Below, piece after piece: positions 1 to 39,678 of a stretch of 39,678 bases of DNA. The first letter of the stretch is position 1, and the number at the start of each line of letters is the position of its first letter. Position numbers and translations under genes: made by a program. The notes under the pieces are model-generated. The model searched no databases. It was not told the origin of the DNA and was given only the letters and a program-made list of their open reading frames with translations. Source of the stretch: a virus; IMG/VR virus record IMGVR_UViG_3300034682_000226, positions 1 through 39,678 of that record; one strand, given 5' to 3'.

Positions 1-103
1 GTATTCAATTCGGAGACCGGCAAGGCCATGATCTCCGTGATGCTCTTGTGTAGATCCAGCGCCAGGCGGATCACCAGCTTCATGGTGTCGCTGGCGCTTA
101 TTC
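1..103 (-). CDS. Tail assembly chaperone, frameshifted C-terminal extension (gpGT-like), partial
   Basis: This is the continuation of the upstream tail chaperone in the -1 frame. After the slippery site at 104-110 the -1 frame stays open to the window edge and reads R-I-S-A-S-D-T-M-K-L-V, then ends at the edge with A-L-P-V-S-E-L-N, a motif seen in gpT-like extensions of tail assembly chaperones. In lambda-like phages the short (G) and long (GT) products assist assembly of the tail tube around the tape measure protein. The reading frame is cut by the start of the window, so its length is unknown. Confidence 0.7.
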
Positions 104-490
104 GTTTTTTTCCTGCTCCAGTGCCTTCTCGCCCATGTGGTTGAGGCGCTTAGCCACCGGCAGCAGCCGGTCAACCAGGGATATGGGCATGGCGTCCATC
201 AGCTGCGGCACATCGTCTTGGGTAGCCAACGGCTCTCCGTCCTCGTTGACCATACAGGCCACGAGCAGGGAGACCATCCACTGGAACGGGTTGTCGATCA
301 GGGGGTGGCCGCTGAGTGGGTCAAAGTTGCGCTGCTGGTAATCCTGCAGGCCGGCGACGGACATCTCACGCACGATGATCTCCATGTCGTCCCCAAACTC
401 TGGGGCCGGGACACGCTCATGCCGATAGGACAACTTGTTGAGCAGGACCAGCGCCGTGACGGTGGTACTCTTGGGTTTCTTCGCTGTCAT
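98..490 (-). CDS. Phage tail assembly chaperone (gpG-like)
   Basis: The 130-residue product lies directly after the tail tube gene, the usual place of the tail assembly chaperone in siphophages. It is small, acidic and mostly helical, and ends in a Lys/Glu/Asn-rich tail. The gene ends at the slippery heptamer A-AAA-AAC, read in frame, followed by GAA and a TAA stop. This is the arrangement that yields a longer fusion by -1 frameshifting. By family knowledge these proteins bind the tape measure during tail assembly and are absent from the mature virion. The assignment rests on position and frameshift geometry more than on sequence similarity. Confidence 0.75.
   Translation of the reverse strand: MTAKKPKSTTVTALVLLNKLSYRHERVPAPEFGDDMEIIVREMSVAGLQDYQQRNFDPLSGHPLIDNPFQWMVSLLVACMVNEDGEPLATQDDVPQLMDAMPISLVDRLLPVAKRLNHMGEKALEQEKNE
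104..110 (-). promoter_or_regulatory. Programmed -1 ribosomal frameshift site
   Basis: On the minus strand the heptamer A-AAA-AAC lies in the zero frame just before the chaperone's GAA-TAA end. It matches the X-XXY-YYZ pattern for tandem slippage. The -1 frame is open from here to the window edge. Such sites in the tail chaperone gene are conserved in long-tailed phages. The downstream stimulatory structure, if any, was not worked out. Confidence 0.75.
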
Positions 491-496
491 GTTCGA

Positions 497-943
497 TTAC
501 GCCCCCACCTTCTTGCCCCAGGTCACTTGGCCGTTTTGCTTGCACGGCACCACCCAATCGATAGTCTTGTCGCCCCCGGTCTCATCGCGCATATAACCCA
601 GCAGCACCACCTCATACTCGGCGGTCACCTTGTCAGGCCACTCGTGCTGGATGATGACGATCTTGCGCGCCCGTGCGGCAGCAAAGAACGCTTGCTGACC
701 TTCGTCGGCGTCATAGGCTTTACCCTTGAGCTCCTTGTCCGGGCCATCGAACAGGCCGGCGATATAGCGTTTGGAAGTGTCCTCCAGAGTGGTTTGCTCC
801 AGAGTCGGAGTCTTCTCGCCGACCTGGCCGATGGAGATGGTGCCAGGCACCTGCTGGAAGGCCGTGGCGGCGCCCTTCTCCTTGAAGAAGGTCAGGGTGC
901 CGGCACCCAGGACGGCGTCTTGCGGGGATGCTGGAGTGGTCAT
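497..943 (-). CDS. Major tail tube protein
   Basis: The 148-residue product forms the tube of the flexible tail by stacking as hexameric rings. It begins MTTPASPQDAVLG and has the beta-rich, Gly/Thr-rich composition and 'LGYMRDE' segment typical of tail tube proteins of HK97-like phages. It follows the tail terminator gene, overlapping it by 4 nt, and precedes the chaperone gene. Length and position fit the family. It is probably one of the most highly expressed late genes. Confidence 0.75.
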   Translation of the reverse strand: MTTPASPQDAVLGAGTLTFFKEKGAATAFQQVPGTISIGQVGEKTPTLEQTTLEDTSKRYIAGLFDGPDKELKGKAYDADEGQQAFFAAARARKIVIIQHEWPDKVTAEYEVVLLGYMRDETGGDKTIDWVVPCKQNGQVTWGKKVGA

Positions 944-1308
944 GCTCTATTTCTCCGATTGGTGGTTTGGATCTCAACGATGGCGCGCAGCTCGCTGCCG
1001 CCCTCGCTCTTGGCGTCCCGCGCATCGAGCACGGTCACCCGTTGAAACTGATCAGTGGTGGTGCCGTCCAGGGCGGAAAGCCGGTTGGCCAGCTCGTCGA
1101 GCTCCGTGCGGCGGGTGGCGAACAGGTCGATCTGCCAGTTGTGACTCTGCAGGGTGATCCCGCCCTCCAGGGTGCGGGCGGCTTGCACCGGCGAGGTGAG
1201 GAAGTAGCCCGCCGCCGGCAGCGCGGCATCTTGAGGCACGGTGCCGGGGTATGGCTCAATGCCCAGGGCGCCGCTGATCAGCCGGTGAAACGCTTCTCTG
1301 AAAATCAT
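940..1308 (-). CDS. Tail terminator / tail completion protein (DUF3168- or gpU-like)
   Basis: The 122-residue protein lies between the HK97 gp10-like protein and the tail tube gene, where siphophages encode the protein that caps the tail tube and joins it to the head. It starts MIFREAFHRLIS and has the alpha-helix-then-beta layout of tail terminators. It overlaps its upstream neighbour by 4 nt and the tail tube gene by 4 nt, showing translational coupling. The call is from gene order and general fold pattern; no diagnostic residue is visible. Confidence 0.6.
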   Translation of the reverse strand: MIFREAFHRLISGALGIEPYPGTVPQDAALPAAGYFLTSPVQAARTLEGGITLQSHNWQIDLFATRRTELDELANRLSALDGTTTDQFQRVTVLDARDAKSEGGSELRAIVEIQTTNRRNRA

Positions 1309-1865
1309 CGCAATGCCTTGTCGATGGCCGCTGACAGCGTGGTGCGCTGGATCTCGAGCGCATCCTCGATATGGCGGTCAAATGCCGGGCGGATAAAAGG
1401 GCGCGCCTCGATACCGGGGTGAATAAGAATCTCTTGCCCTGGGCGGTCGCGACGTAGGTGGGCGCGCTTCTGCGCCTTGGCAGAATCGCTGTGCTTCTTG
1501 AGGCTGGCCCCCGAGGCGAGGCTGTGCTCGCGGGTGCCGTGCTCCAGCCAATAGGCGTACACCGGGGCGTCGATGGCCTTGCCTGCCGCCACCTGCACCT
1601 TGTAGTTCTTGAACACCCCGACCGAGGCCACCACATCGGCCCAGGTGGGATTGCGCGGAATGCTGACCCGCAGCTTGATGCTCTCGCCAAGCTGACCGGT
1701 GTCGTGGTCCCAGTTCTGTTCGTACAGCAACTGGGTATCGGCCAGCACCGGCTGAGCCGAGGTACGGGCGACTTCTCGCAGCACCTTCTTCTGCACGGCC
1801 AAATCCAGGTTGGCGAGTTGGCTCTCCAGCTCATCAAAGCCGGACACATCGAACGAAGTGGTCAT
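1305..1865 (-). CDS. HK97 gp10-family head-tail/neck protein
   Basis: The 186-residue protein starts with 'SFDVSGFDELESQLANL', a pattern typical of HK97 gp10-family proteins, followed by an Ala/Lys-rich helix and the segment 'YAYWLEHGTREH', which matches the family's 'Y-x-x-x-x-E-x-G-T' signature. The C-terminal 'ARPFIRPAF' is also typical ('A-x-PF-x-R-P-A'). The protein belongs to the neck between portal and tail. Gene overlaps of 4 nt on both sides indicate one operon. Confidence 0.8.
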   Translation of the reverse strand: MTTSFDVSGFDELESQLANLDLAVQKKVLREVARTSAQPVLADTQLLYEQNWDHDTGQLGESIKLRVSIPRNPTWADVVASVGVFKNYKVQVAAGKAIDAPVYAYWLEHGTREHSLASGASLKKHSDSAKAQKRAHLRRDRPGQEILIHPGIEARPFIRPAFDRHIEDALEIQRTTLSAAIDKALR

Positions 1866-2185
1866 GGGTCGACCCTCTCGGCGGTGATGGTCAGCCAGGC
1901 GCGGCGCTGGTCTGGCTGCGCCAGCTTGATGTCCAGTACCTCACCCGATACCGCCAGCCGGATGCGCTGCGCGGTGGTCACGCCAGGACGGTGGCGAATG
2001 CGGATGCTGTACTGCCCCTCACTCACCTCTCGCCCGGCCCGCATCTGTTCACGACCGCCGATCATCTGCACATCCGCCCAGATGGGGCTGGATTCATCCC
2101 AGCCATCGAGAGGCTGGCCAACGGCATCGCGGCCAGTCTGACGGGTCAGCAGGGTGATGCGGTCTCGCAAGCGGCCTGCAGGCAT
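1862..2185 (-). CDS. Phage head closure protein (HK97 gp7 / SPP1 gp16 type)
   Basis: The 107-residue beta-barrel protein begins MPAGRLRDRITLL, typical of head closure proteins that stop DNA leaking from the portal and give the platform for tail binding. The start chosen is the ATG at 2185, which has GGAGG six nt upstream; a longer frame to 2215 runs into the terminator stem and lacks a ribosome site. The gene overlaps the gp10-like gene by 4 nt. Directly upstream lies a terminator that ends the lipoprotein gene, so this gene probably needs readthrough by the late antitermination system. Confidence 0.75.
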   Translation of the reverse strand: MPAGRLRDRITLLTRQTGRDAVGQPLDGWDESSPIWADVQMIGGREQMRAGREVSEGQYSIRIRHRPGVTTAQRIRLAVSGEVLDIKLAQPDQRRAWLTITAERVDP

Positions 2186-2199
2186 GTTTCCTCCGGCAA

Positions 2200-2227
2200 T
2201 AAAAAAACCCGCCATGATGGCGGGTTT
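2200..2227 (-). terminator. Rho-independent terminator after the lipoprotein gene
   Basis: An 8-bp stem, CCCGCCAT paired with ATGGCGGG, is followed on the minus strand by a run of seven T. It lies 16 nt past the stop of the lipoprotein gene and just before the head closure gene. It looks like the private terminator of an inserted moron transcription unit. Confidence 0.85.
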
Positions 2228-2242
2228 ATGTTGCTGATTAAG

Positions 2243-2755
2243 TTACCAGTCTGAACGACTGGCGGTGAAGCTACTCTTCATTTCATCACCAAACTCAAGA
2301 AGCTTAGGTTTCACAGCATCCAGATCCCCTCGAGTTTGAATCGGTAGTTCCATGGCGGGATACGACCCAAATTCACTGACAGTTGCAGGCATGTCGAGAA
2401 GAAGGTTTTTAAAGTCTGTTTTAAACTTACCGTCTTTAGTCTCAACCTTCATCGTGAACTTAACTCTCCAGGATGCCTTACCAATACAATCGAAGCCGGC
2501 ACATGGATAATTGATCATGCCATTGCCAATCAAGACTCCATCAGCAGCATTTTGATACTCGATGACCGACTTGGCTGATTTAAAGTTTTCAGCGATCCAC
2601 TTCAGAGAGCCCTCATAAATCTGTCCCTTTGACATGTTAGGAACATCATAGATTTGAGAGAACTCTCTATCTGATGGGTTAATAGGCATATCCGCAGGGG
2701 AGGTAACACATCCACTTAAGCCAACAACCACTGCCACCGAAAGACACTTTTTCAT
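2243..2755 (-). CDS. Prophage-encoded lipoprotein (moron; DUF4468-like)
   Basis: The ATG at 2755 has AGAGGAGG upstream and gives a 170-residue protein with a lipoprotein signal, MKKCLSVAVVVGLSGC, with the lipobox LSGC (Cys16). The mature part, with 'KGQIYEGSLKWIAENF' and 'DGVLIGNGMI', resembles the DUF4468 (TBP-like fold) family of periplasmic proteins. It has its own terminator and lower GC than the flanking head genes. It interrupts the connector module, the classic mark of a moron expressed from the lysogen. A role in changing the host envelope, for example blocking superinfection, is inference. Confidence 0.7.
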   Translation of the reverse strand: MKKCLSVAVVVGLSGCVTSPADMPINPSDREFSQIYDVPNMSKGQIYEGSLKWIAENFKSAKSVIEYQNAADGVLIGNGMINYPCAGFDCIGKASWRVKFTMKVETKDGKFKTDFKNLLLDMPATVSEFGSYPAMELPIQTRGDLDAVKPKLLEFGDEMKSSFTASRSDW

Positions 2756-2845
2756 CCTATCCTCCTCTAGAACAAAGGTAAGTAGGATATCGTTTGAAAC
2801 CAATCGCATTCAATGTAAATGCACCATGGAACAGTGATCAATCCC

Positions 2846-2935
2846 TCACAACTCAGGATACAGAATTCGGTACGGGCCCAGCAAATGGGCATAGGCCAGC
2901 GGAACCTCGCTGACGATGGTGCCGGTGATGATGTT
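2846..2935 (-). pseudogene. Remnant of a second head-tail connector C-terminus
   Basis: On the minus strand, between the intact connector gene and the lipoprotein gene, a short open stretch preceded by a stop reads N-I-I-T-G-T-I-V-S-E-V-P-L-A-Y then H-L-L-G-P-Y-R. This resembles the end of gp6-type connectors, which typically finish with a V-P-x-x-x-x-x-L-L-A-P-Y-R pattern. The intact neighbour ends in a comparable but different 'LLLAPY'. I read it as a leftover from a recombination event that swapped the connector gene and brought in the lipoprotein. Confidence 0.5.
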
Positions 2936-2987
2936 TTACCGGCGTCATTACAGCTTGCCGCCTTGCCAAACATCTAATCATGTGTAT

Positions 2988-3305
2988 TCAGATAAAGACC
3001 GGAGTATAGGGAGCAAGTAATAGGTCAACTCCCATTGGAAGGGGTTTTAACGCATCAGAACTTACTGATTCTCTGTTTTCATACCAGTGAGAAATCAGCA
3101 ACATGGCGGCTAACTTGATGTCCTCATCATATGCCTGGCTACCATCGACAAGCCCATCTGCTGGATCAATGAGCCTCTTGCCGATACGGTGTTCAATGTG
3201 GCGCTCAGCCGCCTTGATGTAGATAGCAATGAGTGAATCCTCATCAGACTCTTGCATATCTAGCCGACACTGTCGTTTCACGTCATCAAGTGTGACCAGC
3301 GCCAT
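2988..3305 (-). CDS. Head-tail connector protein (HK97 gp6-like)
   Basis: The 105-residue protein starts 'MALVTLDDVKRQCRLD', the hallmark of gp6-like connectors (L-x-x-x-K-x-x-L-R-I/L-D), continues with an alpha-helical core 'YIKAAERHIEHRIGKRL' and ends with 'LPMGVDLLLAPY'. Twelve copies of such proteins form a ring under the portal. Family length is about 100 residues, so the gene is complete. Downstream lies a remnant of a similar C-terminus and then the lipoprotein moron. Confidence 0.85.
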   Translation of the reverse strand: MALVTLDDVKRQCRLDMQESDEDSLIAIYIKAAERHIEHRIGKRLIDPADGLVDGSQAYDEDIKLAAMLLISHWYENRESVSSDALKPLPMGVDLLLAPYTPVFI

Positions 3306-3316
3306 GATAATATCTC

Positions 3317-3769
3317 CTATTCTTCTTTTAGCTCTACGAGCGCTTTCTTGAGAAGCAGCTCAGCTTCGGCAGGTGACATGCGGGTTATATCGCCGCGGCT
3401 GTAGTTCTTCCACGGGCCGGTGAAGCGCACCAGCACCCGCTCATCAGGAAGGGGCGCAGGCTCATCTCCGCTCTGCTGCTCGTTATCGGAGTTAGTGGCA
3501 CCAGCGGACTGATCACCGGTCAGCGGCGCAGTGCCAGCTCCGGCTGCATCGCCTGGCGCTTGACCTGCTGCGGGGTGGTCAGAATCTGATTCATCGCCTT
3601 CGCCAGTACCTGAGCCGTCTGCTGGCCCAGAGCCTGCGTCGGCATCGGGTTGGGGGGTGTCAGTTGCATTGCTGGTCGGCTCCTGCGGCAGTTCGCCGCT
3701 CTGCTGCTCGTGATCGGCATCAGTGGCAGGTGTTTGCCCTGCGCGATCGCCTTTCGTTGGCTTGGCCAT
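3317..3769 (-). CDS. Low-complexity acidic head-region protein
   Basis: The 150-residue protein has a good ribosome site (AAGGAG). It is about two-thirds disordered: rich in Gly, Ala, Asp, Pro and Ser, with an internal repeat (DADHEQQSGE near residue 20, SDNEQQSGDE near 95). The last 45 residues look folded, with 'RVLVRFTGPWKNYSRGD' followed by a helix rich in Ala/Leu/Lys. That C-terminal pattern resembles small Mu-like head-region proteins. It lies between the capsid and connector genes, so a capsid decoration or accessory role is possible but not shown. Confidence 0.6.
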   Translation of the reverse strand: MAKPTKGDRAGQTPATDADHEQQSGELPQEPTSNATDTPQPDADAGSGPADGSGTGEGDESDSDHPAAGQAPGDAAGAGTAPLTGDQSAGATNSDNEQQSGDEPAPLPDERVLVRFTGPWKNYSRGDITRMSPAEAELLLKKALVELKEE

Positions 3770-3828
3770 GTCGGCTCCTTGTTACAAGGGGATGAGAGAG
3801 GGCGCCAGTGCGGCGCCCTGCTGCGTCC

Positions 3829-5115
3829 TTACCAGGTGACCTTGGTACCCAGTGCCAGACCTTCCGGATGACGGAAGCCCACGTCGTGGTTGCCGACTAG
3901 GCGGATCAGCGACTGGTTGCGGGAGAAGGCGCTGACCAGATCGCCGTTGGTGTCCTTGTAGGTGGCTTCAGTGGAGAAGTCGATGGTCATGTTGTCCTGC
4001 TCGCCGATCACCACGTCGTTCCAGTCGGCGAAGTAGATCTCCGACTCGTTGGTACCGGTGCCGAGGTTGGCCGGGATGGTGTTGGTGTGCGCAATGGGGT
4101 AACCCTTGAGCAGGCCAGACGCCATCTCCGGATAGACCTTGTTGCCGTTGCCATCGCGCAGGCCGAACAGCTTCATCCAGGTGCGCGGGCTCATACCCCA
4201 GCCAGGGTTGATCATCAGGCTGTTGGAGTTCATCAGCATCAGGATGAGCTTGTCCAAGTAAGCGTCGATGGTCGGCAGGTCGGCGGTACCAGCCCACTCG
4301 ATGGTGCGGCTATTGTCGGTCGCAACCTTCTTGAAGCCGGTCGGGGTGTTGCCGGTGCCGTCATCGCGCAGGAAGGCTTTATCCTCGCGCACCGCCATGG
4401 CGGCGATCATGTCGCTCAGCACCAGCTGTTCGACGTTGTAGCCAGCGCGGCCGATCAGCTGGTTGCTGATAGGCACCAGGGTGATCATGGTCTTTGCGGA
4501 CAGCTTCACATCGTTGAACTGGCTGGCGCTGCTGTTGGCATCCGTGCCCTCGCCAACGTAGCTAGACTGGGCACCGCCACTCATGCGAGGCAGAGAGAGG
4601 GTGCCATTGGGCAGCGGAAGTACGCGGGCACCCAGCTTGCGCACAATGGTCTTGGGTCGCAGCAGCTCGATCACTTCGGAATGCAGGTTCTCGGGGATCA
4701 GGGCGCCACCGGAACCGGCGGCGGTGCTGATGGCCATAGCCACCTGCTTATCGCCGATCTCTGTGGCGGCGAACTTCTCTGCCAGTTGCAGATCGCCCTT
4801 GCCGGCCGCGACTGCCATCGCCATACGGGCAAAGCCTGCTCCCTGATATTGTTTAAGCTCCTGATTCACATGGACAGCCGGAGGCGCCTGGGAGCCGTGA
4901 GCATTGACCGGTACAGCCTGCTGCGCCATCAGGCGCTCGGCGCTCTCCTGACGGGCGATGGCTGCGCTGATCTTGTTTGCTTCGCTCTCTAGGTCAGCAA
5001 ACTGCTGCAGTTGCTCGTCGGTTAGGGCAGTACCGCTGGCTTCGAGTTCTGCCAAGGCTTTGACCTGGGCGGCGATTTCGCCACGCTCGCGGCGGAGGGC
5101 TTCGATAGTCTTCAT
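3829..5115 (-). CDS. Major capsid protein, HK97 fold
   Basis: The 428-residue product forms the icosahedral shell. The start at 5115 (MKTIEALRRER) has AAAGGAAA upstream; the further in-frame ATG at 5136 lies in the terminator stem. Residues 1-70 are a charged coiled coil, the delta domain that acts as internal scaffold and is removed by the head protease. From about residue 130 comes the HK97-fold body with 'GGALIPENLHSEVIELL' and 'IVRKLGARVLPLPNGTLSLPRM', both typical of this family. It follows the protease and portal genes in standard order. A terminator-like hairpin just upstream may adjust its expression. Confidence 0.95.
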   Translation of the reverse strand: MKTIEALRRERGEIAAQVKALAELEASGTALTDEQLQQFADLESEANKISAAIARQESAERLMAQQAVPVNAHGSQAPPAVHVNQELKQYQGAGFARMAMAVAAGKGDLQLAEKFAATEIGDKQVAMAISTAAGSGGALIPENLHSEVIELLRPKTIVRKLGARVLPLPNGTLSLPRMSGGAQSSYVGEGTDANSSASQFNDVKLSAKTMITLVPISNQLIGRAGYNVEQLVLSDMIAAMAVREDKAFLRDDGTGNTPTGFKKVATDNSRTIEWAGTADLPTIDAYLDKLILMLMNSNSLMINPGWGMSPRTWMKLFGLRDGNGNKVYPEMASGLLKGYPIAHTNTIPANLGTGTNESEIYFADWNDVVIGEQDNMTIDFSTEATYKDTNGDLVSAFSRNQSLIRLVGNHDVGFRHPEGLALGTKVTW

Positions 5116-5135
5116 CGATTGGTTTCCTTTGGACA

Positions 5136-5158
5136 TAAAAAAGCCCCTTTCGGGGCTT
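5136..5158 (-). terminator. Intercistronic terminator-like hairpin upstream of capsid gene
   Basis: The minus strand holds AAGCCCC-GAAA-GGGGCTT followed by T's: a 7-bp stem with a GAAA tetraloop and U-tract. It lies between protease and capsid genes in one operon, so full termination would silence the capsid. It may act as a partial terminator, a processing site or an mRNA 3'/5' stabiliser. Confidence 0.75.
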
Positions 5159-5182
5159 GTTGGGATGGACTCCGCCGCTGGG

Positions 5183-6121
5183 CTAGAGTTGGTTCTGCAT
5201 TTCGATGGCGCGGGCACGAAGGCCGATGCTTTGAGCCGGTTTGGCTGACTTGGCCACGCTAGCAGCCAGACCGTTGAGATAGTCCTGCGGGTTGGCCAGC
5301 TCATCGGCCAGCCCGTTCTTGACCGCCTCATCCCCGCTGTAGAGGGTGGCTTCGGTGGCCTTCACCTGCTCGACTGACAGGCCGCGATAGCGGGCTACCG
5401 AGCTGATAAACAGGTCGTAGGCCTGATCCATGCGGTGATTGATGGCCGCCATGGCACCGTCGCTGAGGGGCTCATGGGGGGTGCCGTCCTTTTTGCGGTC
5501 GCCGCGGTAGAAGGTGGTGAGCTTGAGCCCAACCTCTTCCTCCCACTTACTCACCTCCATGTGCTCCATGATGACGCCAATGGAGCCGCAGCCGCCGGTT
5601 TCACTGACTACCACCTTGCTGCAGGCTGCGGCAATGAAGTAGGCGGCCGAATAGGCTGAGAAGTTGACCAGCGCGGTGATCTGCTTGACGCTGCGCTTGG
5701 CATAGATGTAGTCGGCCAGCTCCTTGCAGCCGACCGCATGGCCGCCGCCGGAGTTGATGTCGAGCACGATCTCTTTGACCCGCTCGTCAGCCAGCGCCGT
5801 GGCGATCTGCGCCCGCGCCCACTCGTAGCTGGTCAGCTCGGTGCAGGCGTTATCGATTTGACCGCGCCGCGCGACCAGAATGCCGTGCAGCGGGATCACC
5901 GCCAGCCCCTCCACGCGGTACTGCGATTCGCTGCGGGCCTCGAGCTGCTTGGGTTCCAGCCCATCCGGCAGGTCATCGGCGGCCATCACCTCGATCTGGT
6001 TGCCCAGCATGCGGGGCATCAGCAGGCTCTTGACCCCTGCCAGCACCTCCTGGGTGACGTAGAGCGGACACCCGAACACCTGGCTGGCCAGATGCGGGTA
6101 GTTGATCATCAGCTTCGGCAT
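5183..6121 (-). CDS. Head maturation protease, S49/SppA family
   Basis: The 312-residue protein cleaves the capsid delta domain during head maturation. It shows the SppA/lambda gpC pattern: 'EIVLDINSGGGHAVGCKELAD' after about residue 115, the nucleophile segment 'FSAYSAAYFIAAAC' with the catalytic Ser in Y-S-A-A-Y, then 'GCGSIGVIMEHMEVSKW'. In the family the active site is a Ser/Lys dyad. It overlaps the portal gene by 13 nt and has GAGG upstream of its ATG. S49 rather than the more common S14/ClpP-like type places this head module with the lambda C-like proteases. Confidence 0.9.
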   Translation of the reverse strand: MPKLMINYPHLASQVFGCPLYVTQEVLAGVKSLLMPRMLGNQIEVMAADDLPDGLEPKQLEARSESQYRVEGLAVIPLHGILVARRGQIDNACTELTSYEWARAQIATALADERVKEIVLDINSGGGHAVGCKELADYIYAKRSVKQITALVNFSAYSAAYFIAAACSKVVVSETGGCGSIGVIMEHMEVSKWEEEVGLKLTTFYRGDRKKDGTPHEPLSDGAMAAINHRMDQAYDLFISSVARYRGLSVEQVKATEATLYSGDEAVKNGLADELANPQDYLNGLAASVAKSAKPAQSIGLRARAIEMQNQL

Positions 6122-7356
6122 AGGATGGCCTCGATTTTCGTGATTTGTTCCTGGGTCGCCTGGCTAATGCCTTGCGGCAGCTTGCCGGTAGAGACCATGT
6201 TGAGCGGGGTCAGGTAGATATCACCACCCGGGATCGGGGGCAGGTTTTCCAACCGGCGGATATCGTTGACGCTGAGCCAGCCCCACTGGCGACCGAGGGC
6301 GTATGACTCGTAACGGGATTTCTGGTCTGCCCGCAGCAGGCCGGAGAGGTTGAACTCGATATAGAGGTCTTTGCGCTCACTCGGCAGCAGCAGGTCGCGC
6401 ATCATAGCGGCCTCGATGCGCTTGACCCACGCCAGCAGGGTGTAGATGACGAACTGCAGCCCCTGATGCTCGATGTTGTTGTTTGTTGCCCTATCCAGCT
6501 CGCCGATCATGTGCGGCGGCACTTTGTAGAGGCGGCAGATTTCGATGGCGCCATATTTGCGCGACTCGAGCAGTTGGCTCTGCTCGTTGGTCATCGCCAT
6601 CTGTTTGTACTGCATCCCCTCCTGCAGGATCGCCACGCCGAAGGAGTTGCGCGCCCCGGCGTAGGCATCAACAAACTTAGACTTGAACTGCTCCAGTGAC
6701 TCTTGAGTTGTGAATGGCTTGCCGGCGGTTTCGATTGTTCCTGACAATGTGGTGCCGTTGGCAAATACCGAGCCAGCATGCTCATCCACCGCCATGGCCA
6801 GCCCGATTGCATCCGGGTTGCTCTGGATCGGCGAAACGCCGAGGTAACCATCCAAGCTGAACGCCTTGACGTGGTGCACCATCCGCATCGGCAGGATCTG
6901 GTTGCTGCCATCAAGCAGCTGGTAGTAAGGCAGCCCGTCAGGCCCCTTGAGCACCATCATCTTGTCAGGGTTGACCGGGATCAGCTCGGTGATGTAGCCG
7001 TCGCCACTGCGCTCGATCAGGCTGTAGCTGTTGCCGCGCAGGCCGAGGTGGCCCATGCGCTGCTCGTTGAATTCAAAACTGGTGTCTTTCTGGTTGGGGC
7101 AGGCGTGGATAATGTCATACAGCGGGTGGTCGGTCGCCCGGGTGCGGCTGTCGTCGCTGCGCTGGTAGAGCTCGCACGGTAGCTGGGCAATGGATTCAGC
7201 CAGCAGGGTGACGCAGGCACGGACCGTGCCTTGCGCCAACGCAGACTCCGGCGTGACCATGACGCCCGCCTTGCTGCGCCGCGCCCCTACGCTCGAGATC
7301 CACTGACTGAAGTTGCCACCGCCCCCCCTGCGCTCAAACAGGAATGGGAAGAACAT
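6109..7356 (-). CDS. Portal protein (HK97 family)
   Basis: The 415-residue product is the dodecameric channel for DNA entry and exit. It has the family start with 'VTPESALAQGTVRACVTLLAESIAQLP', then 'LPCELYQR', 'HPLYDIIHACPN', 'FEFNEQRMGHLGLRGNSYSLIER', and near the end 'EFNLSGLLRADQKSRYESY', all diagnostic of HK97-type portals. It lies between the small membrane protein gene and the protease gene with short overlaps. Confidence 0.95.
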   Translation of the reverse strand: MFFPFLFERRGGGGNFSQWISSVGARRSKAGVMVTPESALAQGTVRACVTLLAESIAQLPCELYQRSDDSRTRATDHPLYDIIHACPNQKDTSFEFNEQRMGHLGLRGNSYSLIERSGDGYITELIPVNPDKMMVLKGPDGLPYYQLLDGSNQILPMRMVHHVKAFSLDGYLGVSPIQSNPDAIGLAMAVDEHAGSVFANGTTLSGTIETAGKPFTTQESLEQFKSKFVDAYAGARNSFGVAILQEGMQYKQMAMTNEQSQLLESRKYGAIEICRLYKVPPHMIGELDRATNNNIEHQGLQFVIYTLLAWVKRIEAAMMRDLLLPSERKDLYIEFNLSGLLRADQKSRYESYALGRQWGWLSVNDIRRLENLPPIPGGDIYLTPLNMVSTGKLPQGISQATQEQITKIEAILCRS

Positions 7357-7541
7357 CAGCCACCCCCTCGCTGTTTATTGTACTGGTGCCAGGCGATGGC
7401 GCGGCTCAACCAGGCAGACCAGCCCAGCGCCAGCAGGCCACCGACCACCCAGCCGAGCGGGGCAGACCAGAGCCAGGCGCCATAGGTCAGCGCGGTGGCA
7501 CCCAGCAGGCCCACCAGAAAGGCGACGATGTTCATCAGCAT
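7356..7541 (-). CDS. Small membrane protein between terminase and portal
   Basis: The product has at most 61 residues with two hydrophobic stretches (about 4-22 and 29-46) separated by 'LWSAPLGW', then a basic tail. It overlaps the end of the terminase gene by 7 nt and touches the portal start. Small membrane ORFs in this place are common in HK97-like phages, but no function is known to me. The internal ATG at 7535 is an alternative start. Confidence 0.65.
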
Positions 7542-9256
7542 AGGACGTCCGTGGTTTCGTAAATGGATTTGGTATTGCCCCGGCCCGCGACCATGGCGCG
7601 GCCGATGGCCATCATGAGCGCGACGGCGCCGTCAATTTTCTGATCGGCAGACTCCTTGACCGGACGCACAACATCATCGTTACCGGGCAGGTTCTTGCCG
7701 ATCACGTTGCCGATACACCAAGTCATCAGGCTGTTGCCATCGTGATGGAAGCGGCCGGACTGAATGGCAGCCTCCAGTTCTCGCATCGGATCGCTCATGT
7801 TGGTGTAGTTCTGGGTGATGGAGATGGGGGTCAATCCCTCATCTGCCAGATCGTGAGCCAGCGCGGTTGCGCCTGCCGGGTCTAGCGGGACTTCCAGCAC
7901 GTTGCCACTGGCCGCCGCCTCTTTGGCTACGGCCAGGATTTCGCGATAGTCGATCTCGGCACCTTCTGTGGTGCTGAGCTCGCCAAGGTTCATCCACTTC
8001 TGGTAACGCTCTGCCAGCCGCCGGTTGTCGGTGTTGAAGGCCGTATCTTCCGGCACCCAGAATTCGGGGGCGATCGAGTAGTAGTGGCGTTTGCCGTCAA
8101 TATCTCGCCAGAACAGGCGAGCCATGGAGTTCATGTCGAGCTTGCGGGCAAGGTCGAACGAGAGGATCAGCTCCTGCCCCTCGAACTGCTCCAGCGTCAG
8201 GCTGCGATCTTCACAGGCCTTCCACGCCTCCATGTTGTAGTAGGCGGTTTTGGCCGACACCCAGACGTTGAGGTGCTTTGTTTTGAAGATGTTGGCAAAG
8301 CGGGCCGACTTGATGGCCTTGGCCTGCTGCGCCAGCAGGTATTCGGCGTAGACGGAGACGCCCATGTTCGGGTTGGCCTTGGCCAGTACCTTGGGATCCG
8401 TCCAGTCGTCACCCTCGTCAATGGTGTAGATGATGCCGAACAGCTCATCATCCGGCACCGTGCCAGACAGCATCTCGATCACCTCCCTCCGCTTGTCGTA
8501 GCAGGGGCCGTCGATGTTGTAGCCGGCTGTGGTGATGACCCACATCAGCGGTTGGCGGCGGGCGCCCATACCGGTGATCATGGTGGTGTAGAGGTCATCC
8601 GTGTCGTGCTCGTGGTACTCATCCACGATGGCGCAGGATGGCGACTGACCATCACCAGGGTTGCCTATCAGCGGCTCGAAGCGGGCGCCGTCAGACGGGA
8701 TATTCAGGTTGCTGGCGTTGACCTCGATACCGTAATTGTCGAGGAAGTCTTGAGTACGCTTTGCCATCAGGCGGGCGGGGCGAAACACCTCCCACGCCTG
8801 TTTTTCTGTGGTGGCACCGGAATAAACCTCGGCGCCGAATTCATTGTCTGCCGCGAAGCAGTAGAGGCCGACCGGCGCAGAGAGCGCCGACTTGCCATTT
8901 TTACGCGGGATCTCGTTGTAGACCTCGCGAAAGCGGCGCAGGCCAGACCCCTTGCGCACCCAACCAAACACGCAGCAGATGATGAACATCTGCCACGGCT
9001 CAAGGTTCAGGGTCTGGCGCTTGAAGGCCCACTCCCCTTTGGTGTGAGGCATGAGCTGGACAAACTTGGCGGCACGCTCAGCCTTGTCCTTGTCGAAGCG
9101 GAACCGAAACTTGGCCGACTTCTCTTTGGCCAGATCATCGAGGTGGCGCTGGCAGGCCTGGATGACGTAGCGGCAGGCGGGGATCTTGCCGCGCACCACG
9201 TCGCGGGCGTAGCCGTTCGCCACGTTGACATAGGGATAACTTTTGCGTGTTGCCAT
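7535..9256 (-). CDS. Terminase large subunit (HK97 family)
   Basis: The 573-residue packaging motor and nuclease shows a Walker A at 119-123 (K-N-G-K-S, Lys122), Walker B '[10 protein letters not shown]' (Asp212, Glu213), the coupling motif 'WVITTAGYN', and the nuclease start '[15 protein letters not shown]'. These match the Terminase_1/HK97 gp2 family. It follows the P27-type small subunit gene. A second, truncated and active-site-mutated copy lies at 22076-23122, sharing nearly identical DNA over about 180 nt. Confidence 0.97.
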
Positions 9257-9265
9257 CGGTCATCC

Positions 9266-9751
9266 CTACAAAGCTGCGAACCGGTTACCCCCTCCCGGCT
9301 TCTTGTTGCCTCCGATCAGGCGTGAGCGGCTGGATGGGTCCAGCCCCAGCAGCGAACCGTAGGTGGTCATCTGCTTGAGTGATTCGTTGGCCACCGTACA
9401 GGCGGGGTTTTTGACCGGCCCACCTGTTGCCCCTTCAACAACCAGGCCGTGTTTGGTGATCTCGAGCTCGGCTCTGCGCCAGCGTGAGTAGGCGGCGCAG
9501 AAGGCCTCGAGGTTGTGCAGGTCGGTGACGCAGAGCACCTCGGCACCGCAGAGCTCACGGATCACCATGTCCCACATTGTCGGAGCCCACTGATCATCTG
9601 CCAGCCATTCAGGGCATTCGACATAGAGCAGCGGGGTGAAGGTTGGCTCTGCGTTGTTCAGCGAGCGCTTGCCAGGGTTACCGGCCAGCCGCTTCAGCGC
9701 TGTCGGTTTGTGCTTGCGACCTTGGCCTGGCGCTCTTGGTGCCCCTGCCAT
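9266..9751 (-). CDS. Terminase small subunit, P27 family
   Basis: The 161-residue protein recognises the packaging site and delivers DNA to the large subunit. It begins MAGAPRAPGQGRKHKPT and continues 'KRLAGNPGKRSLN', the typical P27 N-terminus (L-x-G-N-P-G-K-R). The ATG at 9751 is preferred to the one at 9763 because GGAGAG lies upstream. It sits between the HNH gene and the large subunit, as in cos phages with HNH-assisted cleavage. Confidence 0.9.
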   Translation of the reverse strand: MAGAPRAPGQGRKHKPTALKRLAGNPGKRSLNNAEPTFTPLLYVECPEWLADDQWAPTMWDMVIRELCGAEVLCVTDLHNLEAFCAAYSRWRRAELEITKHGLVVEGATGGPVKNPACTVANESLKQMTTYGSLLGLDPSSRSRLIGGNKKPGGGNRFAAL

Positions 9752-9846
9752 TACGCTCTCCATTTAAATTTTTAATTTCGCGGGTGTAAAAATTTGACGA
9801 GGCGGCGGTACTATGGAAGATTTTGTCTGAAGGATTTCCCCCCCCC
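9752..9846. other. Gap between HNH and terminase genes, candidate cos region
   Basis: This 95-nt spacer has an AT-rich part next to the terminase start (AAATTTAAATTT-like on either strand) and a run of ten C at 9838-9847 against the HNH stop codon. In cos phages that encode an HNH protein beside the terminase, the cohesive-end site often lies in this neighbourhood. No cos sequence can be identified from one genome alone, so the label is positional. Confidence 0.25.
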
Positions 9847-10200
9847 CTACCCCCTGCGCCCCTCGCGGGCAGTTTTCGAAGCATGGCAGGACTTGCACAG
9901 AGATCGCAGGTTACCATCCTCATCAGTGCCGCCTTGAACTCTTGGGATAATGTGGTCAACCGTCGTCGCCGGTGTCACACGCCCCTTCGATTGGCACTCC
10001 TGGCAAAGGCCCCGATCGCGCTTCAGCACTTCGGCCCGTCGATTCTCCCATTCCTTGCCGTAGCCCCGCTGGTGACGCGAGCGACCGCCCTGGTGGCGCA
10101 CCCATCCGTTGTGCTTGTGGCTTTCGCAGTAGCCGCTCGCCTCATCAGTCAGTGTGCTACACCCTCGGACTCGGCAAACCTGTTTAATGCGTGGGGGCAT
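9847..10200 (-). CDS. HNH endonuclease beside terminase
   Basis: The 117-residue protein carries 'CRVRGCSTLTDEASGYCESH' near the N-terminus and the HNH core 'CQECQSKGRVTPATTVDHIIPRVQGGTDEDGNLRSLCKSCHASKT', given here as separate motifs: two CxxC pairs that bind zinc and the D-H-I-I-P / N-L / C-x-x-C-H elements. In HK97-like phages this protein works with the terminase to cut DNA at cos. The start at 10200 (MPPRIKQVC) removes a doubtful 27-residue extension, although its ribosome site is weak. The gene ends in TAG right at a ten-base G run on its coding strand. Confidence 0.85.
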   Translation of the reverse strand: MPPRIKQVCRVRGCSTLTDEASGYCESHKHNGWVRHQGGRSRHQRGYGKEWENRRAEVLKRDRGLCQECQSKGRVTPATTVDHIIPRVQGGTDEDGNLRSLCKSCHASKTAREGRRG

Positions 10201-10286
10201 AATGATCACTTGCAGTTGGGCGCCGCACCGCGCTGTTACACGGGACAACCCGTCAGTTTGGAGAGTGACTCGGCGCGGCAATTCGG

Positions 10287-10829
10287 TTAATCGGGATTGG
10301 TCAGGGTGAGGTAGGCTCTTTGGCAGGCCAAGCCTGCTGCTCGAGCTCGGTCATACGCTTTTGCCAACTCTCCCGCTCGCGCATCAGCCCGGCCGAGCAG
10401 GTCGGCGAGCACCACGGCGGACTGTCCGGCTGCATCGCCTGACTGGGCAGAGCCGGAATCGCTGGCGCACTGACTGGCTCGCTTGGCCAATCTCCCGGCT
10501 TGCTCGCGCAGCCCGACAGCAACAGCATCAGCGGCAACAGCGTCGCGCTCAGCACTGGCAATCTGTTTTTCTGCATCTTGCCTCACCCTCTCGATATCTG
10601 CCTGACGGCGCTGCTCAGCCGAGCGGGCAGCCAACTCGGCATCCGCCCTCGCCGTCGCCAGTTCGGCCGCCTGCTTATCCCACTTGGCAGACCACTCCAA
10701 CTCTTTATCATGAGCGCCTTCGGTATAACCTGAATGGTTTATCCACCACACCAGTAGCGATACCGCAGCCAAGCGGAATAGAAACCAAACAACCGGATTG
10801 GCACTAAGAAACTGCCTGACCGGGTTCAT
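10287..10829 (-). CDS. Rz-like inner-membrane spanin
   Basis: The 180-residue protein starts with a membrane anchor (about residues 12-30, 'VVWFLFRLAAVSLLVWWI') followed by a long Ala/Glu/Arg/Lys/Gln-rich coiled coil to about residue 110 and a Cys-containing C-terminal part. This is the layout of Rz i-spanins and DUF2514 proteins, which fuse inner and outer membranes in the last step of lysis. It overlaps the endolysin gene by 4 nt and contains the whole Rz1 gene in another frame. Confidence 0.85.
   Translation of the reverse strand: MNPVRQFLSANPVVWFLFRLAAVSLLVWWINHSGYTEGAHDKELEWSAKWDKQAAELATARADAELAARSAEQRRQADIERVRQDAEKQIASAERDAVAADAVAVGLREQAGRLAKRASQCASDSGSAQSGDAAGQSAVVLADLLGRADARAGELAKAYDRARAAGLACQRAYLTLTNPD
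10301..10576 (-). CDS. Rz1-like outer-membrane spanin lipoprotein, nested in Rz
   Basis: A 91-residue reading frame lies entirely inside the Rz gene. It starts MQKNRLPVLSATLLPLMLLL and has a lipobox LLSGC with Cys23, followed by a Pro/Ser-rich mature region and a short helical C-terminus. Nested lipoproteins of this type are the Rz1 partners of Rz. The signal peptide, lipobox and proline content argue against a chance ORF. Confidence 0.85.
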   Translation of the reverse strand: MQKNRLPVLSATLLPLMLLLSGCASKPGDWPSEPVSAPAIPALPSQAMQPDSPPWCSPTCSAGLMRERESWQKRMTELEQQAWPAKEPTSP

Positions 10830-11344
10830 GCTGCTGCCACTCCATACTTGATGGCATCGCGGCCGCTCATGCCGTTAAACAGCCCCATCTCTGCGTGGCG
10901 GCGGCGGGTAAGACCACGCATCGGTTTGCCGTCGTTCTTGTTCCATTTAAGGAACTCAAGGGCGGCACCGGCGTAGTCGCCCGCATTCAGCTTGTGCAAC
11001 AGCGTAGAGTCACCCAACCCCTCGGCAATAGTGTCGCTGTCGATATCAAGGCCGACGTTATAGGCAAAGCTCACCAGCGCGTCGAACTGCCCCTGAGTCA
11101 GAGGCACGTTAACCAGAGATGCCACACCGCGCTCAAAGCGGCGAAGGTCGGCAATAAAGGCGTCATCAGCTTGCTGCTGAGTCCACACCAACCCTGGCTT
11201 AACCTCTGGGCCAGTGTGCCCCCATCCGATGGTCCACGGCTCGCCGTTTTTACTGCCTGGATCAGGGTATGCCTTAAGTTTGCAGCTCTCGAAGTGATGC
11301 ATCAGCAAAACTCCATCATCTGAAGCGCGATTAACATTAGCCAT
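10826..11344 (-). CDS. Endolysin, phage lysozyme (GH24)
   Basis: The 172-residue enzyme cuts peptidoglycan. Its N-terminus has 'HHFESCKLKAYPDPG' with catalytic Glu19 and Asp28, then 'WTIGWGHTG', the T4-lysozyme-like E-x8-D...T pattern. The start at 11344 is preceded by GAGGGTGG; a longer frame to 11395 overlaps the holin more. There is no signal or anchor at the N-terminus, so release through a canonical holin is expected. It overlaps the holin by 8 nt. Confidence 0.92.
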   Translation of the reverse strand: MANVNRASDDGVLLMHHFESCKLKAYPDPGSKNGEPWTIGWGHTGPEVKPGLVWTQQQADDAFIADLRRFERGVASLVNVPLTQGQFDALVSFAYNVGLDIDSDTIAEGLGDSTLLHKLNAGDYAGAALEFLKWNKNDGKPMRGLTRRRHAEMGLFNGMSGRDAIKYGVAAA

Positions 11345-11660
11345 TTTTACCACCCTCACCCATCCAGCGGGCAGCGCGACGCTCATAGATCTCAAGCGCC
11401 TTCGACCCCATCAATCCGGCGAGACCGGACATAAAGCCGCACAGCGGGATCGGCACATGCATATACCAACTCAGCAGCATGGTCAGCATCCCGGCAAAGC
11501 CGGACACTGCCACCTGCGCTGCCGCCTCGCGCCACGCAAAGGGGCGCCCCTCGCGCCGGATGGTCTGTATATAGGCAACCAGACCGCCCCACACACTCAA
11601 GCCGCCGAATGCCAGATAGGCCAGCAGGCTGTAGCTTTGAGGGTCTTTATCAGGCGTCAT
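11337..11660 (-). CDS. Holin
   Basis: The 107-residue protein has three hydrophobic segments (about 13-32, 47-67, 72-86) and an 'REGRPFAWREAAAQVAVSGFAGML' region followed by a basic C-terminal tail with 'YERRAARWMGEGG'. This fits the LydA/P2-like phage holin family. It lies directly before the endolysin gene. It forms the inner membrane lesions that time lysis. Confidence 0.8.
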   Translation of the reverse strand: MTPDKDPQSYSLLAYLAFGGLSVWGGLVAYIQTIRREGRPFAWREAAAQVAVSGFAGMLTMLLSWYMHVPIPLCGFMSGLAGLMGSKALEIYERRAARWMGEGGKNG

Positions 11661-11773
11661 AACTTACCTCCACGGCAAAGCCGTCACATGGCTCGCGCAT
11701 GGATGACAGACCAAGCGGAACAAGGGCTGCTTCAGGCATCTACATACCTACCTCCCCGCAGGGCCCAGAAACG

Positions 11774-11800
11774 AAAAAACCCCGGCATTGGCCGAGGTTT
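11774..11800 (-). terminator. Rho-independent terminator 1 upstream of the lysis genes
   Basis: On the minus strand an eight-pair stem with one mismatch and a four-base loop is followed by six T. It terminates transcripts from the small genes at 11887-12526 before the holin. Late transcription must read through it, which fits Q-type antitermination. Confidence 0.8.
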
Positions 11801-11812
11801 TGAAGCAGAAAA

Positions 11813-11845
11813 TAAAAAAGACCGCATCCGTTAGGTTGCAGTCTT
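11813..11845 (-). terminator. Rho-independent terminator 2 upstream of the lysis genes
   Basis: On the minus strand AAGACTGCA pairs with TGCGGTCTT (one G-T pair), followed by six T. The G-T pair is stable only on the minus-strand transcript, which fixes the direction. It is the first of two tandem terminators right after the stop of the secreted protein gene. Confidence 0.8.
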
Positions 11846-11886
11846 CCATCACTGGCTTTCAATCTACACAAAATTGCTTTTGACTG

Positions 11887-12255
11887 TCAACTACCTTTCA
11901 CTGGCTGCTTTTTCCACCACGTTTCGAACACGGTGTTACCAGCAAGTTTATCAGGAGCATCAGACAATACGGCCCCGTGCAGCCTACCAATATCAGTCTT
12001 CTCGACCTGCAAATCTATAAATATTGCGTGCTTATCATCAATTTTTGTTATCAACCCAGCAGGGTCTGTAAACAGCACGGCGCACCGTTCAGCAATACCC
12101 CTTGGTAGCTTGCCATGCAACCCATCAGTACACATTACAACCTGACTCCGCCTCGCGTTGAGCTCACCTACCCCCAGCGGTGCGCCGCCACTGGCCAGTG
12201 GATATATCAAACTCCCAGCCACTGCAGCTATTGCTAATCCCACTTTGAATCCCAT
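11887..12255 (-). CDS. Small secreted or membrane-anchored protein, unknown
   Basis: The ATG at 12255 has GAGGAGG just upstream and gives 122 residues. The N-terminus MGFKVGLAIAAVAGSLIYPLAS is a signal peptide or anchor. Two cysteines, in 'VVMCTDGLHG' and 'ERCAVLF', could form a disulfide in the periplasm. I do not recognise the family. Two terminators follow at once, so it belongs to a separate transcription unit from the lysis genes. It overlaps the preceding small gene by about 90 nt. Confidence 0.6.
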   Translation of the reverse strand: MGFKVGLAIAAVAGSLIYPLASGGAPLGVGELNARRSQVVMCTDGLHGKLPRGIAERCAVLFTDPAGLITKIDDKHAIFIDLQVEKTDIGRLHGAVLSDAPDKLAGNTVFETWWKKQPVKGS

Positions 12256-12526
12256 CACGCCTCCTCGGCAAAAGCCTATCTGTCAACACCAACACTTGAC
12301 TAACCCCTCTCATACACGCAAATTGCTGCAGCGCAGCTAGCTCTGCCCTGCACGCGCCCATATCACGACCAGCAAGCTCATTAGCTAGGATCATCATCCT
12401 GATCGCAGAGTTTCCAGCTCCAAGCAACTGAGAAACCTTGAACTCCATAAAATCATCCCCATTCACTTGGGATGTAAAAACCCCTCTCTCTTGCCAATAA
12501 TGGAGCGGATATTCAGTCATCAACAT
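12164..12526 (-). CDS. Small unknown protein
   Basis: The reading frame from the ATG at 12526 (MLMTEYPLHYWQERG) has GGAGG nine nt upstream and encodes 120 residues. It is a soluble protein with Leu/Ala-rich helices in the middle ('FKVSQLLGAGNSAIRMMILA') and no recognised domain. The end overlaps the next gene by 92 nt, so its true C-terminus is less certain. Expression with the secreted protein downstream is likely. Confidence 0.5.
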   Translation of the reverse strand: MLMTEYPLHYWQERGVFTSQVNGDDFMEFKVSQLLGAGNSAIRMMILANELAGRDMGACRAELAALQQFACMRGVSQVLVLTDRLLPRRRDGIQSGISNSCSGWEFDISTGQWRRTAGGR

Positions 12527-13577
12527 AATAGCGAGCCTCCGGCATTGCATGCTCGGATGAAAATTAGGTGTATGAGTTATTTGGCATGAGATGCCAGTGG
12601 GGATAATTTACAGATCAGTAATTCTTGATGTCAATCCTTTCATACAAAAAAACAAATTTTCAAGGTTCAATCATGAAAATATGTCACGACGCAACGAACT
12701 ACTCTCTGTCACACAAAACGTAGATTTTGCCACTCACTGTAGATTTAAGTTTAGAAAGATCTCAACTATAGTTTCACAAACTTAAAGGATGACAGACGCA
12801 AAGTAAATCTCGATGTCCAACCTCGACATTAATGATTATAAGCAAACGATAGTTCATGTATTTAAAGTTGAAGTGAACATCATTAATTCAACCCTGCAAT
12901 TATCAGTATTTAGACGTTCTCACATCCGAGAGCTCCATACCAAGACAAGCATCACCTCTGTGGCACATCACAACAACACACTTGCGTGACTCCCTCGCAG
13001 GCCGCATTTTACATCAAGATTGCAATCTTGATGAATGGAGGAGGTTGACATGATGAGTCGCTTTTGGGTCTCGCCACGCTAGCGAATGGCGACTGAACCC
13101 GCATGCGGCCTGATATTGTCGACGTATCTACTTTTGTGCTCATCCATGATTATATAATCATAGAATCAAATAATGATTGGCGGTTGTCCAAAATCAGAAC
13201 TGCAATATTGATTGTTAGGATGTTCAGGCTCTTAACAAAATAACTGAAAACTATGTTTAAAAGTGACAACCAGAAAAGTATTAATAAATGCTACATACTG
13301 GTTTCTTGCGATAAAAACATACTCACCAAAACTGTTAATGCAGCGCATTGTTATAGGCAAACAAAAGTTATTAATAATTCTCCTGCCACGACATAGTTAG
13401 CGATGAAATTTAAAAATGTCTCAGCGCGACATTTTAGCCGCTATAATGATTTTAGTCGTATGGATGGTGGCTAAAGTTAACTCCAGTTTACACGGAACGA
13501 TGCCAGAGCCATCCTCACACCTCCATCACCTGCAAGCCACGAACTGGCGCCATGCATCCTTGGCGCCCTTCTTCACA
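12527..13577. other. AT-rich 1 kb region without a convincing large gene
   Basis: No long credible gene is visible. An unlikely 64-codon frame at 12591 has no ribosome site. The region is clearly lower in GC than the phage genes on either side. It contains the folded element at 12998-13112 with a ten-codon leader-like ORF, and otherwise scattered A/T tracts. It may be an insertion point of accessory DNA between lysis and regulatory genes. Confidence 0.5.
12998..13112 (+). ncRNA. Folded element with nested inverted repeats and leader-peptide ORF
   Basis: The outer arms CAGGCCGCAT (12998-13007) and ATGCGGCCTG (13103-13112) are perfect complements. Inside are a perfect 22-nt palindrome at 13012-13033 (arm CATCAAGAT), a pair AGTCGC/GCGACT, and a nested TCGCCA/TGGCGA hairpin. 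Between them lies GGAGGAGG followed five nt later by ATG and a ten-codon ORF, M-M-S-R-F-W-V-S-P-R, then TAG. This is the look of a translated leader inside an attenuator-type RNA. No plus-strand gene follows closely, so its target is unknown. Confidence 0.45.
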
Positions 13578-13880
13578 TCACCGGCGAGCCTTTGCCAAGG
13601 CCTTGGCAAGGGCATTGATGGAGTCCCACCCGAACACAGGTTCATCACAGATGTAGAGGCATCCATCCTCAAAGCACCCATATGCCATAAGGTCATTGCC
13701 ACGCTTGGTGATGAAATCGACCATGACCATCTCATCAAAGTCAGGCGTTATCCGGATATAGTGAACGTCATGGCCCGTATCGCCAACCGGTGGTGTGACC
13801 CTCACCCCATAGCGCTCAGGCTTTGGCTCTACCTGGAACAGGCGCCGTAGAATAGCCACTTCGACAAGATCAAAGCTCAT
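13578..13880 (-). CDS. Small unknown protein, operon with the gene at 13880-14071
   Basis: The ATG at 13880 overlaps the TGA of the upstream gene, showing translational coupling. The 100-residue product begins MSFDLVEVAILRRLFQV and has 'YGCFEDGCLYICDEPVFGW', with several cysteines but no clear zinc pattern. I do not recognise it. Position and coupling support a real gene rather than the overlapping plus-strand frame. Confidence 0.6.
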   Translation of the reverse strand: MSFDLVEVAILRRLFQVEPKPERYGVRVTPPVGDTGHDVHYIRITPDFDEMVMVDFITKRGNDLMAYGCFEDGCLYICDEPVFGWDSINALAKALAKARR

Positions 13881-14071
13881 CACTTCATCTGCATATAGCG
13901 CTCTACCTGCTGTAGGAAGATGGCCTGCATCTCACCCTTGTAGTTTCCAGCCTCGCTCTCTGCTGGCTGTTTTATCTCTGGGTTTCTCTCCTTCCACACT
14001 GCGTAGGCGGCCTTATCCACCTCGACACGCTCTTGCTCATCCTTTGGCAGGGTGCACATATTGAATGACAT
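13880..14071 (-). CDS. Small unknown protein, paralogue of the gene at 19769-19981
   Basis: The start at 14071 (MSFNMCTLPKDEQERVEVDK) has GGAG upstream and gives 63 residues. The N-terminal half closely resembles the product at 19769-19981: F-N-x-x-x-L-P-x-x-x-x-x-R-V-x-x-D-K-x-A-A-Y-x-V-W is shared. The C-terminus 'QQVERYMQMK' also parallels 'DRLNHYREVK'. So the prophage carries two divergent copies of this small family. It is probably a cytosolic helical protein of unknown role. Confidence 0.65.
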   Translation of the reverse strand: MSFNMCTLPKDEQERVEVDKAAYAVWKERNPEIKQPAESEAGNYKGEMQAIFLQQVERYMQMK

Positions 14072-14158
14072 GGGATACTCCAAACTGATGGTTTGGCCGG
14101 ATCTTACCTCAATCGAGAGCCAATCGCCCCAAGGTGATCTTATCTACTGGCGAAGCTA

Positions 14159-14178
14159 TACTGTATACATATACAGCA
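14159..14178. promoter_or_regulatory. LexA (SOS) box upstream of umuD
   Basis: The sequence TACTGTATACATATACAGCA contains CTG-N10-CAG with the alternating AT core and differs little from the enterobacterial SOS consensus. It ends 16 nt before the umuD ATG. Binding would block the umuD promoter until DNA damage activates RecA. Confidence 0.92.
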
Positions 14179-14194
14179 CAATAGAGCCATCACC

Positions 14195-14617
14195 ATGTTA
14201 GCAGTACCAGATCTCGACGCTCCTGCGTTGGAGCTTCCCCTGTTCCTCTCGCCTGCGACCTGTGGCTTCCCCAGCCCAGCACAGGACTACATAGAGCAGA
14301 CCATCGACCTAAACCAGATCTGTATCGAGCATCCTGCCGCCACCTTCTATGTGCGGGCCAGCGGACACAGCATGGTGCAAGCTGGCATCAATGACGGGGA
14401 CTTGCTGATCGTGGATAGAGCAATCAAGGCCAGCCATGGCGCAATCGTGCTGGCCTGCCTCGATGGGGAGTTCACCGTCAAGCGGCTACAAGAGCGCCCA
14501 TTCCCAGCCCTGCTCCCTGCCAACCCAGATTTCCCGCCGATCACCCTGCTGGAAGGCCAGGAGCTGGAGATATTCGGCGTCGTCACCTTCGTACTCCACA
14601 AGACCAAGCTGGGGTAA
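14195..14617 (+). CDS. umuD: DNA polymerase V accessory subunit UmuD
   Basis: The 140-residue protein is the autocleaving partner of UmuC in error-prone repair. The cleavage site lies at Cys23-Gly24 in 'ATCGFPSPAQDY', catalytic Ser59 in 'SGHSM' and Lys96 in 'EFTVKRL', exactly matching the UmuD layout. It has a LexA box upstream and is followed after 3 nt by umuC. It is read opposite to the surrounding late genes, so late transcription runs antisense to it. As cargo it would raise mutation and survival after DNA damage in the lysogen. Confidence 0.97.
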   Translation: MLAVPDLDAPALELPLFLSPATCGFPSPAQDYIEQTIDLNQICIEHPAATFYVRASGHSMVQAGINDGDLLIVDRAIKASHGAIVLACLDGEFTVKRLQERPFPALLPANPDFPPITLLEGQELEIFGVVTFVLHKTKLG

Positions 14618-14620
14618 ATA

Positions 14621-15892
14621 ATGCCGAACGCTATTGCTCTGGTTGATGTGAACAACTTCTACGCCTCCTGCGAGCGCCTGTTCCGGCCAGACCTGAAGGG
14701 GCGACCTATCGTAGTGCTCTCCAACAACGATGGCTGCATTGTGGCCCGCTCGGCAGAGGCGAAAGCACTGGGGATCAAGATGGGGGTTCCCTACTTCCAG
14801 ATCCGCCAGTTCTTTGAAGCCATGGGCGGCGTCTGGTTCTCCAGCAACTACGCCCTCTATGGCGACATGTCGCAACGGGTCATGACGACCCTGGAAGGTA
14901 TTGCGCCGACGGTAGAGGTTTACAGCATAGATGAGGCCTTTATCGAGCTCAGCGAATCATGGGCAGGTGACCTGACAGCATTCGGTCACCAGATCCGTGA
15001 ACGGGTGCAACAGTGGACAGGCCTCTCGGTAGGAGTCGGGATTGGGCCGACAAAAACGCTGGCCAAGCTGGCGAACTACGCTGCCAAGAAGTGGCCTGCC
15101 ACAGGCGGCGTGGTGGATCTGCGCGATGAGGCAAGGCGGGCTAGGCTGATGGCCATCACCCCGGTCGAAGAAGTGTGGGGAATTGGCCGACGGCTGACCG
15201 CCAAACTGGAATCACAGGGAATCCGCACTGTGGCCGAGCTGGTGTCAGCAGATGCCAAGAGCCTAAGGCGGAGATATGGGGTCGTCGTCGAGCGAACTGT
15301 CCAGGAGCTGCGGGGGATCCCATGCGCGGAGTTGGAAGAGATGGCCAAGGCCAAGCAACAGATCATCTGCAGCCGGAGCTTTGGCGATCGCATCACCCAG
15401 ATCGGCGCCATGCACCAGGCCCTTGCAGGCTACATGGAACGGGCCGCCGAGAAGCTAAGATCTGAAGGGATGCGCTGCCGTCACGTCACCCTGTTTCTCC
15501 GCACCAGTCCATTCAATGACAAAGAGCCGTACTACGGCAACCAGATCAGCACCCGGGTAGCCATCCCCACCAACGACACCAGGGCGCTGCTTGCCCTGAT
15601 TGGACCGCTCCTATCCAACATCTGGCGAGATGGACACCGCTACCAGAAAGGTGGCGTCATGCTGGCCGACTTCACCCCGGACAGCATCCAACAGAGCGAC
15701 CTGTTCGCCAGCGAGCAACAAGGGCCCCGCAGCAATGCGCTGATGCAGGTGATCGACAAGATCAATCAGGAAGGAATCGGGAGGGTCTACTTTGGCACAA
15801 GGGGACGGGATACCAGCGAATGGATGATGAAGCGGGAGCAGCTCAGCCCGAGATATACAACGTCATTAGCAGAGCTATTGGTCGTGAAATGA
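14621..15892 (+). CDS. umuC: DNA polymerase V catalytic subunit UmuC
   Basis: The 423-residue Y-family polymerase has the N-terminal '[16 protein letters not shown]' with the first acidic metal ligand, '[14 protein letters not shown]', and '[11 protein letters not shown]' with the S-I-D-E catalytic pair. Later come the helix-hairpin-helix region '[19 protein letters not shown]', the little finger and a C-terminus typical of UmuC. Length equals that of E. coli UmuC (about 422). It is translationally linked to umuD, and a hairpin terminator follows. Confidence 0.97.
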
Positions 15893-15896
15893 TAAC

Positions 15897-15919
15897 GGGA
15901 ACAGCAAAATGCTCTTCCC
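15897..15919 (+). terminator. Terminator-like hairpin after umuC
   Basis: GGGAACAGCA and TGCTCTTCCC pair with one mismatch around a three-A loop, starting 4 nt after the umuC stop. Only a short T stretch follows, so termination may be partial. Confidence 0.55.
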
Positions 15920-16097
15920 TTGTAAGAGGAGTCCACGTTTTGCACACATCTGAACGGATGTTCCTTTGTCTCCTATAAGAGACAAGGGCAAACCAGATCA
16001 TGAGAGCCAAGGCGACACACACAATAAGAGTCACGCATGTATCCTGCCAATTAAATACACACAATAGAATGATAAGGTATCCGCCTAACCAGCTCGA

Positions 16098-16406
16098 TCA
16101 GCTCTGAACCGACTCGCATTTTTGCTCTGGTAATTCGTTCTCCGGCATCAGCATTGGACTTGGGTGTATGCAGATCACCTTGATAAAAATCCGGCGACAA
16201 GCCATTCGCCCAGGTTCCGGCTTGCAACGCCGAGTCTCGGCCATTTTTTCCACGCAGCGCAATGACCTCAGATAGAGCACCACCTTTCCCGCATCGCTGG
16301 CCGGTATCCCAAGCAGATATGACACATCATAGAGGTCGAAGAACTTACCATGTTTGAAAGCCCACCTTGCGACCTTCAACGCCGGCCACTTCCATTTGCT
16401 GTCCAT
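16098..16406 (-). CDS. Small DNA-binding-like protein (possible CaiF/GrlA type)
   Basis: The ATG at 16406 has a strong AAGGAGGG site. The 102-residue product starts MDSKWKWPALKVARWAFKHG and continues 'FFDLYDVSYLLGIPASDAGKVVLYLRSL', which looks like a winged helix-turn-helix, then basic Cys-containing residues and 'RRIFIKVICI'. This resembles the CaiF/GrlA transcription regulators found on mobile elements. Upstream is a 9-bp inverted repeat at 16440-16466 that could be its operator. The family call is tentative. Confidence 0.5.
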   Translation of the reverse strand: MDSKWKWPALKVARWAFKHGKFFDLYDVSYLLGIPASDAGKVVLYLRSLRCVEKMAETRRCKPEPGRMACRRIFIKVICIHPSPMLMPENELPEQKCESVQS

Positions 16407-17110
16407 TGAGTCCCTCCTTATGCCACCCTATCAATGTAGCGGGTGTGTAGTCGCACCACACACCCGGATAGAGTCGATTTATTGGTGCAGTGATTGCACT
16501 ATCAATGGAGTTGTGCCACTGGGGGAAGCAATGCACCAAGAAATGTGCACACGATAGAGAAATTGAGGCATATGGTTATGCCGTGGCGTGATGCTTTTGG
16601 TGACGTTGTAAAACCGAATTATACAACATGGGCTGCTCGAACTCTTGATGTCATGACGACAGACTGTAGGCATCTGAAGTGCGGAAATCCCCCAAGAGGA
16701 ACCAGCAAGAGCTCTATGTAAAGCTGCACTATCAGTGCAGTTGAACACAAAACAACCAAACGATTTATTAACAGAAAAAAATTTTCATTAAGTTATAAAT
16801 TAGTGAGCACTCACAAACACACGCATAAGCCACGGAAGTTATGCAATTGCGGCCTATAAACATATGATAGCAAGCACTAACACAATGGCGTTATGCACAG
16901 ACTTATCCACAGAAAACGTGAATAGTTTGAGTGATTTGGAACTCTTGCAACCTGAAGAATTTGCGTTTACCGTGGTTTGGCAATTTTCAAAAGCCATTTT
17001 AATTCAGTGGCTTTTCATCTTACAGAAGCGAAGGAAACATCATATGAGACTGATGACTATTCACGAACATAGAGATTTAACGATTCACAAACCGCCAATA
17101 GGAGGACTAT
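16407..17110. other. Intergenic region with inverted repeats and two DnaA boxes
   Basis: The region is AT-rich. It holds a 9-bp inverted repeat (CGGGTGTGT / ACACACCCG, 16440-16466), a hairpin CTGCACT-ATC-AGTGCAG near 16722-16738, and two DnaA boxes at 16891-16911. A 106-codon frame starting at 16864 covers part of it but lacks a ribosome site and runs into the well-signalled gene at 17111, so I do not call it. The region probably carries the promoter and leader of that gene. Confidence 0.5.
16891..16911 (+). promoter_or_regulatory. Two tandem DnaA boxes
   Basis: TTATGCACA (16891-16899) and TTATCCACA (16903-16911) are separated by 3 nt. The second is the perfect high-affinity E. coli DnaA box. 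They lie in AT-rich DNA upstream of a small plus-strand gene. They could link that gene to the cell cycle or replication initiation, or mark a DnaA-titration site. Confidence 0.6.
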
Positions 17111-17323
17111 ATGGCAAAGAAGAGACGCGGCAATCAGGCCGCAAAGCGCAGCTGCAGCTGCAAACAAAAGGCCCATCAACATGATGCTGACAGGCCTAAG
17201 AGCATGACTGGGAAGTTGTTGTTACTAGCAACCACGACCCTGTTACCGATACTGCCTCACATCAAGAACGGTTCCGACGCCATCTTAGCAGTGAGAGACT
17301 TGTATCTAGCTTTTTTTAACTAA
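17111..17323 (+). CDS. Small basic protein with one membrane segment
   Basis: AGGAGG lies 5 nt before the ATG and a strong terminator follows the stop by 4 nt, so this is a self-contained gene. The 70-residue product begins MAKKRRGNQAAKRSCSCKQ, strongly basic with a C-S-C motif, then has a hydrophobic stretch at about 34-49 ('KLLLLATTTLLPILPHI') and an amphipathic C-terminus. A long AT-rich leader with two DnaA boxes precedes it. A toxin-like role is possible from size and topology, but there is no direct sign. Unknown function. Confidence 0.6.
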   Translation: MAKKRRGNQAAKRSCSCKQKAHQHDADRPKSMTGKLLLLATTTLLPILPHIKNGSDAILAVRDLYLAFFN

Positions 17324-17327
17324 CTTT

Positions 17328-17352
17328 GTGGGGGCCATGCCCCCACTTCTTA
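17328..17352 (+). terminator. Strong terminator after the small membrane-protein gene
   Basis: GTGGGGGC-CAT-GCCCCCAC, an 8-bp GC-rich stem with a three-base loop, is followed by TTCTTATT. The stem is bidirectional in principle but the T-rich side is on the plus strand. Confidence 0.85.
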
Positions 17353-17544
17353 TTAACTAATATGGGTAAAATTATATACTGTTGACGCCATAGTCAAACC
17401 ATTTCGTTCGGATATCAGAACGCTATAAATGCGATATCCAGCGACTGATTCTGTACTTCTACTTGTAAATCATGTTCATGCGAAGAGCCTGTTACTAGTA
17501 ACGCCAACCCATAGTTTTCTCAGTACCATCTCAAATACTATACA

Positions 17545-18174
17545 TCACGCCGCAGTAACTCGCTTGTAGAAGGCTTCCACCTCACTCTCCTGCACATGGC
17601 ACCAGGCCAGCACCGCCTGATAGAGCGGGTACCACTGCCGTTCCCACTCACCACGGGTCAGGGTACCCAGTAGCGGCTCGATGGCTCGGCGAACCTGAGT
17701 GCCCGGGATTGGACGCAGGCCGGTACCGTTACAGCGCGGGCATGTCTTGTCTATCGCCTTGCCGTGCAGGCGGCTCAACTCCAGATCGCGGATCACTCCG
17801 CGCCCACGGCAGAACTGCGGGTGACAGGCTGCCCCGGGGGTATCCACGGTGCGGCAAAAGTGTTGCACAGCGAGGGCAGCCAGCGCCTTAAGCGCCATGC
17901 CGTGCCCACGCGTCTTGTTGGCTCCCACATACGTTGGCGCCACATTGCTGCAGTGGGCCATCACGCCGCGCACTGCCATGGCGTGGCTCTCCCTGTCCTT
18001 GGTGTAGCGGGCCATAATCAGCGCCAGGCCAACGGCCTCATATTTCTGCACCAGCCCCAGCGCTCCCAGCACATCTGCCTTGGTCAAATGACTTGCTCCT
18101 GTCGAGCGGGATTGAATGGCCTGGATCATCACCGAACGTGGGGCGCCGATGGAGATTGCATATTCGAGCCGCAT
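17545..18174 (-). CDS. Late antiterminator Q
   Basis: The 209-residue protein resembles lambdoid Q proteins of the phage 82/HK97 class. It has a cysteine-rich region with 'HPQFCRGRGVIRDL' and 'DKTCPRCNGTGLRPIPGT', a zinc-finger-like C-x-x-C-x-G-x-G element, and a C-terminal helical domain. Q loads on RNA polymerase at the late promoter and lets it pass terminators such as those before the lysis genes. It is the last gene of the early-right operon, as in lambda, and overlaps the DUF1064 gene by 1 nt. Confidence 0.85.
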   Translation of the reverse strand: MRLEYAISIGAPRSVMIQAIQSRSTGASHLTKADVLGALGLVQKYEAVGLALIMARYTKDRESHAMAVRGVMAHCSNVAPTYVGANKTRGHGMALKALAALAVQHFCRTVDTPGAACHPQFCRGRGVIRDLELSRLHGKAIDKTCPRCNGTGLRPIPGTQVRRAIEPLLGTLTRGEWERQWYPLYQAVLAWCHVQESEVEAFYKRVTAA

Positions 18175-18530
18175 CAGAATGCCTCCAATGACCAGTTGGC
18201 GCCTTTGCGCATCACACCGACAAATGTGAACATCCAGTGCTGCTTGGCGGCCACCTTGATCTTGACCCGGGCGTCATCCTCCCAGAACCCCTTCACCTCG
18301 TGCAGCTCGATCAAGCCATCCTTGCCCACCACCATGAAGTCAGGGGTGTAGAAGGTCTTATCGGCCAGCTTCAGCTTGAGCGGCTCGAACTCATAAGAGA
18401 GGATCTCCCCCGCCAGCATCAACAGGCGCAGGTGATCGGCATAGGCCTGCTCTGTCTGGTTCATCTTGCCGGGCACCGGCCGTGGCCGTGCCCTGCCCTT
18501 TACCTGCTTGTTCCCACTGTAAGGCGTCAT
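18174..18530 (-). CDS. DUF1064 nuclease-like protein (PD-(D/E)XK type)
   Basis: The start at 18530 (MTPYSGNKQVKGRARP) overlaps the stop of the DUF968 gene by 4 nt and gives 118 residues. The core 'KTFYTPDFMVVGKDGLIELHEVKGFW' contains P-D and E-x-K, the metal site of PD-(D/E)XK nucleases, and matches the phage DUF1064 family. Such proteins sit next to DUF968 and Q in many lambdoid genomes. A role in recombination or Holliday-junction resolution, like RusA, is inference. Confidence 0.8.
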   Translation of the reverse strand: MTPYSGNKQVKGRARPRPVPGKMNQTEQAYADHLRLLMLAGEILSYEFEPLKLKLADKTFYTPDFMVVGKDGLIELHEVKGFWEDDARVKIKVAAKQHWMFTFVGVMRKGANWSLEAF

Positions 18531-19516
18531 CCAAACACTCCCAGGCCAGCGGCCTTGTTTAACGTCATCGCGACGTGAACCAGCTGGCTGCCGTGGGTAC
18601 GCTCCCACTGCTGCCAGCCCTTGTTGTGCAATTCCATGTGCGCATCGTGACTAAGCGGAAAGGTCATCAGATCGTTTGCCTTACTGCCCATCACGCTTAG
18701 GCCGTGCCCGATCGCATGGTGCGCCTCGACCCCCTCGGTCTGGCCTGTCACCACGCAGGGCAGCTGGCGCACGAACGCCAGATAGTTTGCGGACTCCCAG
18801 CGCTTCATCTTGGGGCGTGGGATATACAGCATCGGGGGATCCGGGTCGATGGCCTTTACCGCCTGCTTGGCGCGGATCTTGGGCCGCAACTCAGCCAGAG
18901 GGTCCAGCTCCAGCAGGGCATCCTGGTTCACCCGATAGCGGGCATCGGTCTCCCGATAACCGCGACCGGGCACCAGCACCCGCTCAGGCTCCAGTGGCGG
19001 CAAACGGCAGGCGTGGCGCACCACAGCGATCGGCAGATGCCCCTGCACCTTGTAAACGCTGGCCCACCAACAGAGATCTCGTGCCTGCAACTGGGCAAGC
19101 TGAACCCCGCACCACCCGGCAACCCGGGTCAGCAGCGCCCGCACAATGGCGGTGGAATGCTTGGCTGGGTTGAATGGCAACTGACCATCCCGATACTCGT
19201 TATCGTGGTGCCAGCACAGAGGGAGCGGCAGCCCACCCATCTCAGTGGTGACTGTCTCGCCAACACACCCCTCGCCGATCAGGCAGTGGCCCACGCTGCG
19301 CAAGGCCAGTTCGCCACCGGCAGCTTTGACGATATCGGGGTGAAGCAGCGAGCTGGCTAGATCGGGGAACTGATCCAGCAAATCGCCCCCCTCTGTGGCG
19401 GGTACCAGCATTGCCGGACGATTGCCAAGGGATGAGCGCAGCTTGGCCAACCCATCCCCTACCGCCAGCAACACCATCCCCATCTCAGGTACAAAGACCG
19501 GATGGGTAGGGTTCAC
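18527..19516 (-). CDS. DUF968 protein with HNH-like nuclease domain
   Basis: The 329-residue protein has an N-terminal region of unknown role (about 1-220) and a C-terminal domain with 'YLAFVRQLPCVVTGQTEGVEAHHAIGHG' and 'LMTFPLSHDAHMELHNKGWQQWE', the His-rich HNH-like pattern of DUF968. In phages these proteins occur with NinB/NinG or RusA-type recombination genes. Here it is coupled to the DUF1064 gene. Confidence 0.8.
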   Translation of the reverse strand: MNPTHPVFVPEMGMVLLAVGDGLAKLRSSLGNRPAMLVPATEGGDLLDQFPDLASSLLHPDIVKAAGGELALRSVGHCLIGEGCVGETVTTEMGGLPLPLCWHHDNEYRDGQLPFNPAKHSTAIVRALLTRVAGWCGVQLAQLQARDLCWWASVYKVQGHLPIAVVRHACRLPPLEPERVLVPGRGYRETDARYRVNQDALLELDPLAELRPKIRAKQAVKAIDPDPPMLYIPRPKMKRWESANYLAFVRQLPCVVTGQTEGVEAHHAIGHGLSVMGSKANDLMTFPLSHDAHMELHNKGWQQWERTHGSQLVHVAMTLNKAAGLGVFG

Positions 19517-19779
19517 GCCAGCTTCTCCACCATCTCGAGCTTGTCGAGCAACGGGCCTAGGCGAGCAAGCAGCTGATAGCTGGCGCTGCGGCGCAGGGCA
19601 GCTGATTCGGAGGCGATAACGCGGCGAGCGGCCTCGGCGGCGGTCAGGCCAGGACTGGCGGTGTTGATAGAGCGGAACAGCTCGGCACTGGTATTGAGTT
19701 CGGCGCCAATCGGATTGGCTGCCTGCTGCTGCAAATGGCGAGTTCTGGCCATGCTGCGGCTGTTGAATTTACTGCTCAT
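19513..19779 (-). CDS. Small unknown helical protein
   Basis: The 88-residue product starts MSSKFNSRSMARTRHLQ with AAGGGG upstream. It is Ala/Leu/Arg-rich and probably all helical ('GLTAAEAARRVIASESAALRR'). It overlaps both neighbours by a few nt, within the early operon. No domain recognised. Confidence 0.55.
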   Translation of the reverse strand: MSSKFNSRSMARTRHLQQQAANPIGAELNTSAELFRSINTASPGLTAAEAARRVIASESAALRRSASYQLLARLGPLLDKLEMVEKLA

Positions 19780-19981
19780 GTGACCCCTTTACCTCACGGT
19801 AGTGGTTCAGCCGATCGCGAAAATACTCCTGGTACTCCGCTGGCTGTTGAGTGATGGCCTTGGCTAAATCTGCACGACTCGCCAGACCGAGGCGACACCG
19901 CCAAACAAGGTAGGCCGCCTGCTTATCCAATTGTACCCTCTGACGGTCCCCTTCAGGAAGCCTCGCCAGATTGAATGTCAT
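19769..19981 (-). CDS. Small unknown protein, paralogue of the gene at 13880-14071
   Basis: The 70-residue product has GAGG upstream of its ATG. It begins MTFNLARLPEGDRQRVQLDKQ and shares with the other copy the pattern F-N-x-x-x-L-P, R-V-x-x-D-K, A-A-Y-x-V-W, followed by a region that differs. Similar small proteins are frequent in early operons of Aeromonas-type phages, as far as I can recall. Function unknown. Confidence 0.65.
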   Translation of the reverse strand: MTFNLARLPEGDRQRVQLDKQAAYLVWRCRLGLASRADLAKAITQQPAEYQEYFRDRLNHYREVKGSHEQ

Positions 19982-20249
19982 GGCCGGATACCTCGCTTTT
20001 TATCCTGTGCGCGGCACTGGAGGCATGATCAGCAGCAAAGGCCAACGCCTCCGGCGTTATCCCACTGCTGGCCGCATGGCGCATCACCTCGGCGGTTCGC
20101 TCCAGCTCATACAAAGCCTTGGCTAGCTGCACCTCCAGCACGGTAGCATTGCGCACTACCTCCCCGTTGCTATCCACCACGAAATGAAGCGAACCGGCAA
20201 ACGGCCCGCTGTAAGGCCGCAGTGATAACCCGCAGGGTAGGCGCATCAT
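19953..20249 (-). CDS. Small unknown protein
   Basis: The 98-residue product starts MMRLPCGLSLRPYSG and has 'LHFVVDSNGEVVRNATVLEVQLAKALYELERTAEVM', a beta-strand part followed by a helix. GGTGAGG lies before the ATG pair, which overlaps the stop of the exonuclease gene by 4 nt. The last 29 nt overlap the next gene. No family recognised. Confidence 0.55.
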   Translation of the reverse strand: MMRLPCGLSLRPYSGPFAGSLHFVVDSNGEVVRNATVLEVQLAKALYELERTAEVMRHAASSGITPEALAFAADHASSAAHRIKSEVSGHDIQSGEAS

Positions 20250-20836
20250 GCCTCACCCCCAGCAAGCTGCTGCCTGAACGCTTTCAGAATGGCGATCAGA
20301 TAGGCCGCCTCATGGCGAGCGTCGTGCAGGGCGTGGTGACGGACACCCTCGAATGGGAGCTGATACTTGGGATCGATGTCCAGCAGCTGGCGGCCCATCC
20401 AGACCACAGTGCGAAGGCTCTGGTTCCCACGAAACCACCAAGGTTGTTCCACACCCCATTGCCGGTAGGCATCTGCCAGTAGCACGTTGTCGAACTCGCT
20501 ACCATTACCCATCAGCTCAACCGCGGCCACCTTGTCAAAATGACGGCCCAAGAAGTTGGATAGGGCATTGAGGGCATCGACCAGAAACAAGCGGCCAGCG
20601 TTGCCAAACATCTCCTCCCACGCGACAGGACTCTCGGCTTTCTGTCTTTCCCAAAATGCCATCGTGTCATCGTCCCGCTGGCGGCCCTGCGCCAAATCAA
20701 CCCGGCAGTAGAACTCATCTACGACCTGCAGCATCGCCACATCGACAATCACCACCCCGATCGAACCAATCACGGCATCTAGGCTTTGAGCGAGCGTCTC
20801 AATATCCACGACCGCGACCAGATTGGGGTTACTCAT
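20246..20836 (-). CDS. DEDDh 3'-5' exonuclease (Rv2179c/exo VIII-like)
   Basis: The 196-residue enzyme shows the four-acid plan of DnaQ-type exonucleases: 'VVDIETLAQSLDAVIGSIG' near the start (D-x-E), 'ELMGNGSEFDNVLLADAY' in the middle (Asp) and 'HHALHDARHEAAYL' at the end (His, Asp). The pattern fits the Rv2179c-like family that occurs in phages near recombination genes. It probably trims DNA or RNA 3' ends during recombination or replication. AAGGAG lies upstream of the ATG. Confidence 0.85.
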   Translation of the reverse strand: MSNPNLVAVVDIETLAQSLDAVIGSIGVVIVDVAMLQVVDEFYCRVDLAQGRQRDDDTMAFWERQKAESPVAWEEMFGNAGRLFLVDALNALSNFLGRHFDKVAAVELMGNGSEFDNVLLADAYRQWGVEQPWWFRGNQSLRTVVWMGRQLLDIDPKYQLPFEGVRHHALHDARHEAAYLIAILKAFRQQLAGGEA

Positions 20837-21195
20837 ACTGCATGCTCCTTAGATTGTGCCCGATTATTACGGCGCTTTGCTCCGAGCTCATAACGGAGAT
20901 CAATTTCACAACCCCCTGCTCCTTCGTCATCGTCCTCTTCCTCGGCCCCATCAACAGACTTGGCCATGGCAACGCAGCATTCTTGGCAGAAGTAAAACGA
21001 ACCTATCTCGCCTTCAAAAATCTCAACAAGGTTGCGACCAGTTTCACCAACCTTCGTTTCAGCATCGCAGATGTGGCAAACGTGAGGCTTTCTGAACTTG
21101 ACGATCTTGTCTTTCAGGGTTCTATCACCACAGCTTCCGAAATCCCCTTCGAATGGGTTGAAGCAGAGAGATGATTCCAGCTGTTCTTTGTTCAT
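20833..21195 (-). CDS. Small zinc-ribbon-like protein
   Basis: The 120-residue product begins with MNKEQLESSLCFNPFEGDF and has two cysteine pairs, 'HVCHICDAE' and 'YFCQECCVAM', consistent with one zinc site. An acidic run 'GAEEEDDDEG' follows. The two C-x-x-C knuckles support a nucleic-acid or protein-binding role, but the family is not recognised. It overlaps both neighbours by 4 nt. Confidence 0.6.
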   Translation of the reverse strand: MNKEQLESSLCFNPFEGDFGSCGDRTLKDKIVKFRKPHVCHICDAETKVGETGRNLVEIFEGEIGSFYFCQECCVAMAKSVDGAEEEDDDEGAGGCEIDLRYELGAKRRNNRAQSKEHAV

Positions 21196-21998
21196 GCCGC
21201 CACCTTCCCCAGCCCGACCTTTGCCAGCAGATCGGCAAACCGGCTCTGGTACCAGTGCGGAGCAGTCTCTCGCTGACAGCGCGAATCTACGATGTTCTTG
21301 CCATAGCGCAGCCCGGCAGCCGTGATCGACCAGAACTCCTTCTGTTTTTCCGGGGTCTTGGAAGAGGGGCGGGTCATCTTGACGAGCAGCCCTTTCGACT
21401 CCAGCAGGGCGTTGAAGTAGCGCACGCCCATGGTCACACCATGCTGCTTGAGCCCCTCGGTTGCCGAGAAGGTAGCCCGCGAACTGCCATCGGTGGCATC
21501 GCTCGGCGCATCAATGGCGTAACTCGGCAGCAGATTTGGCAGGCCGTGCTGGCGTTGAATGGTCTGCAGCATCCCCAGCTTGCCGGAGTTGCTGACGTTC
21601 AGCATACGGGCGGCAGTCTCGACAAACAGCAGCTCCACCTGCACCGCCTCCACATTGACCGCGGGGCGGGCCACCTGGTATTGACCGGTCTTGCGCAGGG
21701 ATGGCAACACCTCACCGGTCACCCAGCGCTTGAACGCCCTGGCCGCTGGCAACTTGCTGCCGAAGATCAGCGCATAGACCCCACCCTCATCGAGGAAGGA
21801 GACCTCCTGCACCCCGCTGGTTGTGGGGGTGTCGCGTTTCACGACATCCCCCTCATCCACATGGCGCTTCACGGCATCCCGCGCATTGCTGTAGCCCAGC
21901 GCCTTGCACACATCGACCGCGCAGAACAGCACGCGCCCCTCCTCCTGGATCAGCCGCACCTTGCCAAATTCCGCACTGTCAAAACTCAACACCTGCAT
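21192..21998 (-). CDS. BRO-N antirepressor-like protein
   Basis: The 268-residue protein has an N-terminal BRO domain: 'EEGRVLFCAVDVCKALGYSNARDAVKRHV' then 'FLDEGGVYALIFGSKLPAARAFKRWVTGEVLPSLRKTG', here as two separate stretches. The C-terminal part, from 'GMLQTIQRQHGLPNLLP' on, is a second DNA-binding-like domain with 'MGVRYFNALLESKGLL'. Antirepressors of this type oppose CI-like repressors during induction. GGGAGAG lies before the ATG. Confidence 0.88.
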   Translation of the reverse strand: MQVLSFDSAEFGKVRLIQEEGRVLFCAVDVCKALGYSNARDAVKRHVDEGDVVKRDTPTTSGVQEVSFLDEGGVYALIFGSKLPAARAFKRWVTGEVLPSLRKTGQYQVARPAVNVEAVQVELLFVETAARMLNVSNSGKLGMLQTIQRQHGLPNLLPSYAIDAPSDATDGSSRATFSATEGLKQHGVTMGVRYFNALLESKGLLVKMTRPSSKTPEKQKEFWSITAAGLRYGKNIVDSRCQRETAPHWYQSRFADLLAKVGLGKVAA

Positions 21999-22075
21999 GT
22001 CACTCTCCCGATTGTCATGAATGGTCAGACCAAATAATACTGTTTATTTATACAGCCAACAATCTGCTGTGGTGG

Positions 22076-23122
22076 TTATTTACCTTGTGGCTTTGGCCAA
22101 ATATTCAGATGCTTAGCCTTGAACACCTCCAAAAAGCTGGCATCACTATCATCGCTGTAAAGCAGCTGCTCAATAGCCGCTCTTGATGCCCTGCCCTGCT
22201 GCTCCAGCAGATATTCGGCGTAGACGGAGACGCCCATGTTGGGGTTGGCCTTGGCCAGCACCTTGGGATCCGTCCAGTCGTCACCCTCGTCAATGGTGTA
22301 GATGATGCCGAACAGCTCATCATCCGGCACCGTGCCCGCCAGCATCTCGATCACCTCCCGCCGTTTGTCATAGCAGGGGCCGTCGATGTTGGTTCCGGCG
22401 GTGGACTGCATCCACTGCACCACGTTGGCTCTGGCCTCATCGCCTTCAACGACCACGCCGTCAAGGTGATATGGCAACAGCTCTTGGTAGTTATCGACAA
22501 TAACGCCGGTTGGAAAGTGTGGTTCGTGGTATGGGTTGCTGCGGATCTCCTCCAGCACACCATCAGCCATGGTGTAGGCGCCACCGACCAGCGCCTTTAC
22601 CCCATACTGATCGCGCAGAATGTCAGAGCGGCTCACCATCTGCTTGACGATGCCGAACAACTCATAAGCTGCCTGCCGGGTTTGGGCAGCAACGCGAACA
22701 TCAGCAGCCGGTTCATCGTCGGCGAGCAGGCAGAGCCCAACCGCTCCGGCCAGCGTGGTGTTGCCGTTCTTTCTTGGCGCCTCGGTGTACGCCTGCTTGA
22801 AGCGGCGCAGGCCGTTGCCCTTGCGCACCCAGCCAAAGACACTGCAGACGATGAACATCTGCCACGGCTGAAGCGACAGCAGCAGCTTGCGATAGGCAAA
22901 CTCCCCTTTGGTGTGGGGTAATAACCGAATAAAACGGGCGGCTCGCTCGGCCTTGTCGCTGTCGAAGCGGAACGGGAATGATGGTTCATCCTGCCTTGCC
23001 AGCTCATCGAGGTGGCGCTGGCAGGCCTGGATGGTGTAGCAGCAGGCAGGGATAACCCCTGCCACCACATCCCGCGCATAACCGTTGGCTATCGCCACAT
23101 TCTGATGCACATCGTTCGTCAT
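22076..23122 (-). CDS. Truncated, catalytically dead paralogue of the large terminase
   Basis: The 348-residue product aligns along its whole length with residues 7 to about 332 of the true large terminase, so it has only the ATPase half and lacks the nuclease. Walker A reads K-N-G-N-T with Asn121 in place of the catalytic Lys, and Walker B reads V-I-V-D-N with Asn211 in place of the catalytic Glu. The coding frame is intact, so the changes are not simple decay. It lies in the early-right operon, away from the packaging genes. About 180 nt (22208-22390) are nearly identical to the true gene. A dominant-negative or decoy role against packaging by competitors is my inference. Confidence 0.85.
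   Translation of the reverse strand: MTNDVHQNVAIANGYARDVVAGVIPACCYTIQACQRHLDELARQDEPSFPFRFDSDKAERAARFIRLLPHTKGEFAYRKLLLSLQPWQMFIVCSVFGWVRKGNGLRRFKQAYTEAPRKNGNTTLAGAVGLCLLADDEPAADVRVAAQTRQAAYELFGIVKQMVSRSDILRDQYGVKALVGGAYTMADGVLEEIRSNPYHEPHFPTGVIVDNYQELLPYHLDGVVVEGDEARANVVQWMQSTAGTNIDGPCYDKRREVIEMLAGTVPDDELFGIIYTIDEGDDWTDPKVLAKANPNMGVSVYAEYLLEQQGRASRAAIEQLLYSDDSDASFLEVFKAKHLNIWPKPQGK
22208..22390 (-). repeat. Direct repeat shared with the large terminase gene (copy 2)
   Basis: This segment matches 8338-8516 in the same orientation at roughly 94 percent by eye, while the rest of the two genes is much more diverged. Such a patch suggests gene conversion or a recent recombination. Recombination between the copies would delete the ~14 kb between them. 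Confidence 0.75.
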
Positions 23123-23135
23123 CTGTCGCCGCCCC

Positions 23136-23519
23136 TTATAAATCCAGTACCGCAATACTGGTGATCCACAACTCACCCGCCACCGAGCCCACCTCCAGCT
23201 GGTAGAGATCCATCCCGAAGGCGTGAGCGCGGGTGAACTCCTGCCGCGCCCCCTTGCTCTGCTGCCAGCCAGGCAGAAAGGCCACCGCCTCGCACTCCAT
23301 CAGCATGGGGATGCACATCCGCATATAGGCGTCATGGCTGAAGCCATCCGGCAAGATCGCCGGGTTCATCACCACGGCGCCCAGCTCCTTAAGGTGCGCC
23401 TCGGCCGCAAAGAAGGTCGGACGGTTGAACTCAGGCAGGTCCGTCATCGGGCCAGCCACATACACCTTCACCCCGGCCAGGGCGATCTGGCCTGCTTCCG
23501 TTACCGGTTTATTGGTCAT
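23136..23519 (-). CDS. DUF4406 protein (deoxyribosyltransferase-like fold)
   Basis: The start at 23519 (MTNKPVTEAGQIALAG) has GAGGAGG and gives 127 residues. It contains 'VKVYVAGPMTDLPEFNRPTFFAAEAHLKELG' (split here as the family's Y-V-A-G-P-M-T signature and following helix), 'VMNPAILPDG', and 'LPGWQQSKGARQEFTRAHAFG'. These match DUF4406, related to nucleoside 2-deoxyribosyltransferases and common in phages. A nucleotide-binding or nucleotide-modifying role is likely but unproven. Confidence 0.82.
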   Translation of the reverse strand: MTNKPVTEAGQIALAGVKVYVAGPMTDLPEFNRPTFFAAEAHLKELGAVVMNPAILPDGFSHDAYMRMCIPMLMECEAVAFLPGWQQSKGARQEFTRAHAFGMDLYQLEVGSVAGELWITSIAVLDL

Positions 23520-23628
23520 TGCGAGCCTCCTCGGCTTGGCTTTGAATGGCGGGCGCCCCCACCGACAGATTGGCGGCCAGAAACAGCGCCACAAACACCA
23601 GCATCACCACAAACCCCGCTTTAGCCAT
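23509..23628 (-). CDS. 39-residue membrane or secreted micropeptide
   Basis: A short frame begins with ATG at 23628, with GGGAGG six nt upstream, and ends in TAA inside the start of the DUF4406 gene. The product M-A-K-A-G-F-V-V-M-L-V-F-V-A-L-F-L-A-A-N then ...Q-A-E-E-A-R-N-D-Q has one hydrophobic segment. Good ribosome site and overlap coupling on both sides make it credible. Confidence 0.6.
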   Translation of the reverse strand: MAKAGFVVMLVFVALFLAANLSVGAPAIQSQAEEARNDQ

Positions 23629-23827
23629 GACTGGCCTCCCGGGTCTTGGCTGCCAGTTCGCTCAGCTCGCGGCAGGTCGATACCAACCGCGGCTCATCCT
23701 CGCATTCGCTACCATCAAGCTCGGGACCCACCTCTTGCGCCAACCACTGGCGCACCGTGACCACGATCATCGCCAGCAGCGCCAGCCAGAGCAGCCCCAA
23801 CAAACCAAACATCCATACCAGTTCCAT
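23621..23827 (-). CDS. Small membrane protein
   Basis: The ATG at 23827 has GGAGGAG upstream; 68 residues start MELVWMFGLLGLLWLALLAM, a clear membrane helix, followed by a charged region with 'VGPELDGSECEDEP' and 'CRELSELAAKT'. It overlaps the next micropeptide gene by 8 nt. Function unknown. Confidence 0.6.
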   Translation of the reverse strand: MELVWMFGLLGLLWLALLAMIVVTVRQWLAQEVGPELDGSECEDEPRLVSTCRELSELAAKTREASHG

Positions 23828-24054
23828 CAACTCCTCCCCCTCCCGGTGGTGGTGTGGTGGGCGGCGCGAGTCAGCGCCTGCCCGACGATCTTGGCCACGT
23901 CAGCAGCCCACATATCAAACCCTTTTGTCATCAGCAGCACAGGGGTCTCGGTGCATTGCACACCAGCCAACCTTGCCTGCTCGACCTCATCAATCCTGAG
24001 CACCGGTGCGTACCAGTCGCGGGTTGCCGTGTGCTGGGCGTAGTAGTGCATCAT
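23827..24054 (-). CDS. Small unknown protein
   Basis: The ATG at 24054 overlaps the stop of the preceding gene. The 75-residue product starts MMHYYAQHTATRDWYAP and has 'GFDMWAADVAKIVGQALTRA'. Its compact beta-alpha look and position in a chain of overlapping small genes support a real early phage gene. No family recognised. Confidence 0.55.
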   Translation of the reverse strand: MMHYYAQHTATRDWYAPVLRIDEVEQARLAGVQCTETPVLLMTKGFDMWAADVAKIVGQALTRAAHHTTTGRGRS

Positions 24055-24476
24055 GCGGCACCGCCTTTTGCCTTGGCGATTGCGGCTTTGGCTCTTTCTC
24101 CCCATGGCTCGAAATCAACTGTTTCATCAACCGCATCTATTTCGCAGTGGCCAACATCCCCAATCGTGAATAGCTCTTCAAGCACAGAAAGCAGATCATC
24201 TCGCTGCGCAAGCAGCTTTCCATAAGTGAGCCCATTGCCAGCTTTCAACTCCTGGAGACGCTGCTGCATCAGGCTTTGATCAATCCACAGAACCAATCCC
24301 TTTGGGCCTGTTCCGGCAACCACATCGCTAGGTGACATCGCATCGGTAGCGAAACTAATGACAGTGACGCCTTTTTTGCTCTTTATGTTTTCCAAGCTGG
24401 ACATAACATCCTGGAACCTGATGTTTTCGCTACCTACTGACTCCAACAGATCGGTGATACTTACCTTGTTGCTCAT
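24051..24476 (-). CDS. Unknown early phage protein
   Basis: The 141-residue product begins MSNKVSITDLLESVGSENIRFQ. It has a possible beta-alpha core with 'KKGVTVISFATDAM' and 'GPKGLVLWIDQSLMQQRLQEL', then a helix 'LAQRDDLLSVLEELF'. It overlaps both neighbours by 4 nt. I do not recognise the family. Confidence 0.55.
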   Translation of the reverse strand: MSNKVSITDLLESVGSENIRFQDVMSSLENIKSKKGVTVISFATDAMSPSDVVAGTGPKGLVLWIDQSLMQQRLQELKAGNGLTYGKLLAQRDDLLSVLEELFTIGDVGHCEIDAVDETVDFEPWGERAKAAIAKAKGGAA

Positions 24477-24733
24477 GACCCAACCCTCACCAGCTCAACC
24501 GCCTTGCCACGGATCCGCGCCGCTTCCGCCTGCGCCTCCTCGGCACCATCCACCACCAAGTAATAACCGGCAGCGGTCTTCGCATCGGTAGTGCCCAGCG
24601 TATCCAGCGAGTTCGACACCTCCAGATGAACCCGCTCCCCCACCCAGCCGCGCACCGGCGGATAGATTGCAACCCGGCAGAACTGCGCCTCACGCACATC
24701 GCGCTCAGCTGTCGCGTTGAATTGACTGGCCAT
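24473..24733 (-). CDS. Small unknown protein
   Basis: The ATG at 24733 overlaps the TGA of the preceding gene (TGATG). The 86-residue product starts MASQFNATAERDVREAQF and has 'VAIYPPVRGWVGERVHLEVS', a beta-rich middle, then 'GAEEAQAEAARIRGKAVELV'. No recognised domain. Confidence 0.55.
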   Translation of the reverse strand: MASQFNATAERDVREAQFCRVAIYPPVRGWVGERVHLEVSNSLDTLGTTDAKTAAGYYLVVDGAEEAQAEAARIRGKAVELVRVGS

Positions 24734-25002
24734 CACTGCACCCCCAGACAACCGATATTGGATTTCAGGACGGATGCCATCTGGGCGACAGAGTCTTTGG
24801 TGATCACCTCAATGACGGACTGGTCGCGGATATCACCATCGCTTTGGCGTGCCAATATCATGTCGAAGTGGTCATTGTTCCATGCCACAGTCCAGCACCA
24901 ACCTTCCGGTGCCTCTGGTACCTCGATGTCGAACTGGCAAGGCCACATTTTGTGCAGATTGTTCATTGCCACGCAGGCGATCACATCGTTCTTGTTGCTC
25001 AT
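24733..25002 (-). CDS. Small unknown protein
   Basis: The ATG at 25002 has GGGAGGG upstream and shares bases with the stop of the P-like gene. The 89-residue product starts MSNKNDVIACVAMNNLHKM and includes 'PEGWCWTVAWNNDHFDMIL'. It may bind a ligand through a beta-sheet but no family is recognised. Confidence 0.55.
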   Translation of the reverse strand: MSNKNDVIACVAMNNLHKMWPCQFDIEVPEAPEGWCWTVAWNNDHFDMILARQSDGDIRDQSVIEVITKDSVAQMASVLKSNIGCLGVQ

Positions 25003-25487
25003 CACGAAACCCTCCCTGTCACTGTGACGCCGCGCAGACGCAGCTCGTTCTGCAGACTGGCGAGCTCGGCCGCCACCTGATTGGAACCTGCGGTGCGCTC
25101 ACGCTTGAGCACCCGTACCTCGGCGATCATCTCGCAGGCCCGGATCGAAATGGTCGGCTCGGTTGGCTGGGCTGCCTGCATCATGTTCGCCATCAGCGCC
25201 TTCACTTCGGCAGGGCGCGGGGCGAACTGCCGATCGGCATCATCGGCCAGCTTGAGCACCGCTTCACGCACCAAGCCAACAGGGAACCCCTTGATGGTCA
25301 GGGCCCAAGCCTTCGCAGTACCGCTGGCGTTGCTGTCCAGCTGGTTGGCACTGGCAGGCCAGTAAGCGGTCATCATCGGAAACAGCTCGTTGGCCAGAAA
25401 CAGAGTCAGCGGATCTGCAGCAACGTGCTCGGTCTGCAGAGCGCCTCGGTGCAGCACAGCCACCTCAGAGGATTGTGTTATCGTCAT
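25002..25487 (-). CDS. Replication protein P-like (helicase loader candidate)
   Basis: The start at 25487 (MTITQSSEVAVLHRG) has AGGAGT upstream; 161 residues. The central part 'LTLFLANELFPMMTAYWPAS' and 'AKAWALTIKGFPVGLVREAVLKLADDADRQFAPRPAEVKALM', here as two stretches, matches the layout of phage P-type proteins, which bring DnaB helicase to the phage origin. It follows the O-like gene with a 23-nt overlap, the lambda order O then P. Confidence 0.65.
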   Translation of the reverse strand: MTITQSSEVAVLHRGALQTEHVAADPLTLFLANELFPMMTAYWPASANQLDSNASGTAKAWALTIKGFPVGLVREAVLKLADDADRQFAPRPAEVKALMANMMQAAQPTEPTISIRACEMIAEVRVLKRERTAGSNQVAAELASLQNELRLRGVTVTGRVS

Positions 25488-26586
25488 AGCCGACTCCTGA
25501 GTTCGCCATGATGGCTTGGGCCTGTTTCTGGGCATTGGCCAGGTTTGACATGGGGCGCTTGCGCTCGTAGCCCTCCCACTCGCCGTTCACACAGCGCGGG
25601 CGGCCGATGGAGTTCCAGCGCTTGGCAGCTGCCAGATAGCTCTCGAACTTCTGCGGGGCAAACACAGTCATCGGGCGAAGGTACTCGCTCATTTTCAGGT
25701 CAGCAGCCCAGTGAGCAGTCTTGAAGTCCACTACGAGCTGCAGGTCTGCGACCGAGTAGCCATCAGCTAGGCGGGCATTGATGTTCTGCAGGGCGGTAGG
25801 CTTGGCCTGATAGCGGCGATCGGCTACTGCGTTGAAGTGCGCCAGAACCTCCTTCGCCTCAGAGCTCACCACCAGAGTGACCTTGCGCTTCTGGTCTCGT
25901 TCGGTTTCGTCAGAAACCGGACAAGAGATCTGTTTAAGATCCTCTGTACTATCTAATTCTTTTACTTCTTGTTCTGTTGTCGTGACGGTAGGGGCCCCGA
26001 TGGGCGCGACAGTCGGCGCGACAGCATCACCACTCAAGGCCGCATCAGCAAAGGCTTTGGGAGGGACGGTCGACACCCCGATGTGTACCCCTATGGGTGC
26101 CCCATTTGTCGCGCCCTCAAACTGCCCTGTTGCGAATGGCTCGCAATTAGAAGTAACCGGCTGCAGGGCTGCCTGATAGTCGTCGTAGTTGCAGATCTCG
26201 ATGATGGTGCCCCAAGGGGTACCACGCAGTTCGAGCATCCCCTCTTTGGCGAACCAGCCAAGCAGGCGCTCGGTAGCCTTCTTGTCGAGACCACGCCCGC
26301 GCTCGTCACACAGCTGCTGTCCCAGCTCGGTGGCACTGATCACCAGCTGTCCGCGCGTCAAGTACCAGTCACGGCCCTTGTAGCGCACACAGCCCGCCTC
26401 GTAGGAGGCCAAACCAATCAACCGCATCCAGGCCGCCAGCTTGGTGGCATTGCGCGCCCAGTCGGCTTGCAGCAACGAACGCCAGCACACCACATAACCA
26501 CTGCGACGGTTGTCACTCATGTTGTTGCTCGCCTTCCTGTTGATAGGGGCGACCGCCTGGGCCGCCAGTCTGATCACCTCACCCAT
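25465..26586 (-). CDS. Replication initiator O-like protein
   Basis: The ATG at 26586 has AGGAGG six nt upstream and overlaps the stop of the upstream gene; 373 residues. The N-terminal half has a winged-helix-like region ('LYQADWARN'-type residues 37-130, with 'WLTRGQLVISATELGQQL'-like elements). The middle is a Thr/Pro/Ala-rich linker (about 165-235). The C-terminal part 'AKEVLAHFNAVADRRYQAK' and 'LQLVVDFKTAHWAADLKMSEYLRP' is the conserved phage replisome-organiser C-terminal domain. The linker DNA contains iteron-like repeats and an AT-rich tract, as in lambda O. Confidence 0.75.
   Translation of the reverse strand: MGEVIRLAAQAVAPINRKASNNMSDNRRSGYVVCWRSLLQADWARNATKLAAWMRLIGLASYEAGCVRYKGRDWYLTRGQLVISATELGQQLCDERGRGLDKKATERLLGWFAKEGMLELRGTPWGTIIEICNYDDYQAALQPVTSNCEPFATGQFEGATNGAPIGVHIGVSTVPPKAFADAALSGDAVAPTVAPIGAPTVTTTEQEVKELDSTEDLKQISCPVSDETERDQKRKVTLVVSSEAKEVLAHFNAVADRRYQAKPTALQNINARLADGYSVADLQLVVDFKTAHWAADLKMSEYLRPMTVFAPQKFESYLAAAKRWNSIGRPRCVNGEWEGYERKRPMSNLANAQKQAQAIMANSGVGYDDNTIL
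25941..26119. other. Candidate phage replication origin inside the O-like gene
   Basis: GGCGCGACAG occurs at 26003 and 26015 with a 12-nt period, and its complement TGTCGCGCC at 26108. Near-repeats of the type C-x-C-C-A-T-x-GGGG also occur. Next to them, 25941-25985 is an AT-rich tract with strong purine/pyrimidine asymmetry. Iterons beside an asymmetric AT-rich tract within the initiator gene is the lambda ori plan. The repeats are few, so this is tentative. Confidence 0.35.
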
Positions 26587-26875
26587 GGCGAACCTCCTGC
26601 AGGTGCTGCATCAGACATTGCAGATGGCGCTGGGCCTGCTCGGCGGTCACCGGGATCTTGAGCCCGCTTTTCAGGCTGCCATAGACCAGGTAAGTGCCGC
26701 TGGTACCATCAACCAGGCGCGGCAGTACCTCGGGGATCACGTTGCGCCGGGTGGTGCCATTGCAGCTCCAGCACGATTTGACAGGGGGGTGAGCACGAGA
26801 CCACGCATTAATCTCGTCCAGCTCCGCGGCATCCCACACTTGCCCAATGGGCTTGATATCCGTATGATTTTCCAT
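26579..26875 (-). CDS. Small unknown protein with one CxxC
   Basis: The ATG at 26875 (MENHTDIKPIGQ) has GGAG upstream and gives 98 residues. It has 'AWSRAHPPVKSCWSCNGTTRRNVIPEVLPRL' in the middle (a single C-x-x-C). The last part, 'VTAEQAQRHLQCLMQHLQEV', is helical. It lies between the CII-like and O-like genes. Function unknown. Confidence 0.55.
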   Translation of the reverse strand: MENHTDIKPIGQVWDAAELDEINAWSRAHPPVKSCWSCNGTTRRNVIPEVLPRLVDGTSGTYLVYGSLKSGLKIPVTAEQAQRHLQCLMQHLQEVRHG

Positions 26876-26943
26876 GTTCACATCTCCTATCGATGCTTGA
26901 ACCATGGCCCCGACTGTTGACGCAGTGCGGGGCCGCCTTGTTT

Positions 26944-27450
26944 CTACTTTCCGACGGCGGAAGGCAGGTTCCGCACATTAACGGCTGTCGTGCGGATTAG
27001 GCCAAGCACGTGCTCTGCTGCTTGGGTTCCGATCCGTTCAATTTGGCCGTGCTCCATCCGGTCGATAACGCCGTCAGCGCGGGCATCGTGGATCGACTGC
27101 ATCAGCTTGCCGAACACCGACTGGGCCAGCAGCACTTGCTCAACCAGGTCATCGTCGCTGACGACTCCAGCCGGTAGATCAACCAGCGCCTTGCCTCGAC
27201 TGGTGGCCCAGGCTTCCAAAATCCGGTTATCACCGGTGATCTCGGTTACCGCTACTGCTTCACCTAGGTTCAGATGATGACTGTCGCACTCTGGGTTCAT
27301 CTTGTTGGCCAACACCGTTTCGCCCTTTCCCATCAGGCGGGCAAGCTCGCTGATGTTGTTGTCCTTACCGAGCAGATATGCAGCCAGCAGCACATCTGGA
27401 CGTGAAACCCTTGGTTTACTTAACGTGGAACTTTCGGTTGTCTGTGTCAT
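26944..27450 (-). CDS. CII-type regulatory protein (phage CP76 family)
   Basis: The ATG at 27450 has GGAG upstream; 168 residues. The segment 'DVLLAAYLLGKDNNISELARLMGKGETVLANKMNPECDSHHLNLGEAVAVTEITGD', here described rather than aligned, contains a helix-turn-helix and the N-K-M-N-P motif typical of the phage regulatory CII family (P2-like Cox/CII group). It follows cro directly, overlapping slightly, as CII does in lambda. It probably activates or represses promoters in the lysis-lysogeny choice. Confidence 0.8.
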   Translation of the reverse strand: MTQTTESSTLSKPRVSRPDVLLAAYLLGKDNNISELARLMGKGETVLANKMNPECDSHHLNLGEAVAVTEITGDNRILEAWATSRGKALVDLPAGVVSDDDLVEQVLLAQSVFGKLMQSIHDARADGVIDRMEHGQIERIGTQAAEHVLGLIRTTAVNVRNLPSAVGK

Positions 27451-27452
27451 GA

Positions 27453-27671
27453 TCACTCCATATTCTTCATGACGGAGATTAACTCGGAGCCGTTCCTGCT
27501 TAGTGGCAGTGATGACAATACCGAGATGCTAATACCTTGCTTGATCAGCTTAGGCAGCCAGCTTGTTGGAACTCGCCCCCTCGCACATGCGAGATGGACC
27601 GCCTGAGGCTTGATGCCAAGAACCTTGGCAAGGGCTGCCTTGTTTTTGAAGTGAGCGAGAAGAGCTTCCAC
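27453..27671 (-). CDS. Cro-like repressor (YdaS-type)
   Basis: The 72-residue protein starts at a GTG at 27671 and has the helix-turn-helix 'NKAALAKVLGIKPQAVHLACARGRVPTSW', typical of Cro/YdaS proteins. It is divergent from the CI-type gene and is the first gene of the minus-strand early operon. It would compete with CI at the operator at 27704-27724. Confidence 0.8.
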   Translation of the reverse strand: MEALLAHFKNKAALAKVLGIKPQAVHLACARGRVPTSWLPKLIKQGISISVLSSLPLSRNGSELISVMKNME

Positions 27672-27703
27672 AGGAACTTACCTATCTGAACATAATCGAC
27701 AAA

Positions 27704-27732
27704 ACAGTAACCGTTGGTGCGTGTTTTTGCAA
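27704..27732 (-). promoter_or_regulatory. PR promoter with operator
   Basis: On the minus strand TTGCAA (27732-27727), 17 nt and TACTGT (27709-27704) form a promoter that starts about 25 nt before cro. Between -35 and -10 and over the -10 is the palindrome ACAnnnACCnnnGGTnnnTGT at 27704-27724. The same geometry recurs at 30029-30057. I infer that this is the CI/Cro operator. Confidence 0.75.
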
Positions 27733-27775
27733 CTGAAAGTTCGAATGCGAAATGGGGACAATAGAGGACCGAGAG

Positions 27776-28483
27776 ATGGAACAGAGACAAGAAGAAATGG
27801 CTCGTTATGAGACCGATAAAATCGACTTCGCGCGAAGGCTCAATTTAGGTCTTGATGAGGCTGGCATTCCAAAACGTGGGCGCCCAGCTCGTCTGCAAGA
27901 ATTGCTCGCCAAGACACCATCCACTACTGATGTGCAAATCCCCTCACTCACAGCCATACGAAAGTGGTTAGAAGGTGACTCACTGCCGGAAGTAAAGCGG
28001 CTTGGTACCATCTCAAATATCATCGGAAAATCAGTGCAATGGCTACTGACCGGCACAGATACCAATGTTGACGAAGCGGGCTTGGCCTTGGGAAATGTAC
28101 CGCTGCTTTCATGGATTCAGGCCGGTGCATTCTGTAATAACGGCGATATTCCACTGCTCGAGCAGGTTGACGAGTTCATCCCTAGCCCAGTGAAGGTTGG
28201 AAAAAGGGCATATGCGGTAAGAGTCCGTGGCGACTCGATGGTGTCAATGAATGGGGGACGCAGTTACCCAGAAGGAACCATTTTGATTGTGGATCCAGAT
28301 GCAGTTCCTGAGCACAATAAAAGAGTCATCGCCAGGATTGGTGATGAAACGACATTCAAGGAACTGGTAAACGATGCGGGCCATTGGTTCTTAAGACCAC
28401 TTAACCCCCAATTCCGAATGATTGAAGTAACTGAAGATGTGGTGATCTGCGGGGTAGTTCGCTGTGCGGTACAGCTAGAATAA
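27776..28483 (+). CDS. CI-type lysogeny repressor, S24 self-cleaving
   Basis: From the ATG at 27776 the protein has 235 residues: an N-terminal DNA-binding domain (about 15-92, 'IPSLTAIRKWLEGDSLP' in the recognition region) and a C-terminal LexA/UmuD-like protease domain. Cleavage at Ala116-Gly117 ('IQAGAF'), catalytic Ser154 ('RGDSM') and Lys195 ('ETTFKEL') are all present, so RecA-dependent induction is expected. Upstream in-frame ATG (27752) and downstream ATG (27797) are alternatives. It is transcribed away from cro. Confidence 0.93.
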   Translation: MEQRQEEMARYETDKIDFARRLNLGLDEAGIPKRGRPARLQELLAKTPSTTDVQIPSLTAIRKWLEGDSLPEVKRLGTISNIIGKSVQWLLTGTDTNVDEAGLALGNVPLLSWIQAGAFCNNGDIPLLEQVDEFIPSPVKVGKRAYAVRVRGDSMVSMNGGRSYPEGTILIVDPDAVPEHNKRVIARIGDETTFKELVNDAGHWFLRPLNPQFRMIEVTEDVVICGVVRCAVQLE

Positions 28484-28515
28484 GGGCACCACTCTGACAT
28501 GATGCCCCTTAATTT
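28482..28515. terminator. Bidirectional terminator between cI and the DUF4041 gene
   Basis: AAGGGCA (28482-28488) pairs with TGCCCCTT (28503-28510) with one bulge. T-rich and A-rich flanks lie on the two sides. The two genes converge here. Confidence 0.55.
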
Positions 28516-28520
28516 GCGCT

Positions 28521-29915
28521 TTATGCTTCAACAAGTTCTCTGACTGTCTGTTCCTTTTTTAGCAAGCTGAGTGACTCGCGATACTCAGTAGCCTCTGCTT
28601 TCATTGTCCAGTGAATGTCACTCAAACCATGGCCTTCGATCGCCTTCTTAATATCGGCCAGCGGTAGGCGGAAAAACTCTTTTCGTGGATTCACTTTGTT
28701 GACAGAGTTTTCGTCGAATACTCGATGCAAATCTTTCTCCAAGGATGGAGCGTCATCACTGTAGATCATCGCATGAACATCAAAGTCGAATGGTACCGAA
28801 GCATCACTCAGCTCCTTAACACGATCGAGTGGCTCTAAGCGCCTGGTCATGCCAACCTTGAAGACATTCTCACCGAAGCTGCCAATGTTACTTATGACAT
28901 AGACATGCCCTCTGCGAGTCTGCTGAGCCATTGAGATCGCTCGCTGCCCTCTTGCCTCTGCCTCTTGAAGTTTCGCTTCAAGCTCAGCTAGTTGCGCCTC
29001 AAACAGCTGGCGCTGCTCATCATTTGCACCAGCCAGTTCTTGACGAGCCTTATCCAAGGCTTTTTGTAACATTCGCTCTTCTTTCTCAGCTTCTTTGATG
29101 GCTTTCTCCATCTCACGCTGGGCCCGTTCCTCCTCTCGCATCTGCTCACGGATCTGGCGCTGTTCCTCACGCTCTTGTTGCTGAAGCTCATATGTCGCGA
29201 CAGCCCATTTCAACTCTTCAAGCCGAGCATCGAGATAGGCCTGTTCAATTCGAGCGCCGCGAAATGACATGCCGTTGTGGTTCACCAAAGTAAAGGCGTC
29301 AATGATCTCTTGTTTTATCTTCCCATAGTTGTCGGACTTGACCCTGCTAAGAGCAGAATCGACCTTCCCATTGAAAGCATCGACAACAAAATGGATAGCA
29401 AATTGGCGGCGATATGAGCTGCTGTAATCGCAGTTACCAGCCTGGTTGCTCTGGATCAGGTGCCTAACATTTTTACGCGCAATCTTTAGTTGTTCACCGG
29501 CTTGCTTGTGACTATACGACTCAGCAAGATCATCCAAAACACTATGGTTCGGAATGATGTACTCATCACTGTAACCTTCAATTGCATTTTTCATTGCTTG
29601 AACAGTGCGCTCTAAAAACGCAGATAACTCTTTGTCTTTAGATATTTTTTCATTTATTTCAAGGCTGCTTTTCTCCAGCTCAGCCATGAGCTCAGCAACT
29701 TTATCTTCAGCATTAATAACCAGCATTCTGGTGTACCGCTCTGCATCTTCAATTGGCTGCAGCTTCGCCTCCATCTCGGCATTTCGCACTGCCATTTTCA
29801 CCAGTGCAGAGTCCGCATCCCTCAACTTTGCTTCAAGTAATCGCTTCCTTCGGTACAAGACAAATGCCAAGACATAGGGGCCGAAGAAAACCAGCAGCCC
29901 AATGAACACTTCCAT
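28521..29915 (-). CDS. Membrane-anchored DUF4041 + GIY-YIG (T5orf172) nuclease, SNIPE-like
   Basis: From the ATG at 29915 the product has 464 residues. Residues 2-21 (MEVFIGLLVFFGPYVLAFVL) form a membrane anchor, followed by a coiled coil to about 110. Next come a DUF4041 domain (about 120-235, including 'NHNGMSFRGARIEQAYLDAR'), a second Glu/Arg/Gln-rich coiled coil (about 235-325) and a T5orf172-type GIY-YIG domain from about 336: 'GHVYVISN', 'FKVGMTRR', 'SLEKDLHRVFD'. As I recall, membrane proteins with this combination (SNIPE) cut phage DNA during injection. Next to cI, it is a likely superinfection-exclusion gene. Confidence 0.8.
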   Translation of the reverse strand: MEVFIGLLVFFGPYVLAFVLYRRKRLLEAKLRDADSALVKMAVRNAEMEAKLQPIEDAERYTRMLVINAEDKVAELMAELEKSSLEINEKISKDKELSAFLERTVQAMKNAIEGYSDEYIIPNHSVLDDLAESYSHKQAGEQLKIARKNVRHLIQSNQAGNCDYSSSYRRQFAIHFVVDAFNGKVDSALSRVKSDNYGKIKQEIIDAFTLVNHNGMSFRGARIEQAYLDARLEELKWAVATYELQQQEREEQRQIREQMREEERAQREMEKAIKEAEKEERMLQKALDKARQELAGANDEQRQLFEAQLAELEAKLQEAEARGQRAISMAQQTRRGHVYVISNIGSFGENVFKVGMTRRLEPLDRVKELSDASVPFDFDVHAMIYSDDAPSLEKDLHRVFDENSVNKVNPRKEFFRLPLADIKKAIEGHGLSDIHWTMKAEATEYRESLSLLKKEQTVRELVEA

Positions 29916-30002
29916 AACCCACCCCAAGTAGTTGTTGTTAAACCGGATTCAAGCATCTCGTTTCAAGGTCTCATTCTAACCTCTTCGCTTGCTGCTAAAA
30001 AA

Positions 30003-30080
30003 CACCATAAAAAAACACACACCATAGATTGACGAAACGCACACCATTGGTTACTGTATTTCTCGTAGACACACACCAGT
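30003..30080 (+). repeat. CACACACCA repeats around the PL promoter
   Basis: CACCATA (30003), CACACACCATA (30015), CGCACACCATT (30039) and CACACACCAGT (30070) recur. Each fits the half-site ACAnnnACC of the inferred operator; only the 30037-30057 site has a good second half. They could be secondary CI/Cro sites (OL2, OL3) or a cooperative array. Confidence 0.5.
30029..30057 (+). promoter_or_regulatory. PL promoter with operator, driving the structured RNA
   Basis: TTGACG (30029-30034), a 17-nt spacer and TACTGT (30052-30057) form the promoter; the start should be near 30064. The operator ACG-CAC-ACC-ATT-GGT-TAC-TGT at 30037-30057 covers the same positions as the operator in PR, and the two promoters share the segment GGTTACTGT. 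This makes the structured RNA the first product of the CI-controlled plus-strand early operon. Confidence 0.72.
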
Positions 30081-30102
30081 TAAAAACAAGTGCGAAAGAC
30101 GA

Positions 30103-30156
30103 CCCCAGCCGGAGGGCCAGCGAAAACTGGCAGCGGTGGCAACAGACCGCTTGGGG
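30103..30156 (+). ncRNA. Three-way junction near the 5' end of the structured RNA
   Basis: CCCCA (30103-30107) pairs with TGGGG (30152-30156). Inside are two hairpins: GCCAG/CTGGC (30116-30120 / 30127-30131, loop CGAAAA) and GCGGT/ACCGC (30133-30137 / 30146-30150). The same CCCCAGCC ... AGCGGTG ... ACCGC ... TGGGG series recurs at 30803-30858 in the second half. Confidence 0.7.
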
Positions 30157-30171
30157 ATATAACACCGGCAA

Positions 30172-30321
30172 CCGGGCTGATTCACCTCCCCGCTCTCCCC
30201 TTGAAAGGTGTAATGCGTGCCGACAAGGGTGACCGGAAAACAAAATCAGTGACCGGCTGGCAGCTGGAAAGACAGCGAAGTTAAAGCGAACGAAGCGAGT
30301 GGCGGGTCTGACTCCCCAGCC
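30172..30321 (+). ncRNA. Structured segment between the junction and module A
   Basis: CCGGGCTGATT (30172-30182) can pair with AATCAGTGACCGG (30244-30256) with a two-base bulge and one G-T pair. The enclosed part can form a pseudoknot: CACCT/AGGTG (30183-30187 / 30206-30210) and CCCTTG/CAAGGG (30198-30203 / 30224-30229). Then GGCTGG (30255-30260) pairs with CCAGCC (30316-30321) around the hairpin GCTG-GAAAGA-CAGC (30263-30276). Two base pairs are shared between alternatives. Confidence 0.5.
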
Positions 30322-30326
30322 ACCCA

Positions 30327-30530
30327 CCCGGTGAAAGGCCGGGACACAACTGGGATTGCATTGCAGGTGAGCCTAGGCCCATGGGGTACCGCACGAGAGA
30401 CCCGGTGACCAGTGCAATCCGCAGTTGTGGTGAATAGGCAGGCTGATGCTACGCCCATCGGTGCGGCTCAAGTCCATGAGGGGCTTCCTCGAAAACAGAG
30501 CATGCCGGGATCAGCACCGGCCACCACAAC
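30327..30530 (+). ncRNA. RNA module A (before the tRNA)
   Basis: Hairpin CCCGG/CCGGG (30327-30331 / 30339-30343, loop TGAAAGG), one A, then CACAACTG (30345-30352) pairing with CAGTTGTG (30422-30429). Stacked directly on it is GGATTGCA (30353-30360) with TGCAATCC (30413-30420), leaving only G30421 bulged: 16 pairs in all. Alternatively GTTGTGGTG (30424-30432) pairs with CACCACAAC (30522-30530). Between them is a hairpin GCCGG/CCGGC (30504-30508 / 30517-30521) whose loop GATCAGC can pair with GCTGAT (30442-30447). Confidence 0.75.
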
Positions 30531-30596
30531 AAACCGTCAGTTGGGCAAGTCGAAAGACCTCAGCGCTGACTCCGGATAGGGTAACCGGAAAACGCA

Positions 30597-30660
30597 ATCC
30601 TCTAGGCACATGTGGCCTGATAAAACGAGGCAGGTATAGAGCCCTGCGGGCCTAGAGGAT
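30597..30660 (+). ncRNA. Long hairpin just before the tRNA
   Basis: ATCCTCTAGGC (30597-30607) and GCCTAGAGGAT (30650-30660) form an uninterrupted 11-bp helix that ends six nt before the tRNA. Inside, GCAGG/CCTGC (30630-30634 / 30643-30647) makes a further hairpin. It would set the 5' flank for RNase P cleavage. Confidence 0.75.
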
Positions 30661-30666
30661 GAAACA

Positions 30667-30741
30667 CGGAGATTCGGCAAGCGGTATGCCACCTCATTTG
30701 GGATGAGGGATTCACAGGTTCGATCCCTGTATCTCCGACCA
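30667..30741 (+). tRNA. tRNA-Pro (anticodon TGG)
   Basis: A complete cloverleaf: acceptor CGGAGAT/ATCTCCG, D-stem GGCA/TGCC with a seven-base loop containing GG, anticodon stem CCTCA/TGAGG with loop TTTGGGA, variable loop GATTC, T-stem ACAGG/CCTGT with loop TTCGATC, discriminator A and encoded CCA. The anticodon is TGG at 30699-30701; the C1-G72 pair, A73 and G37 are proline identity features. It differs strongly from typical host tRNA-Pro in the stems, so it is a phage-type gene. It lies inside the structured RNA. Confidence 0.95.
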
Positions 30742-30746
30742 ATTAT

Positions 30747-30858
30747 TGGCGTCGTAACTGGGTAACCAGGCCGTCAATGGGAGTGTAACTACGACTCAAG
30801 CTCCCCAGCCATGGCAGTAACAGCGGTGAGGACACCGACCGCGGTAGGCCCCATGGGG
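30747..30858 (+). ncRNA. Structured segment after the tRNA with junction copy
   Basis: GTCGTA (30751-30756) pairs with TACGAC (30790-30795), enclosing the hairpin CTGG-GTAA-CCAG (30758-30769) with a GNRA loop. TGGC/GCCA (30747-30750 / 30808-30811) can extend it. Then CCCCA (30803-30807) pairs with TGGGG (30854-30858) around CGGTG-AGGA-CACCG (30824-30837), repeating the junction at 30103-30156. Confidence 0.65.
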
Positions 30859-30875
30859 TACGAAAACCCATCCGC

Positions 30876-31172
30876 TCTGGCGATGTAAAAGGCCAGAACA
30901 CAACTGCATTGGCACTGCGCGACCAGCCGCGAAACTGGCACGGAGTGTATAGGCGAAAGGAAGCTTAAGTACCGAGGCTGAACCAGCACCGGCCCAGTGG
31001 GTTAGCTTGTTGGGGATGCCCTGATAAATATCGGAGCCTGCTTCTCAGTCAGTGCCAATGACAGTTGTGGTGAAACTCCTGCTGAGGTTGGGATTGACCC
31101 GTAATAAACCTCTCTAATGGTCTTAAAGACACAGGGAAAAAATAGAGGACGTTGTTGCCCCTCCACCACAGC
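30876..31172 (+). ncRNA. RNA module B (after the tRNA)
   Basis: Hairpin TCTGG/CCAGA (30876-30880 / 30893-30897), one A, then CACAACTG (30899-30906) pairing with CAGTTGTG (31062-31069). CATTGGCACTG (30907-30917) pairs with CAGTGCCAATG (31050-31060), leaving A31061 bulged: 19 pairs. The order matches module A, but the flanking helices have different sequence and keep pairing. GTTGTGGTG (31064-31072) can instead pair with CACCACAGC (31164-31172, one G-T pair). The interior holds CCAG/CTGG (30923-30926 / 30935-30938) and, after the helix, GAGGTT/AACCTC (31084-31089 / 31107-31112) around GGG/CCC. Confidence 0.75.
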
Positions 31173-31191
31173 CAACCGATTTGACCACCCC

Positions 31192-31203
31192 AAGGAGGTG
31201 ATC
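31192..31203 (+). promoter_or_regulatory. Twelve-base perfect complement to the 16S rRNA 3' end
   Basis: AAGGAGGTGATC is the exact complement of the last bases of bacterial 16S rRNA (GATCACCTCCTT). No ATG, GTG or TTG with usual spacing and an open frame follows. It lies in a possible hairpin with CACC/GGTG arms. It may bind 30S subunits without starting a protein, or serve a very short ORF. Confidence 0.55.
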
Positions 31204-31212
31204 ATATCTCCC

Positions 31213-31361
31213 ACCGCAGGGTTACGCGGTCGCCTGGTCCCGCTGTGAAGCGCCACCCAGGCCCTCGCCGAGAGGCGACAGTTTCGAAATGGTAGGTCTG
31301 CCCGTGAGGGCGCACTGGTGCCGACAACAAGAACGGCTGACTCGCTGTGAAGCGCTCAGCC
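31213..31361 (+). ncRNA. Hairpin cluster at the 3' end, four with GNRA loops
   Basis: In order: ACCGC/GCGGT (31213-31217 / 31226-31230); GCCTGG/CCAGGC (31232-31237 / 31257-31262) with inner CGCT-GTGA-AGCG (31241-31252); TCGCC-GAGA-GGCGA (31265-31278); GCCC-GTGA-GGGC (31300-31311); GGCTGA/TCAGCC (31335-31340 / 31356-31361) with inner CGCT-GTGA-AGCG (31343-31354). The second and last hairpins are copies with an identical tip but different, still paired, outer stems. Confidence 0.75.
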
Positions 31362-31379
31362 TCACCACAGGTGCAACGC

Positions 31380-31580
31380 ATGTGGTTACTACTCCTGATG
31401 TTGATCTGGCTGCTCGGGCTGGCTGCTGACCAACAAGCAACACCAACCGTCACCTCCATGGCGGCGCCATCAAGGGCTGTTCCACCGCTCACGATGGCAC
31501 AGGGCTCCAGGCCCTGCCAAACCAGCCCGACATGTTCTCTCCTGGCCCCGGCAACGGGGCCCTTATCCCACAAGCGATAG
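31380..31580 (+). CDS. Possible small secreted protein
   Basis: The ATG at 31380 has AGGTG seven nt upstream. The 66-residue product begins MWLLLLMLIWLLGLAADQQ, a signal-like segment, followed by a Thr/Pro/Ala/Ser-rich part. It is the first possible gene after the structured RNA. The N-terminus is persuasive, the rest is low-complexity, so a chance frame is not excluded. Confidence 0.4.
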   Translation: MWLLLLMLIWLLGLAADQQATPTVTSMAAPSRAVPPLTMAQGSRPCQTSPTCSLLAPATGPLSHKR

Positions 31581-31659
31581 CGGCCCAACAGCGGGTCACG
31601 GCCTCCTATTGCCTGTCGCTTGTGTGATGAGACCAATTTCAGAGATAGCGGAGGCAGCC

Positions 31660-31882
31660 ATGCACCCAAGCGAGTTCATTGCCAAGCACATCAAGGCAAC
31701 GCTGGAGAAAGAGCAATTCCCCCCCCCATGCGATCTCGCTGGGCGTGGCTGAAGCCAAGCGCTATTTCGACCGGACACCCAGCTTTGCCAAAGGAAAGGT
31801 GTTCGATGAGTGCCTCAAGGCGGCCCGCGCAGTAGCAAGGATCGCGAAGAAGGCGGAATCGGCCAAGCAGGCCAAGCCCTGA
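31660..31882 (+). pseudogene. Small gene with a frameshift at a nine-C run
   Basis: GGAGG lies 5 nt before the ATG at 31660. The frame reads M-H-P-S-E-F-I-A-K-H-I-K-A-T-L-E-K-E-Q-F and then meets a run of nine C (31719-31727), after which it stops within 12 codons. Removing one C would join it to the next frame, '...HAISLGVAEAKRYFDRTPSFAKGKVF...', giving about 73 residues that end 'SAKQAKP'. Either this is a sequencing error in the C run, a disabled gene, or a phase-variable tract. Confidence 0.6.
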
Positions 31883-31917
31883 TCCGGGGTACGGGTCGCA
31901 ACGAGTGAGGAAAGACC

Positions 31918-32247
31918 ATGAAACAGCGCATCGAACCAGTAGAGGTGCAGCGGGATCAGCAGGGGTTCTGGGTTCACCCTGACTTCCCTGACTTTGGTGA
32001 AACACTTGGCAGCCAATTTACCGAGTGGCAGCAGGAGCAAGGCATTGATTGCTCTTTTGTATCCATGGAAGAGGACTTGCCAGAAGGCATGATCGAGCGA
32101 TGGGAAACTGACGGTGATTACATCCAGCTTGTCACTGAATGGACACCTACTCCTCCTGCCAGCTCTGATTGGTTCCTGCTAGGAATCTGGGATACAGAAG
32201 ATGGCCCCGTTGCTTTGTTCGCCCGCCATAGCAAGGAGGTTGCATGA
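31918..32247 (+). CDS. Small unknown acidic protein
   Basis: The 109-residue product has GAGG before its ATG. It starts MKQRIEPVEVQRDQQGFWVHP and contains 'ETDGDYIQLVTEWTPTPPASS' and 'WFLLGIWDTEDGPVALFAR'. Acidic and Trp-rich, likely beta-sheet. It is coupled to the next gene by a 4-nt overlap. No family recognised. Confidence 0.65.
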   Translation: MKQRIEPVEVQRDQQGFWVHPDFPDFGETLGSQFTEWQQEQGIDCSFVSMEEDLPEGMIERWETDGDYIQLVTEWTPTPPASSDWFLLGIWDTEDGPVALFARHSKEVA

Positions 32248-32867
32248 GCCAGCAACTACCAGAGCTGCTCCAGCGCCTGCAGCTTTCGTTAAACACTCAG
32301 GGCGGCCGTTTCACTGCTGACCCGTTCTTTTGCGTGTTCTCCAAGCGCGAGATTGTTGTTGATGCTGACTATGACCACGACCGGATTTTTTGGTGGCATC
32401 AAGAAAAGCACGTAGAGGCCTCAGAGACGACTGAGCGAAGACTGGAGAGCCTCCGACGGGATGGCCGCGAAACTGGCGACTGGGTAAAGCTGGCCGTCAA
32501 AGAGATCGACAATTTCGAAACAGCCTGCTTCACAGAGCAGGGCTGCAAGGACTTCCTCGAGATCCAAGGCCACAACCTGCGCAAGCCGTTCATCTACGCC
32601 ACTAGCCTGTTCCGCAACAGGGAAATGATCGCCCTGCGCGAGGCGTTGATGGCGGGTCAATTCGCAGATGTGAATGAACTGAATCGGCTTAAAGAAGAGC
32701 AGGCAGCCCTCATCGAATTCATCAAAGAGACAGCCGATGTTCTTGATGAGCTGAGCAGTGAAATTCTGACCTCACGCCTTAAGGGTGGAGCAGCCGGCGC
32801 GGCATCCGGTCTGCGCAAGGCTGCGGCTCGCCTTTCAGATGCGTTTTGTGTGGAGAGTGCAGCATGA
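32244..32867 (+). CDS. Unknown early phage protein
   Basis: The 207-residue product starts MSQQLPELLQRLQLSLNTQGG. It has a mixed N-terminal half with 'FFCVFSKREIVVDADYDHDRIFWWHQEKH' and a helical second half with 'LKEEQAALIEFIKETADVLDELSSEIL', probably coiled coil. Overlaps of 4 nt with both neighbours show tight coupling. I do not recognise it. Confidence 0.6.
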   Translation: MSQQLPELLQRLQLSLNTQGGRFTADPFFCVFSKREIVVDADYDHDRIFWWHQEKHVEASETTERRLESLRRDGRETGDWVKLAVKEIDNFETACFTEQGCKDFLEIQGHNLRKPFIYATSLFRNREMIALREALMAGQFADVNELNRLKEEQAALIEFIKETADVLDELSSEILTSRLKGGAAGAASGLRKAAARLSDAFCVESAA

Positions 32868-34636
32868 ACCACTACGCCCAAGCACTGGCAGAGCTCCAGC
32901 TCCAGCCTGACCACGAACTCAAGCAGATCGGCGACCAGTGGCAGACTCCCAAGCCGCTAGCCTGGGGGCTGTTCCACCACTTCGCCCCCACACTGGGGCC
33001 GGTGGTGCTCGACATGTTCGCCGACGACTGCAACGCCCTGGTGCCGAACTACTACGATGCGGCCGACAACGCCCTCACTCAAGAGCTGGCATCCGACCTA
33101 CGCCGCCTGGGTGGTGCAGCCTACGGCAACCCGCCCTACTCCCGCCCATGCGTCGATGGTGAGGGCAACCACATCACCGGGATGGAGCCAATCCTCAACT
33201 TCTGCCGCGAGCAGCGGGCGCAGGGCGCCAAGATCATGCTGCTCATCAAGGCCGCTACCAGCGAAACATGGTGGCCAGAGGATGCAGACTTTATCCAGTT
33301 CATCAGCGGCCGCATCGGCTTTGAGGTGCCGATCTGGTACGTCCCGCGTGATCCGAAGAAGGACAAACCAAGCTCCAGCGGTTTCGCCTCCGCCGTGGTG
33401 ATCTTCGATGCCAGCTGGCATGGCGAGCGCCGCCCAGAAGCCCGCCTGCGCCGTGACGACCTGATCACCACAGGCCAGATCATCCTCGACATGATCCACC
33501 GCCAGGCTGTTGCGCTCAACGAAGAGGCCAGCCAAGCGATTGCCAAGTCAGTCAATGCAGAGCCCGCCATGCTGCAAGACCTGCCTGCCGTTGCAACGCC
33601 GGCGGAGTGGGAGCCTCCGGTGGCAACCGATAACCAGACCAATGAGGCCGCTGCCCAAGAGCTGGCTTTGTTGGAGTTTGGCGAAGATAAACATGCTGAT
33701 CAGGTTGAGTCGGTCACGACTATTGGCACACATCACCCTGACTATGCCGAGCCCGGTCTTTATCTGGTTCGATATGTCGATGAAGTTGCCGAGCTCTCAG
33801 ATGCAGACCAGAACACCCTGCGCAGCTATCTGAAAGGGTGGTTTGATGAAGGCGAGTCACCGTCCGAGATCTGCTATCGCCTCACGCTGGCGGCAGCCAA
33901 CCTCAAAGCAGGCAAGCAGGTCCATGACGGCTTTGTGGTGCGCGGTCGTACACCGACACTGCCACACTGGCAGCGCCACCCTGCTGTCAAGGCGGTGATC
34001 TACCAGATTGACGATGCAGACATCCTGACACCGGCCAAGACGTCCGAACTGGCAGGCTGGGTCATCGACAACCTGACAACCAGCTTTGATCTGGTGGAGC
34101 TGGCTGCAGCCAAGGCTGCCGAGTTGCTGGCGCAGAGTGCCGCACCTGTGCAGAGCGAACAGCAGCTTGAGCTGTTAGGTGGGTCTGAGCATGAACAGGA
34201 TACCCACCAGCTAGACGAGGCAACCAACATCAAGCCCCTAGAAGACTGGGCCTTCGACTATCAGAACGACGAGCTTAATCTGGGCGGCGCCGAGTGGTCG
34301 TGCTTCGTCGCCGTGTTGACCGTGCTCTACGGCGACAAGGAGCATTACACCGCCAGGGAGGTGGCGATCGCCATCTCCATCAGCGATGAGCAGCTCATGG
34401 ACGAATACACCACCCTGCACGAGGAAACCAAGGTGCTACTGCGCAAGGCTGTCTCCACTCTGAAACAGGTTGAAGGATACAACTTCACAGAGTCTTTCCC
34501 CATGCTCGACCGGCACCGCCAAGAGGCCGTCATCGCTTTGCTGAACGCCCTGCACAACGACCCGAGCCTCAGCCCAATCACGCAAAAGAGTGTGATGATC
34601 AACGCCATTACCCGAGTGAATGAGGTTATGGCATGA
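32864..34636 (+). CDS. Phage N6-adenine methyltransferase (Dam) fused to a long C-terminal region
   Basis: The ATG at 32864 has GGAGAG upstream and overlaps the previous stop; 590 residues. Residues about 20-220 are a phage Dam domain: 'DQWQTPKPLAWGLF', 'VLDMFADD' (50-55 region), and the catalytic N-P-P-Y-S at 89-93. The remaining ~370 residues have no recognised domain: a linker, then two helical blocks ('ADILTPAKTSELAGWVIDNL', 'LRKAVSTLKQVEGYN'). Stand-alone phage Dam proteins are about 170-200 residues, so the extension is unusual. It may protect phage DNA from host restriction. Confidence 0.85.
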   Translation: MNHYAQALAELQLQPDHELKQIGDQWQTPKPLAWGLFHHFAPTLGPVVLDMFADDCNALVPNYYDAADNALTQELASDLRRLGGAAYGNPPYSRPCVDGEGNHITGMEPILNFCREQRAQGAKIMLLIKAATSETWWPEDADFIQFISGRIGFEVPIWYVPRDPKKDKPSSSGFASAVVIFDASWHGERRPEARLRRDDLITTGQIILDMIHRQAVALNEEASQAIAKSVNAEPAMLQDLPAVATPAEWEPPVATDNQTNEAAAQELALLEFGEDKHADQVESVTTIGTHHPDYAEPGLYLVRYVDEVAELSDADQNTLRSYLKGWFDEGESPSEICYRLTLAAANLKAGKQVHDGFVVRGRTPTLPHWQRHPAVKAVIYQIDDADILTPAKTSELAGWVIDNLTTSFDLVELAAAKAAELLAQSAAPVQSEQQLELLGGSEHEQDTHQLDEATNIKPLEDWAFDYQNDELNLGGAEWSCFVAVLTVLYGDKEHYTAREVAIAISISDEQLMDEYTTLHEETKVLLRKAVSTLKQVEGYNFTESFPMLDRHRQEAVIALLNALHNDPSLSPITQKSVMINAITRVNEVMA

Positions 34637-35391
34637 GCATTGACATCCTTTCAATTAGAAATCTTGTTGATGCAGGTGCGCTATTTGTATCAAACCATTC
34701 TGGTGGAAAAGATAGCCAAGCGATGCTTATAAAGTTGCTCGATCTAATCCCGCATAACCAGCTCATCGTTGTGCATGCTTCACTCGGCACGGTGGAATGG
34801 CCAGGCGCGATGGAGCTTGCACGCGACCAAGCTGCAGATGCCAGCCTGCCGTTTATCGTGGCTACAGCTCGCAAGACCCTGCTGGAGATGGTCGCCCGTC
34901 GCTTTGAGACCCGCCCGGAGGTACCGAGCTGGCCATCTGCCAGCACGAGGCAATGCACCAGCGACCTGAAACGCGGGCCTATACAACGAGAGATCAGGGC
35001 GTAGGCGAAGGCCAACGGCTTTAAGACCATCGTCAACTGTCTCGGATTACGGGCGCAGGAATCGCCGGGAAGAGCGAAGCGCAAGGCCTTTCGCAAGAAC
35101 GAGACAGACTCCAACTCAGTGCTTACCTGGTACGAGTGGTTGCCGGTTCACGAGCTGCTTACCGAAGAGGTATTCGCCACCATCAGAGATGCAGGTCAGG
35201 ATCCGCACTATGCCTATGCGCTTGGCAATGAGCGTTTGAGCTGCGTGTTTTGCATCATGTCTAGCCGGAATGACCTGAAGAACGGGGCTGAGCATCGCTC
35301 TGAGTTGCTGAAGCAATATGCCGAAATGGAAGTCATCACTGGATACACGATGCATATGAGCCGCATCCCAATCTTGGAGCTAACAGCATGA
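34633..35391 (+). pseudogene. PAPS-reductase-family protein interrupted by an in-frame amber codon
   Basis: The frame from 34633 has the PP-loop 'SNHSGGKDSQAML' (S-G-G-K-D-S) and runs 123 codons to a TAG at 35002-35004. The same frame then stays open for another 128 codons with the family's C-terminal cysteines 'RLSCVFCIMSSRNDL'. So the two halves form one 252-codon gene with a single nonsense codon, replacing probably Tyr or Gln. Phage members of this family (PAPS reductase/DndC-like) are thought to act in sulfur chemistry on nucleic acids. Either the gene is broken or the amber is read through. Confidence 0.85.
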
Positions 35392-35546
35392 CCACTTCAA
35401 ACAGCCAGAAGCTGATCTGCAGCAAAGGCCTGAAGAAAGACCGATCGGCGGCCGAAGCGCTCAAACGCCGCCAGCAGAAGCGCAATGAAATCGAACTCCG
35501 CCAGCTGGCCCGCCAGTATGGCATTGACCACAAGGAGATGCAGTGA
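35388..35546 (+). CDS. Small basic protein (52 residues)
   Basis: The ATG at 35388 overlaps the stop of the PAPS-reductase-like gene, and the stop overlaps the next start. The product begins M-T-T-S-N-S-Q-K-L-I-C-S-K-G and is rich in Arg, Lys and Gln ('ALKRRQQKRNEIELRQLARQ'), so it is likely one helix. The chain of overlaps makes it credible. Function unknown. Confidence 0.65.
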   Translation: MTTSNSQKLICSKGLKKDRSAAEALKRRQQKRNEIELRQLARQYGIDHKEMQ

Positions 35547-36172
35547 TGACCAATCAGACCCCGGCAGCTCACTGGCGCGAGAAAGGCGAGCCGGATCCGC
35601 ACGGTAGCTACTACGACCGCGAGCGAGCACAACTGGCGCTTGGCGACCTTACCGATGACGAACTGGCCAATGCTGTCTTTATGCACGGCGATGACAAGCC
35701 ATCTATCGCAGAGATCATCGCTGGCACAGCCAAGATGCCGATCGTGTACCTCACCGCTGCCAAAGAGCGGATCCGCTGGCTGTCTCGCAAGGTTGAGGGA
35801 AGCAAGCAGCGCCACAAGGAACTCATCAGTCTGCTGACCGATAGCCTCGACGTTAACAAAGCCCTTGGGTTTCTGATTGAGAGCAGCAGCAACCCCGGCA
35901 AGGATGAGGCGCTCGAGATCCTCGGTGCTCACGTTGCAAAGTGCGAGCAAGCGCTCGACATCGAGCCGGAGACGCAAGGTGACACCGTGACAGAGGCCCC
36001 ATGCTCCAAACATGTGGCGTGGAGAATGATGTCTGGTGACTGGCGGGATGAGCTCGTTTCAATCCATGGCCCTGACGGACTCATCGCCAGCGGCCTCACA
36101 GTAAACCAGGCGACAGCAATCATCGCCGCTCACGGAGGTGTCAGCGATTCGAGTCAAGGCGGTGCAGCATGA
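35546..36172 (+). CDS. Unknown phage protein (ead/Ea22-like N-terminus)
   Basis: The ATG at 35546 overlaps the preceding TGA; 208 residues. The N-terminus 'HWREKGEPDPHGSYYDRERAQLALGDLTDDELANAVFMHGD' (cited in part) is a common start in early phage proteins of lambdoid phages, followed by 'ITAAKERIRWLSRKVEG'-like helix and a variable end. Such proteins are modular and nonessential. Function unknown. Confidence 0.65.
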   Translation: MTNQTPAAHWREKGEPDPHGSYYDRERAQLALGDLTDDELANAVFMHGDDKPSIAEIIAGTAKMPIVYLTAAKERIRWLSRKVEGSKQRHKELISLLTDSLDVNKALGFLIESSSNPGKDEALEILGAHVAKCEQALDIEPETQGDTVTEAPCSKHVAWRMMSGDWRDELVSIHGPDGLIASGLTVNQATAIIAAHGGVSDSSQGGAA

Positions 36173-36594
36173 GCATCGTGCAGGACATGGCCGAGTGGAT
36201 TCACGGCAGAGAAGGCGGGGCCATCAGTGCCGAGGTGGCAGCCGAGTTCACCCTCACTGTCAGCGAGGCCAGCATTGTTATGGGGCAGATCCACAGAGAG
36301 TCCCGCTTCACTACCCGGGTTGAGCACTTCCGTCTGGTCGGGGATAACGGCCGTGGCCGCCACACTCGCCGCCTCTATGTTGACGTGGTGAAGCCGCCGC
36401 AGTGGCGCAAGACCCCGGTGATAGGCACTTGCGGGGATCAGGTGGTCAGGTTCGACAGCGTCACCGACGCCGAGACCAAGGGCGGATTTGTCCGAGTTGG
36501 CATCACCCGCTGCCTTGCCGGCCAGCAAGAGAAGCACGGCGGGTACAGTTGGGAAATTGCCACACAAGAGAAGCGAGGGGTTGTTAATGGGTAA
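36169..36594 (+). CDS. Unknown small protein with possible winged helix
   Basis: The 141-residue product starts MSIVQDMAEWIHGREGG and continues 'AISAEVAAEFTLTVSEASIVMGQIHRE', which could be a helix-turn-helix (residues about 15-45), then 'RRLYVDVVKPPQWRKTPV'. The second half is beta-rich. It overlaps its upstream neighbour by 4 nt. The DNA-binding idea is tentative. Confidence 0.55.
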   Translation: MSIVQDMAEWIHGREGGAISAEVAAEFTLTVSEASIVMGQIHRESRFTTRVEHFRLVGDNGRGRHTRRLYVDVVKPPQWRKTPVIGTCGDQVVRFDSVTDAETKGGFVRVGITRCLAGQQEKHGGYSWEIATQEKRGVVNG

Positions 36595-36853
36595 TCGAAT
36601 CGGAAAGTTTGCAGTGAGCGGGCACAACATCAGACCTGGAAATTATGAGCTGATGCGGGCTATCCAGAAAGACATGGTCGTGTTGCACATCGAGCACAAC
36701 GTGTTCAAAGACGAGGCGGTGTTCACCGCTGAGCATCCTGCATTTGATGAGATAGGCGAGGGGGCAATAACTCCAACGTATGTAGTCGAAGTTGATGTTG
36801 ATGACAACGATCAAATGTTCGTTGAGTTCAAGCGAGATCACGATGATGCATAA
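36587..36853 (+). CDS. Small unknown protein
   Basis: The ATG at 36587 has GAGGGG six nt upstream; 88 residues starting MGNRIGKFAVSGHNIRPGN. It has 'MRAIQKDMVVLHIEHNVFKDEAVF' and an acidic end 'VEVDVDDNDQMFVEFKRD'. A short beta-sheet protein; no family recognised. Confidence 0.6.
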   Translation: MGNRIGKFAVSGHNIRPGNYELMRAIQKDMVVLHIEHNVFKDEAVFTAEHPAFDEIGEGAITPTYVVEVDVDDNDQMFVEFKRDHDDA

Positions 36854-37034
36854 GTACAGCTACACCCTGAGCGCCGCGACAGAACTGGGCTCTGCGCCGG
36901 ATCGCCTGACCGGCACCATCGAGGCACACCACCCGATGACCCACCAACAGATCAGGCTGGCCGCCATCGACAAGGCCCCAGCCCAGTATCTCAACTTCAA
37001 CGAGCTGGAGTACCGGGAGGAAGCCAGTGAATAG
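36843..37034 (+). CDS. Small unknown protein
   Basis: The start is an ATG pair at 36843-36848 that overlaps the previous stop. The 63-residue product begins MMHKYSYTLSAATELGSAPD and has 'GTIEAHHPMTHQQIRLAAIDKAP'. It is coupled to both neighbours. Function unknown. Confidence 0.55.
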   Translation: MMHKYSYTLSAATELGSAPDRLTGTIEAHHPMTHQQIRLAAIDKAPAQYLNFNELEYREEASE

Positions 37035-37245
37035 CAGACAACGGCGAAAGCAGGCCGCCGCAGAGCACCAGCTTAAACGAGAGGAGCGTGAGCTTCAGCG
37101 AAAGCTGCAAGCCATGCGCAACGGTCCACCGCCGCGCAACTTACGCACCTCTCTTGTCATGTGTGCCATGGTCGCAGCGCTGAGCTCGGCCCCGGCAATA
37201 GAGATCAGCGAGCCACAATGGAAACTGAAAAAGCGAAGGGCGTAG
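37027..37245 (+). CDS. Small basic protein with a hydrophobic segment
   Basis: The frame starts at a GTG at 37027 that overlaps the previous gene end. The 72-residue product begins M-N-S-R-Q-R-R-K-Q-A-A-A-E-H-Q, a charged helix, and has one hydrophobic stretch 'LVMCAMVAALSSAPAI'. The GTG start and mixed features make it a moderate call. Confidence 0.45.
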   Translation: MNSRQRRKQAAAEHQLKREERELQRKLQAMRNGPPPRNLRTSLVMCAMVAALSSAPAIEISEPQWKLKKRRA

Positions 37246-37295
37246 CCATCCTGGTGATCGCCACAGTGATACTGGCCACCCTGGCCGCGATGTAA
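37218..37295 (+). CDS. 25-residue membrane micropeptide
   Basis: A short frame M-E-T-E-K-A-K-G-V-A-I-L-V-I-A-T-V-I-L-A then T-L-A-A-M and TAA encodes a single membrane helix after a charged start. It overlaps the end of the preceding gene. The ribosome site is weak; the clean hydrophobic pattern is the only evidence. Confidence 0.4.
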   Translation: METEKAKGVAILVIATVILATLAAM

Positions 37296-37322
37296 CAGAT
37301 AACAACTGTCCGGGAGGACACG

Positions 37323-37580
37323 ATGAGCACCAAACTCCACCAACGCAATTACCGCGATGATATGGCTCAGGCCATCCAGCAAGAGCAGTCAGGCAACTTT
37401 GCCGATGCTGCGCTCTCCTACAAGAAGGCCCAGCACCACGCCGCCAGCGCCAATATGCTGAGCAAGGCCAAGTTCGCCATGGCCCGCCGCATTCGCTGCC
37501 TCAAGAGCGCCAAAGATCCAGAGTGGCGCCAGGTAAACGAGAAGTTCCAGCAACTCCACCAGACGCTGGAGGCTCGCTGA
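37323..37580 (+). CDS. ANR-family regulator-like protein
   Basis: GGGAGG lies upstream of the ATG at 37323. The 85-residue product has '[31 protein letters not shown]' and '[15 protein letters not shown]', following the ANR pattern of an N-terminal R-N-Y-like start, a G-x-F-x-x-A-A-x-x-Y/W turn and a conserved R-x-x-x-C (R-R-I-R-C-L). ANR proteins are small phage and plasmid-borne regulators that restrain AraC-type activators. It overlaps the SSB start. Confidence 0.6.
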
Positions 37581-38107
37581 TGGCCAGCCGTGGTATCAAC
37601 AAAGTCATCCTGATCGGCAATCTCGGTCAGGATCCGGAAGTGCGCTACATGCCGAGCGGCGGCGCTGTCACCAATATCACCCTGGCCACCTCTGAAACGT
37701 GGCGTGACAAGCAGACGGGAGAGCAGAAGGAGCGCACCGAGTGGCACCGCGTAGTGTTCATGGGCAAGCTGGCCGAAGTGGCTGGCGAGTACCTGAAGAA
37801 GGGCTCTCAGGTCTATGTGGAAGGCAAGTTGCAGACCCGCAAATGGCAGGACCAGAGCGGCCAGGAGCGCTACACCACCGAGGTGCTGGTCGATAGCTTC
37901 ACCGGCGTGATGCAGATGCTGGGCGGCAGGCCACAGGGTACCGGTCAGCAGCAGGCACCAGCCTCGCAGCCACAGGGCGGATATGGACGACCACCCCAGC
38001 AGCCAGCCCAGTCAAACCAGAACTACAACGAGCCACCACCTCAGTTTGACGACGATATCCCGTTCTTTAGATTCGCAGGACACCCATCGCTGATGAACTG
38101 CATCTGA
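37580..38107 (+). CDS. ssb: Single-stranded DNA-binding protein
   Basis: The 175-residue protein has the OB fold with '[26 protein letters not shown]', '[32 protein letters not shown]' and '[10 protein letters not shown]' in order (cited in part), then a Gln/Pro/Gly-rich tail. The acidic tip 'FDDDIPF' that binds partner proteins is present but is followed by 13 more residues ([13 protein letters not shown]), unlike chromosomal SSB. It lies near the integrase end with early genes. Confidence 0.93.
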
Positions 38108-38181
38108 GGCACGACAGAACAACCGGTGGCTCGCTGCGGCAGCCATTCTCGCCGTGAGGCGTAATGAAATAGGGGGCTCAA

Positions 38182-38406
38182 ATGCCGTTTCATATCCTGA
38201 CAGAACAGGAACTGGAAGAGCTTACTGGCTATGCAACACCATCAAAACAGAAAGAGGTATTGCAACGGAACGGGATTTATTTCGTTGAGGGAAAAGGCGG
38301 TAAAATCCGCACAACAAGCGAGAATATAAGGTGGCCGCTGCCAACATTGGCAGGGAGAGGTATGTCACCACGAGATGGTGATGGGTTTAACTTAGAGGCA
38401 ATCTAA
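38182..38406 (+). CDS. DUF4224 protein upstream of integrase
   Basis: The 74-residue product begins MPFHILTEQELEELTGYATP and has 'KQKEVLQRNGIYFVEGKGGKI', the DUF4224 pattern (L-T-x-x-E-L-x-x-L-T-G-Y ... K-Q-x-x-x-L-x-x-x-G-I). DUF4224 genes usually lie next to phage integrases and may act like excisionase. AGGGGGC lies before the ATG; the stop codon overlaps the integrase ATG by one base. Confidence 0.8.
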   Translation: MPFHILTEQELEELTGYATPSKQKEVLQRNGIYFVEGKGGKIRTTSENIRWPLPTLAGRGMSPRDGDGFNLEAI

Positions 38407-39410
38407 TGGGGAGACCCAGAAAGTCTGACACTTGGTTACCCCCAAGGGTTTATAGGGGCAAGTCAGCATTTGAATTTCATCCTCGTAGCGGTGGAGCCAT
38501 TCGCTTGGCTCCGCTTGCAGCAACGCAATCTGCCGTCTGGGCCGCATATGAACACATGATGGCCGAGCAGGATGGAGATACGATCAAACGCTTAGTTCAT
38601 GAATTCTTTGAATCGGCAGACTTCAATGACCTGAGCGCTACGACTCAGAAGGATTATAGAAAATACTCCATACCCGTTATCAAGGTATTTGGCGGTATGG
38701 ACCCGTCACGAGTCGAGTCACCACACATCCGAAAGTACATGGATAAACGAGGCCAAAACTCGAAGGTCCAAGCCAATAGAGAGAAGGCCTTTTTCTCCCG
38801 GGTTTTCCGGTGGGCATACGAACGGGGAAAGGTGAAAAGCAACCCTTGCCAAGGGGTTCGCCAGTTTAAAGAAAAGGCCAGGACAAGGTACATAACCGAC
38901 CTAGAATTTCAGGCTGTTATGGACGCTGCAAGGCCAGCTGTCAGAGTTGCCATGGAGCTGAGCTATCTGTGTGCCGCTCGGAAAGGTGACGTTCTCGCGA
39001 TGAGGTGGTCACAGGTCGGCGAAGAAGGCATAACCATCCAACAGAGCAAGACCTCAAAGATCCAGATCAAGGCATGGTCACCAAGATTGATCGCAGCAAT
39101 AGAACAGGCAAAACAACTTGCCGGATCGGTGGTACGTTCGTCCTATGTGATCTGTAAGCCAAATGGTACCCCATATACAGACAACGGTTTTAATGCTGCT
39201 TGGAGGGAGGCCGTGCTGACGGCAAGGGAACAAACTGGTTGGCCTATGGACTTCACCTTCCACGACATCAAGGCGAAGGCCATATCCGATGTAGAAGGTA
39301 GCAGTCGTGATAAGCAGCGGATCAGCGGACACAAAACGGAGGCGCAGGTTGCAGCTTACGACCGTTCAATCGAAGTTGTCCCTGCTGTTGATAGCGTGAA
39401 AAAACGCTGA
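38406..39410 (+). CDS. int: Tyrosine-recombinase integrase
   Basis: The 334-residue enzyme inserts and excises the prophage at the tRNA-Leu gene. It has an arm-binding N-terminus and a core-binding domain from about residue 60. The catalytic set is Arg192 (A-A-R-K-G-D), Lys215, His286 with Lys289 (F-H-D-I-K) in place of Arg, His309 (S-G-H-K) and Tyr318 (A-A-Y-D-R). Lys at the H-x-x-R position is tolerated in many phage integrases. The gene ends about 100 bp from the tRNA 3' end, typical for site-specific prophages. Confidence 0.95.
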   Translation: MGRPRKSDTWLPPRVYRGKSAFEFHPRSGGAIRLAPLAATQSAVWAAYEHMMAEQDGDTIKRLVHEFFESADFNDLSATTQKDYRKYSIPVIKVFGGMDPSRVESPHIRKYMDKRGQNSKVQANREKAFFSRVFRWAYERGKVKSNPCQGVRQFKEKARTRYITDLEFQAVMDAARPAVRVAMELSYLCAARKGDVLAMRWSQVGEEGITIQQSKTSKIQIKAWSPRLIAAIEQAKQLAGSVVRSSYVICKPNGTPYTDNGFNAAWREAVLTAREQTGWPMDFTFHDIKAKAISDVEGSSRDKQRISGHKTEAQVAAYDRSIEVVPAVDSVKKR

Positions 39411-39457
39411 AATATTAGGACAGAGTATTAGGAAGTTTTAGGAATGATGTAAAACAA

Positions 39458-39486
39458 AAAGGCCGCTATCACTAGCGGCCTTTGTA
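39458..39486. terminator. Terminator after integrase
   Basis: AAAGGCCGCT-ATCACT-AGCGGCCTTT is a 10-bp stem with six-base loop and T's on the plus side and A's on the other, working in both directions. It separates the integrase transcript from the host tRNA operon. Confidence 0.9.
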
Positions 39487-39511
39487 AATCATTGAATTAC
39501 TTCTAAATAAC

Positions 39512-39560
39512 TGGTGCCCGAGGCCGGAATCGAACCGGCACGCCTCGAAAAGCGAGGGAT
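39512..39560 (-). other. Candidate attachment site at the tRNA-Leu 3' end
   Basis: The 3' half of the tRNA gene (T-arm, acceptor and CCA) faces the integrase. Phage integrases commonly use the 3' part of tRNA genes as the crossover site, and the phage restores the sequence. The exact core cannot be set because the opposite prophage end is outside the window. Confidence 0.6.
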
Positions 39561-39598
39561 TTTAAATCCCTTGTGTCTACCGATTTCACCACTCGGGC
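39512..39598 (-). tRNA. leuZ: tRNA-Leu (anticodon TAA)
   Basis: The 87-nt gene has acceptor GCCCGAG/CTCGGGC, anticodon stem AGGGA/TCCCT with loop TTTAAAA (anticodon TAA), a long class II variable arm with CTCG/CGAG, T-arm GCCGG/CCGGC with loop TTCGATT, and encoded ACCA. It corresponds to leuZ of the glyW-cysT-leuZ operon. The name is by analogy with E. coli. It is host DNA and intact. Confidence 0.95.
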
Positions 39599-39639
39599 AC
39601 CGCAATCGGTATCAAGCTCGCGTGGCGGGCTTGTCAATA

Positions 39640-39678
39640 TGGAGGCACGTTCCGGAGTCGAACCGGACTAAACGGATT
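39640..39678 (-). tRNA. cysT: tRNA-Cys, 3' part (cut by window end)
   Basis: The visible part, from the anticodon stem's 3' arm through variable loop, T-arm GTCCGG-TTCGACT-CCGGAAC and acceptor end GTGCC + TCCA, matches bacterial tRNA-Cys closely. The anticodon is outside the window, so identity rests on this similarity and on its position before leuZ. Confidence 0.8.

Follow-up and report, generated by a model that had tools for sequence, protein, structure and literature searches.

Early promoters and structured RNAs in described systems

In the immunity region of phage lambda, PL with OL and PR with OR are located around cI. The locus studied here lies in a viral DNA stretch of 39,678 nucleotides (IMG/VR record IMGVR_UViG_3300034682_000226), hereafter called the window, and resembles lambda in that divergent early promoters with matched operators flank cI, cro and cII lie under PR, and the integrase is found at the far PL end. 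The two systems differ in their operator sequences and in the first PL product, which is N in lambda and appears to be a large structured RNA here.

PL-like promoters that yield noncoding RNA have been described. The dicBF operon of the Qin cryptic prophage in E. coli has a PL-like promoter, dicBp, with operators for the CI-like DicA and the Cro-like DicC, and its transcript is processed to the noncoding RNA DicF (PMC10448788). The likeness is a noncoding RNA made from a PL-like promoter under a CI-like repressor; in contrast, DicF is a small sRNA cut from an mRNA and belongs to one immunity type, whereas the RNA here is large, structured, and located at the 5' end. In HK022, a structured RNA, putL, is likewise transcribed first from PL (PMC9378689). 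However, put is about 70 nt long and has a second copy on the PR transcript, and no such second copy was found here by short-word BLAST.

Among large phage and prophage RNAs, GOLLD and ROOL resemble this RNA in size and in having tRNAs near or inside them, and GOLLD expression is reported to rise during phage lysis (PMC12286853). The conserved part of GOLLD is the 3' part in that account, whereas the 5' part is conserved here. The Rfam models of GOLLD and ROOL gave no match at the gathering threshold in the window, nor at E values up to 5 in positions 29900-31700. The RNA weakly resembles Rfam RF03044 (Proteo-phage-1), whose full-length model matched 30103-30173 with two adjacent hairpins and a common tail, AACACCGGCA.CC; the match scored 26.7 bits, short of the gathering score of 42, and the RNA is therefore not a member by the Rfam rule. 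Searches confined to open-licence literature listed no description of this RNA or its promoter. Judged from the sequences, the regulation would follow classical lambda logic, and what appears new is a large modular noncoding RNA fixed as the first PL product across immunity types.

Gene layout of the immunity region

The genes that define the region are as follows.

26944-27456, minus strand: cII-like gene (Phage_CP76).
27453-27671, minus strand: cro-like gene of 72 aa, named from a weak P22_Cro match, its position, and homologues in the related phages L016 and L007.
27776-28483, plus strand: cI-like repressor gene with an S24 peptidase domain (PHROG: transcriptional repressor).
28521-29927, minus strand: accessory gene (T5orf172/DUF4041) lying between cI and PL, which is missing or replaced in relatives.
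38406-39410, plus strand: integrase gene at the distal end of the plus-strand stretch downstream of PL.

The start of the cI-like gene was set from L016 and others, and its open reading frame opens at 27752. The repressor and Cro-like genes are divergent with a matched operator between them, the P22_Cro match being below its cut-off, and the same operator recurs at a second promoter beyond cI that is directed away from cI. This layout is consistent with the lambda layout, with the RNA in the place of N and nutL. None of the seven plus-strand proteins scanned downstream of PL matched an N family. Past the RNA, the plus-strand genes include those for a Dam-domain protein, a single-strand DNA binding protein, and the integrase, which adjoins a tRNA-Leu at the end of the record; a single continuous transcript would run from PL to the integrase.

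Two other features of the region were observed. At 31661-31882 of the window, a gene is split between two frames that meet in a stretch of nine C, and its apparent homologue in L032 is intact; a frameshift, a sequencing error, or phase variation may account for this. Among the 9 of 24 relatives' loci that were searched, the C4 antisense, isrK, and c4-a1b1 RNA families matched the minus strand downstream of cII in L006 (2866-3109) and L015 (3896-4139).

A twin palindrome at the putative PR and PL promoters

The putative promoter and operator features are as follows.

27704-27724: OR site, a 21-bp palindrome within PR, with the core AACCGTTGGTG at 27709-27719.
27704-27732, minus strand: putative PR promoter of cro, TTGCAA-17-TACTGT, with a weak -10 box and missed by the consensus scan.
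27731-27741: second OR-like site, AACTGAAAGTT, which is conserved in L016 and stands 22 bp away from the first.
30015-30035: upstream OL half-site, ACACACACCATAGATTGACGA, overlapping the -35 box.
30029-30057, plus strand: putative PL promoter, TTGACG-17-TACTGT, at a homologous position in 14 relatives.
30037-30057: main OL site, a 21-bp palindrome that is the twin of the PR site.
30070-30084: downstream OL half-site, CACACACCAGTTAAA, 32 bp off the main site, a spacing shared with L016.

An exact 21-bp palindrome was present at 27704-27724, in the cI/cro gap, and at 30037-30057, before the RNA, with no third copy in the record. The pattern ACRNNNACCNNNGGTNNNTGT matched only at 27704-27724 (both strands) and 30037-30057, and the reversed pattern, used as a control, gave 0 matches in the record. 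With a mean of 0.01 matches in shuffled sequences, chance was ruled out as the source of the twin palindrome. Looser patterns were less discriminating in the window. The inner core alone, ACCN3GGT, was unspecific (8 found, 7.0 expected), the relaxed 11-bp core was found 18 times against 7.6 expected, and the 21-mer with up to three mismatches was found 47 times against 43.1 expected.

The hexamers of PR (TTGCAA at 27732-27727 and TACTGT at 27709-27704) lie on the minus strand and those of PL (TTGACG at 30029-30034 and TACTGT at 30052-30057) on the plus strand, each pair with a 17-nt spacer, and the main OL site is located between the -35 and -10 boxes of the rightward PL. The first-pass annotation had given these hexamers, spacers, opposite orientations, and coordinates, all of which are correct in the sequence, and the palindrome that it took as the same operator at PR and PL is indeed present at both positions. 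The outer TGT of the palindrome is part of the -10 hexamer at PR and PL alike, so it provides no independent evidence for an operator. Both -10 boxes are weak, since TACTGT has three of the six consensus letters, and a consensus promoter scanner run over the window called neither PR nor PL; in L007 and L020, the same scanner called the homologous PL as the sole promoter-like site in the stretch scanned.

The annotation had also claimed extra half-sites around PL, and these CACACACCA elements are real and in register. The 11-bp core centers on the PL side are at 30025, 30047, and 30079, with spacings of 22 and 32 bp, and L016 showed the identical spacings with better palindromes (counted by eye). 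The window has one full site and two half-sites at PL and one full and one weaker site at PR, and multiple operator sites per promoter are clearer in L016 and in the phages with TAAC-type operators than in the window.

The expectation that a scan of the whole prophage would find the operator at PR and PL only held for the exact 21-mer of the window, but not for the relatives with TAACN5GTTA operators, in which 7 of 9 loci (L004, L005, L007, L013, L014, L020, and L024) have a further operator-like dyad at the cro-cII border or cII start, for example at 3790-3804 in L007. This dyad was absent from the remaining two loci, L006 and L015.

The structured RNA

The RNA features are as follows.

30064-31209, plus strand: structured RNA region, with its 5' end placed from PL and its 3' limit where downstream homology resumes at about 31210.
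30103-30279, plus strand: conserved 5' domain (model R1), the first 71 nt of which resemble RF03044 below threshold.
30667-30741, plus strand: tRNA-Pro(TGG) with encoded CCA, inside the RNA region.

Minimum free energy z-scores were weak and not strand specific, and covariation was therefore used as the evidence for an RNA. In an alignment of 12 sequences covering the first 260 nt, a 60-pair consensus had 10 pairs changed on both sides, compared with 3.5 in shuffled alignments (0/500), and slid controls gave 0 to 2, a control in which the consensus structure is favored because it was derived from the tested alignment. One measure, that of further pair types, did not exceed the shuffles (387/500). 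The changes on both sides of pairs establish that this is a real structured RNA. Its region is modular, spanning about 420 to 1120 nt in the sequences cut, and contains repeated elements in the window. At the gathering threshold, Rfam found only tRNAs in the window, and among the loci scanned, the tRNA-Pro was present only in the window and L015. No plus-strand terminator-like site was found in the RNA in three stretches scanned, which fits an early-operon leader, possibly a processed one.

Further features of the RNA and its copies were observed. Within 30103-30279 of the window, local pairing of CCCCA (30103-30107) with TTGGGG (about 30151-30156) would be possible, whereas in the consensus fold the partner of CCAGCCG is CGGCTGG, which lies further on; two mutually exclusive foldings of this kind are a possible switch. 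In L019 (7060-7440), the RNA has lost the 5' domain, and the segment found after the tRNA in the window stands directly behind a PL with its own operator. In L023 (about 5160-5190 and 5791-5976), a short hairpin, CCCCAGCCGGCGGTGGGGACATAACA, directly follows PL and resembles the outer part of the RNA 5' domain, and the order there is PL, hairpin, a 107-aa gene, and the full RNA. A partial RNA copy was also found on the plasmid pIMP4_000369 (L179, about 3930-4640) beside an mph(A)-mrx-mphR(A) resistance unit. This copy has a TAAC-type PL promoter and the operator CTAACCAATAGTTAG, whereas the 5 kb examined contain neither an annotated cI nor an annotated cro, and similar RNA matches occurred in 27 plasmid records from several genera.

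Related phages carrying the RNA

A search with the Dam protein yielded 23 viral loci. Model R1 detected the RNA 5' domain in 12 of them; L019 had the 3' part only, and 10 were without the RNA. Model R1, a covariance model built from 11 sequences, was run on 55 sources, leaving out 10 viral loci that duplicated contigs already included. A pattern scan that yielded 33 viral loci, 11 of which matched the RNA queries by BLAST and 10 of these on known contigs, added L032. The comparison set consisted of 15 phages including the window, 14 with the RNA 5' domain and L019 with the 3' part only; the named matches among the contigs point to Aeromonas.

Other searches did not enlarge the set. A gapped-pattern scan returned nine loci, none of them new; the L007 repressor as a query returned seven, all on contigs already included; and the window's own repressor returned one viral locus, L003, without an R1 match. 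A contig pattern scan gave at least 118 stretches with a 17-base GC-rich pattern that is prone to chance matches. Among the stretches listed, L084 and L094 were weakly similar to the RNA by BLAST, and five others (L064, L098, L109, L139, and L143) had no match to the RNA model better than an E value of 0.11. The exact 21-mer of the window was absent from the scanned loci L003 to L026, and L032 carries a different operator.

Putative operators at the RNA promoter match the cI-cro gap of the same phage

Six different operator sequences were found at the RNA promoter among the 15 phages with homologous RNA genes. Besides the window, nine phages (L004 to L007, L013 to L015, L020, and L024) have TAACN5GTTA both in the RNA promoter and in their own cI-cro gap, and the same two places share AACN5GTT in L016, CACGN3CGTG in L021 and L019, CTACN5GTAG in L032, and TTACN5GTAA in L023. 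The number of such 4+4 dyads per locus was 3 or 4, compared with 0.00 to 0.20 expected in shuffled loci; these shuffles covered L004 to L007, L013 to L015, L020, L021, and L032. The shorter motif of L016, AACN5GTT, had nine matches, with 1.9 expected (two in the cI-cro gap, two in the promoter, and five elsewhere).

A motif-free test, applied to the 15 phages with the RNA, aligned each RNA promoter to the cI-cro region and did likewise with 300 windows of 100 bp drawn at random from that locus. In 12 of 15 phages, 0/300 random windows aligned as well as the promoter; the exceptions were L006 (5/300), L015 (4/300), and L032 (2/300). For L019 and L023, the dyad was already known when the PL position for this test was chosen. 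The promoter and the cI-cro gap shared an exact 4+4-bp dyad in 13 of the 15 phages. The window and L016 shared no such dyad, and their 3+3 counts were not unusual (53/300 and 31/300, respectively), so that in these two phages it is the alignment that argues for pairing with their own operator. L024 served as a fair blind case, as model R1 found its RNA before the promoter was read: all five TAACN5GTTA dyads in its 12.9 kb lie in the cI-cro gap (two), in the RNA promoter (two), or at cII (one).

When promoters were compared across 12 phages, the pairing was not always best within a phage. The L016 promoter scored 13.0 with the cI-cro gap of the window and 11.0 with its own, L032 scored 9.5 with its own and 10.0 with one foreign gap, and for several TAAC phages the higher score came from a different phage sharing their operator type. 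The first-pass claim that the palindrome is the likely CI/Cro operator is supported by the relatives, since the palindromes at their RNA promoters differ and each recurs in the phage's own cI-cro gap. The operator was also kept in L021, which has no gene between cI and the RNA, and in L006, which has no open reading frame of more than 65 aa there, indicating that it belongs to the RNA promoter and not to the accessory gene.

Repressor groups and the junction at the RNA

The first 75 residues of the repressors fall into four groups: the window with L016 and the TAAC phages; L019 with L021; L023 by itself; and L032 by itself. N termini from different groups share no more than 29% identity. The operators of the first group have an AACN5GTT-like frame in common and may be variants of one another. 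Many of the nine TAAC phages are closely related (L004 and L005 have an identical CI), and the 15 phages are therefore not 15 independent cases.

The RNA 5' domain of the window is 99% identical to that of L007 and 98% identical to that of L020, compared with 57 to 58% for the repressors. In 20-base blocks, the identity between the window and L007 or L020 rose from 3 to 11 of 20 upstream to 18 to 20 of 20 from the first conserved base of the RNA, and L016 and L006 showed the same junction (5 to 11, then 19 to 20, of 20). The homology begins about 25 bases past the expected RNA start, and RNAs that are 99% identical stand behind unrelated promoters. These alignments indicate that the whole immunity cassette, PL included, has been exchanged in one piece next to an RNA that stays constant.

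Interpretation and alternatives

We assign a probability of about 0.9 to the reading in which 30029-30057 is PL and 27704-27732 is PR, both under operators of CI and/or Cro, with the RNA as the first product of PL. In a lysogen, the repressor would occupy the sites overlapping both core promoters, and PR and PL would be shut. On induction, the S24-type repressor would be inactivated, probably by RecA-stimulated self-cleavage; PR would then express Cro, and PL would express the structured RNA first, with transcription continuing into the early plus-strand genes as far as the integrase. Because the RNA promoter carries the site of the phage's own repressor, in the window as in its 14 relatives, the RNA is probably not expressed in the lysogen and one of the earliest products once the phage wakes up. 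The lysogeny control of the RNA from PL that the annotation had claimed is likewise backed by the lambda layout and by the pairing of operator and repressor in the relatives. The sequences themselves show the twin sites, the layout, the pairing kept across immunity types, and the conserved RNA structure; we infer which protein binds which site, the start sites, SOS induction, and the downstream read-through.

Two other explanations of the palindrome appear very improbable and were rejected. A host regulator, such as an SOS or nucleoid protein, could act at both promoters, and the overlap of both sites with promoters is what host operators would also show; against this stand the six operators at one position before homologous RNAs, each matched to its own cI-cro gap. 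That the operator changes with the repressor while the RNA stays fits control by CI/Cro and not by a host regulator, which we regard as the least probable reading of all. Hardly more credible is an operator on the PL side that serves the leftward T5orf172 gene, with the RNA transcribed from elsewhere. That gene begins on the opposite strand, roughly 100 bp leftward of the site, but the site is placed between the -35 and -10 boxes of a rightward promoter, and relatives in which the leftward gene is replaced or missing (such as L021, with no gene there, and L006, with no open reading frame of more than 65 aa) keep the site and the RNA.

A further alternative concerns the role of the RNA and not the operator, namely that the 5' domain is a put- or nut-like antitermination element of PL that affects RNA polymerase in cis. 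About 40 nt separate the expected start from the domain, whose pair of adjacent hairpins is similar to the two stem-loops that HK022 putL forms just past PL (PMC9378689), the three stretches scanned contain no plus-strand terminator-like site in the RNA, and L023 has its short hairpin of similar sequence directly after PL. However, short-word BLAST of the window found no similar element in the PR transcript, whereas HK022 also has putR; the RNA region is far longer than put, at about 420 to 1120 nt; and L019 lacks the 5' domain and keeps the remainder after its PL. Because no PR copy was found, this explanation is kept as a rival, and we consider it rather unlikely. For the RNA made first from PL under CI/Cro control, the most likely role is that of a long early leader subject to processing (a tRNA lies inside) or of an ornate RNA in lytic growth. 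More tentatively, it could represent a new class of phage RNA, modular and in some cases tRNA-bearing, in the place of lambda nutL and N, an obligate first PL product that is fixed while immunity cassettes swap at its 5' end and that acts as a cis antitermination leader or as a trans early lytic (for example, antihost) RNA.

No function is known for the large, ornate RNAs of phages, and one of them is now tied to a promoter that would be switched by the phage's own repressor. The link across four unrelated repressor groups would date the action of the RNA to the first minutes of lytic growth, and it provides a simple handle, as removal of CI or induction of the prophage should bring up the RNA. 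The operators of six immunity types could be read from sequence alone. In addition, the 5' end of the RNA marks a fixed recombination junction where immunity cassettes have been exchanged among these phages.

Follow-up and report, generated by a model that had tools for sequence, protein, structure and literature searches.

A large structured RNA with an embedded proline tRNA in an Aeromonas prophage and its relation to a widespread phage RNA module

The gene-poor locus and its RNA

The window analyzed here, a stretch of viral DNA of 39,678 nt, contains a region at 30064-31370 in which all open reading frames are short and no gene is conserved, which raises the question of what this region encodes. 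We found that this 1.3-kb stretch of an Aeromonas prophage encodes a large structured RNA in which a proline tRNA is embedded. In an alignment of homologues (alignment A3), single-base indels were present inside the short reading frames, which ruled out a conserved protein across the region. ARAGORN and the Rfam tRNA model (55.7 bits) both revealed a tRNA-Pro(TGG) with a complete cloverleaf and its anticodon, and the preliminary description was thus right to place a tRNA-Pro(UGG) amid a gene-free region. The RNA region is located 3' of an S24 repressor gene (27752-28483, plus strand) and 5' of the Dam operon, the same arrangement as in phage mEp390.

The boundaries of the RNA were approached from both ends (Table 1). 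A promoter-like sequence with a 17-nt spacer was read by eye at 30029-30057; scanning the window for consensus promoters and terminators gave nothing useful on the plus strand and did not pick up this box. A TTGACC box is kept at the same place in homologues whose upstream DNA is unrelated, and an RNA start near 30064 is loosely compatible with the putative promoter. Expression upon induction would be expected from the position beside the S24 repressor and from this box. At the 3' end, the sequence is conserved up to about 31400.

Three side observations concern the neighborhood. A DUF4041/T5orf172 protein is encoded on the minus strand between the repressor and the RNA (28521-29927), in a cargo position. 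A tRNA-Leu(TAA) at the window end (39512-39598, minus strand) is possibly an attachment site, and a C run in a small downstream reading frame (31719-31728), which is shorter in plasmid L001, is a possible frameshift.

Compared with dinucleotide shuffles, the folding of 30084-30740 and 30741-31400 gave z-scores of -3.5 and -2.2, respectively, which lend the structure modest support; comparative covariation is decisive. Two pairs of perfect 11-bp arms were found (30597-30607/30650-30660 and 30907-30917/31050-31060), together with the 9-bp arms GTTGTGGTG/CACCACAAC. The 11-bp helices described at first were therefore reproduced, while the 16- and 19-bp helices turned out to be the same arms with small interruptions. 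Rfam covariance models revealed no GOLLD, ROOL or OLE in the window at E ≤ 10, as the failure to match the first two by eye had suggested, and all Rfam families except tRNA were rejected for the whole region. Proteo-phage-1 (RF03044), which is likewise of phage origin, has a hairpin similar to that at 30103-30173; this candidate scored 26.7 bits against a cutoff of 42, was absent from the homologues at E ≤ 0.5 and was dropped.

Table 1. Features of the RNA region (positions in the window).
Feature	Position	Strand	Basis and remarks
Putative early promoter	-35 TTGACG 30029-30034; -10 TACTGT 30052-30057	+	Read by eye; weak; amid CACACCA repeats (possible operators)
Conserved 5' domain	30089-30326	+	80-99% identity in Aeromonas G385, G234, G376 and G756, viral L166 and mph(A) plasmids
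Capping hairpin immediately 5' of strand a	30327-30343	+	Alignment A3; other phages have similar hairpins ahead of their strand a
Strand a, 5' side of variable arm	30344-30363	+	A3 helix with compensatory pairs; arm statistic
Variable arm, module 1	30364-30409	+	Exchanged between otherwise near-identical prophages
Strand b, end pairs with a or c	30410-30432	+	Complementarity
Stem 1 and kissing loop 1 (GGCTGA)	30435-30451	+	Covarying 5-bp stem; one G bulged in window
Variable linker, module 1	30452-30503	+	Comparison of modules
Stem 2 (GCCGG/CCGGC) and kissing loop 2 (GATCAGCA)	30504-30521	+	Module comparison
Strand c CACCACAAC, closes core with GTTGTGGTG	30522-30530	+	Covariation helix 1
Hairpin, 11-bp perfect stem	30597-30660	+	Complementarity
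tRNA-Pro(UGG), CCA encoded	30667-30741	+	ARAGORN, Rfam
Module 2	30876-31169	+	R1 14.4 bits, E 0.018; core degenerate
Module 2 pieces	Capping hairpin 30876-30897; strand a 30898-30917; arm; strand b 31050-31072; strand c 31164-31169	+	
Conserved 3' domain	31164-31400	+	88-99% identity in homologues

A recurrent module with paired loops

The segment 30410-30536 was found to be one copy of a module of approximately 120 nt that is present in more than 150 viral loci. In the 5'-to-3' direction, the module contains a capping hairpin, strand a, a variable arm, strand b ending in GGUG, the trinucleotide AAU, a 5-bp stem with the loop GGCUGA, a variable linker, a GCCGG hairpin with the loop GAUCAGCA or AGAUCAGCA, and CACC with strand c. 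The loops of the two hairpins pair with each other (GCUGA/UCAGC), and a GGUG/CACC helix closes the core. The window core scored 73.7 bits (E 2.6e-18) against the model R1, a score that is partly due to construction because this core is among the 60 sequences behind R1, and it contains the GCUGA/UCAGC kissing pair.

Among these 60 diverse sequences, 95.2% of the cells pair and double-sided changes occur in 10 of the 23 pairs, counts that are inflated by the relatedness of the sequences. The covariation score was 0.252, compared with 0.076 ± 0.006 in shuffles, none of the 500 reaching it, and at most 0.09 when the pairing was slid; covarying helices had been predicted for the homologues. The covariation backs the closing helix, stem 1 and the kissing pair, with most of it arising from the first two, and stem 2, in which no compensatory change was present in the 60 sequences, rests on conservation. 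Some compensatory changes among homologues were also observed in the 5' domain (A3). The homologous regions thus neither share a conserved coding gene nor vary freely without compensatory changes.

Of 171 modules, 91% have a complete (5/5) kissing pair and 99% have one of at least 4/5. In the 17 modules with another loop 1, the module's own loop 2 pairs 5/5 in 6 and at least 4/5 in 15, compared with 0 and 8 for the canonical loop 2, and the covarying pairs GUCGA/UCGAC, GAUGA/UCAUC and GGUGA/UCACC were found. Loop complementarity exceeded that in a permutation test (4.31 versus 3.58 ± 0.09; 0/2000). In 126 of 144 modules, moreover, the end of strand b is complementary to a as well as to c, by at least 2 nt. 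Strands a and c are near-identical, and both complementary to b, in most modules (30344-30350, 30424-30432 and 30522-30530 in the window); this repeated overlap might be a switch, a mobile junction or a means of joining copies.

Stem 1 contained 25 G-U but 2 A-C combinations. Intrinsic terminators lie within 200 nt downstream of 38 of 158 modules on the sense strand, compared with 5 in the antisense control, and each of the 26 tRNAs close to modules in the viral loci is on the strand of its module; near modules, tRNAs are 18-fold denser than elsewhere in the loci. Because of this wobble bias, the sense terminators and the same-strand tRNAs, the plus strand is the RNA strand, as had been proposed from the tRNA. 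Statistics on gene-free spans were uninformative because spurious reading frames cross the modules.

The module was traced from an island of 30-35 nt (about 30499-30534) that matches gene-poor regions of lytic Klebsiella, Edwardsiella and Alcaligenes phages; in a blastn search of the window RNA against phage records, direct homology was limited to the tRNA and this island. Scans with three sets of patterns derived from the island hit viral contigs at 19, 114 and at least 120 stretches, respectively, of which the last, from a free-loop scan, is the unbiased set, as the other two included loop letters. The scans also revealed 13 bacterial genomes, including Massilia, Nitrosomonas, Pantoea and Pseudoxanthomonas as well as Verrucomicrobiota and Magnetococcales MAGs; overall, the bacterial carriers range from Aeromonas to a Verrucomicrobiota MAG. 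Named carriers are P1, HK620, mEp390, phiEt88, Bas77, Klebsiella phages 6991 and Bullseye, Alcaligenes phage CASP1 and a Qin-like prophage, lytic phages of Klebsiella, Escherichia and Alcaligenes being among the carriers. With one enterobacterial copy as the query, blastn gave matches in 321 phage records, and the module was present in 9 of 398 Pseudomonadota genomes and in 6 of 99 in one Enterobacteriaceae sample, frequencies that are lower bounds owing to strict filters. Searching the literature for the core sequence and for an RNA of this kind in P1 yielded nothing relevant. The module family is widespread and largely unnamed, with no Rfam family or name except for short offshoots.

Exchange of modules and possible roles of the RNA

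Comparison of close relatives revealed how the RNA is assembled. G385, one of the genomes assigned to Aeromonas from their match to the Aeromonas-like prophage and to plasmid-borne copies, is 99% identical to the window over 30089-30433 and 31164-31400; in between, 59 nt replace the 730 nt of the window that hold the core, the tRNA and module 2. In G756 (locus L282), an intact core of 72.4 bits occupies the position of module 2. The similarity of viral L166 to the window switches inside the arm and the core and then back, and genome G060 has a tRNA-Pro directly 3' of strand c. Modules, arms and tRNAs are therefore exchanged between fixed ends: modules are swapped as cassettes between the 5' and 3' domains, and arms are variable, sometimes with tRNAs (whole ones in L189 and L212) or tRNA remnants (truncated ones in L197 and L183). 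The arm helices are real, with energies of -19.3 kcal/mol with their own strands versus -14.1 kcal/mol when swapped. The original proposal of a new or very divergent family was accurate with respect to a large structured phage RNA around a tRNA; a single fixed RNA gave way to a mosaic of swappable modules, rarity did not hold, and short branches are already known (STnc100, RF02076; PasD; and, via P1 homology, the region around DicF).

Separately, the mph(A)-mrx-mphR(A) macrolide-resistance units of plasmids contain DNA about 90% identical to the prophage RNA (L001 6001-6962; L002 66-5212; window 30098-31854), and pHS30-1 has prophage CII and the S24 repressor on the other side of the mph(A) unit too. 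The widespread mph(A) unit therefore seems to originate in an Aeromonas-type prophage, its place there having been between the repressor and the RNA.

The explanation that we consider best, with slightly less than even confidence, is that host RNases cut a mosaic early transcript, which yields a tRNA along with stable pieces, structured or regulatory, acting in trans. The RNA would be the first 1.3 kb of the prophage early (pL-like) transcript, with fixed 5' and 3' domains holding exchangeable modules. Each module would be a stable unit, its core of two kissing hairpins being closed by the GGUG/CACC helix, and would display a variable arm, with tRNA genes in or beside the arms. Once the repressor is lifted, the transcript would be made and then processed by host enzymes, with RNase P acting at the tRNA, RNase III on the long arms and RNase E in the linkers. 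The products would be tRNA-Pro and nuclease-resistant structured pieces, working in trans as regulatory RNAs or decoys. Support comes from what the comparisons show, namely the module, its covariation, the strand, the swapping, the tRNA association and the phage-wide spread. Processing of the window RNA is proposed by analogy with DicF, and an sRNA nature of the pieces by analogy with PasD and STnc100 in the literature. Against this explanation, the dicF similarity is to the P1 RNA and not to the window 5' domain, most modules have no tRNA within 1 kb, and a mere precursor does not obviously need a conserved kissing pair or the pairing of b with a and c.

Those last two features would suit an RNA-only scaffold or cage like GOLLD and ROOL, in which separate molecules would touch one another through the kissing loops and the shared a/c strands, with tRNAs or other cargo on the arms. 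The habitat is the same, in phages and next to or around tRNAs (PMC12286853), a context feature that is not diagnostic, and the loops and the complementarity of b make pairing between copies possible. However, the kissing pair is equally compatible with intramolecular pairing, the RNA matches GOLLD, ROOL and OLE in neither sequence nor structure, and many copies are single modules of about 200 nt, and the number of modules varies, a poor fit to a cage of fixed stoichiometry. We consider a scaffold unlikely.

The contrast between a fixed core and freely varying arms and linkers would also be expected of a decoy or sponge that uses tRNAs and tRNA-like arms to titrate tRNA enzymes or tRNA-targeting defences, or whose arms base-pair with host sRNAs; fast arm turnover would then reflect an arms race. 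T-arm-like hairpins are 44-64-fold enriched over background in arms and linkers, and truncated tRNA-like arms are present as well, although the hairpins occur in only 16 of 158 modules and no candidate target emerged. We regard this role as rather improbable. Slightly less probable again is a cis-acting leader for processive antitermination (put-like) or protection of a long downstream operon. Modules do stand at operon starts, early-left in the window and mEp390 and as a late leader in HK620 and the Qin-like prophage; however, adjoining genes are on the opposite strand in Klebsiella phage 6991 and Bas77, terminators follow 38 of 158 modules, and the P1 array is not at a known operon start. 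A DNA element for recombination or replication, to which the clear cassette-like swapping and long inverted repeats might point, is very improbable given the GU:AC ratio of 25:2, the sense-strand terminators, the strand-matched tRNAs and contexts that share no common recombinase.

Beyond the processing explanation, we offer a broader proposal that we regard as rather doubtful: an RNA class across Pseudomonadota phages, including P1, might self-associate into multi-module scaffolds, joined by the conserved kissing loops and by a/c strands that can stand in for each other. Such scaffolds would present tRNAs and rapidly evolving arms as a counter to host defences, and several classical prophage sRNAs (DicF, STnc100 and PasD) might later have descended from this class. 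The module is common, in P1 and in E. coli prophages studied for decades, yet has no Rfam family. Giant tRNA-associated phage RNAs, STnc100/PasD and the dicF region would be joined in one testable scheme, which offers a source for new prophage sRNAs and lets the question of function for giant tRNA-bearing phage RNAs be asked in P1 and E. coli K-12, both of which are easily subjected to deletion.

Comparison with known phage and prophage RNAs

Like the window RNA, GOLLD (RF02032) and ROOL are large structured non-coding phage RNAs near or around tRNAs. In contrast to them, the window RNA matches no covariance model of these families and contains repeated small modules that vary in number.

The links to STnc100 and to the dicF region run via P1 and Bullseye and not directly via the window, in which STnc100 (RF02076; gathering cutoff 47 bits) gave no match at E ≤ 10 and DicF (RF00039; cutoff 48 bits) none either. 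P1 (L226 1973-3730) has three modules around tRNA-Asn/Thr in a gene-poor stretch between dmt and tciA; an annotated coding sequence inside the module RNA (3041-3214) is probably spurious. Its module 3 scored 33.9 bits to STnc100, below the cutoff, and 28.9 bits to R1. Phage Bullseye combines an R1 module (86.1 bits) with an above-cutoff STnc100 (53.4 bits) in one gene-poor region with tRNAs, so that STnc100 and kissing-loop module types co-occur in one RNA region in both phages. In this lytic Klebsiella phage, about 2.3 kb (L305 2600-4920) annotated as a row of tiny hypothetical proteins is probably one large structured RNA.

STnc100 and PasD share with the window module a GGUGAAU start, a hairpin, a variable middle, a CCGG-capped hairpin and a CACC end, a plan indicating a distant relation via P1 module 3. 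R1 found 3 of 12 STnc100 loci, weakly (17-23 bits). Unlike the window module, STnc100 has a shorter loop 2, AGGCA, and no GCUGA/UCAGC kissing pair, and it is for this reason graded as a likely, distant branch of the family; PasD, going by the literature, looks like a small branch. The homology of PasD and STnc100, as well as tRNAs and STnc100 near Pas sRNAs, has already been reported, and PasD was detected by Hfq RIL-seq (2026 preprint, Storz group, PMC13192938); that report treats the PasD/STnc100 relation without a wider module family. Both are short sRNAs sited in prophage late regions, whereas the window holds a 1.3-kb mosaic with a tRNA. The sRNA isrK (RF01394, 74.6 bits) was also observed in a related prophage (L158 49-124, minus strand).

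In E. coli K-12, the stretch before dicF (the dicBF leader) is 78% identical to the P1 RNA over 98 nt (E 2e-14), and a module of 24.8 bits, which a long stem closes, lies directly between dicF and dicB; this module looks like a small branch of the family. DicF is processed by RNase III/E (PMC10448788), and the dicF-region fragment would, by position, span the P1-like stretch. In L015, L023 and L125, modules are followed closely on the 3' side by DicF-like matches of 24.5 bits, which are suggestive only. Elsewhere in Qin, a second, weak module (23.8 bits; L306 13056-13181, minus strand; K-12 about 1641055-1641180) precedes essQ in the late region and is followed by an intrinsic terminator; it is a candidate unannotated sRNA in MG1655. 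The dicBF operon of the Qin prophage resembles the window in having a non-coding stretch in an early-left operon under the prophage repressor, with dicF flanked by a P1-like domain on its 5' side and by a module on its 3' side, but unlike the window RNA it is short and carries no tRNA.
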